From an uncultured Oscillospiraceae bacterium (GTDB taxonomy: Bacteria > Bacillota > Clostridia > Oscillospirales > Acutalibacteraceae), in NCBI GenBank assembly GCA_948471095.1, contig CAOKRG010000029.1:1-33551 (forward strand): a DNA stretch of 33,551 bases, given 5' to 3'. Below, in pieces: positions 1 to 33,551 of the stretch. Position 1 is the stretch's first letter. Every line of letters starts with the position of its first letter. Position numbers and translations under genes: made by a program. The notes under the pieces are model-generated. The model saw only the letters and a list, made by a program, of their open reading frames with translations, was not told where the DNA came from and did no database searches.

Positions 1-310
1 TTTCTGTAGAAAGTTTTCTAAGGACTTTCAAAGACCTTTGCACGCTTGGGCGGGGGTGGGATGAGGCAGCTTTGCGCTCGGTTTGAGGCTAGATGGTACG
101 CCCTGGCGGCTTAGAAAACTTTCTGTAGAAAGTTTTCTAAGGACTTTCAAAGACCTTTGCACGCTTGGGCGGGGTGGGATGGAGCGGTTTTGCGCTCGGT
201 TCGAGTCTGGGCGGGAAGCCTTGGCGGCATGCTGCTTTATTGCGAGTAAAGCTAAGAACCTTTGCGTTTTCTGCGAAGCGTGATGAGGCAGCGCAGTGCT
301 CGGTTTATAG
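1..310. repeat. 119-bp tandem repeat with CTTAG hairpin, about 2.5 copies
   Basis: A unit starting TTTCTGTAGAAAG at position 1 restarts at position 120, giving a 119-bp period. The second copy is slightly diverged and a degenerate third piece is visible at about 250-310, where GATGAGGCAG (60-69) recurs at 282-291. The junction of copies 1 and 2 forms a perfect 14-bp stem at 110-141: CTTAGAAAACTTTC, loop TGTA, then the complementary arm. The context GGCGGCTTAG-hairpin-CTAAGGAC is the same as in the element at 16593-16760 with a different stem sequence, so this is probably a distant member of the same family. No gene is supported here; short reading frames are by-products. It lies downstream of the aroC stop, where it may also end aroC transcription. 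Confidence 0.85.
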
Positions 311-328
311 CCGGAAAGTGTATCGGCT

Positions 329-1420
329 TTACAGCATGCCGCTCTGCGCCAACAGCTCCAAAGCTGCCACGCAGGCGGCCGCCTCCACCGCCGCCGCCGC
401 CCGGGGCACGATGCAGGGATCGTGCCGCCCGGTGACCGTCAGCTTGCTGTCCGCATGGGCGCGCAGGTCTACCGTGTCCTGCTCCCGGCTGATGGAGGGC
501 GTGGGCTTAAAGGCCGTCCGGAAGATCAAGGGCATGCCGTTGGTGATGCCTCCCAGAATGCCGCCCGCCCGGTTGCCCCGGGTGCGGATCTGCCCGGACC
601 CGTCCACATAGAAGGGGTCGTTGTTCTCGCTGCCCCGCAGCTCTGCCGCCCCGAAGCCCACGCCAAATTCCACGCCCTTCGCCGCCGGAATGCCGAACAC
701 CAGGGACGCGATCTTATTTTCCGCCCCGCCGAACATGGGGTCGCCCGCGCCAACGGGCAAACCGGCAATCACGCACTCCACCACTCCGCCCACACTGTCC
801 CGGTCCATGCGGGCCCGCTCGATCTCTTCCCGCATGGCCTCCTTGACGGCCGGGTCGATGACCGGGAAGTACTCCCGGCTCAGCCGTTCCAGCAGGGCGG
901 GGGAGGGGTTCTCCGGGTCAAAGGCCCGGTCCTTTACACCTGCGATGGCGGCCACATGGGAGGCCACGGTCACGCCCCGCCGGGCCAGCATCTGCCGGGC
1001 CAGCGCCCCGGCGAAGACCAGGGGGGCGGTCAGCCGGCCGGAAAAGTGCCCACCGCCCCGCACGTCGTTGTGCCCGCCGTATTTGACAAAGGCGGTGTAG
1101 TCCGCGTGGCCGGGCCGGGGCAGGACCTTCAGCTGGCTGTAGTCCTTGGACCGCTGGTTGGTATTCTCAATGATGGCGCACAGAGGCGCGCCAGTGGTGA
1201 CGCCCTCCAAAAGGCCGCACAAAACCCGGGGCTCGTCCGCCTCCCGGCGGGTGGTGGCCGTGGGGTCCTGGCCGGGGGCCCGGCGGGCCATCTGGGCCAG
1301 CACCTCCTCCCAGTCAACGGCCTCGCCGGCGGGAAGCCCCTCTAGATTGACTCCAATGGCCTCGGTGTGGCTGCCTCCAAAGATGGATAGTTTGATCCGT
1401 TCACCCCAGCTGGACGACAT
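329..1420 (-). CDS. aroC: Chorismate synthase
   Basis: It converts 5-enolpyruvylshikimate-3-phosphate to chorismate, the last common step to aromatic amino acids, using reduced FMN in the cytoplasm. The 363-aa product has the family hallmarks: an N-terminal SSWGERIKLSIFGGSH, then ATTRREADEPRVL, then RPGHADYTAFVKYG followed by DVRGGGHFSGR, and near the C-terminus GRHDPCIVPRAAAAVEA. The length is normal. I chose the ATG at 1418-1420 because AGGAGG lies 8 nt upstream; a GTG at 1427-1429 is in frame but sits against that site. The start and ribosome site lie inside the 3' end of aroA (20-nt overlap), so the two are probably translationally coupled. The 3' side runs into the tandem repeat at 1-310. 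Confidence 0.97.
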   Translation of the reverse strand: MSSSWGERIKLSIFGGSHTEAIGVNLEGLPAGEAVDWEEVLAQMARRAPGQDPTATTRREADEPRVLCGLLEGVTTGAPLCAIIENTNQRSKDYSQLKVLPRPGHADYTAFVKYGGHNDVRGGGHFSGRLTAPLVFAGALARQMLARRGVTVASHVAAIAGVKDRAFDPENPSPALLERLSREYFPVIDPAVKEAMREEIERARMDRDSVGGVVECVIAGLPVGAGDPMFGGAENKIASLVFGIPAAKGVEFGVGFGAAELRGSENNDPFYVDGSGQIRTRGNRAGGILGGITNGMPLIFRTAFKPTPSISREQDTVDLRAHADSKLTVTGRHDPCIVPRAAAAVEAAACVAALELLAQSGML

Positions 1421-2705
1421 CCGCGCCACCTCCTAATTGCTCCAAATCCCGGTAAAAACCCGGGTAGGTCTTGTTGATGCTCCAAGCGTCCGTGACGCAT
1501 ACGGGCGCGGCGCTGCGCAGGGCCGCGCCCGCCAGGGCCATGACCACCCGGTGGTCGTTGCAGCCCTGGGCCGTGCCTCCGGCCAGACGCTCCACACCCT
1601 CAATGATCAGCTGGTCCTCCGTGGAGCGGGCCCGCCCGCCCAGGGTGTTGATCGCCGCTTCCATGGCGGCGATCCGGTCGCTCTCCTTCAGGCGCAGGCG
1701 GGCGGCGTTGACAAACCGGGTCTCGCCCTGGCTAAGGGCCGCGCAGACCGAGGCCGCCGGGACCATGTCGGTGATCTGGGACACGTCGACAGTCTGGCCC
1801 CGCAGGCCGCCGAAGGGCTGGCCGGGGCGCTTGTTTTGGGCGGTAAGCGCTCCGTTTTCCCAGGCAATGTCCAGGCCGAAGCCCCGAAAGACCTCCACGC
1901 AGGCCTTGTCCCCCTGCAGAGAGTCCGGGTCCAGACCGGTGATGCGCACCGGGGCCCCGGCCGGAGACAGCGCCGCCAGGTTCAAGAAAAAGGCGGCATG
2001 GGACCAATCCCCTTCCACCGGGTATTCCCGGGGCATATAATGCTGCCCGCCCGGCACATGCCAGCCCTTCTCGGTGGGCTGGAGCTTCACGCCAAAGTCC
2101 TCCAGCATCCGCAGGGTCATGTCCACATAGCCCCGGGATTCCAGGGGGGAGGTCAGGACGATCTCGCTGTCCCCTTCCAGCAGAGGCAGGGCCAGCATCA
2201 GCCCGGTGACGAACTGGGAGCTGACATTTCCCGGCAGCTCGAAGCGGCCCGGGGCCAGCCGCCCCTCGATTTCCAGCGGCAGTCCGCCCTGGGAGCGGAA
2301 CGCCACGCCGTGGGCGGGCAGAAGCCTGGCGTAAACGCCCAGAGGGCGCTCCGGCAAACGGCCCTGGCCGGTGAAGCGCCAGGTTCCGCCCAAGGCGGCG
2401 GCAATGGGGATGAGAAAGCGCAGAAGGGCCCCCGACTCGCCGCAGTGGACGGCCCCGCCCGCCGGGAAAGCGCCGGAGCCGGTCAGAGAGGCGGTTCGGG
2501 CCTCTTCGTCATAAGAAACTCGTGCGCCTAAGGCCTGCGCCGCGCCAAGAGCGGCCTCGATGTCCTGGCTGGCCTCCATATGGAGCAGCCGGGAGGTCCC
2601 ATGGGCCAGAGCGCCGCATAGAATGGCCCGAATGGCGGCGGATTTGCTGGCGGGCATGGCAACGCTCCCGCCGGCGAAAGCGCCGGAATAGTTGACCTGA
2701 TACAT
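1401..2705 (-). CDS. aroA: 3-phosphoshikimate 1-carboxyvinyltransferase (EPSP synthase)
   Basis: It transfers enolpyruvate from PEP to shikimate-3-phosphate; its product is the substrate of the next gene, aroC. The 434-aa length fits the family. Visible motifs are MPASKSAAIRA near the N-terminus (usual form PGSKS.SNRA, so the Asn-Arg part is altered), GESGALLRFLIPIA in place of the common GNAGTAMRPL loop, SSQFVTGLMLALP in the middle, RLRLKESDRI and CNDHRVVMALA towards the C-terminus. GESG..LRFLIPIA is a form I associate with clostridial enzymes; how glyphosate responds cannot be read from it safely. The ATG at 2703-2705 has AGGAG 9-10 nt upstream. It is the first gene of the aroA-aroC pair and has its own strong promoter with a palindrome at the expected transcription start. 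Confidence 0.96.
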   Translation of the reverse strand: MYQVNYSGAFAGGSVAMPASKSAAIRAILCGALAHGTSRLLHMEASQDIEAALGAAQALGARVSYDEEARTASLTGSGAFPAGGAVHCGESGALLRFLIPIAAALGGTWRFTGQGRLPERPLGVYARLLPAHGVAFRSQGGLPLEIEGRLAPGRFELPGNVSSQFVTGLMLALPLLEGDSEIVLTSPLESRGYVDMTLRMLEDFGVKLQPTEKGWHVPGGQHYMPREYPVEGDWSHAAFFLNLAALSPAGAPVRITGLDPDSLQGDKACVEVFRGFGLDIAWENGALTAQNKRPGQPFGGLRGQTVDVSQITDMVPAASVCAALSQGETRFVNAARLRLKESDRIAAMEAAINTLGGRARSTEDQLIIEGVERLAGGTAQGCNDHRVVMALAGAALRSAAPVCVTDAWSINKTYPGFYRDLEQLGGGADVVQLG

Positions 2706-2726
2706 GGTGGTGTTCTCCTGAGTCTA

Positions 2727-2740
2727 TTATGAATTCATAA
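2727..2740. promoter_or_regulatory. 14-bp perfect palindrome at the aroA transcription start
   Basis: TTATGAATTCATAA is its own reverse complement. It lies just downstream of the -10 box, where the transcript should begin, and upstream of the ribosome site. This is a typical operator position. The regulator is unknown; at 14 bp in an AT-rich stretch, chance is possible. Confidence 0.4.
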
Positions 2741-2744
2741 AGAT

Positions 2745-2773
2745 ATTATACCAGTTTTCGGCAAAAGATGCAA
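2745..2773 (-). promoter_or_regulatory. Sigma-A promoter of aroA-aroC
   Basis: Read on the minus strand: -35 TTGCAT (2768-2773), 17-nt spacer, extended -10 TGGTATAAT with TATAAT at 2745-2750. The rpmB promoter uses the same hexamers and the same extension. A repeat element ends 15 bp upstream of the -35. Confidence 0.8.
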
Positions 2774-2788
2774 GCCCAGAGCTCAAAC

Positions 2789-2957
2789 GGGCAGCGTCTA
2801 AATGCGTGTTTTATATAGAGAAAGCCCCCTGAGCGCAACGGTAAAAGTTTTTGATCCAAACTTTTTTCAAAAAGTTTGGTCCAGTCCAGGGTGAAACCCT
2901 GGCCGCCGGCGGCCACTCCGTAACAGTCCCATAAAAATGCGCCTTTTGGACGCTCCC
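2789..2957 (-). repeat. Mosaic repeat element, copy A (169 bp)
   Basis: Imperfect terminal inverted repeats: GGGCAGCGTC on the left (2789) and GGACGCTCCC on the right (to 2957), each followed inward by a GCATTT-like stretch. Inside is an 11-bp perfect hairpin, CCAAACTTTTT (2856-2866) with AAAAAGTTTGG (2869-2879), plus a GCCGCCGGCGGC block and CCACTCCGTAACAGTCCCAT, matching copies C and D in reverse complement. It occupies most of the 2706-3102 gap between the divergent aroA and comM promoters. It has no credible coding content. Near the left end, on the minus strand, TTGCGC (2833-2838) and TATAAA (2810-2815) are spaced 17 nt apart and could act as an outward promoter towards aroA. Confidence 0.8.
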
Positions 2958-3051
2958 GCTCAAATGAAAGCCGCGTGGGGCGGCGTTTCCCGGCAATTTT
3001 GCGATTTTTTCCAGAAGTTTGAAATATTTTCGCGCATTATCTCCTTTTTTC

Positions 3052-3080
3052 TTGACTATTTCGCCCATAGCCTCTATGAT
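3052..3080 (+). promoter_or_regulatory. Sigma-A promoter of comM-sfsA
   Basis: TTGACT (3052-3057), 17-nt spacer, TATGAT (3075-3080), followed after about 10 nt by the AGGAGG ribosome site (3090-3095) of the ATPase gene. The leader is therefore very short. Confidence 0.75.
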
Positions 3081-3102
3081 TATATCATTAGGAGGCGATG
3101 GC

Positions 3103-4626
3103 ATGGTTGCAAAAGTCCACAGCATGGGTACTTACGGCATGGAAGCCTTTCCGGTTCAGGTGGAAACGGACCTTTCTTCGGGCCTGCCCGCGTTCGAGGT
3201 GGTAGGCCTGCCGGACGCGGCGGTGAAGGAGTCCCGGGACCGTGTGCGGGCCGCCATGAAAAACTGCGGCTTCGACTTCCCGGTCAGCCGCATCACCATG
3301 AATCTGGCTCCCGCCGACAAGCGGAAGGAGGGGCCCATCTACGACCTGCCTCTGCTCCTCTCCCTGCTTATGGCCTCCGGCCAGCTTTCCTGCGAGCTGG
3401 GCGACAGCGTCTTCCTGGGGGAGCTCTCCCTTTCCGGCGAGGTCCGGCGGGTGCGGGGCGTGCTGCCCATGGCCGCGCGGGCCAAAGAGGCCGGCTTCCG
3501 GCGGCTGTTCGTTCCCGCGGTCAACGCCTTGGAGGGCGCGGCCATCGAGGGCTTGGAGGTGTACCCGGTCAAGGACGTCCCGCAGCTGACCGCCCATCTG
3601 CTGGGCCGGAAGGCCATCGCCCCGGCCCAGCCTCAGACCCACGGCTTCACGCCGGACCCCTTCCTGGATTTCGCCGACGTAAAGGGCCAGCCGGAGGTAA
3701 AGCGGGCCTTGGAGATCGCCGCCAGCGGGAGCCACAGCGTGCTGCTGCTGGGTCCGCCGGGAGCGGGGAAGAGCATGCTGGCCCGCCGCCTGCCCTCCAT
3801 TCTGCCGGAGATGACCTTCCAAGAGGCGCTGGAGGCCTCCATGATCCACTCCGTTGCCGGCCAGCTGCCCGAGGGCGGCTCTCTGCTGGCGTCCCGGCCC
3901 TTTCGGGCTCCCCACCACACCGTGTCGGCGGCGGGGCTCTCCGGCGGCGGAACCTCGCCCAAGCCGGGGGAGATCTCCCTGGCCCACAACGGCGTGCTCT
4001 TCCTGGACGAGCTGCCCGAGTTCTCCCGCCAGGTCATGGAGGTGCTGCGCCAGCCCTTGGAGGACGGAAGCGTCACCATCTCCCGGGTGGGGGGCAACGC
4101 CACCTTTCCCTGTAAGTTTATGCTGGTCGCCGCCATGAACCCCTGCCCCTGCGGGTATTTCGGCCATCCCACCATTCCCTGCACCTGTTCGCCCCGCGGG
4201 GTGGAGCGCTATCTGAGCCGGGTCTCCGGTCCGCTGCTGGACCGGATGGACATCCACATTGAGGTTCCTCCCGTGGAGTTCGACGAGCTGGCCTCTCCGG
4301 CGCGGGGAGAGAGCTCCGAGGCGGTGCGCCGGCGGGTCAACGCGGCCCGCCGGGTCCAGGTGGAGCGCTTCCAGGGCCGGGGCTATTCCTGCAACGCGGA
4401 CATCCCCGCCGCCCAGCTGCGGGAAATGTGCAACCCCACCGGGCAGGCGGACCAGCTCCTGAAGCGGGCCTTCGAGCGGTTCGGCCTGTCCGCCCGAAGC
4501 TATGGACGGGTGCTGAAGGTGGCCCGCACCATCGCGGACCTGGACGGCGCGGAACGGGTGGAAGCCGCCCACGCGGGAGAGGCGGTGCAGTACCGGGCGC
4601 TGGACCGGAAGTATTGGGCCCGGTGA
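3103..4626 (+). CDS. comM: YifB/ComM-family AAA+ ATPase (Mg-chelatase-like)
   Basis: A 507-aa protein of the YifB/ComM family. In Gram-negative bacteria ComM is a helicase that aids branch migration in natural transformation; the role in Clostridia is less clear. Order of parts: an N-terminal Lon-protease-like fold domain (GLPAFEVVGLPDAAVKESRDR near residues 27-47), a central Mg-chelatase ATPase domain with Walker A GPPGAGKS at residues 217-224 and Walker B GVLFLDE at 297-303, a Cys-rich segment NPCPCGYFGHP then CTCSPRG, and a C-terminal helical domain. I chose ATG 3103 because AGGAGG lies 7 nt upstream and the family starts MVAKVHS.; the open frame extends further upstream but runs through the promoter. 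sfsA follows after 31 nt, likely co-transcribed. Confidence 0.93.
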   Translation: MVAKVHSMGTYGMEAFPVQVETDLSSGLPAFEVVGLPDAAVKESRDRVRAAMKNCGFDFPVSRITMNLAPADKRKEGPIYDLPLLLSLLMASGQLSCELGDSVFLGELSLSGEVRRVRGVLPMAARAKEAGFRRLFVPAVNALEGAAIEGLEVYPVKDVPQLTAHLLGRKAIAPAQPQTHGFTPDPFLDFADVKGQPEVKRALEIAASGSHSVLLLGPPGAGKSMLARRLPSILPEMTFQEALEASMIHSVAGQLPEGGSLLASRPFRAPHHTVSAAGLSGGGTSPKPGEISLAHNGVLFLDELPEFSRQVMEVLRQPLEDGSVTISRVGGNATFPCKFMLVAAMNPCPCGYFGHPTIPCTCSPRGVERYLSRVSGPLLDRMDIHIEVPPVEFDELASPARGESSEAVRRRVNAARRVQVERFQGRGYSCNADIPAAQLREMCNPTGQADQLLKRAFERFGLSARSYGRVLKVARTIADLDGAERVEAAHAGEAVQYRALDRKYWAR

Positions 4627-4657
4627 GCCCCCATTTCCCCAAGAGGCGGTGTTTCTT

Positions 4658-5338
4658 GTGACTTATCCCAAAATTGTCCCCGGCATTTTTTTAGAGCGCC
4701 CGAACCGGTTCATCGCCCATGTGAGAACTTGTGCCGGCGTGCAGGTCTGCCATGTGAAAAACACCGGCCGCTGCCGGGAGCTGCTGGTTCCCGGAGCCCA
4801 GGTCTATCTGGCGGACTGCCCCAGCCCCGCCCGCAAGACCCGCTATGACCTGGTGGCCGTGGACAAGGCGGGCCTGCTGATCAATATGGACAGCCAGGCG
4901 CCCAACCAAGCGGCGGCGGACTACCTCCCCGCGCTGCTGCCCGGGCTGAGCCTTCTGCACCCGGAAACGCGTTTCGGCGCGTCCCGGTTCGACTTTTACG
5001 CCGAGGCGGGCGGCGAGCGCTGGTTTGTGGAGGTCAAGGGCGTGACCTTGGAGCGGGACGGCGACGCCCTGTTCCCCGACGCGCCCACCCAGCGGGGGAC
5101 CAAGCACCTGCGGGAGCTGGCCGCCTGCGTGGAGAAGGGGTATCGGGCCTGCGTGCTCTTCGTCATCCAGATGAGCGGCGTCAAGCGGTTTCTTCCCAAT
5201 GTGGAAACCGACCCGGCCTTTGCGCAGGCCCTGCGGGAAGCGGCCTCGGGGGGCGTCCGGGTGGAGGCGGTAGACTGCGCCGTAACGCCGGGAACCATGG
5301 AGATACAGGGAAAAGTACCAGTTTTTTGGGAGTTTTGA
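4658..5338 (+). CDS. sfsA: SfsA family DNA/RNA nuclease (sugar fermentation stimulation protein)
   Basis: About 226 aa, the usual SfsA length. Recognised from YPKIVPGIFLERPNRFIAHV at the N-terminus, HVKNTGRCRELLVPGA, RKTRYDLVAVDK, then GASRFDFYAEAGGERWFVEVKGVTLE with the PD-(D/E)XK-like D...EVK arrangement, and FPDAPTQRGTKHLREL. E. coli SfsA was first named for stimulating maltose metabolism; later structural work suggests nucleic-acid binding or nuclease activity, so its role is unsettled. Two GTG starts are in frame, 4649 and 4658. The second leaves more room for the GAGGCGG ribosome site and begins at the family's usual M-x-Y-P-K, so I prefer it. No clear terminator follows; an AT-rich stretch leads into the next promoter. 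Confidence 0.92.
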   Translation: MTYPKIVPGIFLERPNRFIAHVRTCAGVQVCHVKNTGRCRELLVPGAQVYLADCPSPARKTRYDLVAVDKAGLLINMDSQAPNQAAADYLPALLPGLSLLHPETRFGASRFDFYAEAGGERWFVEVKGVTLERDGDALFPDAPTQRGTKHLRELAACVEKGYRACVLFVIQMSGVKRFLPNVETDPAFAQALREAASGGVRVEAVDCAVTPGTMEIQGKVPVFWEF

Positions 5339-5400
5339 AAGAAAGAATCAGCTCCTAAGAAAAAAAGTTTTAAAATTTGAAAAATATTTCTCGAAATGAA

Positions 5401-5429
5401 TTGACTTTTGATTCAAAAGCACTTATTAT
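5401..5429 (+). promoter_or_regulatory. Sigma-A promoter of the BlaI-like repressor gene
   Basis: TTGACT (5401-5406), 17-nt spacer, TATTAT (5424-5429), with an A/T-rich stretch at 5358-5400 resembling an UP element. The spacer holds a dyad (5405-5419). Confidence 0.75.
5405..5419. promoter_or_regulatory. Dyad between -35 and -10, candidate autorepressor site
   Basis: CTTTTGA-T-TCAAAAG is a perfect 7-bp inverted repeat about a single T, overlapping the last base pairs of the -35 box and half of the spacer. A dimeric winged-helix repressor bound here would block RNA polymerase. It does not show the TACA/TGTA core known from staphylococcal BlaI operators, so assignment to the adjacent gene is inference. 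Confidence 0.45.
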
Positions 5430-5482
5430 TTACTCATGGAAAGGTACGGTAATGCTTTATCAGAAGGGGAGGTACCTAAATT

Positions 5483-5887
5483 ATGAAAGATTCGAAACAG
5501 CGTTACTTCAGATTAACAAAATCTGAAAACGAGATCATGGAGCTTATGTGGAAAGAGGGTCATCCGCTTTCGCGCTCGGAGATCATTGATCTGACTCCGG
5601 AGCGCTCCTGGAAGCCCTCTTCCATCCACATCCTTCTGAACTCGCTGCTGGAGAAGAACGCCATTGAGGTGGCGGGCTTTGTACAGACTACCAAGAACTA
5701 TGCGCGTACGTTTTCTCCCTGTGTGTCCTCCGACACTTACGCCGTGATGCAGATCCGCAACAGCATGACGTTCAGCGAGAATTCCGTGCCCCATCTGCTG
5801 GAGTCCTTGGTGGAGGATGTAACCACGCCGGAGATTTTGGACCAGCTGGCTCAGATTGTTGAGAGCCGGAAGCAGGAAATTGCCTGA
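5483..5887 (+). CDS. BlaI/MecI/CopY family transcriptional repressor (orphan)
   Basis: A 134-aa winged-helix protein. The N-terminal half has the family pattern [16 protein letters not shown] (about residues 12-27), then SRSEIIDL and a recognition helix region [18 protein letters not shown], matching the usual S.STV.T.L..L..KG. The C-terminal half would carry the dimerisation helices. Family members repress beta-lactamase, mecA or copper genes and are released by proteolysis or metal. Here there is no BlaR1-type sensor protease, beta-lactamase or copper ATPase next door, so the target is unknown. The ATG is preceded by GGGGAGG about 8-9 nt upstream. It is monocistronic with its own promoter and a dyad in that promoter, consistent with autorepression. 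Confidence 0.88.
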
Positions 5888-5890
5888 CCC

Positions 5891-5931
5891 CCGTCCGGCT
5901 GTTCCGCGAGAGTGGACGGCCGGATTTTTTT
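5891..5931 (+). terminator. Probable terminator after the BlaI-like gene
   Basis: CCGTCC (5891-5896) pairs with GGACGG (5914-5919) across a long loop, followed by CCGGA and seven T. The stem is short and the loop large, so it is weaker than the other terminators here. Confidence 0.45.
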
Positions 5932-6036
5932 GTCTGTTCTTCCAGCCTGTCCCTGTTCGGTTCGACAGGATTATGCAGAAAAGCACATATTTTTTCTGGT
6001 TTCAAAAAAGAAATTTAAATAAAATGCAAAATTTGG

Positions 6037-6065
6037 TTGACTTTCTTTGCCGGAAGGCCAATAAT
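6037..6065 (+). promoter_or_regulatory. Candidate promoter of the DapB-N-like oxidoreductase gene
   Basis: TTGACT (6037-6042), 17-nt spacer, AATAAT (6060-6065). A small GC hairpin (CCGCC/GGCGG, about 6080-6092) follows in the leader before the TAGGAGG ribosome site at 6103-6109. Confidence 0.6.
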
Positions 6066-6119
6066 AGGGTTATACCGCTCCGCCTGGGGCGGAACCAATC
6101 TTTAGGAGGCCAAGACAGT

Positions 6120-7145
6120 ATGGGGAAGATCAAAGTAGTACAGTACGGCTGCGGAAAAATGAGCAAGTATACCCTGCGCTACCTGCACGAGCACGGGGCC
6201 CAGATCGTGGGGGCCATTGACGTAAACCCGGACATCATCGGCATGGACGTGGGCGACTATGCGGGCCTGGGCGTGAAGACCGGCGTGCTCATCAGCAACA
6301 ACGCCGACGAGGTGCTGGACAGCACGGACCCGGACATTGCCATCGTCACCCTGTTCAGCCTGGTCAGCGACTGCTACGACCACTATGTCAAGTGCCTTTC
6401 CCGGGGCGTCAACGTCATCACCACCTGCGAGGAAGCTACCTACTGCTGGACCACGGACCCGGTGCGGGCCAACAAGCTGGACGTGCTGGCCAAGGAAAAC
6501 GGCTGCACCTTCGTGGGCAGCGGCATGGAGGACACCTTCTGGGTAAACATGGTGGGCATGGTGGCCGGCAGCTGCAACAGCATCCAGAAAATCGAGGGCG
6601 CGGTCAGCTACAATGTGGAGGAGTACGGCCTGGCCTTGGCCAAGGCCCACGGCGTGATGCTCACTCCCGAGGAGTTCGAGAAGCAGATCGCCCACCCAGA
6701 GGTGCTGGAGCCCTCTTATGTATGGAACTCCAACGAGGCCCTGGCCGCAAAGATGGGCTGGACCATCAAGAGCCAGACCCAGAAGTGCGTGCCCTATTTC
6801 CATGACAGCAACCTGTATTCCGAGACCATGGGCGCCACCATTCCCAAGGGCAACTGCATCGGCATGGCGGCGGTGGTCACCACCGAGACCTTCCAGGGGC
6901 CGGTGATCGAGACCCAGTGCATCGGCAAGGTCTATGGTCCGGAGGACGGCGACATGTGCGACTGGAAGATCACCGGCGAGCCCAACACCGAGTTCCATGT
7001 GGTGAAGCCCGCCACGGTGGAGCACACCTGCGCCACCATTGTCAACCGCATCCCCAGCGTCCTGCGGGCTCCGGCTGGGCTCATCACCATGGACGAGCTG
7101 GACGAGATCGAGTACCCCACCTATCCTTTGGAGTTCTACTGCTAA
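6120..7145 (+). CDS. NAD(P)-dependent oxidoreductase, dihydrodipicolinate-reductase N-terminal type (2,4-diaminopentanoate dehydrogenase-like)
   Basis: 341 aa. The N-terminus has a Rossmann fold, [18 protein letters not shown] with G10-C-G12-K-M14, then an AIDVNP acidic loop and ITTCEEATY, as in DapB-like dehydrogenases. The C-terminal half (substrate domain, with [18 protein letters not shown] and [16 protein letters not shown]) resembles 2,4-diaminopentanoate dehydrogenase (Ord) of clostridial ornithine oxidation, which oxidises the C4 amine. The OraSE mutase and OrtAB thiolase that belong to that pathway are not nearby, so the substrate may be a different amino acid or amine. ATG 6120 follows TAGGAGG by 10 nt; the open frame extends to 5856 but crosses the promoter. 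It stands alone between its own promoter and a strong terminator. Confidence 0.75.
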
Positions 7146-7153
7146 AAAACCAT

Positions 7154-7192
7154 AAAAAGACCGGAAGCCTTGCTTGGGCTTCCGGTCTTTTT
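7154..7192. terminator. Bidirectional rho-independent terminator
   Basis: AAAAAGACCGGAAGCC (7154-7169), 7-nt loop, perfect complement ending in TTTTT (7177-7192). Its A-run and T-run let it serve both the plus-strand oxidoreductase gene and the converging minus-strand pseudouridine synthase gene, whose stop codon overlaps its last bases. Confidence 0.9.
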
Positions 7193-7910
7193 ATGCCTTG
7201 CTGGCCGCTAAAAGGGCCTTCACTTCCTCCTTGGTCAGCTCCCGCCAATGGCCTTGGGGCAGCATGGAGAGCCGCACCGGGCCCACCGCCGTGCGCTTGA
7301 GCCGGGCCACCTCCAGGCCCAGGGCCTCGCACATTTTGCGGATCTCCCGGTTGCGCCCCTCGTAGAGGACGATTTCCACCACGGCCCGGCCCTGCTGCTG
7401 TTCCAGCACCCGGGCTTTGGCCGGAGCGGTCATTTTGCCGTCGATGAGGATTCCTGTGCTGATTTGTACCAGCTGGTCCTCGTTGATTCCAGGCCGCAGC
7501 GTCACCCGGTAGGTTTTCGCCACATGGGACTTGGGATGGGCGATGGCGTTGGCAAAGGCTCCGTCGTTGGTCATAATGAGCAGGCCCTCCGAGTCCTTGT
7601 CCAGCCGCCCCACCGGGTATACCCGGCCGGGAACGTCCTCCACCAGCTGGGCCACGCAGCGCCGCCCCCGCTCGTCCTCCATGGTGGTGACAAAGCCCCG
7701 GGGCTTGTGCAGGGCCAGGTAGAGCTTCCCGTTCTCCAGACGCAGGCGCTGGCCGTCCAGGGCGACCACGTCCTTCTGGGGGTCCGCGCTGTCGCCCAGC
7801 TTAACGGGGCGGCCGTTGACCGTGACCCGCCCCTGCAAAATCAACCGCTCCGCCTTGCGCCGGGAGGCCGCGCCCGCCTGGGCCAGGATTTTCTGCACTC
7901 TGCACTTCAT
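7191..7910 (-). CDS. rluB: Pseudouridine synthase, RsuA/RluB/RluE/RluF family
   Basis: 239 aa. It isomerises a uridine of rRNA to pseudouridine. The N-terminal S4 RNA-binding domain (VQKILAQAGAASRRKAERLI through GRVTVNGRPV) is followed by the catalytic domain with GRLDKDSEGLLIMTNDG, the catalytic Asp being residue 104. NREIRKMCEALG and VARLKRTAVGPV near the end are typical of the family. RluB, which acts on 23S rRNA, is the usual Firmicute assignment downstream of scpAB, but the exact target is inferred. I chose ATG 7908-7910; an upstream ATG is out of frame, and a GTG four codons further in is an alternative. It is probably the last gene of the scpAB block, but the element at 7942-8181 separates it from the carboxypeptidase gene. 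Confidence 0.88.
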   Translation of the reverse strand: MKCRVQKILAQAGAASRRKAERLILQGRVTVNGRPVKLGDSADPQKDVVALDGQRLRLENGKLYLALHKPRGFVTTMEDERGRRCVAQLVEDVPGRVYPVGRLDKDSEGLLIMTNDGAFANAIAHPKSHVAKTYRVTLRPGINEDQLVQISTGILIDGKMTAPAKARVLEQQQGRAVVEIVLYEGRNREIRKMCEALGLEVARLKRTAVGPVRLSMLPQGHWRELTKEEVKALLAASKA

Positions 7911-7941
7911 ATGATTTTGACATCCTTTCTGTGAGGGCCTA

Positions 7942-8181
7942 TTATTGGGAGTGTCCAAGCGCGTATAGTTAAAGAAAAAGTTTGGTTAGTGAGCCATTAA
8001 AAGTTTCGTCCTTCTCGACTGCCGTCTCGGTCGGCGCTAAACGGTCGCCACTGGCGACCAGCGCCCTTTTCAAGAGGTGGACGAGTTATCCAAAGGATAA
8101 CTCGTGGGTTCTTAGGGGACTTCGCGAAGCGAACGTCATGAGCCCCTAAGCCGCCGGAGGCCAATTAACACTCCCCAATAA
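7942..8181. repeat. Mosaic repeat element, copy B (240 bp)
   Basis: Bounded by TTATTGGGAGTGT (7942-7954) and ACACTCCCCAATAA (8168-8181), which are near-perfect inverted repeats. Contains a 21-nt box (8014-8034) shared at 19 of 21 positions with copy C. A two-tier hairpin follows: GGCGCT (8033-8038)/AGCGCC (8060-8065) enclosing GGTCGCCA (8043-8050)/TGGCGACC (8052-8059). Next come ACGAGTTATCC (8081-8091)/GGATAACTCGT (8095-8105) and CTTAGGGG (8111-8118)/CCCCTAAG (8143-8150) enclosing TTCGC/GCGAA. It fills most of the 297-bp gap between rluB and the carboxypeptidase gene, and no protein gene is supported. Confidence 0.85.
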
Positions 8182-8207
8182 CCGCGCCCCTCGGCCCCTC
8201 CTATTCT

Positions 8208-9374
8208 CTATGCCTGGGGCAGCTCCCCCGCGAACCATCCGGTAATCCGATTCCACAGATTCTCCCAAAATCCCGGCTCCGGCGGCGGGGCGGAAACAGC
8301 CTCTCCGGCGTAGATGGGCACGGAAAACAGGGTTTCGCCGTCCACCTGGTACAACACCCGGCCCACCGGCTGGCCCGCCTCCACGGGCGCGTAGAGAAAG
8401 CGGGGGAGAAGCACCTCTCTGGACACGCTCTGGGCCTGCGCCTTGGGCAGCGTCATTTTGATGCCCTCCCCAGCCCGCAGAGGCGCGGCGTCCGCCGTGC
8501 CGCCAGCCACGGGCAGGCTTTCCGGCAGCTCCCCGCCGGTCAGGTCCACGGTCGCCGCCTGGTCAAAGCCATAGTCGAATAGGGCCATGTGGTCGTCCCA
8601 GTCGTCCGGGGCGTTCAGGGTAACGGCAATCAAGGTGGTGCCGTCCCGCCGGGCGGCGGAGACCAGGCAGCGGCCCGCCTTCTTGGTGAAGCCGGTCTTT
8701 ACGCCGATGCATCCCTCGTAAAGCCGGAGGAGCTTGTTGTGGTTGGCATAGCTCACCTTATGGGCCGGTTCCAAAAACTCCACCTGCCGGACCGGGCTGG
8801 CGGCAATGTCCGCGAAAGCGGGGCAGTCCAGGGCCTCCCGGGCCAGCAGGGCCATGTCGTAGGCGGTAGAGTAGTGCTCCTCGTCGTCCAAGCCGGAGGG
8901 GGTGACAAAGTGGGTCTCCTCCATGCCGGCCTCCGCCGCCCGGTCGTTCATCCGCTGGGCGAAGGCCTCCTGGCTTCCGTCCAGGAACAGCGCCGCCGCG
9001 TTGGCCGCGTCGTTGCCGGAGGCCAGCAGCATGCCCGCCGTCAGGTTGGACAGCGTCAGCCGGTCCCCGGCCCGCAGGCCCATGGAGGACCCCTCCACCC
9101 GCACCATCTCTTCGGTCACGGTCAAAGCCAGGTCGCCGGACCGCTCCGCCTCTTCCAGGGTGAGAAGGGCGGTCATAATCTTCGTGGTGCTGGCCATTGC
9201 CATCTGCCGGTGGGCGTCCTTTTCAAACAGGACGCTTCCATCGTCCCCGGAAATGAGCACAGCGCTCTGAGCGGAGACTCCGGGAGCCTCCGCCGCCCGT
9301 GCGGAGCGCGCCGGAACAGCCAGCACCGCCAGCGCGCACAGCGCAATCATAAAAATTTTCCCAATTCTTTTCAA
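8208..9374 (-). CDS. dacF: D-alanyl-D-alanine carboxypeptidase (DacF/PBP5-like, peptidase S11)
   Basis: 388 aa. It trims the terminal D-Ala of peptidoglycan pentapeptides outside the membrane. A signal peptide (residues 1 to about 27, ending ARA-AE) is followed by the penicillin-binding domain with S62-T-T-K65, S119-G-N and K226-T-G. After about residue 270 comes a PBP5-type beta domain, and a short C-terminal stretch FWENLWNRITGWFAGEL resembles the amphipathic membrane anchor of PBP5. The start is a TTG (9372-9374) with AAGGCGG 10 nt upstream; an internal ATG at codon 9 would shorten the signal peptide. DacF is sporulation-linked in Bacillus, and its place beside gerW fits, but a vegetative DacA role is equally possible. 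Confidence 0.9.
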   Translation of the reverse strand: MKRIGKIFMIALCALAVLAVPARSARAAEAPGVSAQSAVLISGDDGSVLFEKDAHRQMAMASTTKIMTALLTLEEAERSGDLALTVTEEMVRVEGSSMGLRAGDRLTLSNLTAGMLLASGNDAANAAALFLDGSQEAFAQRMNDRAAEAGMEETHFVTPSGLDDEEHYSTAYDMALLAREALDCPAFADIAASPVRQVEFLEPAHKVSYANHNKLLRLYEGCIGVKTGFTKKAGRCLVSAARRDGTTLIAVTLNAPDDWDDHMALFDYGFDQAATVDLTGGELPESLPVAGGTADAAPLRAGEGIKMTLPKAQAQSVSREVLLPRFLYAPVEAGQPVGRVLYQVDGETLFSVPIYAGEAVSAPPPEPGFWENLWNRITGWFAGELPQA

Positions 9375-9428
9375 TCCGCTTCACCCGCCTTGGTCCATAC
9401 ATATGCGGACAGGCGGCGCGATATGCGG

Positions 9429-9893
9429 TCAGGGCTCCTTGGGGGAGGGGGGAGCGTCCAGGCTTTCCACCATGGCGGCTTCCGGCACAGGCTCCTGGGG
9501 GGCGGGCTCTTCCGCCTCCTCCTTGCCTCGCTTCAAAAAGCCCTGAAGCATGTCCACAATGTCCGGGATTTTTTCCAGGGCCCGGTCTACCGGGCTGAAA
9601 TAGGGCTCGATCTGGATGACCCGCACATTACCGTTGCTGATGGAGAGAAAGGCCACCGGGCTGACGGTAATTCCGGCCCCGCTGCCTCCGGCAAAGAGCC
9701 CGGCCGCCGGCTGGGCCTTGGAGGGCAGGTCGCTTCCTCCGGCGGCAAAGCCGTAGTTGATCCGGGAGATGGGGATAATGGTGGTACCGTCCGGGGTGGT
9801 GACGGGCTCGCCCACCACGGTGTTTACATCCACCATCTGCTTGATCTTTTCCATGCTGGCCCCTAAAATCTCGTTGACTTTGTTTTGGCTCAT
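9429..9893 (-). CDS. ytfJ: GerW (YtfJ) family sporulation protein
   Basis: 154 aa. Recognised from NEILGASMEKIKQMVDVNTVVGEP, then TPDGTTIIPISRINYGFAAGG, a Gly-rich GLFAGGSGAGITVSPVAFL, and GNVRVIQIEP. In Bacillus subtilis YtfJ/GerW is made in the forespore and is needed for germination with some germinants. The acidic, Pro-rich C-terminal tail (EEAEEPAPQEPVPEAAM) is probably disordered. The ATG at 9891-9893 has AAAGGA about 9 nt upstream; a longer open frame upstream runs into the repeat region and is not coding. In the scpA-scpB-DUF2953-gerW order seen in other Clostridia it follows DUF2953; here repeats of about 500 bp lie between. Confidence 0.9.
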   Translation of the reverse strand: MSQNKVNEILGASMEKIKQMVDVNTVVGEPVTTPDGTTIIPISRINYGFAAGGSDLPSKAQPAAGLFAGGSGAGITVSPVAFLSISNGNVRVIQIEPYFSPVDRALEKIPDIVDMLQGFLKRGKEEAEEPAPQEPVPEAAMVESLDAPPSPKEP

Positions 9894-9983
9894 GAAACAG
9901 CATCCTTTCCAAAAGAAATAAAGATAGGGTCTATAGCAAATCAACACAAAAATAGTTAGAAAATACGAAGCCCCAAAATGATC

Positions 9984-10267
9984 GGGAGTGTCCAAAGGAG
10001 GCATTTTTAATGGGAGTGTTACGGAGTGGGGTCTCGCCTGCCGGCTCGGTCGGTTCGCGGCATAGTCTGCTGTACTTGGCAGGCCAAGTACCCGGCAGAC
10101 GCTCACCCTCCGGCGGCCAAGTTCATCAAAGATGAACTTGCGGGACTCATGACATTGGCTTCGCCAAGTTCCCCTGAGAACCCCGCCACTTTTGAAAAAG
10201 TGGACAAAACTTTTACCACTGCGTTTAAGAAGCTTTCTCCATATAAAACGCGCGTTTGGGCACACCC
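9984..10267 (+). repeat. Mosaic repeat element, copy C (284 bp)
   Basis: Starts GGGAGTGTCC (9984-9993) with a second GGGAGTGTTA about 30 bp in, and ends GGGCACACCC (10258-10267). Contains the 21-nt box (10033-10053), then a two-tier hairpin GTCTGC (10065-10070)/GCAGAC (10095-10100) enclosing TACTTGGC (10073-10080)/GCCAAGTA (10083-10090). Further on are CAAGTTCATC/GATGAACTTG with an AAA loop (10118-10140), TTGGC-TTC-GCCAA (10155-10167) and CCACTTTT-GA-AAAAGTGG (10186-10203). It lies in the 600-bp gap between DUF2953 and gerW, which holds no gene I can support. Confidence 0.85.
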
Positions 10268-10271
10268 AAAC

Positions 10272-10492
10272 GATCCCCCAGCCCATTCCTCCCACCCAGT
10301 GCGGCAGTGTAAAAGTTTTTGAAGATTGGTAAGGAACTTTTTTCAAAAAGTTCCTTACCCCGCCGGAGGCCTCAAGCCGCCAAGCCCCAAAATGATCCCC
10401 AGCCCATTCCTCCCACCCAGCGCGGCAGCGTAAAAAGTTTTTGAAGATTGGTAAGGAACTTTTTTCAAAAAGTTCCTTACCCCGCCGGAGGC
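10272..10492. repeat. 99-bp direct duplication, each copy with a 15-bp perfect hairpin
   Basis: Two near-identical 99-bp units, 10272-10370 and 10394-10492, each carrying GGTAAGGAACTTTTT-TC-complement (10328-10359 and 10450-10481), a CCCGCCGGAGGC end and AGCCCATTCCTCCCACCCAG. The linker contains AAGCCCCAAAATGATC (10382-10397), also found at 9968-9983 just before copy C, so duplication copied an outer flank as well. The second unit ends 2 bp before the DUF2953 stop codon. Confidence 0.9.
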
Positions 10493-10494
10493 AC

Positions 10495-11115
10495 TCAGGT
10501 GATGCGCCGCAGCAGGGGAAGCCCGCGTACCAGAAGGGCCGCTCCGGCGGTCAGCAGGAAGACAGGCCGCAGGGAGAGGAAGGCGGAAAAATCCACCCGG
10601 TGCTCCGCCGCGCCGTAGTCCAGGTCCACGGTGACGCCCTTCTCCTTGCAGGGCATCCGAGCGAACAGCTCGCCGCAGCCGCCGTAAATCCCAGCCGAGG
10701 CCTGTCCATACAGCACCGCCGCAGCCGCCGCGTCCGTCCCGCCGCCGATGCACACGTACAGGTCGAACCGCCGGAGCTTTATATGCCGGAGCAGGTTGGA
10801 CGAAACCCGGCCTGCCAGCCGCAGCATCTCCCCAAAGGTCTCCAAAAAGCCGCCCAGGCCCTCCCGCTTAAACGCGGCCTTGACCCGGTCCCCGAAGCTG
10901 GGCCCGGCCTTTTTCTCCTTTTTTGGAGGCTTTTCCTGCTCCTGAGGCAAAGCCGGCTGCTCTTCCTCTTCCCCCGGCAACAGAGGGAGCCGGAACCACA
11001 GATACCGCAGCTCCAGCCCGAATTCCTCCCGAAAGCTCAGGCCGACGCCTACCGGGAAGAGCGTCAGCAAAAACAGGAGGAGCAGCAGCCCCAAAACGCA
11101 GTATAGCACGATCAT
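10495..11115 (-). CDS. DUF2953 domain-containing membrane protein
   Basis: 206 aa of unknown function. A single N-terminal membrane segment (about residues 2-22, VLYCVLGLLLLLFLLTLFPVGV) is followed by a short beta-type region (GLELRYLWFRLPLLP) and a charged, probably disordered Glu/Pro/Lys linker (residues about 48-72). Then comes the conserved DUF2953 part with RRFDLYVCIGGGTDAAAAAVLYGQA and VDLDYGAAEHRVDFSAFLSLRP, and a final hydrophobic segment. Proteins of this type commonly sit between scpB and ytfJ in Clostridia, so a role in sporulation or envelope is suspected. The ATG at 11113-11115 has GGAGG about 11 nt upstream. The stop codon almost touches the 99-bp repeat. Confidence 0.82.
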   Translation of the reverse strand: MIVLYCVLGLLLLLFLLTLFPVGVGLSFREEFGLELRYLWFRLPLLPGEEEEQPALPQEQEKPPKKEKKAGPSFGDRVKAAFKREGLGGFLETFGEMLRLAGRVSSNLLRHIKLRRFDLYVCIGGGTDAAAAAVLYGQASAGIYGGCGELFARMPCKEKGVTVDLDYGAAEHRVDFSAFLSLRPVFLLTAGAALLVRGLPLLRRIT

Positions 11116-11133
11116 AGCCGCCGGGCCTCCTCC

Positions 11134-11727
11134 CTAAAAACTGGTCTGGTCCCGCTCCGTGTATTCCCCCGGAGGCTCCTCCCCGCCGCTGTCGGGCTCT
11201 TCCTCTGAGCCGTCCCCGCTGGGCGGAGGGGGGAGCTGGTCAATGGATTGCAGCTGAAAACAGCGCAGAAAGTTCTCCGTGGTGCCATAGAGCAGCGGCC
11301 GTCCGGGCAGCTCCAGGCGGCCCCGCTCCTCTAAAAGCCCTTTCTGGACCAGGCTTCCCACCACGCCGGAGCAGTCCACGCCCCGGACCTGTTCTACAAA
11401 GGCCTTGGTCACGGGCTGGTTGTAGGCCACCACGGCCAGCACCTCCATGGCGGCCTGGGAAAGGGGGGTGTTCCGCTTTAGGTCCAAAGCCGCCCGTACC
11501 GGCTCGATAAAGGCCGGGTTGGTACAGAACTGGGCGCTGTCTCCCAGCAGCAGCAGGTGCACGCCGCTTTCGGGTTTGTTGTATTTTTTTTGCAGGCCGG
11601 CGGCTATCTCCTCCACCGCGTAAGTCCGGATCCCCAGCACCTGGGCGATCCGGTCCAGGGCCACGGGCTCCCCGCTGGCAAAGAGGATGGCCTCGGCCTT
11701 GCCCGTCAATTCTTCTATGTTGCTCAT
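11134..11727 (-). CDS. scpB: Segregation and condensation protein B
   Basis: 197 aa. ScpB forms the SMC-ScpA-ScpB condensin that compacts and separates chromosomes. Two winged-helix domains are expected; the N-terminal EELTGKAEAILFASGEPVALDRIAQVLG and the second-domain LSQAAMEVLAVVAYNQPVTKAFVEQVRGVD are typical, followed by KGLLEERGRLELPGRPLLYGTTENFLRCF. The C-terminal 35 residues are Pro/Glu/Ser-rich and probably disordered. The start ATG overlaps the scpA stop (ATGA, 11724-11727), so translation is coupled, fitting the fixed stoichiometry of the complex. A longer open frame upstream lies inside scpA and is rejected. Confidence 0.95.
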   Translation of the reverse strand: MSNIEELTGKAEAILFASGEPVALDRIAQVLGIRTYAVEEIAAGLQKKYNKPESGVHLLLLGDSAQFCTNPAFIEPVRAALDLKRNTPLSQAAMEVLAVVAYNQPVTKAFVEQVRGVDCSGVVGSLVQKGLLEERGRLELPGRPLLYGTTENFLRCFQLQSIDQLPPPPSGDGSEEEPDSGGEEPPGEYTERDQTSF

Positions 11728-12452
11728 GCCTCTTCCTTCACTTCCGCTCGATTCCTTTCCAGCAGCTCCACCTGGCAGAACCTGCCTTCTCCTTCCACCC
11801 GGATGCGCCGCTTTTTCACCAGCTCCAGCACCGCCAAAAACAGAGCCACCCGGGCGGAGCGGTCCTCCTTTTCCGCGAAAAGGGCCAGGTAGGCGATGCT
11901 GCCGCGCCGCCAAAGCCGGCGCAGCACATACACGGTCTGGCTGGCAACGGACACGATGTGGGTGGCCACCAGGGCGGAAAAGTTTTCCGGTTTGGGGGGC
12001 AGCAGGCTTTTACCCTTGCCCCAGGCGGCGCGCAGGGCTTGGCACAGCTCCAGGGGATGGTGCAGGCGCTTATAGGTGTAGTCCGCCGGAAGCTCCTGGG
12101 CGGGCCGGGTCACCGTGTCGAAAGCAGCCTGTTCCCGCAGCCGCTGGGCCGCCAGCTTGCACTGCTGATACTCGATCAGCAGCCCGGCCAGCTCCAGGCG
12201 GGGGTCCTCCTCTTCCTCCTGGCGGGGGAGGAGGGAGGCGGTCTTGATCAGCACCAGCCGCGCGGCCATGGCGAGGAATTCGCTGGCCACGTCCATGTCC
12301 GCCTCCCGCATCAGGTCGATCTGCTCCAGATACTGCTCCAGCAGCTCCGCGATGGGGATGTCGTAGATGTCGATCTTATTCTTCGCCACCAAGGCCAGCA
12401 GCAGGTCCAGGGGCCCCTCGAAGACCTCCAGCTTATATTGCAGCTTATCCAT
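11724..12452 (-). CDS. scpA: Segregation and condensation protein A (kleisin)
   Basis: 242 aa. ScpA is the kleisin that bridges SMC heads and binds ScpB. The N-terminus KLEVFEGPLDLLLALVAKNKIDIYDIPIAELLEQYLEQI is diagnostic, as is ASEFLAMAARLVLIKTASLLP, with the acidic EEEEDPR stretch after it. The C-terminal winged-helix part (VALFLAVLELVKKRRIRVEGEGRF) binds SMC. The ATG at 12450-12452 directly follows the stop of the M50 peptidase gene (TGA-ATG), with GGAG about 8 nt upstream; it overlaps scpB by 4 nt. All three genes are therefore tightly coupled in one transcript. Confidence 0.96.
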   Translation of the reverse strand: MDKLQYKLEVFEGPLDLLLALVAKNKIDIYDIPIAELLEQYLEQIDLMREADMDVASEFLAMAARLVLIKTASLLPRQEEEEDPRLELAGLLIEYQQCKLAAQRLREQAAFDTVTRPAQELPADYTYKRLHHPLELCQALRAAWGKGKSLLPPKPENFSALVATHIVSVASQTVYVLRRLWRRGSIAYLALFAEKEDRSARVALFLAVLELVKKRRIRVEGEGRFCQVELLERNRAEVKEEA

Positions 12453-13157
12453 TCACAGGACTCCGAACAGCCGGAAGGGCAGCCCGGCCAGCCAGAACAG
12501 GACCCGGGACATGGCGTTTTCCACCAGGGCCAGGGGCACGGAGAAGACCCCGGAGATCAGCAGCACAAACATGACCATCACAAAAATATTTTGATACCGG
12601 TAATAGGTGGAAAGGGCCCGGTCGCTGAGAAAAGCCCCTAAGATGCGGGAGCCGTCCAAAGGGGGGATGGGCAGCAGGTTAAAAGCCGCCAGGCCGATGT
12701 TGACCAGCACGTAAAAATTCAACACGGAATAGAGGAACTGGGTTACGCCGTTGACCCCGCCGCCGGTGAGAAAAGCCCGCATGGCCTGCATCACCAAGGC
12801 GCCCGCCAAACCGGCCAGCAGGTTGGAGACCGGCCCGGCCAGGGCCACAATGGCCATGTCCCGCTTGGGCTTTTTGAAATACCGGGGGTCCACCGGCACG
12901 GGCTTTGCCCAGCCAAACCCAAAGAGGAACAGCCACACCGTGCCAACGGGGTCCACGCTGGCCAGGGGGTTGAGGGTCAGGCGGCGTTCCAGCCGGGCGG
13001 TGGGGTCGCCCAGCTTGCCTGCCACCCAGCCGTGGGCGTATTCGTGCAGGGGCAGAATGCACAGAATGACAAAGACAATGGCCAGCACCTGGGCCGTCAC
13101 CTGCGCGAGGTCCACAGGCTGCCCGGCCAGGATGGTCCGAATGACGCTGAAAAACAT
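12453..13157 (-). CDS. Site-2 protease family (M50) membrane metallopeptidase
   Basis: 234 aa, multi-pass membrane protein. The zinc-binding motif H38-E39-Y-A-H42 lies in the first helix region (ILPLHEYAHGWVA) and the third ligand in PPLDGSR (Asp168), as in the SpoIVFB/Rip-type group. Hydrophobic stretches near residues 20-45, 80-105, 130-150 and 185-205 are predicted membrane helices. The substrate is unknown: related proteins cut anti-sigma factors or pro-sigma factors, but this short form without PDZ or CBS domains is widespread next to scpAB. The ATG at 13155-13157 follows AAGGAAGG by 7 nt. It is the first gene of the block that runs towards rluB. Confidence 0.9.
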   Translation of the reverse strand: MFFSVIRTILAGQPVDLAQVTAQVLAIVFVILCILPLHEYAHGWVAGKLGDPTARLERRLTLNPLASVDPVGTVWLFLFGFGWAKPVPVDPRYFKKPKRDMAIVALAGPVSNLLAGLAGALVMQAMRAFLTGGGVNGVTQFLYSVLNFYVLVNIGLAAFNLLPIPPLDGSRILGAFLSDRALSTYYRYQNIFVMVMFVLLISGVFSVPLALVENAMSRVLFWLAGLPFRLFGVL

Positions 13158-13225
13158 AAAATAACCTTCCTTTTTCCAGAGTGAGAGGGGGCGTTTTCCC
13201 GGCGCGGCCGCACCGTTACCCATGG

Positions 13226-13254
13226 ATTATAACCTATTTTTGGAGAAAACACAA
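13226..13254 (-). promoter_or_regulatory. Sigma-A promoter of the M50-scpA-scpB block
   Basis: Minus strand: TTGTGT (13249-13254), 17-nt spacer, TATAAT (13226-13231). It is divergent from the rpmB promoter, with 17 bp between the two -35 boxes. Confidence 0.7.
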
Positions 13255-13271
13255 TTCTTTTCAAAAAAAAC

Positions 13272-13300
13272 TTGCATTTCCGCCCCGTATCTGGTATAAT
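13272..13300 (+). promoter_or_regulatory. Sigma-A promoter of rpmB
   Basis: TTGCAT (13272-13277), 17-nt spacer, extended -10 TGGTATAAT with TATAAT at 13295-13300. The leader is about 40 nt and ends in the strong ribosome site AAAGGAGGTG. Confidence 0.8.
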
Positions 13301-13348
13301 CCTTATTGTTGCAAACAAGACAAGCCCTTACTTAAAGGAGGTGCAGTT

Positions 13349-13537
13349 ATGGCAAAATGTGATTTCTGCGGCAAGGGCGTTTCCTTCGGCTGCAAGGTTT
13401 CCCACTCTATGCGGCATTCCAACCGGACCTGGAAGCCCAACATCCGCCGTGTCAAGGCGATCGTTGACGGGACCCCCAAGCGCGTATACGCCTGCACCCG
13501 CTGCCTGCGTTCCGGCAAGGTGACGCGGGCCATCTAA
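13349..13537 (+). CDS. rpmB: 50S ribosomal protein L28, zinc-ribbon form
   Basis: 62 aa. Component of the large ribosomal subunit. MAKCDFCGKGVSFGCKVSHS and RTWKPNIRRVKA are characteristic. Two Cys pairs, C4-x-x-C7 and C49-x-x-C52, mark the zinc-binding paralogue; many bacteria carry a Cys-free form that replaces it when zinc is scarce, under Zur control. No Zur-type site is evident here, as expected for the zinc-containing copy. The start is set by AAAGGAGG 7-8 nt upstream. It is a single gene with its own promoter and terminator. Confidence 0.97.
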   Translation: MAKCDFCGKGVSFGCKVSHSMRHSNRTWKPNIRRVKAIVDGTPKRVYACTRCLRSGKVTRAI

Positions 13538-13571
13538 AAAAGACCGCCGCGCAAACCAGTTCGAGACGAGC

Positions 13572-13614
13572 CAGGGCTTTTCTTCGTTGAAGAATAGCCC
13601 TGTTTCTGTTTTTT
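13572..13614 (+). terminator. Terminator of rpmB
   Basis: CAGGGCT-T-TTCTTC, 3-nt loop, GAAGAA-T-AGCCCTG (13572-13602), followed by TTTCTGTTTTTT. One internal T-T mismatch. The converging mscS stop is at 13623, so it may slow both strands. Confidence 0.85.
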
Positions 13615-13622
13615 ACCGGCCT

Positions 13623-14438
13623 TCACCGGTCCATGTGCACGTCCAGCTGGGGGAAGGGAATCCGAATCCCCGCCTGGTCGAAGGCCAGCTTCACCGCCTC
13701 CTGCATGGCAAAGTACAGGTTCCAGTACTCCTCCTGCCTGCACCACAGCTTCATCACCAGCGTGACCGAGCTGTCCTTCAGTTCGCCCACGGCGATGACG
13801 GGGGCGGGGTCTTCCAGAACCCGCTCGTCCTTTTTGACCAGCCGGGCCAGAATGGCCTTGGCGGCCTGCAGGTCCGCGTCATAGGCCACCCCATAGCTCA
13901 GGTCCAGCCGCCGGGTGCCGTTGCTGGTAAAGTTGACCACCACGTCGCCGGTAATCTTGGAGTTGGGCACAATTACTTCCTTGTTGTCAAAGGTCGCCAA
14001 AACGGTGTAGAGAATCTCAATGCGCTTCACGGTCCCCTCATAGCCGCCGAAGGACAGGTAATCGCCCATCTTAAAGGGCTTGGTAAAGAGGATCTGCACC
14101 CCGCTGACAAAGTTGGATAAGCTGCCCTGCAGGGCAAAGCTGGCGGTCAGCCCCGCCGCGCCCAAAGCCGCCACCAGCGAGGTGATGTTGATCTCCAGCT
14201 GGGCAACGGCGCTGACCGCGGAGACCAGCAGCACCAGCGCCCTGGCCATGGAGCCCACAAAGCCGGCCGCCAGCGGATCGCCGTGGGCCCGCTTCACCGC
14301 CCGTTTGGTCAGGCGCGCGGCCAGCTTTGCCAGCTGCCAGCCCGCGAAGAAGATCAGCCCCGCCAAAAGCAGGTTTCCGCCAAAGTGGAGCAGCCAGGCC
14401 ATGAGCCGGTCCGCCATGTCTTTCAGATCCAGACGCAA
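13623..14438 (-). CDS. mscS: Small-conductance mechanosensitive channel, MscS family
   Basis: 271 aa, close to E. coli MscS. It releases solutes on hypo-osmotic shock. Three N-terminal membrane helices are visible at about residues 13-33, 58-78 and 84-112. The third is the pore-lining Gly/Ala-rich helix LVAALGAAGLTASFALQGSLSNFVSGVQIL, followed by TKPFKMGDYL and YEGTVKRIEILYTVL of the beta domain and IVPNSKI, all typical. The C-terminal alpha/beta domain ends FPQLDVHMDR. The start is TTG at 14436-14438, with GGAGG (14447-14451) about 8 nt upstream. It is divergent from a small unknown gene, sharing a 79-bp region with a strong hairpin. Confidence 0.93.
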   Translation of the reverse strand: MRLDLKDMADRLMAWLLHFGGNLLLAGLIFFAGWQLAKLAARLTKRAVKRAHGDPLAAGFVGSMARALVLLVSAVSAVAQLEINITSLVAALGAAGLTASFALQGSLSNFVSGVQILFTKPFKMGDYLSFGGYEGTVKRIEILYTVLATFDNKEVIVPNSKITGDVVVNFTSNGTRRLDLSYGVAYDADLQAAKAILARLVKKDERVLEDPAPVIAVGELKDSSVTLVMKLWCRQEEYWNLYFAMQEAVKLAFDQAGIRIPFPQLDVHMDR

Positions 14439-14480
14439 AGGGAGGGCCTCCTTTTTTGAAAAAATTGCCGTTGCTAATCG

Positions 14481-14510
14481 CCCCCAGGCAGAGCAGAATA
14501 AGCCTGGGGG
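14481..14510. promoter_or_regulatory. 9-bp GC hairpin covering the ribosome site of the 65-aa gene
   Basis: CCCCCAGGC (14481-14489), 12-nt loop, GCCTGGGGG (14502-14510), a perfect stem. On the plus-strand transcript the right arm ends 7 nt before the ATG and includes the only purine-rich ribosome site (GGGGG), which would be hidden when folded. There is no T-run, so it is not an ordinary terminator. Confidence 0.6.
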
Positions 14511-14517
14511 TGATCTT

Positions 14518-14715
14518 ATGTTTCCGTATCAATGGGGCACAGCGCCCATCGGGGACCCAGCCGGCATGACCGCCGGAGTCCCTCCGCTGGCGGGCTTTCC
14601 CGGCCTGCGGGACCTGCCGGAGGACGTGCGGGCAGGACTGGACGAGCACCAGGACGAAATTCGCAATGAGGACGATTACCGCCGCTTGGTCAACGAGCTG
14701 ATGCTCCGCCGCTGA
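14518..14715 (+). CDS. Small protein of unknown function (65 aa)
   Basis: I do not recognise a family. The N-terminal half is Pro/Gly-rich (FPYQWGTAPIGDPAGMTAGV), and the C-terminal half is strongly charged and probably helical (EHQDEIRNEDDYRRLVNELM). There is no membrane segment, signal peptide or Cys. Support for coding: an ATG after GGGGGTG at 7 nt spacing, a compact frame of the window's GC-rich codon pattern, and a dedicated terminator a few bases after the stop. The ribosome site lies inside a hairpin, hinting at translational control. It is divergent from mscS. Confidence 0.65.
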   Translation: MFPYQWGTAPIGDPAGMTAGVPPLAGFPGLRDLPEDVRAGLDEHQDEIRNEDDYRRLVNELMLRR

Positions 14716-14718
14716 GGG

Positions 14719-14754
14719 AAAAAACAGGTAGGGAAGAGGCCCTGCCTGTTTTTT
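14719..14754. terminator. Bidirectional terminator between the 65-aa gene and the flavoprotein gene
   Basis: AAAAAACAGGTAGGG (14719-14733), 6-nt loop, CCCTGCCTGTTTTTT (14740-14754) with one G-U pair. A-run and T-run make it usable by both converging genes. Confidence 0.9.
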
Positions 14755-14761
14755 CTATGGC

Positions 14762-15301
14762 TCAAACCTTCCGGCAAACATAGGCCCGCAGGTCCTCCCG
14801 GGCCTGCGGGGCATCCATCAGGTCGCCCCGCAGGCTGGTTTTCCCATAGCGCTTTGCGCTGAGAAAGAGAATATCCGGCTCCGGCGCATGCTGCTTGAAG
14901 GCCTCCACAAAGTTGTTCCGCCCCGTGTTGCTCACCACCACAAACCGCTTGGGGGCCGCAAGGTAGGCGTCCAGCAGCTGGGGGAGGCCCTGGAAAACGC
15001 ACTGGCTCCGTTCGTTGAACAAAAAGAACTGGGAACAGGGGTAATCGCAGTAATTGGGCACCACAAAATAGCTGAGCCCGCTGCGCAGGACCGCGTGATA
15101 CAGCGCGGCTATGCCGTCGTCCGCATAGGGGCAGGCGGCGCGGTCTTGGAAGCACTCCGCCTGGCAGGGCCCGCAGGGATGAAAGGCCTGGCCGGCAAAG
15201 GAATAGACGGCCGCGTCCGCATACTGTTCCGCGATCTCTTGGGCAATGGCCGCGCAGTTGCCGTTGGCCCGCCCACTGAAGCTGAGGACGGAGACTTCCA
15301 T
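14762..15301 (-). CDS. Flavodoxin-like NAD(P)H-dependent oxidoreductase with Cys cluster
   Basis: 179 aa. The N-terminus VSVLSFSGRANGNCAAIAQEI matches the FMN-phosphate loop of the flavodoxin-fold/FMN reductase group, with YFVVPNYCDYPCSQFFLF in the mid region and FVVVSNTGRNNF later. Between them lies HPCGPCQAECFQDRAACPYADDG, giving Cys spacing CX2CX3CX7C, close to the cluster of iron-sulphur flavoproteins (Isf), which bind [4Fe-4S] and FMN. Cluster binding is inferred from spacing only. Its ATG overlaps the lysC stop by one base (TGATG), so it is coupled to aspartate kinase. No functional link between them is known to me. Confidence 0.78.
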   Translation of the reverse strand: MEVSVLSFSGRANGNCAAIAQEIAEQYADAAVYSFAGQAFHPCGPCQAECFQDRAACPYADDGIAALYHAVLRSGLSYFVVPNYCDYPCSQFFLFNERSQCVFQGLPQLLDAYLAAPKRFVVVSNTGRNNFVEAFKQHAPEPDILFLSAKRYGKTSLRGDLMDAPQAREDLRAYVCRKV

Positions 15302-16509
15302 CAGCTCTCGAAGAATTTCTGATGGATGGCCTCCACGGCCCGGTCGCCGTCGGCCTTATGGACCAGCACGGAGATTTTGATCTCGCTGGTGGAGATCATC
15401 TGGATGTTCACGCTGCGGCTGAACAGGGCCTCGAACATTTCCGCCGCCACGCCGGGATGGCTCTCCATGCCCGCGCCTACAATAGACACCTTGGATACGT
15501 TGTCGTCCGCCACCAGGCTGGAAGCGCCCAGCTTTTCGGTGTATTCCTTCAAAAGCTCGATGGTGTCCTCCATGCGGTCTTTCTGCACGGTAAAGCTGAT
15601 GTCCTTGGTGCCGTTGCGTCCGATGGACTGCAAAATGATGTCCACATTGGTCCCCTTGGACGAGAGCTTCGAGAAAATCTTAAAGGCCAGGCCCGGCTTA
15701 TCCGGCACGCCGATGATGGAGATGCGGGCGATGTCGTCGTCCTTGGCCACCCCGCTGATGAGCATCTGTTCCACGCTGTTTTCCTCCTTCACAATAGTCC
15801 CCCGGGCCTTGGTCAGGCTGGAGAGGACTTCCAGTTCAATGTTATACTTTTTCGCCATTTCCACCGAGCGGTTGTGGAGCACCTGGGCCCCCAGGGAGGC
15901 CAGCTCCAGCATTTCGTCGTAGGTGATGCAGCTGAGCTTTTTCGCTCCCGGAATCTTCCGGGGGTCGGCGGTATACACGCCGTCCACGTCCGTATAAATC
16001 TGGCACAGGTCCGCGTGCATGGCGGCGGCATAGGCCACGGCGCTGGTGTCGCTGCCGCCCCGGCCGATGGTGGTCACGTCGCCATAACGGTTCACTCCCT
16101 GAAAGCCGGCAATGACTACGATGCGGCGCTTATCCAGCTCCTTCTTTACCCGCGAGGTGTCAATCTTTTTGATCCGCGCGCTGCCATAGTCCGAGGTGGT
16201 GTTAAAGCCCGCCTGCCAGCCCAACAGGGATACCACGGGAAAGCCCATGCGCTCAATGGCCATGGCCAGCAGCGCGGCGGAGACCTGCTCCCCCGAAGAG
16301 AGCAGCATATCCATCTCCCGCTTGCTGGGCCGCTGGTTTACCTCCGCGGCCTTGGCGGTCAGGTCGTCGGTGGTGTCGCCCTGGGCGGAGACCACCGCCA
16401 CCACGTCGTTGCCGTCCTGGTAAGCGGAGGTGATAATCCCCGCCACATTGTCGATGCGCTCGGCGTCCCGCACGGAGGTGCCGCCGAATTTCTGTACAAT
16501 CAGTGCCAT
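15301..16509 (-). CDS. lysC: Aspartate kinase
   Basis: 402 aa. It phosphorylates aspartate, the first step to lysine, threonine and methionine, and pairs with hom and thrB further on. The kinase domain begins ALIVQKFGGTSVRD and contains VVAVVSAQGDTTDDL, GRGGSDTSAVAYAAA and CQIYTDVDGVYTADPR. The C-terminal third has two ACT domains (ISIIGVPDKPGLAFKIFSKL and VSIVGAGMESHPGVAAEMFEAL), which bind lysine and/or threonine for feedback. Start ATG 16507-16509 has GAGGG 7 nt upstream; a TTG two codons earlier is less likely. The promoter is the full consensus and the leader is only about 35 nt, so no lysine riboswitch fits; control is probably allosteric or at the promoter. Confidence 0.96.
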   Translation of the reverse strand: MALIVQKFGGTSVRDAERIDNVAGIITSAYQDGNDVVAVVSAQGDTTDDLTAKAAEVNQRPSKREMDMLLSSGEQVSAALLAMAIERMGFPVVSLLGWQAGFNTTSDYGSARIKKIDTSRVKKELDKRRIVVIAGFQGVNRYGDVTTIGRGGSDTSAVAYAAAMHADLCQIYTDVDGVYTADPRKIPGAKKLSCITYDEMLELASLGAQVLHNRSVEMAKKYNIELEVLSSLTKARGTIVKEENSVEQMLISGVAKDDDIARISIIGVPDKPGLAFKIFSKLSSKGTNVDIILQSIGRNGTKDISFTVQKDRMEDTIELLKEYTEKLGASSLVADDNVSKVSIVGAGMESHPGVAAEMFEALFSRSVNIQMISTSEIKISVLVHKADGDRAVEAIHQKFFES

Positions 16510-16548
16510 AGTCAATCCCTCTATTCCATATGCTCGGTTCTTTCGCGT

Positions 16549-16577
16549 ATTATAGCGCTAAATGGGGAAAATGTCAA
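16549..16577 (-). promoter_or_regulatory. Full-consensus sigma-A promoter of lysC
   Basis: Minus strand: TTGACA (16572-16577), exactly 17 nt, TATAAT (16549-16554). Copy D of the mosaic repeat begins 15 bp upstream of the -35, the same distance as at aroA. Confidence 0.85.
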
Positions 16578-16592
16578 TGACTTCCTGCGGCA

Positions 16593-16760
16593 GGAAGTGT
16601 CCACAGGGCGCAATTATTGAAGAGTAATACGGAGTGGCCTCCGGCGGCTTAGGGGCTCTGCCCCTAAGGACCCTGCTGCTTTTGAAAAAGTGGACAAAAC
16701 TTTTACTGTTGCACCCAGCGAGCTTTTCTCTTGTTAAAATGCATGTTTTGGACACTCCCC
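16593..16760 (+). repeat. Mosaic repeat element, copy D (168 bp)
   Basis: Ends are GGAAGTGTCC (16593-16602) and GGACACTCCC (16750-16759), inverted repeats that continue inward as GCA-rich stretches (GCATGTTTT on the right). Inside: TAATACGGAGTGG, CCTCCGGCGGC, a perfect 9-bp hairpin CTTAGGGGC-TCT-GCCCCTAAG (16648-16668), AAGGACCC, CTTTTGAAAAAGTGG and CAAAACTTTTAC, all shared with copies A and C. It fills the gap between lysC and the unknown gene, whose stop codon lies 7 bp from its right end. No coding content. Confidence 0.85.
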
Positions 16761-16766
16761 GGCGGC

Positions 16767-17303
16767 CTACGTTTCAGCCCTGACTACAGAGGCCCACCAG
16801 GCTCCGGCGCCGCTGGATTCTACCATCCCGTCCACCCGCCGGAACAGAACAGCCAGTTCCTCCCGCTTCTCTTCCAAAGCCTCCAGCCGGTCCAGGCATT
16901 CCGCCGGGGCGGTCTCGGGCTCCCACTGAAAGGCCCGCTTGAAATAGGGCCTCAGCTCTTCAAAAAGTGCCGGTAGGCCCTCCTGGTCCGGCGCAGCGCT
17001 CCGGATCATCACCAGCTTGTCGTAAGCGCCCAGCAAAGCGTCTAAGGGAAACTCCGTCAGTTTATCCAGGGACTGATAAGCCGCATGGGCGGCGCTTCCA
17101 TACCAGTCCGTGTATTTGGGAAGCTCCCCATAGGCGAGGGAGAGATCAAGCTCCGCCGCCTCCTGCAAAAAGGCCAGAGCCCAGCTCTCCCGGCGCTGGG
17201 CCTCTCCTTGCGCTTTATGCCAGCGGAACAGTCCCAGGCCGGCCACAAGGCAGACCAGCAGCGCCGCGAAAAGGATTCCAAGCCGTTTACGCGTCATGCC
17301 CAT
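16767..17303 (-). CDS. Membrane-anchored protein of unknown function (thr operon)
   Basis: 178 aa, not recognised. The N-terminus is MGMTRKRLG followed by a hydrophobic segment (about residues 9-28, ILFAALLVCLVAGLGLF) with positive residues before it, so a single anchor with the remainder outside is predicted. The rest is mostly helical and acidic, with a C-terminal Glu-rich coiled-coil-like stretch (CLDRLEALEEKREELAVLF). The start ATG 17301-17303 follows AGGAG by 7 nt; a longer frame beginning at TTG 17345 would overlap the thrB stop. It lies 34 nt after thrB and probably belongs to the hom-thrB transcript. The stop codon is almost at the edge of repeat copy D. Confidence 0.75.
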   Translation of the reverse strand: MGMTRKRLGILFAALLVCLVAGLGLFRWHKAQGEAQRRESWALAFLQEAAELDLSLAYGELPKYTDWYGSAAHAAYQSLDKLTEFPLDALLGAYDKLVMIRSAAPDQEGLPALFEELRPYFKRAFQWEPETAPAECLDRLEALEEKREELAVLFRRVDGMVESSGAGAWWASVVRAET

Positions 17304-17337
17304 CACAGTGCTCCTTTCCCATTTTGCGCCGGTTCTT

Positions 17338-18234
17338 TTATTCAATTACCACCTTGGCCCCCTCCTGGTCGGCCTTGTGGATCTCCACCCGCCAGCCGGC
17401 AATGCCTTTGTCCGCCAGATGGCTGGCGCAGTTCTCCCCAAAGGCTTTGGCGTTCTCCGCGTCGATCATGGCGATGATGGTGGGCCCCGCCCCGCTGACG
17501 TAAGTGCCCAGAGAGCCCAGCTCATAGCTCATGCGGAACACGTTGTCATAGTTTTCAATCAGCCCGGAGCGGTAGGGCTGGTGGATGCGGTCCTGCACCG
17601 CCACTCTCAGGTTATGCAGCTCCCCGGAGAAGAGAGAGGCGGTCATCAGCCCGGAGCGGGACAGATTGTACACCGCGTCCTCCCGGCTGTAGTCCTGGGG
17701 CAGGGCGGCCCGGGCCTTCTCGGTTTTCAGCTCGAAGGGGGGGATCATCAGCGCGAAGCGGATCTTCTCGCTCACGGGCACGCTGACGCTGTACACCCGC
17801 TCCCCCTCCATGGCCGAGGCAACCAGGCCTCCGGAGAGGGCCGGGCTGGTGTTGTCCGGGTGTCCCTCGATCTTTGCCGCCAGATTGATCAAGTCTGTTT
17901 TAGAAAGCGGATTCCCCATAAACCGGTTGGCCGCTAAAATGCCTGCCACAATGCAGGCCGAGCTGCTGCCCAGCCCCCGGGCCATGGGGATGTTGTTTTC
18001 CTGGATGATCTTAAGCCCCGGCAGCTTCTTGCCGCAAATCTCATAGAGATGCTTTGCCGCCCAGAAGATCAGGTTGCTCTCGTCCTTGGGGACCTCCAGG
18101 CCGTCCGTGCAGGTAATGTCCAGGCCGTCATATTCCTCCACCCACACCCGGTTCTGCATGGTCAGGGCCAGCCCCAGCGAGTCAAAGCCGGAGCCCAGGT
18201 TGGCGCTGGTGGCGGGTACGTCGATTCGAATCAT
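17338..18234 (-). CDS. thrB: Homoserine kinase
   Basis: 298 aa, GHMP kinase family, normal length. It phosphorylates homoserine, the substrate of threonine synthase (thrC is not in the window). The N-terminus IRIDVPATSANLGSGFDSLGLAL and the ATP-binding motif PMARGLGSSSA (Gly-rich part at residues 87-92) are diagnostic; the C-terminal GTYVSGAGPTIIAMI is the third GHMP motif. The ATG at 18232-18234 has AAGGAGG 7 nt upstream; this ribosome site overlaps the hom stop region, so the two genes are closely coupled. Confidence 0.96.
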   Translation of the reverse strand: MIRIDVPATSANLGSGFDSLGLALTMQNRVWVEEYDGLDITCTDGLEVPKDESNLIFWAAKHLYEICGKKLPGLKIIQENNIPMARGLGSSSACIVAGILAANRFMGNPLSKTDLINLAAKIEGHPDNTSPALSGGLVASAMEGERVYSVSVPVSEKIRFALMIPPFELKTEKARAALPQDYSREDAVYNLSRSGLMTASLFSGELHNLRVAVQDRIHQPYRSGLIENYDNVFRMSYELGSLGTYVSGAGPTIIAMIDAENAKAFGENCASHLADKGIAGWRVEIHKADQEGAKVVIE

Positions 18235-18246
18235 GTGGCAGCCTCC

Positions 18247-19494
18247 TTAAAAATCGGAAATCAAGATCCGTCCGCGAACGGACACGCCCGCCGCTTCCAG
18301 CCGGGCCAGCTTCTCGTCCAGCTCCGCCGGGGCAAGCCCGGCCGCGGAGAAGCCCGCCTCGCCGGGCTCCTCGTCCTTGCGGATGATCCGCACAGCCTGG
18401 GGGAACAGGGCCTGGGCGGCGGCAAAGGCCTGGTCCGAAGAGTCCGGCCCCTGAATATGGACGAAAAATTCTCCCGTCATGCGCGCAAAGGGCTCTACAT
18501 AGTCCGGCCTGGCGTCCTCCCAGTAAAGGTATTTCCGGGCCTTAAAGTGCTTTACGCAGTCGATCACATCCGCCACCACCGCGCTGGCCGTGGGCAGCTT
18601 GCCCGCTCCCTTGCCGTAAAAGACCACGTCGCCCGTGGCGTCTCCCCGCACCAAAATGCCGTTGAACACGTCGTCCACATTGGCCAGCTGGCTTTCCCGG
18701 TGGATGAACATAGGGGCCACTAAAATGGCGATTTTGCCGTTTTCCCCTCTTTTCACCATGCCGATGAGCTTGATCACGCCGCCCCAGGCCTCGGCATAGG
18801 CCACATCGCTCAAGGTGATCTTGGTAATGCCCTCGGTGTGCACGTCTTCCGGGTACACATGGGTGCCGAAAGCTAAGCTGGCCAAAATGCAGATCTTCCG
18901 GCAGGCGTCCGCGCCCTCCACATCGGCGGAGGGGTCCCGCTCCGCGTAGCCCAGCTCCTGGGCCATGGCCAGGGCTTCCTCAAAGGCCATCTGCTCCCGG
19001 ATCATTTTGGTCAGAATAAAGTTTGTGGTGCCGTTGAGGATTCCCGCGATCTCGCTGACCTCGTTGGCCGCCAGGCATTGGCTGATGGGACGGATGATGG
19101 GGATGCCTCCGCCCACGCTGGCCTCAAAGAGAAAATTCAGATTGTTTTTCTGGGCCAGGGCGATGAGCTCCGCCCCCTTGGAGGCCACCAGCTCCTTGTT
19201 GGAGGTGACGAAGGACTTGCCGTTTTCCAGGCAGGCCTTGGCAAAGCGGTAGGCGGGCTCCAGGCCTCCCATGCACTCCACCACAATCTTTACCTCCGGG
19301 TCCTGGAGGATCACGTTAAAATCCTTTGTGAAAACGTCCGCGTAAGGCAGGTCCGGAAAGTCCCGCAGGTCTAAAATGTGTTTTACGCGAATTTCTTCCT
19401 TGGCCCGGCGGGCGATGCTCTCCCGGTGGGTGAGCAGCACCTCCAGCACGCCCGAGCCCACCACTCCGTGGCCTAAAACCGCTATGTTTGCCAT
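18247..19494 (-). CDS. hom: Homoserine dehydrogenase with ACT domain
   Basis: 415 aa. It reduces aspartate semialdehyde to homoserine. NAD(P)-binding motif VLGHGVVGSGV (G8, G10, G13), then VVECMGGLEPA, FVTSNKELVA, and the catalytic-domain signature FLFEASVGGGIPIIRPIS with ILNGTTNFILTKM. The last ~80 residues (MTGEFFVHIQG onwards) form an ACT domain, probably for threonine inhibition. I chose ATG 19492-19494 because the family starts at MANIAVLGHG and GAGGAAG lies upstream; the frame extends to 19554. First gene of hom-thrB-unknown. A 28-bp perfect dyad lies 56 bp upstream. Confidence 0.95.
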   Translation of the reverse strand: MANIAVLGHGVVGSGVLEVLLTHRESIARRAKEEIRVKHILDLRDFPDLPYADVFTKDFNVILQDPEVKIVVECMGGLEPAYRFAKACLENGKSFVTSNKELVASKGAELIALAQKNNLNFLFEASVGGGIPIIRPISQCLAANEVSEIAGILNGTTNFILTKMIREQMAFEEALAMAQELGYAERDPSADVEGADACRKICILASLAFGTHVYPEDVHTEGITKITLSDVAYAEAWGGVIKLIGMVKRGENGKIAILVAPMFIHRESQLANVDDVFNGILVRGDATGDVVFYGKGAGKLPTASAVVADVIDCVKHFKARKYLYWEDARPDYVEPFARMTGEFFVHIQGPDSSDQAFAAAQALFPQAVRIIRKDEEPGEAGFSAAGLAPAELDEKLARLEAAGVSVRGRILISDF

Positions 19495-19549
19495 GTCTAC
19501 CACTTCCTCAAAATATGTTTTCTCTGCCGCTATGTAATAGGAAACGCAC

Positions 19550-19577
19550 TTCAAAATCGGTATTTACCGATTTTGAA
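19550..19577. promoter_or_regulatory. 28-bp perfect dyad upstream of hom
   Basis: TTCAAAATCGGTA (19550-19562), TT, then TACCGATTTTGAA (19565-19577), a perfect 13-bp inverted repeat. On the minus strand a weak candidate -10 TATTAC lies about 10 nt downstream with TACCGA of the dyad at the -35 position, so a bound repressor would cover the hom promoter. Alternatively, with its A4/T4 edges and short loop it could act as a bidirectional terminator for the penicillin-binding protein transcript. Confidence 0.6.
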
Positions 19578-19594
19578 CCGCGTTAACTATATTA

Positions 19595-19616
19595 CCGGGG
19601 AAAGGCCCCGGCTTTT
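19595..19616 (+). terminator. Small GC hairpin with T-run between hom and the PBP gene
   Basis: CCGGGG (19595-19600), 5-nt loop, CCCCGG (19606-19611), then CTTTTT. The T-run is on the plus strand although neighbouring genes are on the minus strand, so it would stop antisense transcription; on the minus strand it is a hairpin without a T-run after the PBP stop. Confidence 0.4.
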
Positions 19617-19641
19617 TGGATTTGCGCGCTGAAAGCCGGTT

Positions 19642-22206
19642 CTATCCCACGGGCACGTCCGGCGTGTGGATGTCCGGCGGGTCCTCGCCGCCGGGCTCGC
19701 TGCTTGGATCGTTGGGCTCGCTGGATTCGCCCGGGTCGCTGCTGGGCGGCTCGTCCGTGGGCGTGGGGTCCGGCTCCCAAGGATGGGGCGGGAAGCTGGG
19801 CTCCAGATCGGGCGTGGGGGTGGGCTCATCCGTTTCGGAGGGGCCGGGGGTCACGTCCGGGCCGCCGCTGGGCGAGGGGTCCGCGCTGGGGCCGGCGCTG
19901 GGCTCCACGGAGGGTCCCACCGAAGGCGCTACGGAGGGCGCCACGGACGGAGCCACGGAAGGCGAAACGGAGGGGGACACCGTGGGCCCCGCAATATGGT
20001 CCGATCCGCCGTTGCAGGTGCCCGGGGCGTTGCCCGGCTCATACCAGCCCGTGGCGGTATCAAAGCAGCTGGAGCCCGCCAGTTTGCCGCTGCTGCGGCA
20101 GAAGGTGGCGGAATACACCTCGTCGCTCAAAATCCACTGCTTGCCGGACCAGTCGTAGTTCTCCATCAGATGGGCCATCACCGCGTACCAGGTGTCCATG
20201 TGGGTGCCCTGGTCGATCAGGTCCCGGGGGATGTCGTAGCCGTTCCAGATGCCCGCCACGCAGAAGGGTGTGCCGCCCACAAAGTACAGGTCGTACCCGT
20301 CGTCGGTGGTGCCGGTCTTGCCAAACATGTCGATGCCGTATTCATAGCTGAGCCCGGCCAGCTGCCCGCCCGTGGCCTGAGCGCCGAAAATGGGGCCGTG
20401 CAGCAGCTTGTTCATAATGGTGGCCCGTTCCACGCTCATCACCCGGGTGCCTTCCGTGTCCCGGTTGTCCAGAATCACGTTGTTGTTGTGGTCCTTCACA
20501 TAGTAGTAGCCAAAGGGCTTGTGGTAAATGCCGCCGTTGGCGAAAATCTGGTACCCGGCGGTCATCTCCTCCACGGTGACGCCCCAGCTCAAGCCGCCCA
20601 GGGACATGGCGGAGCGGCTGTGGGAGTCGGCCTCGGTGGGGGAGGTGAAGTGCAGGGACTGGGTCAGCCACTCATAGCAGGTCTCGGGGGTCAGGGTGGT
20701 GCAAAGCTGGGCCGCCGGGGCGTTGATGGACCGCTCGATGGCCTCGTCCACGCACATGTATTTTTTATACACGCCGTTCCAGTTGGCGGGGCCGGGCTCG
20801 CCGCCCTCCCCGTTCCAGTCGGCCAGGGGCTCGTCCTTCAAAATGGAACCATAGGTGATGGTGCCGTTGGCGATGCCCAGAGCATAGGGGCTCAGGGCCT
20901 TCATGGAAGAGCCGCACTGGCGCTGGGAGTCGGTGGAGCGGCTTTCCAGCAGGCTGCCCTCCCGCTCGTATCGCCCGCCGATGGTGGCCAGCACCCGGCC
21001 CGTGTAGGGGTCCATCATAAAGAAGCCCACTTCGATGTCCTCGTCGCCGGGCAGCATGCCCGTGTTGGTCAAAAAGTAGCGCTCCAGGTCCGTCTGCAGT
21101 TTATAGTCCATGGCGCAGTGGATTTCCAGGCCGCCGTTGTAGATCATGTTGCAGGCATAGTCCCAGGAGTAGCCATAGCGCTCCATCAGGTCGCTGACCA
21201 CCTGGTTGAAGGTATAGTCGATGTACCAGTTCCACTTGTCGTGGTCCTGGTTTTCCTGGTTGTCCGTCTCTTCAATCTCCGCGCCCACAAAGTCCATCTG
21301 GGCCAGCTCCGCCACGGCCGCGTCGTGCTCGGCCTGGGAGAGGGGCATCAGGTGCTCGGTGTCCAGCTCGCCCTCCTGGGTCAGCTTCAGCATACGGTCC
21401 AGCACCACCTCCGCCTTCTCCTTGGAGGCCTCCGGAAAGATCAGCGGGTTGTACTGGTAGGGGTTCTGGGTAATGCCCGCGATCAGGGCGCACTCGGCCA
21501 GGCTGCACTCGGTGATGCTCTTGTCAAAGTAGCACCGGGCGGCGGCCTCCACGCCCTGGCAGATTCCGCCGTAGTTTACGATGTTCAGGTACGCTTCCAA
21601 GATCTCCGACTTGGTATATTTGTTGTCCTCCATGTTGAGGGCGGTAAAGATTTCCTTGATTTTCCGCAGAACGCTGACCTGGTTCTCGTTGGTGATGTTC
21701 TTAATGAGCTGCTGGGTCAAGGTGGAGCCGCCGCCGCTGCCGGAGTTGGTCAGCAGCTTATACACCGCGCCAAAGGTTCCCTTAAAGTCCACGCCCTTAT
21801 GCTGGTAAAAGCGGTGGTCCTCAATGGCGATCTGGGCCGTCTGCATCTCCTGGGGAATCTCCGAAAGGGGCATCCAGATGCGGTCCTCGTTGCGGGCGAT
21901 GGGCAGATACTCGGTGGAGTTGCCCTCTTCGTCGTCCAGCATAATCATGCTGGAAAAGTTCAGGCTGGTGGCGTTGATGTCCGGGGGCTCCACGCTGCGG
22001 AAGCTTAAAATGAAGGAGGCCACCGAGAGCATGCAGAGAATGCCCGTGACGGCCAAAACCCAAAACACCGTTTTAAAGGCCTTCCACAGCATTCCTCCCA
22101 TGGTCTTCACCGTGGCCCCGGCAGACTGGGTGAACTCTCCTTCCGTGTGGCGGCTGGGAGCCTGGAAGGTAGTCGTGGTGTATTTATTAATGTCTTCTTT
22201 TCTCAC
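19642..22206 (-). CDS. pbpA: Class A penicillin-binding protein (transglycosylase/transpeptidase)
   Basis: 854 aa, bifunctional cell-wall synthase. A cytoplasmic N-terminus and one membrane helix (about residues 42-66) precede the GT51 transglycosylase domain with IEDHRFYQHKG (catalytic Glu129) and GGSTLTQQLIKN. The transpeptidase domain has S433-S-M-K, S-I-N and K630-T-G-T. The last ~150 residues are Pro/Ser/Glu-rich, beginning with repeated S-V-x-P units, probably a disordered extracellular tail. Start: GTG 22204-22206 has GGAGG 9 nt upstream, while the in-frame ATG at 22258-22260 (18 residues longer) has no ribosome site, so I prefer GTG but either is possible. Transcribed alone. The gene symbol is a family-level guess. 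Confidence 0.92.
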   Translation of the reverse strand: MRKEDINKYTTTTFQAPSRHTEGEFTQSAGATVKTMGGMLWKAFKTVFWVLAVTGILCMLSVASFILSFRSVEPPDINATSLNFSSMIMLDDEEGNSTEYLPIARNEDRIWMPLSEIPQEMQTAQIAIEDHRFYQHKGVDFKGTFGAVYKLLTNSGSGGGSTLTQQLIKNITNENQVSVLRKIKEIFTALNMEDNKYTKSEILEAYLNIVNYGGICQGVEAAARCYFDKSITECSLAECALIAGITQNPYQYNPLIFPEASKEKAEVVLDRMLKLTQEGELDTEHLMPLSQAEHDAAVAELAQMDFVGAEIEETDNQENQDHDKWNWYIDYTFNQVVSDLMERYGYSWDYACNMIYNGGLEIHCAMDYKLQTDLERYFLTNTGMLPGDEDIEVGFFMMDPYTGRVLATIGGRYEREGSLLESRSTDSQRQCGSSMKALSPYALGIANGTITYGSILKDEPLADWNGEGGEPGPANWNGVYKKYMCVDEAIERSINAPAAQLCTTLTPETCYEWLTQSLHFTSPTEADSHSRSAMSLGGLSWGVTVEEMTAGYQIFANGGIYHKPFGYYYVKDHNNNVILDNRDTEGTRVMSVERATIMNKLLHGPIFGAQATGGQLAGLSYEYGIDMFGKTGTTDDGYDLYFVGGTPFCVAGIWNGYDIPRDLIDQGTHMDTWYAVMAHLMENYDWSGKQWILSDEVYSATFCRSSGKLAGSSCFDTATGWYEPGNAPGTCNGGSDHIAGPTVSPSVSPSVAPSVAPSVAPSVGPSVEPSAGPSADPSPSGGPDVTPGPSETDEPTPTPDLEPSFPPHPWEPDPTPTDEPPSSDPGESSEPNDPSSEPGGEDPPDIHTPDVPVG
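19885..19990 (-). repeat. Degenerate 12-bp coding repeats (S-V-x-P tail of the PBP)
   Basis: On the minus strand a run of units of the type TCC-GT/CS-x-CCC encodes Pro-Ser-Val-Ala four to six times with Gly, Glu and Ser variants. Such repeats change length by slippage, so the tail length is likely to vary among strains. Confidence 0.7.
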
Positions 22207-22318
22207 TGCGGTTTTCCTCCGTGTAGTAGGGGTGGCGGAAGCTTCTGGAACCGGGTTCATGGTTCAGTATGGGCCGAACGGTCGCGCCAAAACACCAAAA
22301 GCAAAATTTCCGGCCGGT

Positions 22319-22348
22319 GATTAGCCCTTTGCTCCCCGGCGCATACTA
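22319..22348 (+). promoter_or_regulatory. Possible forespore (sigma-G-type) promoter of the BofC-like gene
   Basis: CATACTA (22342-22348) matches the -10 form of sigma-G promoters, with GATTA (22319-22323) 18 nt upstream as a 4-of-5 match to the -35. No sigma-A promoter is apparent. The region 22207-22383 otherwise shows nothing I can name. Confidence 0.3.
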
Positions 22349-22383
22349 GAGCCAAGACAAACTCCAGACCCGAGGTGGCGGAT

Positions 22384-22782
22384 ATGACGCATAAAAAGTA
22401 CAAAACCTATACCCTGGCGCTGCTGCTCATCACCATTGCCGCGCTGATCGTGGCGGCGGTCACGCTCTCGCTCGGCCGGGAGGCCAGAGCGGCCCAGGCC
22501 GGTCCAGTACAGGGCCCAGCGGGTTCCGATACCGCTTATTATACCCCAAACCCGGCGGTAAGTCAAGACAGCCGGAAAACCGGCGGGCAGAATGGCGGCG
22601 AGTACTACATCACCATCTACAAGGGCCGGGTGGGGGCCTTCCGCGTGGGAGAGGCGGAGCCGGTGCTTACGGCGGACGCGGAGGTCTACCTGCTGCCCCA
22701 GGAGGACCTGGAGCTTCTGCGCCGGGGCATTTGGGCGCAGACCCTCAAGGAAGCCCGGGCCATTCTGGAAGACTATGATTAG
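22384..22782 (+). CDS. BofC C-terminal-domain-like protein, membrane-anchored
   Basis: 132 aa. An N-terminal anchor or signal (about residues 9-30, TYTLALLLITIAALIVAAVTL) is followed by a low-complexity linker. The compact C-terminal domain YYITIYKGRVGAFRVGEAEP...VYLLPQEDLELLRRGI...LKEARAILEDYD has the pattern of the BofC C-terminal domain: a Tyr-x-Gly-x-hydrophobic-Phe strand pair, Leu-Pro-x-x-Asp, and a Leu-Glu-Asp-Tyr end. BofC in Bacillus restrains the intercompartmental signalling that activates pro-sigma-K; whether this shorter protein does so is unknown. ATG 22384 has GAGGTG about 6 nt upstream; a GTG at 22375 is also in frame. It is divergent from the PBP gene. Confidence 0.7.
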   Translation: MTHKKYKTYTLALLLITIAALIVAAVTLSLGREARAAQAGPVQGPAGSDTAYYTPNPAVSQDSRKTGGQNGGEYYITIYKGRVGAFRVGEAEPVLTADAEVYLLPQEDLELLRRGIWAQTLKEARAILEDYD

Positions 22783-22806
22783 GCCCGGCCGCGGGCCGCG
22801 GACGCC

Positions 22807-22852
22807 AAAGCCCGCTCCCGGCCTTTCTGGAAGAAGGCGGAGAGCGGGCTTT
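22807..22852. terminator. Bidirectional terminator between the BofC-like and histidine kinase genes
   Basis: AAAGCCCGCTC (22807-22817) pairs perfectly with GAGCGGGCTTT (22842-22852); the 24-nt inner part also folds. It lies between converging genes whose stops are 22782 and 22870. Confidence 0.75.
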
Positions 22853-22869
22853 GCTTATGGGAACACGCC

Positions 22870-24582
22870 TTAGGAAAGGGCCTCACGGCCGCAGGGCAGG
22901 GTCACTAGGACCCGCGTGCCCTCGCCCACAGTGCTGGCCACGGACACGCCGTATTCCTTTCCATAGAACAGCTGGATGCGCTCGTGCACGTTCTTAATGC
23001 CAAAGCCGTCGGAGTCCTGGGTCAGGACCGTGGCCAGCCGCCGGGGCGGAATGCCGCAGCCGTTGTCCTCCACCCGGAACAGCAGCGTTTCCCCCTGGAT
23101 GGAGCAGCCCACCTGGAGCAGGCCCTTCCGCCCGGTCATGTTGTCAATGCCGTGCAGCAGGGCGTTTTCCACCAGGGGCTGCAAAATGAAGTTGGGAATC
23201 TGTAGATTTGCCGCCTCCTCCTGGACCTGGAACTCCACGGTAAATTCCCGGTCGTGCATGATCTGCTGCATCCGCAGGTAGGCGCGGACGTTCTCCAGCT
23301 CGTTGGCCACGGTGATGGTATCCTTGCCGTGGTTCAGGGCCGTGCGGTAAAAGGTGGAGAGCAGCTGGGTCACCTCGCTGATGTCCTCCGCCCCGACGTC
23401 GATGGCCTTCCAGTTGATCACGGAAAGGGAATTGTACAAGAAGTGGGGGTTGACCTGGTTGTACAGGGCCTTCAGCTGGAATTCCCGCTTGGCCGCGGCG
23501 GTCTCCCGCACCTGTTGGATGAGCCGCCGGATGTGCCCCATCATGGCGCCGAAGGTGCGGATCATCACCTCGATTTCATCGTTGCCCTTGCTGGTGACCC
23601 ACACCTCCATCTCGCCGTTTTGAATGGCCTGCATGTTGTCGGTCAGCCACTCGATGCGGCGCACCACGAACAGCATCATCAGCCAGCTGACGGCCATGGA
23701 CAGCACCGTGCACAGGGCGATGATCAGAAAGACGATTCCCAGCATATTGCCCACATAGGTCCCGGCGGCCCCCACGGGCTGATAAAAACAGATGGACATG
23801 TCGTGGGAGGAAAAGGGGACCGTCAGCAGGCTGTAGGCCGCCCCGTCCTCCCTGACCTCCCGCTGGGAGCCGTCCCCCAGGCGCTCCGGCGGGAGCTGGG
23901 GAAACCCGGAGGGCTTTTTTTCAAACAGCACCCGCCCCTGCCCGTCCAGCACGTAGAGGCCGTAGTCCCCGTTGTCAATCTGGTACAGGGGCTCGAACAC
24001 CTGACGGTAGTCGGTCTCCAAATACAGCAGGTTGGGAAAGGACTCCCCCCGCAGGTTGACAATCTGCTGGGCCAGGAACAGCCGCTCCCCGTCTTGGACA
24101 ATCCAATGAGGCACCCCGTCTGCCATGACCTCCTGGTACCATTCCGCGTCGGAGACCTCGGAAATAGGCAAAATATAGGGCCCGATGCGCAGGTCATTGG
24201 CGCCGCTGTAAAAGCGGATTTCCTCCAAAACGGAGTTATAGGTGAAAACCGTTTGCAGCACGGGGGAGAGCTGCACGATGCACTGGTCGTACATTTCATA
24301 ATAGCTGCCGTATTTTTGGTTGAGGGAGCGGAGCACCGTGGAGTTAAAGGAGAGGGACCAGGCAATCCGCTCCTGGTCGGAGAGCTTGCGGTCAATGGAG
24401 GCCTCGGCCTGCTTTAGGGAGACGGCCAGGCGGCTGTCGGCCTGTTCGACAAAGTACTCCTGGGTCTTGTAGACGCAGAAGCTGCCCAGCAGCACAATGG
24501 GGATGACGCAGACGAAAAGGTAGGTGCACAGCAGCTTGTAGCGAAACTTCAAGTCCCGAAAGAAAGCGGCGGCCCGTTTCAT
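22870..24582 (-). CDS. YesM-type sensor histidine kinase
   Basis: 570 aa. Membrane helix 1 (about residues 16-37), an extracellular sensing region of about 240 residues (probably Cache-like), helix 2 (about 281-306), a HAMP linker, then the His_kinase domain with QVNPHFLYNSLSVINWKA (phosphorylated His380) and a C-terminal ATPase domain with N-box LQPLVENALLHG (Asn473) and G-box VEDNGCGIPP. This domain set is typical of YesM kinases that regulate nearby sugar transport genes. The ATG overlaps the response regulator stop (ATGA, 24579-24582), so the pair is coupled. The adjacent divergent LplABC-type importer is the likely target; the extracellular domain or the binding lipoprotein may detect the sugar. 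Confidence 0.93.
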   Translation of the reverse strand: MKRAAAFFRDLKFRYKLLCTYLFVCVIPIVLLGSFCVYKTQEYFVEQADSRLAVSLKQAEASIDRKLSDQERIAWSLSFNSTVLRSLNQKYGSYYEMYDQCIVQLSPVLQTVFTYNSVLEEIRFYSGANDLRIGPYILPISEVSDAEWYQEVMADGVPHWIVQDGERLFLAQQIVNLRGESFPNLLYLETDYRQVFEPLYQIDNGDYGLYVLDGQGRVLFEKKPSGFPQLPPERLGDGSQREVREDGAAYSLLTVPFSSHDMSICFYQPVGAAGTYVGNMLGIVFLIIALCTVLSMAVSWLMMLFVVRRIEWLTDNMQAIQNGEMEVWVTSKGNDEIEVMIRTFGAMMGHIRRLIQQVRETAAAKREFQLKALYNQVNPHFLYNSLSVINWKAIDVGAEDISEVTQLLSTFYRTALNHGKDTITVANELENVRAYLRMQQIMHDREFTVEFQVQEEAANLQIPNFILQPLVENALLHGIDNMTGRKGLLQVGCSIQGETLLFRVEDNGCGIPPRRLATVLTQDSDGFGIKNVHERIQLFYGKEYGVSVASTVGEGTRVLVTLPCGREALS

Positions 24583-26129
24583 TCCCCCTCGCCTCCTTCC
24601 GTCTTTTCCGCGCCCTGCAGGCGGTACTTTTCCGGGGACACGCCAAAGCATTCCCGGAAGCTCTTGCAGAAGTAGGACTCGTTGGAGTAGCCCACCTCCG
24701 TGCAGATGACGTGGATTTTCTGATTGGTCTTCCGCAGCAGCTCCTGGGCCTTTTTCATGCGGTAGTCCTTGATGAACTTGGCCAGCCCCCCGCCGGTTTC
24801 CTTTTTGAACACGCTGCTTAGGTACTGGGGGGACAAAAAGACGGCGGACGCCACGGATTTTAGGGAGATGTCCTCTTTGTAATGGGCGTAAACGTACTGC
24901 TTCACCAGCTCGGAAATCCGGCTGCCGTTTCCCGCGGAAAGGTCCTCCCGGCTTTCCAGCGCTTCCAGCAGGGGCAGAATCAGGTCCGCCAGCTCGGAGA
25001 TGGCGCCAGCCTTATAGATCTTCGTCACCAGCTGGTAGGACCGCTGGGCGGAGACGTCCGGAAGATCCTTTAAGATTTCGGCCAAAATTTTTGAGAAGAC
25101 CGATTTTACATAGATATGGGAAAAGGGAATATGGGAGGGGAAGGCGTCCCGCAGGCGGTTGAGGCACTCTTTGGCCTGGGAAAAGCAGCGGCCCGCCACC
25201 ATGGTCTGAAGCTGCTCCAAAAGCTCCTCCTCCAGCTTGGTGGGCAGGCTTCCGAAGTCGGTCTGCTTGTTGGCGTACAGGATGCGGCTCTGGGAGAAGA
25301 AGCGGTTTTCCAGCAGGGCCTCCAGCTGGCCGAAGGCCCGCACCAGCTCCTCGGCCCGGGAGATGCTTCCGCTGACCGCGATGCAGAAGACATAGCCGAA
25401 CACGGAGGCCATCCAGCCGCACAGGCGCTCCGCCACGGCGGCGAACCCGCCGGCGGAAGGCGCGTCCCGGAACAAGATCATGCCGGAGGAATCGCCCAGG
25501 TAAATGAAATCGAAGGGAAGCCCGGTCTCCCGCTCCAGGTAGGCGATCAGCCGTTCTCCCGCGTCGGACTTGCCAAAGCACAGGTTCTCAAATTCCAGCA
25601 TGAAGACGCAGCGGTAGGAGTCCAGAAACCGGATGTCCTCTTCCTTTTGAAAGCGCTGGCGCAGGCTTTCCAGGGGCATGCCGTTGACCAGCATCATCAG
25701 GGTGTGTTCCCGCATGTATTGGTCCCGCAGCCGCTGCTCCTCCTTTTGGGAGGCGCCGGCTTCCAGCTCCTCGATGACCCGCCCCATGGTGGAAAGGAAT
25801 TCGCTGACCTGCACGGGCTTGAGCAGATAGTCGCGGATGCCCAGCTGCAGGGCGGTCCGGGCATATTCAAACTCGCTGAACCCGCTTATCAGCACCACCT
25901 TCAGATGGGGATGCTCCGCCAAAGCCTTTTTGGAGAGCTCCAGGCCGTCCATAAACGGCATACGCACGTCGGTGAGCAGCAGGTCGGTCCTCCGGGCCTG
26001 CAGCTGATCCAGCGCCTCCCGCCCGTTGGTAGCCAGGCGGACCCCCAGCGGCAGCTGGAACCGCTGGATCAGCTTTTTCAGCCCCTCCCGCTCAATGCGC
26101 TCGTCGTCCACGATCAAGGTTTGAAACAT
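24579..26129 (-). CDS. YesN-type response regulator with AraC DNA-binding domain
   Basis: 516 aa. N-terminal receiver domain (FQTLIVDDERIEREGL; phospho-acceptor Asp54 in LLLTDVRMP; Lys104 in LLKP), a long middle region of about 260 residues typical of YesN regulators, and a C-terminal AraC/XylS pair of helix-turn-helix motifs (SLKSVASAVFLSPQYLSSVFKKETG and IHVICTEVGYSNESYFCKSFRECFG). The ATG 26127-26129 has a GGGGGG site 7 nt upstream; a TTG just before is in frame. It should bind upstream of the divergent transporter operon, whose promoter lies about 160 bp away. First gene of the RR-HK pair, with the order RR then kinase. Confidence 0.94.
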   Translation of the reverse strand: MFQTLIVDDERIEREGLKKLIQRFQLPLGVRLATNGREALDQLQARRTDLLLTDVRMPFMDGLELSKKALAEHPHLKVVLISGFSEFEYARTALQLGIRDYLLKPVQVSEFLSTMGRVIEELEAGASQKEEQRLRDQYMREHTLMMLVNGMPLESLRQRFQKEEDIRFLDSYRCVFMLEFENLCFGKSDAGERLIAYLERETGLPFDFIYLGDSSGMILFRDAPSAGGFAAVAERLCGWMASVFGYVFCIAVSGSISRAEELVRAFGQLEALLENRFFSQSRILYANKQTDFGSLPTKLEEELLEQLQTMVAGRCFSQAKECLNRLRDAFPSHIPFSHIYVKSVFSKILAEILKDLPDVSAQRSYQLVTKIYKAGAISELADLILPLLEALESREDLSAGNGSRISELVKQYVYAHYKEDISLKSVASAVFLSPQYLSSVFKKETGGGLAKFIKDYRMKKAQELLRKTNQKIHVICTEVGYSNESYFCKSFRECFGVSPEKYRLQGAEKTEGGEGE

Positions 26130-26186
26130 CAAAAATCCCCCCTTTGTCCGTTATTGTCCAAAATCCCCGCACAATTCGACTTTATC

Positions 26187-26215
26187 ATTCTATATCAAGT
26201 TTCTTGGAAATTCAA
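26187..26215 (-). promoter_or_regulatory. Promoter of the YesNM-type two-component genes
   Basis: Minus strand: TTGAAT (26210-26215), 17 nt, TAGAAT (26187-26192). The leader to the ATG is about 50 nt. Confidence 0.65.
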
Positions 26216-26288
26216 TATGAGTAAACTGGGAAAACCCCCGGCGGCGGGAAGTCGTGAAAAATGGAACATGAATCCGAAGAAAATGATA

Positions 26289-26317
26289 TTCACAAGCCTG
26301 GCGGCGAAAGCTATAAT
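26289..26317 (+). promoter_or_regulatory. Promoter of the transporter/glycosidase operon
   Basis: TTCACA (26289-26294), 17 nt, TATAAT (26312-26317). The 74-bp stretch between this and the divergent promoter (26216-26288) is where an AraC-type activator would be expected to bind; I see no clear direct repeat there. Confidence 0.7.
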
Positions 26318-26523
26318 AGAATCCAGAGAGACTGGGCCAAAATTGATCAAATTTGCATACCGGCCTGCCGCGCGCCTCCCGCGCGGCGGCGGAATGCCGG
26401 ATATTGCGGCCTTCTCCCGTCCGCCTTCGCTTGTGGGCGGCTCTTTGGGGGGCTCCCCCGCCCGAACGCGGGGCCGGGAGCCTTTGTAAAGAATTACATG
26501 AATTAAAGAAGGAGAAAAAAGGA
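26318..26523 (+). other. Structured 5' leader of the transporter operon, about 200 nt
   Basis: Two GC-rich hairpins are visible: GCCGCGC...GCGCGGC (within 26368-26388) enclosed by CCGGC...GCCGG to about 26400, and GGCTCCC...GGGAGCC (about 26452-26482). The ribosome site AAGGAG lies near 26507 after an AT-rich stretch. No credible small gene or known riboswitch is seen. Confidence 0.5.
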
Positions 26524-28278
26524 ATGAAGCGAACAAAAAAGATCCTCTGCATGTGCATGGCCGCGCTGCTGCTGGCCGGATGCTCCGCCCCGGCGGAGAC
26601 CTCCTCCAAGGCGGACGGAAGCTCTTCCTCCCAGGCCTCTTCTCAGGCGGTAAGCAGCCAGGCGGGAGAAGAGCCGGATCCCTGGGCCGAAGCCGCCGCC
26701 GATCCCTGGGCGGCCTATCCGGAGCAGGTCGTCTACACCGTTGGCAAGCAGGCCCCGGACGCCAGCTACTCGGTGCTGGACGGCACGGAGTACGAGGGCG
26801 ACGACGAGGCCAACAACATCCGCACCCGCTTTTACGAGAAGCACCTGAACGCCAAAATGGAAGTGGCGTTCTCCGCCGCGGCGGGCGAGGCCTATGACCA
26901 GCAGGTCTCCATGGCGATTGTCTCCGGCGAGATTCCGGATATCATGATGGTGACCGACCGGGCCACTTTGGTCCAGCTGGCGGAAAACGACCTGATCGCC
27001 GACCTGACGGAGGTATACGACGCGACCATCAGCGACGTGACCCGGGACATCTATGAATCCTACGACAACCGCCCCCTGAAGGACGCCACCATCGACGGCA
27101 AGCTGATGGCCATCCCGGGCACCTGCATCGACACCGGGGCGGAGATGCTCTGGCTGCGGCAGGACTGGATGGACAAGCTCTCCCTCAGCGCCCCCAAAAC
27201 CATGGAGGACGTGGAGAAGATCCTGGACGCCTTTGTAAACCAGGACCCGGACGGAAACGGCCAGAACGACACCGTGGGCTTGGCTCTTTCCAACTCCATT
27301 TACGGAAAATACGGCAGCACGGTGCTCTATGCCAACAACGTGTTCACCGCCTGCGGCGCGGTGCCCGGCCAGTGGTATGAGAAGGACGGGGAAGTGGTCT
27401 ATGGCTCCGTCCAGCCGGAAATGAAGGACGGCCTGAAGGTTCTGGCGGACTGGTACGCCAAGGGCCTCATCGACCCCCAGATGGCGGTCCGCAACTTTGA
27501 CGACAGCACCGCCCTGCTGGTCAACGGCCAGTGCGGCGCGGCCTTCGGACCCTGGTGGCTGGCCAACTACGCGGGCCAGACCCACCTGGTGGACGCCAAC
27601 GCCCGCTGGACCCCCTATGTGGTCCCCACCGGCGAGGACGGAAAGGTCACTATGTTCACCAACAACCCCAGCGAAAACTACCTGGTGGTGCGCAAGGACT
27701 TCGAGCATCCGGAGCTTCTGGTGAAGATGCTGAACTACACCTATGACTACACCCGCTTCAGCGAGCATAAGAACGACGAGGAGTGCCTGGAGTTTGAGGC
27801 CCCCTACGACAGCGCCATCTACCTGCGCTCCCTGGGGCCCATCAGCGTGAACCTGGACTACTTCGACGCCATTAACCGGGCCTATGACGACATCACCGCC
27901 TATCAGGCCGGGGAAGAGGTGGATACCTTCCCTTGGGTCATCCAGTCGGCGGAGCTGGCCGGCGCGGCCATGGAAAAGCTGGAAAGCGGGCAGGTGGCGG
28001 ACATCGGCATCTATGAGATGATCTCCTACTATGGCCGCTGCCTGGCGGGCGAGGTGCTCAAGGAGAACCCGGTCAACGTGGTCTATCCCGTCTTCTTCGG
28101 CGTCACCGCCTCCATGCAGACCAAGTGGGAGAGCCTCTCCAAGCTGGAGTCGGAGACCATGCTGAAGATCATCACCGGCGAGCAGCCCCTGGAGCATTTT
28201 GACGAGTTCGTCTCCACCTGGAAGTCCGCCGGCGGCGACGCCATCACCCAGGAGGTCGTGGAAAGCATCGGCGAATAA
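26524..28278 (+). CDS. Extracellular solute-binding lipoprotein (LplA-like, oligosaccharide ABC importer)
   Basis: 584 aa. Lipoprotein signal with lipobox LLLAGC (Cys20), then a Ser/Ala-rich linker and a large family-1-type binding protein fold. Residues 241-249 read DPDGNGQND, an EF-hand-like calcium loop known from alginate-binding AlgQ2 and other large oligosaccharide-binding proteins. Aromatic-rich stretches (GPWWLANYAG, WVIQSAELAG) could stack on sugars. ATG 26524 has AAGGAG about 9 nt upstream; the frame stays open further upstream but runs through the leader and promoter. First gene of the operon. The size fits the LplA/LipO group that takes up plant or host glycans; the ligand is unknown. 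Confidence 0.93.
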   Translation: MKRTKKILCMCMAALLLAGCSAPAETSSKADGSSSSQASSQAVSSQAGEEPDPWAEAAADPWAAYPEQVVYTVGKQAPDASYSVLDGTEYEGDDEANNIRTRFYEKHLNAKMEVAFSAAAGEAYDQQVSMAIVSGEIPDIMMVTDRATLVQLAENDLIADLTEVYDATISDVTRDIYESYDNRPLKDATIDGKLMAIPGTCIDTGAEMLWLRQDWMDKLSLSAPKTMEDVEKILDAFVNQDPDGNGQNDTVGLALSNSIYGKYGSTVLYANNVFTACGAVPGQWYEKDGEVVYGSVQPEMKDGLKVLADWYAKGLIDPQMAVRNFDDSTALLVNGQCGAAFGPWWLANYAGQTHLVDANARWTPYVVPTGEDGKVTMFTNNPSENYLVVRKDFEHPELLVKMLNYTYDYTRFSEHKNDEECLEFEAPYDSAIYLRSLGPISVNLDYFDAINRAYDDITAYQAGEEVDTFPWVIQSAELAGAAMEKLESGQVADIGIYEMISYYGRCLAGEVLKENPVNVVYPVFFGVTASMQTKWESLSKLESETMLKIITGEQPLEHFDEFVSTWKSAGGDAITQEVVESIGE

Positions 28279-28298
28279 GCCCGCGATACAGACTCGAC

Positions 28299-28327
28299 AT
28301 GGCGGACCATCTGAGGAGGTCCGCCAT
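28299..28327 (+). promoter_or_regulatory. Intercistronic hairpin between binding protein and permease genes
   Basis: ATGGCGGACC (28299-28308), 9-nt loop, GGTCCGCCAT (28318-28327), a perfect 10-bp stem followed by ATCTTTTCC. It resembles a leaky terminator or mRNA-end stabiliser that would let the binding protein be made in excess of the permeases. Confidence 0.7.
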
Positions 28328-28385
28328 ATCTTTTCCGGGGCGGGGGAGCGTTCCCCGCGCCCCAAAGAAAGGAGCGATTTGCTCG

Positions 28386-29276
28386 ATGAGAAACAAAAAG
28401 GAGCAAGGGGCCTTCCACCTGATGCTGCTGCCGGGAATGCTGCTTCTTGCCGTGTTTTCCTTCCTTCCCATGTTCGGCATCGTCATGGCCTTTCAAAACT
28501 TTGTGCCGGCCAAGGGCATGTTCCGCTCCCCTTGGGTGGGGCTGGAGCACTTCAAGTTCATGTTCTCCCTGCCGGACAGCAGCCAGATTTTTGCCAACAC
28601 GCTGATCATCGCCCTGGGCAAGATCCTCTTCCACATGGTGGTGGCCGTGATCTTCGCCCTGCTCCTCAACGAGATTCGGGTGGCGCCGGTGAAAAAGGCC
28701 GTGCAGACCATCGTGTACCTGCCCCACTTCCTCTCCTGGGTGGTGCTTTCCACGGTGGTGATCAACATGTTCTCTTACGAGGGGCCCATCAACCAGCTGG
28801 TAACGCTGCTGGGAGGGAAGCCGGTGCTGTTTTTAGCCAGCAACACCTGGTTCCGCCCGGTGGTCATCGCCACGGACGTGTGGAAGGAGTTCGGCTACAA
28901 CTCCATCATCTACCTGGCCGCCCTTACCGGGGTGGACCCGGGGCTGTATGAGGCGGCCAGCATCGACGGCGCCAGCCGCTGGAAGCAGACGCTTCATATC
29001 ACCCTGCCCTCCCTTCTGCCCACGCTCCTGCTGATGAGCATCCTCAATATGGGCAGCATCCTGAGCGCGGGCTTCGACCAGATCTACAACCTGTACAACC
29101 CCCTGGTATATGAGACGGGCGACATCATCGACACCTATGTGTACCGGGTTGGCCTGGTCCAGCGCCAATACAGCCTGGGCACGGCGGTGGGGCTTTTGAA
29201 GTCGGCGGTCAGCTTCATTCTGATCGTAGGCTCCAACACGCTGGCAAACCGTTTTGCCAAAATACGCGTGTTCTAA
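28386..29276 (+). CDS. ABC transporter permease (LplB-like)
   Basis: 296 aa, six predicted membrane helices starting with FHLMLLPGMLLLAVFSFLPMFGIVMAFQNF. The EAA loop that contacts the ATPase is clear: YEAASIDGASRWKQTLHITLPSL. ending in the middle of the C-terminal half. The N-terminal GMFRSPWVGLEHF and the C-terminal DIIDTYVYRVGLVQRQYSLGTAVGL are typical of the LplB/YtcP transporter group for oligosaccharides. The ATG 28386 has AAAGGAG 11 nt upstream, a little far. No ATPase gene is present in the operon; such importers usually share a general MsmK/MsmX-type ATPase encoded elsewhere. Confidence 0.93.
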   Translation: MRNKKEQGAFHLMLLPGMLLLAVFSFLPMFGIVMAFQNFVPAKGMFRSPWVGLEHFKFMFSLPDSSQIFANTLIIALGKILFHMVVAVIFALLLNEIRVAPVKKAVQTIVYLPHFLSWVVLSTVVINMFSYEGPINQLVTLLGGKPVLFLASNTWFRPVVIATDVWKEFGYNSIIYLAALTGVDPGLYEAASIDGASRWKQTLHITLPSLLPTLLLMSILNMGSILSAGFDQIYNLYNPLVYETGDIIDTYVYRVGLVQRQYSLGTAVGLLKSAVSFILIVGSNTLANRFAKIRVF

Positions 29277-29316
29277 ACCATAACGCTGCCTCCCAGCGAG
29301 GAAAGGTGGATTTCTG

Positions 29317-30198
29317 ATGATAACTTCAAAAAGCTTTGGCAGCCGGGCCGCGTCCGCGGCGGTGTGGGCGGCGGTTTTGGGCATGGCCTGCCTGTGCCTG
29401 CTGCCCCTGCTGAACATGGTGGCGCTCTCCTTCAGCAGCAGCGCCGCCGCCACGGGCAATTTGGTGGGGCTGGTGCCGGTGGACTTTACGGCCGAGTCCT
29501 ATTCCCGGCTGATTACGGACCAGCAGTTCTGGCGGTCCTTCGGCATTTCGGTGTTGAGGGTGGCCCTGGGGGCCTCCCTCAACGTATGCCTCACCGTGCT
29601 GACGGCCTACCCCCTCTCCAAGCCCAAGAGCCGGTTTCCGGCCCAGCCGGTCTACATGAAAATCGTGCTGTTCGCCATGCTGTTTTCCGGCGGGACCATT
29701 CCCACCTTCTTGGTGGTGAAAAATACCGGCCTGCTCAACAGCCTCTTTGCCCTTATTTTACCCACGGCCGTTCCGATATTTAATGTGATCATCCTGATGA
29801 ACTTTTTCAAAGGGACGCCCGAGGCCCTGGAGGACGCCGCCATCATCGACGGCGCGGGCCAGTGGCAGATGCTGCTGAAAATCTTTCTGCCCATCTCCCT
29901 GCCCGCTCTGGCCACGGTGGGGCTGTTCAGCATCGTGGGCCACTGGAACGACTATTTCCAGGCCCTTCTGTACATCCAGTCAACGGAGAATTATCCGCTG
30001 CAAACCTACATCCAGCAGCTGACCGTGGACCTTTCCACCGTCACCGACCCCGAGCGGCTTAAGGAGCTCTCACGCATTTCCGGGCGCACCTTCAACGCGG
30101 CCAAGATCGTGGCCTCCACCGTGCCGCTGCTGTGCATCTACCCGTTTCTGCAAAAATATTTTGTCACCGGCATCACCATCGGCTCGGTCAAGGGCTGA
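29317..30198 (+). CDS. ABC transporter permease (LplC/YtcP-like)
   Basis: 293 aa, the partner permease. Membrane helices begin at VWAAVLGMACLCLLPLLNMVALSF, with TAYPLSKPKSRF and MLFSGGTIPTFLVVKNTGLLNS typical of the LplC group. The EAA loop is EALEDAAIIDGAGQWQMLLKIFLPIS. GHWNDYFQALLYI, and the C-terminal IYPFLQKYFVTGITIGSVKG is the group signature. ATG 29317 is preceded by GAGGAAAGG at suitable spacing, 40 nt after the first permease gene. The heterodimer would bring the ligand of the lipoprotein into the cytoplasm, where the next gene product can act. Confidence 0.94.
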   Translation: MITSKSFGSRAASAAVWAAVLGMACLCLLPLLNMVALSFSSSAAATGNLVGLVPVDFTAESYSRLITDQQFWRSFGISVLRVALGASLNVCLTVLTAYPLSKPKSRFPAQPVYMKIVLFAMLFSGGTIPTFLVVKNTGLLNSLFALILPTAVPIFNVIILMNFFKGTPEALEDAAIIDGAGQWQMLLKIFLPISLPALATVGLFSIVGHWNDYFQALLYIQSTENYPLQTYIQQLTVDLSTVTDPERLKELSRISGRTFNAAKIVASTVPLLCIYPFLQKYFVTGITIGSVKG

Positions 30199-30225
30199 TG
30201 GGCCAAGCAAAGGAGTTGATTGCAA

Positions 30226-31626
30226 ATGGCAGTTCGATTTAACCCCGACGTTTCCGCGTATCTAAACACCGAGCCCCTGTCCCGGGTGGACTCCTTGGAC
30301 CAGCTGGAAACCTCCCCGCTCTACACATTCTCCTGGAACGGCAGGCCCCAGACCGTGTACCACACGGACAGCTTTGACTATGTGGTCCCCGTGGTGGAGG
30401 ACGACTCTCCCGTAAGCGTGGAGATTAGGGTGGAGAAGCCCTTTCAAGAGGCCGTGTTCCGTCCGGCCCGGGCGGGAATTCAGCCCAGCATAGGGGAGGG
30501 GACCATCCGCTTTACCGCCAGGCCCCAGAAGCTCACCCTGGAGCTGGACGGAGACCTGAAAACCCCGCTGTTCATCCTCTTTACAAAACGGGTGGAGAAG
30601 CCGGAAAAGGTGGACCACCTGTTCCAGGCGGGAAACATCTATAACGTCGGCACGCTGGAGCTGAAGGCGGGGGACACCGTGTTTCTGGAAGAGGGCGCGG
30701 TGGTGTGCGGCCGCATCCACGCCTATCTGGCGGACCGCATCCGCATTTTAGGCAACGGCATTTTGAACGGCTGCGTGTGGCATCCCAAGGAGGAAAACGG
30801 CGGCCGGACCCTGATTCAGACCGTTATGTGCAACGATGTGGAAATCCGCGGCGTCACCGTGGTGGACGGGGGCATGTGGCAGATTCTGCCCGGGGCCTGC
30901 CAGGACGTGCGGATCGAGGATATCAACATCATGTCCCGGGTGTGCACCGGCGACGGCATCGACATTGCCGGGTGCGAGCACGTGGTCCTCCGGGGGGCCT
31001 TTATCCGGGCCTCGGACGACTGCGTGTGCATCAAGGCCTGTCCCTGCCTGGAGGGCGTTTACACCATGGACCCCTCGCCCTGCCGGGACGTGCGGGACAT
31101 TCTGGTGGAGGGCTGCGTGCTGTGGAACGCGGAGCCGGGCAATGCCCTGGAGATCGGCTACGAGCTCCGCTGCCGGGAGGTCTGCGATATCACCTTCCGG
31201 GACATCGACATTGTCCACTGCCAATACGAGGGCAACCAGTCCGGCGGGGTTTTGACCATCCACAACGCGGACCGGCCCTATGTGCATCACATCTATTACG
31301 AGGACATCCGTGTTGAGGACGCCCAGGAGAAGTTCATCGACATCAAGGTGCTGGACTCCAAGTACTCCCTGGACCGCGTCCGGGGCAGGGTGGAGGACGT
31401 GTACTTCCGCAACGTGGAGATTCTCAACGGCCCCTTCCCGGTGTCCATCATCCGGGGCTTCGAGATGGCCAACGAGATGAGCCGCCCCCAGAACATCTAT
31501 TTTGAGAATGTCAAAATTTTGGGGCAAGAAATCCATTCCCCCAACCAGCTGCGCATGGTTGTGGAGCTGGCCCATAATCTGCATTTCGATGGGAAAACCC
31601 ATTGCGTCAAAACGGACGAACGCTGA
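30226..31626 (+). CDS. Cytoplasmic clan GH-N glycoside hydrolase, GH28/GH49-like
   Basis: 466 aa, no signal peptide. An N-terminal beta domain (about residues 1-115) precedes a right-handed beta-helix with regular repeats (EIRGVTVVDGG, RIEDINIMSR, DITFRDIDIVH). Catalytic acids of the clan are visible: TGD243GID246 (GH28 usual NTDGID) and SD264D265C. The GH28 histidine motif GHG is absent; the position reads NALEIGYELR (306-315), which, with VLWNAEPG before it, looks more like the region following the Asp pair in GH49 dextranases as I recall them. It could be a polygalacturonase relative, a GH49-like enzyme or an undescribed group. ATG 30226 has AGGAG 10 nt upstream. Follows the permeases by 27 nt, so it probably cleaves the imported oligosaccharide. 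Confidence 0.85.
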   Translation: MAVRFNPDVSAYLNTEPLSRVDSLDQLETSPLYTFSWNGRPQTVYHTDSFDYVVPVVEDDSPVSVEIRVEKPFQEAVFRPARAGIQPSIGEGTIRFTARPQKLTLELDGDLKTPLFILFTKRVEKPEKVDHLFQAGNIYNVGTLELKAGDTVFLEEGAVVCGRIHAYLADRIRILGNGILNGCVWHPKEENGGRTLIQTVMCNDVEIRGVTVVDGGMWQILPGACQDVRIEDINIMSRVCTGDGIDIAGCEHVVLRGAFIRASDDCVCIKACPCLEGVYTMDPSPCRDVRDILVEGCVLWNAEPGNALEIGYELRCREVCDITFRDIDIVHCQYEGNQSGGVLTIHNADRPYVHHIYYEDIRVEDAQEKFIDIKVLDSKYSLDRVRGRVEDVYFRNVEILNGPFPVSIIRGFEMANEMSRPQNIYFENVKILGQEIHSPNQLRMVVELAHNLHFDGKTHCVKTDER

Positions 31627-31641
31627 AAGGAGGGCGCGGTT

Positions 31642-32670
31642 ATGCCGTCTTACCGGCTGTATACGGGATCATATACCATGAAGGGAGCCCACCCTGGCAT
31701 TCACGTCCTCAGCTTTGAAAAAGGAATTCTGAGCGTGATAGATAGCGACAGCTCTCTGACCAACCCATCCTATGTGCTTCCTGTGGGAGACCGGCTCTAC
31801 GCGGTGGAGGAGAGGATGGACGGGGCCGCCGCGGCGGTGTTCCAAACCGGCGGAAAGGGCATAGAGAAGCGGCTGGGCCGGTACGAGGCCCCCGGCTCGC
31901 TGATGTGCCACATCTGCCGGCGCGGGCCCTACCTCTATGCCTCCAATTACCTGGCGGGAAGCCTTGCCGGCCTGCGGGAGGAGGAGGGCGGGCTCTGCTG
32001 CCACATTCAGCACGAAGGGCACAGCGCCGACCCGGTCCGGCAGAAGGGGCCCCATGTGCACTCCGCCCTGCCCTCGCCGGACGGAAAGCGCCTGCTCGTA
32101 GCGGACCTGGGGCTGGACCGGCTGTTCCAGTACGAGATTTTAGCGGACGGTGGGCTGCGGCCCTGGCCTGCCCAGCCCTGGCTGGAAACCGCCCCGGGCC
32201 TGGGGCCCAGGCACTTTGCCTTCCACCCCAACGGGAGGTGGCTGTACCTGGTGGCGGAGATGGACAAGACCCTGCTGGTGTGCCGCCACGACCCGGATAC
32301 CGGAGTGCTGGCCCAGACGGCGGAGCACTCCCTTCGGGGGAGCGGATGCCCGCCGGAGGCCCTGGCGGCGGACGTCCACCTGACGGCACAAGGGGATTTC
32401 CTTTACGCCTCGGTGCGGGGCAGCGACCGGATTTTCGCCTTCCGGGTGAAGGGGGACGGCGGCGTCCTGGAAGGGCTGGGAGACTTCCCCAGCGGCGGAA
32501 AGGGCCCCCGAAGCTTTGCCCTAAGCCCGGACGGACGCTATCTGGCGGCCGCCAACATGGAGTCGGGGAACCTGGCCCTGTTCCCACGGGATCAGGCCAC
32601 GGGGGCCTTGGGTCAGGCGGAAGCCTCCCTGGACCTGCCCCTGATTTCCTGCGTAAAGTGGGCGGAATGA
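31642..32670 (+). CDS. Lactonase, 7-bladed beta-propeller (6-phosphogluconolactonase/Pgl-type)
   Basis: 342 aa. The family pattern is present: YTGSYTMKGAHPGIHVLSF at the start, HICRRGPYLYASNYLAGSL, GPHVHSALPSPDGKRLLVADLGLDRLFQYEI, LGPRHFAFHPNGRWLYLVAEMDKTL, and GKGPRSFALSPDGRYLAAANMESGNLALF. Blade repeats of the Pgl/YkgB lactonases contain H-P, PDG and GPRH/GPRSF signatures as here. These enzymes hydrolyse sugar lactones. With an SDR dehydrogenase immediately after and a glycosidase before, a sugar-acid lactone is the likely substrate rather than 6-phosphogluconolactone. ATG 31642 follows AAAGGAGG by 8 nt; 15 nt from the glycosidase stop. Confidence 0.88.
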   Translation: MPSYRLYTGSYTMKGAHPGIHVLSFEKGILSVIDSDSSLTNPSYVLPVGDRLYAVEERMDGAAAAVFQTGGKGIEKRLGRYEAPGSLMCHICRRGPYLYASNYLAGSLAGLREEEGGLCCHIQHEGHSADPVRQKGPHVHSALPSPDGKRLLVADLGLDRLFQYEILADGGLRPWPAQPWLETAPGLGPRHFAFHPNGRWLYLVAEMDKTLLVCRHDPDTGVLAQTAEHSLRGSGCPPEALAADVHLTAQGDFLYASVRGSDRIFAFRVKGDGGVLEGLGDFPSGGKGPRSFALSPDGRYLAAANMESGNLALFPRDQATGALGQAEASLDLPLISCVKWAE

Positions 32671-32684
32671 AAGGAGGAGAGAGT

Positions 32685-33530
32685 ATGGAACGTAAAAAAG
32701 CCATCGTCACCGGAGCCAGCCGGGGCATCGGCTATGGGATTGCCCTGTGCTTGGCCCGGGACGGCTACGACCTGGCCGTCTCTTACGCCACCAAGGCGGA
32801 GGGGGCCCAGAGCCTGGCCCGGGAGGCGGAGGAGAAGTACGGCGCGAAATGCAGCTTTTTTCAGGCCTCCCTGGACCAGCCGGGAGAGGCGCCGCGCCTG
32901 TTCGACTCCTGCGTGGAGGCTCTGGGGGGCCTGGACCTGCTGGTGAACAACGCGGGGATCACCCGCATGGAGAGCTTCCTGGACGTGCGGCCCGAGACCT
33001 TCCAAACGCTGCTGCAATTGGACTTTATCAGCTACTTTCAGCTGATGCAGGCGGCGGCCCGCCACATGGCGGAGCACGGGGTTCGGGGAAGCCTTATCAA
33101 CATCACCTCTACCCGGGGCGAGCGGGCCTATCCGGGGGACTCGGTATACGGCGGGCTCAAGGCCGGGCTGAACCGGGCCGTTCAGTCCATCGCCCTGGAC
33201 CTGGCCCCCTACGGAATCCGCGTGAACAATGTGGCCCCCGGCGCGGTCCGGGTCCGCAGCAACGCGGAAGCCGCCGCGGCGGGCTTTGCCGGGTTCTGGG
33301 ACAAGCTGGGGGAGAGGATCCCCCTGGGCCGCAGCGGGGAGCCCGGAGACGTGGGGGAGGCGGTAGCCTTCCTGGCTTCGGACCGGGCCTCCTACATCAC
33401 AGGCACGACCCTGCGGGTGGACGGCGGGCTTATTCTGCCGGGCATGCCGGAGAACCCCTCCGCCGCGGGCTGGGGAGCGGAGCCGGTCCGGCCTGAGAAA
33501 AAGTCTAATGGTATAAAGTCAAGTAGGTGA
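32685..33530 (+). CDS. SDR family NAD(P)-dependent oxidoreductase (sugar dehydrogenase-like)
   Basis: 281 aa, classical short-chain dehydrogenase. Cofactor motif TGASRGIG (residues 9-16), NNAG (88-91), catalytic S142, Y155 and K159 (YGGLK), then PYGIRVNNVAPGAV and the C-terminal ASYITGTTLRVDGGL. Many SDR sugar 1-dehydrogenases and gluconate 5-dehydrogenases have this form; the exact substrate is open. The C-terminus carries about 20 extra Ser/Lys-rich residues (VRPEKKSNGIKSSR) encoded by AT-richer DNA. ATG 32685 has AAAGGAGGAG 5-8 nt upstream, 15 nt after the lactonase gene, so it is the same operon. The operon appears to continue past the window: an AAGGA is visible at 33534-33538. Confidence 0.9.
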   Translation: MERKKAIVTGASRGIGYGIALCLARDGYDLAVSYATKAEGAQSLAREAEEKYGAKCSFFQASLDQPGEAPRLFDSCVEALGGLDLLVNNAGITRMESFLDVRPETFQTLLQLDFISYFQLMQAAARHMAEHGVRGSLINITSTRGERAYPGDSVYGGLKAGLNRAVQSIALDLAPYGIRVNNVAPGAVRVRSNAEAAAAGFAGFWDKLGERIPLGRSGEPGDVGEAVAFLASDRASYITGTTLRVDGGLILPGMPENPSAAGWGAEPVRPEKKSNGIKSSR

Positions 33531-33551
33531 TGCAAGGAAAATTTGAGAAGA

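What the first reader, a model, noticed from the sequence alone, without database searches (positions are those of the whole stretch)
8014..10100. Hairpins in the repeats keep pairing while stem sequences change completely
Seen: a 21-nt box (8014-8034 and 10033-10053, 19 of 21 identical) is followed in each copy by a two-tier hairpin. In copy B the stems are GGCGCT/AGCGCC and GGTCGCCA/TGGCGACC; in copy C they are GTCTGC/GCAGAC and TACTTGGC/GCCAAGTA. Also, TTCGC-GCGAA in B corresponds to TTGGC-GCCAA in C (a C:G to G:C swap), and 10-11-bp stems with AAA loops differ entirely. Pairing survives without sequence conservation, which suggests a selected RNA/DNA structure or a template-driven stem-writing mechanism.
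Basis: partly seen in the sequence, partly recalled or inferred. Interest (0 to 1): 0.85.

Follow-up and report, generated by a model that had tools for sequence, protein, structure and literature searches.

The report
Mobile hairpin unit with interchangeable stems
A gut bacterium's genome is strewn with a tiny, apparently mobile DNA hairpin that keeps its folded shape while the letters of its stems change on both sides together, and related hairpins sit in frame inside genes of gut phages.

Summary
The 21-nt box has 219 matches (up to 3 mismatches) in this 2.5-Mb Acutalibacter-like genome; 17 of 28 same-genus relatives have five or more. Copies B and C are composite. Outside is a miniature transposon: inverted ends GGGAGTGTCCAAA, an 8- or 9-bp target duplication in 14 of 30 end pairs. 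Nested inside is a separate unit: the box (itself a small hairpin) plus a second hairpin, usually a 7-bp stem with a 3-nt loop. The unit fills some slots of the transposon and leaves others empty; in two relatives and on viral contigs it mostly lies outside it. In phage methyltransferase-type genes it is a precise 63-nt in-frame insert.

Stems change on both arms: in classifiable apical stems 874 of 888 pair cells are Watson-Crick, 4 are G-T. The B/C difference mixes two things: different cassettes from a genome-wide menu, and true both-arm changes within a cassette. A few copies look like arm-templated products. Most likely a Rickettsia-palindrome-like mobile hairpin, kept foldable by selection plus template switching. 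The mobilising enzyme is unknown; selection versus templating is unresolved.

The parts
7947..8175 (-). Copy B: composite miniature transposon, read from the A end to the B end on the minus strand; its A end is shortened and no clear 8-bp target duplication is visible
   Evidence: TIR GGGAGTGTCCAAG at 7947, ACACTCCC at 8168-8175
8014..8034 (+). Box of copy B (hairpin with pair A:T at positions 5-12)
8013..8066 (+). Hairpin unit of copy B in the h3 slot (T + box + class c hairpin, ending in CCC), 54 nt
8043..8059 (+). 7-bp apical stem GGTCGCC/GGCGACC with triloop ACT
8081..8105 (+). AAA-loop hairpin cassette ACGAGTTATCC-AAA-GGATAACTCGT
8118..8137 (-). Tip hairpin GACGTTCGCTTCGCGAAGTC (C:G form of the swapped pair, one bulged base), in the h2 slot
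9984..10267 (+). Copy C: complete miniature transposon, inverted ends at 9984-9996 and 10255-10267, flanked by AAATGATC / AAACGATC (8 bp, one mismatch)
10033..10053 (+). Box of copy C (pair C:G at positions 5-12)
10032..10108 (+). Hairpin unit of copy C in the h1 slot (class a, with a further hairpin in its apical loop), 77 nt
10065..10100 (+). Stem GTCTGC/GCAGAC (10065-10070, 10095-10100) enclosing the nested hairpin TACTTGGC/GCCAAGTA (10073-10080, 10083-10090)
10118..10140 (+). AAA-loop hairpin cassette CAAGTTCATC-AAA-GATGAACTTG
10151..10170 (+). Tip hairpin GACATTGGCTTCGCCAAGTT (G:C form of the swapped pair)
16593..16759 (+). Third copy of the same miniature transposon, without a box (h1, h2 and h3 slots empty)

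Best explanation
The finding is a mobile palindromic hairpin unit of about 53-66 nt (longer where further hairpins have entered it), nested inside a miniature inverted-repeat transposon.

The unit reads T-CTC(hairpin 1)TCGGTC, then a closing stem that starts with GG and ends with CC, enclosing one or more further hairpins. In the Acutalibacter form the inner stem is usually 7 bp with a 3-nt loop, often with a bulge on the 5' side.

Shown: the unit is present or absent at fixed slots of the transposon, mostly sits outside that transposon in two relatives and on viral contigs, and is a precise in-frame insert in phage methyltransferase-type genes. Stem letters vary while pairing and architecture stay. 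Inferred: the unit moves; its fold is what an unknown enzyme recognises, probably as single-stranded DNA, so the fold is selected. Pairs change on both arms because replication can copy one arm of a hairpin from the other (template switching), and whole hairpin cassettes are exchanged by recombination. Function for the host: most likely none (selfish DNA).
For: Copy number and spread: 219 boxes at up to 3 mismatches in the own genome; at up to 2 mismatches 25 of 28 same-genus relatives have at least one, 17 five or more and 11 twenty or more; G051, another family of the order, has 17. Outer transposon: 120 inverted-end matches at up to 1 mismatch; of 30 end pairs 9 carry an 8-bp and 5 others a 9-bp duplication at up to 1 mismatch (7 and 2 exact), each against 0 of 200 re-paired flanks.

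Slots, in the stretches I fetched (many chosen because they hold a box): h1 41 empty and 37 filled, h3 46 and 36; h2 8 box-filled and 11 tip-filled. Not tied to the transposon: inverted ends (up to 2 mismatches) lie within 350 nt of 66 of 129 boxes in the own genome but of 5 of 43 (G021), 5 of 37 (G001), 0 of 50 (G014) and 0 of 9 (viral stretches, one of the nine a chance match). Precise insertion: a 63-nt gap between homologous phage frames; an exact 21-aa insert between two C5 methyltransferases (PF00145).

Fold kept: box pair 5-12 121 of 127; apical stems 874 of 888 cells Watson-Crick; 7-bp stem in 83 of 109, 30 of 37, 21 of 26 and 31 of 33. Viral-contig units found by a pattern that leaves box and middle hairpin free: 45 of 45 box pairs, and 15 of 15 middle hairpins perfect, arms 5, 6 or 8 bp. 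Templating: L015, L029, L033, L037; loop AAA 12 / TTT 3 in one slot.
Against: No mobilising enzyme was found. Y1 transposases occur in 9 of 29 genomes and do not track copy number. PF00872: none in the own genome; PF01610: 0 of 29; PF12762: 0 of 29; PF13610: 5 of 29, not the own genome. Other families were not searched.

Independence from the transposon is weaker in G021: 24 of its 43 boxes lie within 250 nt of the transposon's B-end motif AAAAGTTTYGTC, though only 5 near the inverted ends, so a related transposon with other ends may host them. Single matches in four of the 25 relatives (G002, G003, G019, G023) are no more than the control pattern gives in some genomes.

Copies are related, so independent both-arm changes are far fewer than the cells counted, by my estimate about ten. 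99 of 247 box copies fell outside the four classes, and 42 of 247 had no triloop hairpin of 5 bp or more. The 'nested in a loop' reading is only moderately supported statistically: flanking stems of 7 bp or more in 0.13 against 0.04 (own), none in G014. No orthologous site with a changed stem was found, so rewriting in place was never seen. 16 of 30 transposon copies show neither an 8- nor a 9-bp duplication.
Confidence: 0.7

Rival explanations
1. A structured, functional RNA (leader or regulatory RNA) that has been duplicated many times; covariation reflects selection on the transcript.
For: Strong covariation in unlinked contexts; constant architecture. In five viral-contig stretches (L255, L273, L277, L279, L280) the flank, read on the other strand, carries a GGAGG sequence (my reading of the flanks). 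The outermost pair of the tip hairpin has 10 G-T against 3 A-C of 70, as RNA would.
Against: In the apical stems only 4 of 888 pair cells are G-T and 7 are A-C, so no preferred RNA strand shows there. Elements lie in tandem 20, divergent 7 and convergent 3 gaps, close to the background of 125, 30 and 24. Some units sit in frame inside phage genes. No Rfam family matches the window; on L256 and L257 there were only two sub-threshold, unrelated hits.
Confidence: 0.12
2. No selection on the fold: long hairpins are simply kept perfect by replication template switching, and stems drift in concert.
For: L015 has on its 3' arm the 4-nt reverse complement of the bulge seen in other class c copies, giving a 15-bp perfect arm; L029, L033 and L037 are bulge-free 11-bp palindromes. 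Both loop orientations occur in one slot (AAA 12 / TTT 3). Wobble intermediates are rare in the apical stems. The mechanism is published for RNA-gene hairpins (PMC8794818, outline with abstract and section 8 read).
Against: The apical loop is AGT, the inverse of ACT, in 0 of 41 class a and 0 of 31 class b copies of the own genome, and in 1 of 97 apical hairpins overall there and 1 of 33 in G014. Stem positions 2, 5 and 6 of class b hardly vary.
Confidence: 0.25
3. A REP/RAYT-type element: hairpins mobilised by a Y1 (HUH) transposase.
For: Short palindromic units with a conserved part and variable stems resemble REPs, whose families also show complementary stem changes (PMC3733652, passages read). 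The own genome has one Y1 match.
Against: Y1 matches in 5 of 12 genomes with 20 or more boxes and 4 of 17 with fewer (my tally); G014 and G024 have many boxes and none, though both assemblies are incomplete. No box lies in the 18 Y1/IS6 loci fetched.
Confidence: 0.1
4. Intrinsic transcription terminators spread by duplication.
For: GC-rich hairpins in intergenic DNA.
Against: No excess in convergent gaps (3 of 30 placed elements); some units lie inside open reading frames of phages.
Confidence: 0.04

Closest known systems
Rickettsia palindromic elements (RPE)
   Same: Small palindromic mobile units found in frame inside unrelated protein genes (review PMC10969869, passages read).
   Different: RPEs are about 150 bp and described from Rickettsia. 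This unit is 53-66 nt, sits in Oscillospirales and on gut viral contigs, keeps a fold with changing stems, and nests inside transposons. Sequence relation to RPE was not tested.
[quoted passage not shown]
   Same: The outer element: short, inverted ends, target duplications in part of the copies, mostly intergenic, high copy number.
   Different: Interior is a chain of interchangeable hairpin cassettes, some holding the box unit; no partner transposase was identified.
REP / REPIN elements with RAYT transposases
   Same: Hairpins with a conserved tag and complementary stem changes within families (PMC3733652, abstract and passages read); mobile hairpins in bacteria (PMC3116915, abstract read).
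   Different: No GTAG or CGTC tag was seen in the unit itself; Y1 transposases do not track copy number.
Pneumococcal BOX elements
   Same: Modular composite repeats with variable internal modules (PMC3049150, passages read).
   Different: In BOX, boxB modules vary in tandem number; words beginning with covari or compensat do not occur in that text.
Yeast mitochondrial GC clusters
   Same: Palindromic mobile clusters that merge and shuffle, with constraint on the hairpin (PMC4478555, passages read).
   Different: Mitochondrial; constraint is shown as fewer stem than loop changes in the passages read, not as both-arm changes.
Template-switch mutations
   Same: One event rewrites an arm from its partner, giving multi-base compensatory changes and loop inversions (PMC8794818).
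   Different: Described there for RNA genes; here it would act on a repeat family.

Membership tests
MITE (outer element) | Terminal inverted repeats | tested here: met
   GGGAGTGTCCAAA ends, 120 matches at up to 1 mismatch, reversed control 0; 30 end pairs examined
MITE (outer element) | Fixed-length target-site duplication | tested here: met
   8 bp: 7 of 30 exact, 9 of 30 at up to 1 mismatch; 9 bp in 5 others; 0 of 200 in re-paired flanks for each length. 16 of 30 show neither, and copy B is not among the 30 pairs
MITE (outer element) | Autonomous partner with the same ends | tested here: inconclusive
   PF00872 in the own genome, PF01610, PF12762 and PF13610 in 29 genomes gave no partner; other families not searched
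RPE-like palindromic element (box unit) | Precise in-frame insertion in protein genes | tested here: met
   Viral-contig copies: 63-nt insert, 21-aa insert in a C5 methyltransferase. Copies in the window itself are intergenic
RPE-like palindromic element (box unit) | Sequence kinship with Rickettsia RPE families | not tested
   No RPE sequence was fetched
REP/RAYT | GTAG or CGTC tag next to the hairpin | tested here: inconclusive
   By eye only: no such tag in the unit, but in slot h3 the unit or hairpin follows the transposon's own CGTC; no scan was run
REP/RAYT | Cognate Y1 transposase in the genome | tested here: inconclusive
   9 of 29 genomes; does not follow copy number
Known RNA family (Rfam 15) | Match at gathering score | tested here: not met
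   0 matches in the window; on L256 and L257 two sub-threshold, unrelated hits at E 4.5-4.6
Template-switch product | Arm or insertion that is the exact reverse complement of the partner arm | tested here: met
   L015 unit: GTTC on the 3' arm opposite the GAAC bulge, 15-bp arm; the ancestral state is inferred from other class c copies
Integron attC site | GTTRRRY core and integrase | not tested
   Considered because attC sites also conserve structure over sequence (recalled)

The most novel reading that the evidence does not exclude
A mobile element defined by its fold rather than its sequence. A short hairpin unit is recognised by shape (7-bp stem, triloop, 5' bulge, closing stem next to CC) and inserted precisely into hairpin loops of transposons, into phage genes in frame and into phage leaders. 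Its stems are continually rewritten by arm-to-arm copying, so that the unit escapes sequence decay while keeping its fold, across Oscillospirales and their phages, by an enzyme not yet known.
Probability: 0.3. Interest if true: 0.85.

Novelty: new variant of a known kind. Interest (0 to 1): 0.72.

Why it matters
Mobile elements are usually recognised by conserved sequence. Here pairing and architecture are conserved while many stem letters are free, in up to hundreds of copies per genome. That makes a natural experiment on how compensatory changes arise: the rarity of wobble intermediates in the apical stems and the templated-looking copy L015 can be tested directly against selection. The in-frame phage inserts give clean filled/empty pairs from which target choice and the enzyme could be worked out. 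In the rows listed by my ten literature searches I saw no title or abstract describing this family; the lists were capped and the library holds open-licence papers only.

Tried and rejected
Rejected: known RNA family. Terminator role. A simple REP/RAYT system. Chance. Copy C as a whole had no blastn match at E 1e-5 in the plasmid or phage collections.

Led nowhere or was weak: the test whether flanks of the unit form a host stem. With a duplex-energy measure it separated little or not from controls, because the unit's own GGT and CCC ends pair. With contiguous stems the enrichment was modest and absent in G014. A covariation script used wrong indices for h2 and h3 and was redone (then 40); an earlier one for the tip hairpin likewise (then 33). 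The dacF family was found in all 29 genomes, but the close counterpart of the locus was fetched from 26 of 28 relatives (some cut short by contig ends): none shows an inverted end or a box there, two show an AAAAGTTTYGTC-like motif (also for five other records). So stem change at one site could not be followed. Several viral matches of the box are, by my reading, chance hits in coding DNA (L254, L267, L268, L270, L272, and second hits in L253, L275, L282) and were left out; L278 and L282 repeat other units. Pair 4-13 of the box is partly biased in the own genome, because the first loci were picked with those two letters fixed.
Full report
WHAT WAS CHECKED. Sequence, coordinates and stems are as stated. 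The box has 2 matches in the window against 0.04 expected. In the whole genome there are 219 at up to 3 mismatches, and 1 for the reversed control. The genome is 2.52 Mb in 83 contigs; by its DacF protein the nearest named records are Acutalibacter and other Oscillospirales.

THE OUTER ELEMENT. B, C and a third copy at 16593-16759 belong to one family of miniature transposons with inverted ends GGGAGTGTCCAAA...TTTGGACACTCCC (120 end matches at up to 1 mismatch, reversed control 0). Of 30 end pairs in the stretches I held, 9 are flanked by 8-bp duplications with up to one mismatch (7 exact) and 5 others by 9-bp ones (2 exact), each against 0 of 200 re-paired flanks; 16 show neither; C is one of the nine. 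B has a shortened A end and no clear duplication. The empty form is about 160 bp and has three hairpins: h1 (GGAGTGG/CCTCC), h2 (CTTAGGGG...CCCCTAAG) and h3 (CCACCTTTTGAAAAGGTGG). In 433,551 bases examined, 35 elements were found; of the 30 that could be placed between genes, 20 lie in tandem, 7 in divergent and 3 in convergent gaps, near the background (125, 30, 24 for gaps of 60 bp or more); 3 overlapped a predicted frame and 2 were at an edge. Gene calls there come from a simple script of mine. The close counterpart of the dacF locus was fetched from 26 of 28 relatives; none shows an inverted end or a box.

THE NESTED UNIT. The box plus the hairpin behind it is a separate unit. In the stretches fetched (many chosen because they hold a box, so not a genome-wide ratio), slot h1 is empty in 41 and filled in 37 copies; h3 in 46 and 36. 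h2 carries the box in 8 and another ('tip') hairpin in 11; its empty count of 47 is inflated because the palindrome is counted on both strands. Different cassette classes occur in one slot, and one class occurs in several slots. The unit is not tied to this transposon's ends: they lie within 350 nt of 66 of 129 boxes in the own genome but of 5 of 43, 5 of 37 and 0 of 50 in G021, G001 and G014. In G021, however, 24 of 43 boxes lie near the transposon's B-end motif (3 of 37 in G001, 0 of 50 in G014), so there a related transposon may be the host. Units also sit inside the loop of another unit and in a tandem array with 53-nt spacing in G014. That the host site is generally a hairpin loop is shown by inspection for h1, h2 and h3, but statistically only modestly.

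RELATIVES. At up to 2 mismatches 25 of 28 same-genus genomes have a match, 17 have five or more and 11 twenty or more; three have none; four have a single one, no more than the control pattern gives in some genomes.

VIRAL CONTIGS. A scan found 8 stretches with the box (one, L254, is a chance match by my reading), 14 with a looser box (several by chance) and 16 with the third hairpin of the viral form. In the last set, whose query leaves box and middle hairpin free, 15 distinct units remain of 17 matches. Box pairs are Watson-Crick in 45 of 45 cells, with variation at all three positions. The middle hairpin is perfect in 15 of 15, with arms of 5, 6 or 8 bp and six different arm sequences. Some lie in frame in genes: L257 has a 63-nt insert that L260 lacks at the same site. 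L260 matches PF00145; the L257 frame, though alignable to it, matched no Pfam family. The C5 methyltransferases in L275 and L281 (PF00145) differ by an exact 21-residue insert, and L281 carries its own unit elsewhere. Two Ruminococcus phage records match 92% of the unit at 86% identity, and a third record matches more weakly (one record seen).

COVARIATION. In the own genome, box pair 5-12 is Watson-Crick in 121 of 127 (59.4 expected if independent) and pair 4-13 in 113 of 127 (95.3; partly biased by how loci were picked). In G014 the same pairs give 44 of 44 (30.9) and 41 of 44 (25.5); in G021 39 of 43 (18.4) and 41 of 43 (26.6); in G001 32 of 33 (22.5) and 33 of 33 (31.1). Apical stems of classes a to d, four genomes: class b 49 of 51 perfect, class a 53 of 56, class c 26 of 27, class d 12 of 14. 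Summed, 874 of 888 pair cells are Watson-Crick, 4 are G-T, 7 are A-C and 3 other (sums). 99 of the 247 copies could not be placed in a class and are outside these figures. The shuffles do not correct for relatedness; since copies descend from one another, the independent both-arm events are far fewer than the cells, I estimate about ten.

ARCHITECTURE. Among copies with a triloop hairpin of 5 bp or more (109 of 127 own, 37 of 43, 26 of 33, 33 of 44), the inner stem is exactly 7 bp in 83, 30, 21 and 31. An outer stem beyond a bulge was found in 71, 30, 17 and 11; in 62, 24, 13 and 11 of these the bulge is 1, 2 or 4 nt on the 5' side alone. The constancy of stem length, and of the bulge where seen, speaks for selection on the fold.

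TEMPLATING. A common class c form is CGCT-GAAC-GGTCGCC-ACT-GGCGACC-AGCG. L015 instead reads CGCTGAACGGTCGCC-ACT-GGCGACCGTTCAGCG, a 15-bp perfect arm: GTTC, the reverse complement of the GAAC bulge, stands on the other side. L029, L033 and L037 are bulge-free 11-bp palindromes. In one slot the loop of the AAGTTCATC hairpin is AAA in 12, TTT in 3 and other in 4. These fit replication template switching as described in PMC8794818, but the direction of change is inferred. Against unrestrained templating stand the bulges and the rarely inverted apical loop (AGT in 0 of 41 class a and 0 of 31 class b copies; 1 of 97 apical hairpins of the own genome).

SYNTHESIS. Most of the difference between B and C is that they carry different cassettes (class c in slot h3; class a with a further hairpin in slot h1). 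Within cassettes, pairs do change on both arms, with few wobble intermediates in the apical stems. The best account is a mobile, fold-defined hairpin unit like a Rickettsia palindromic element, whose arms are kept complementary by selection on the fold together with template switching. What moves it is unknown: Y1 transposases do not follow copy number, and the DDE families tested gave no partner.

LITERATURE. Read: PMC8794818 (outline with abstract, section 8), PMC3733652 (abstract, passages), PMC3116915 (abstract), PMC3049150, PMC4478555 and PMC10969869 (passages). Other papers were seen only in listings. attC behaviour, the original RPE papers and what wobble pairs mean for RNA selection are recalled.

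Noticed in passing
window 10265-10493: Two further copies of another hairpin repeat (GGTAAGGAACTTTTTTCAAAAAGTTCCTTACC plus CCGCCGGAGGC) directly beside copy C.
   Followed up: no
window 7942-7946 and 8177-8181: The flanks of copy B nearly extend its inverted ends (TTATT outside the left end, AATAA outside the right, one extra C between), an inverted instead of a direct flank repeat.
   Followed up: no
L194 1272-1660 (G014): Array of box units, partly at 53-nt spacing, some with another unit inserted in the loop.
   Followed up: partly
L255, L273, L277, L279, L280: Viral-contig copies lie within 30 nt of a GGAGG sequence on the opposite strand, as if in gene leaders.
   Followed up: no
L257, L260, L275, L281: One phage gene family (C5 methyltransferase by Pfam in three of the four) carries the unit in frame at three different positions.
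   Followed up: partly
G010, G018, G020 against G021: Box copy number within one genus ranges from 0 to 238 at up to 2 mismatches.
   Followed up: partly
L217 position 185: One transposon-end-like sequence (1 mismatch) lies in the fetched locus of the own genome's only Y1 transposase match.
   Followed up: no
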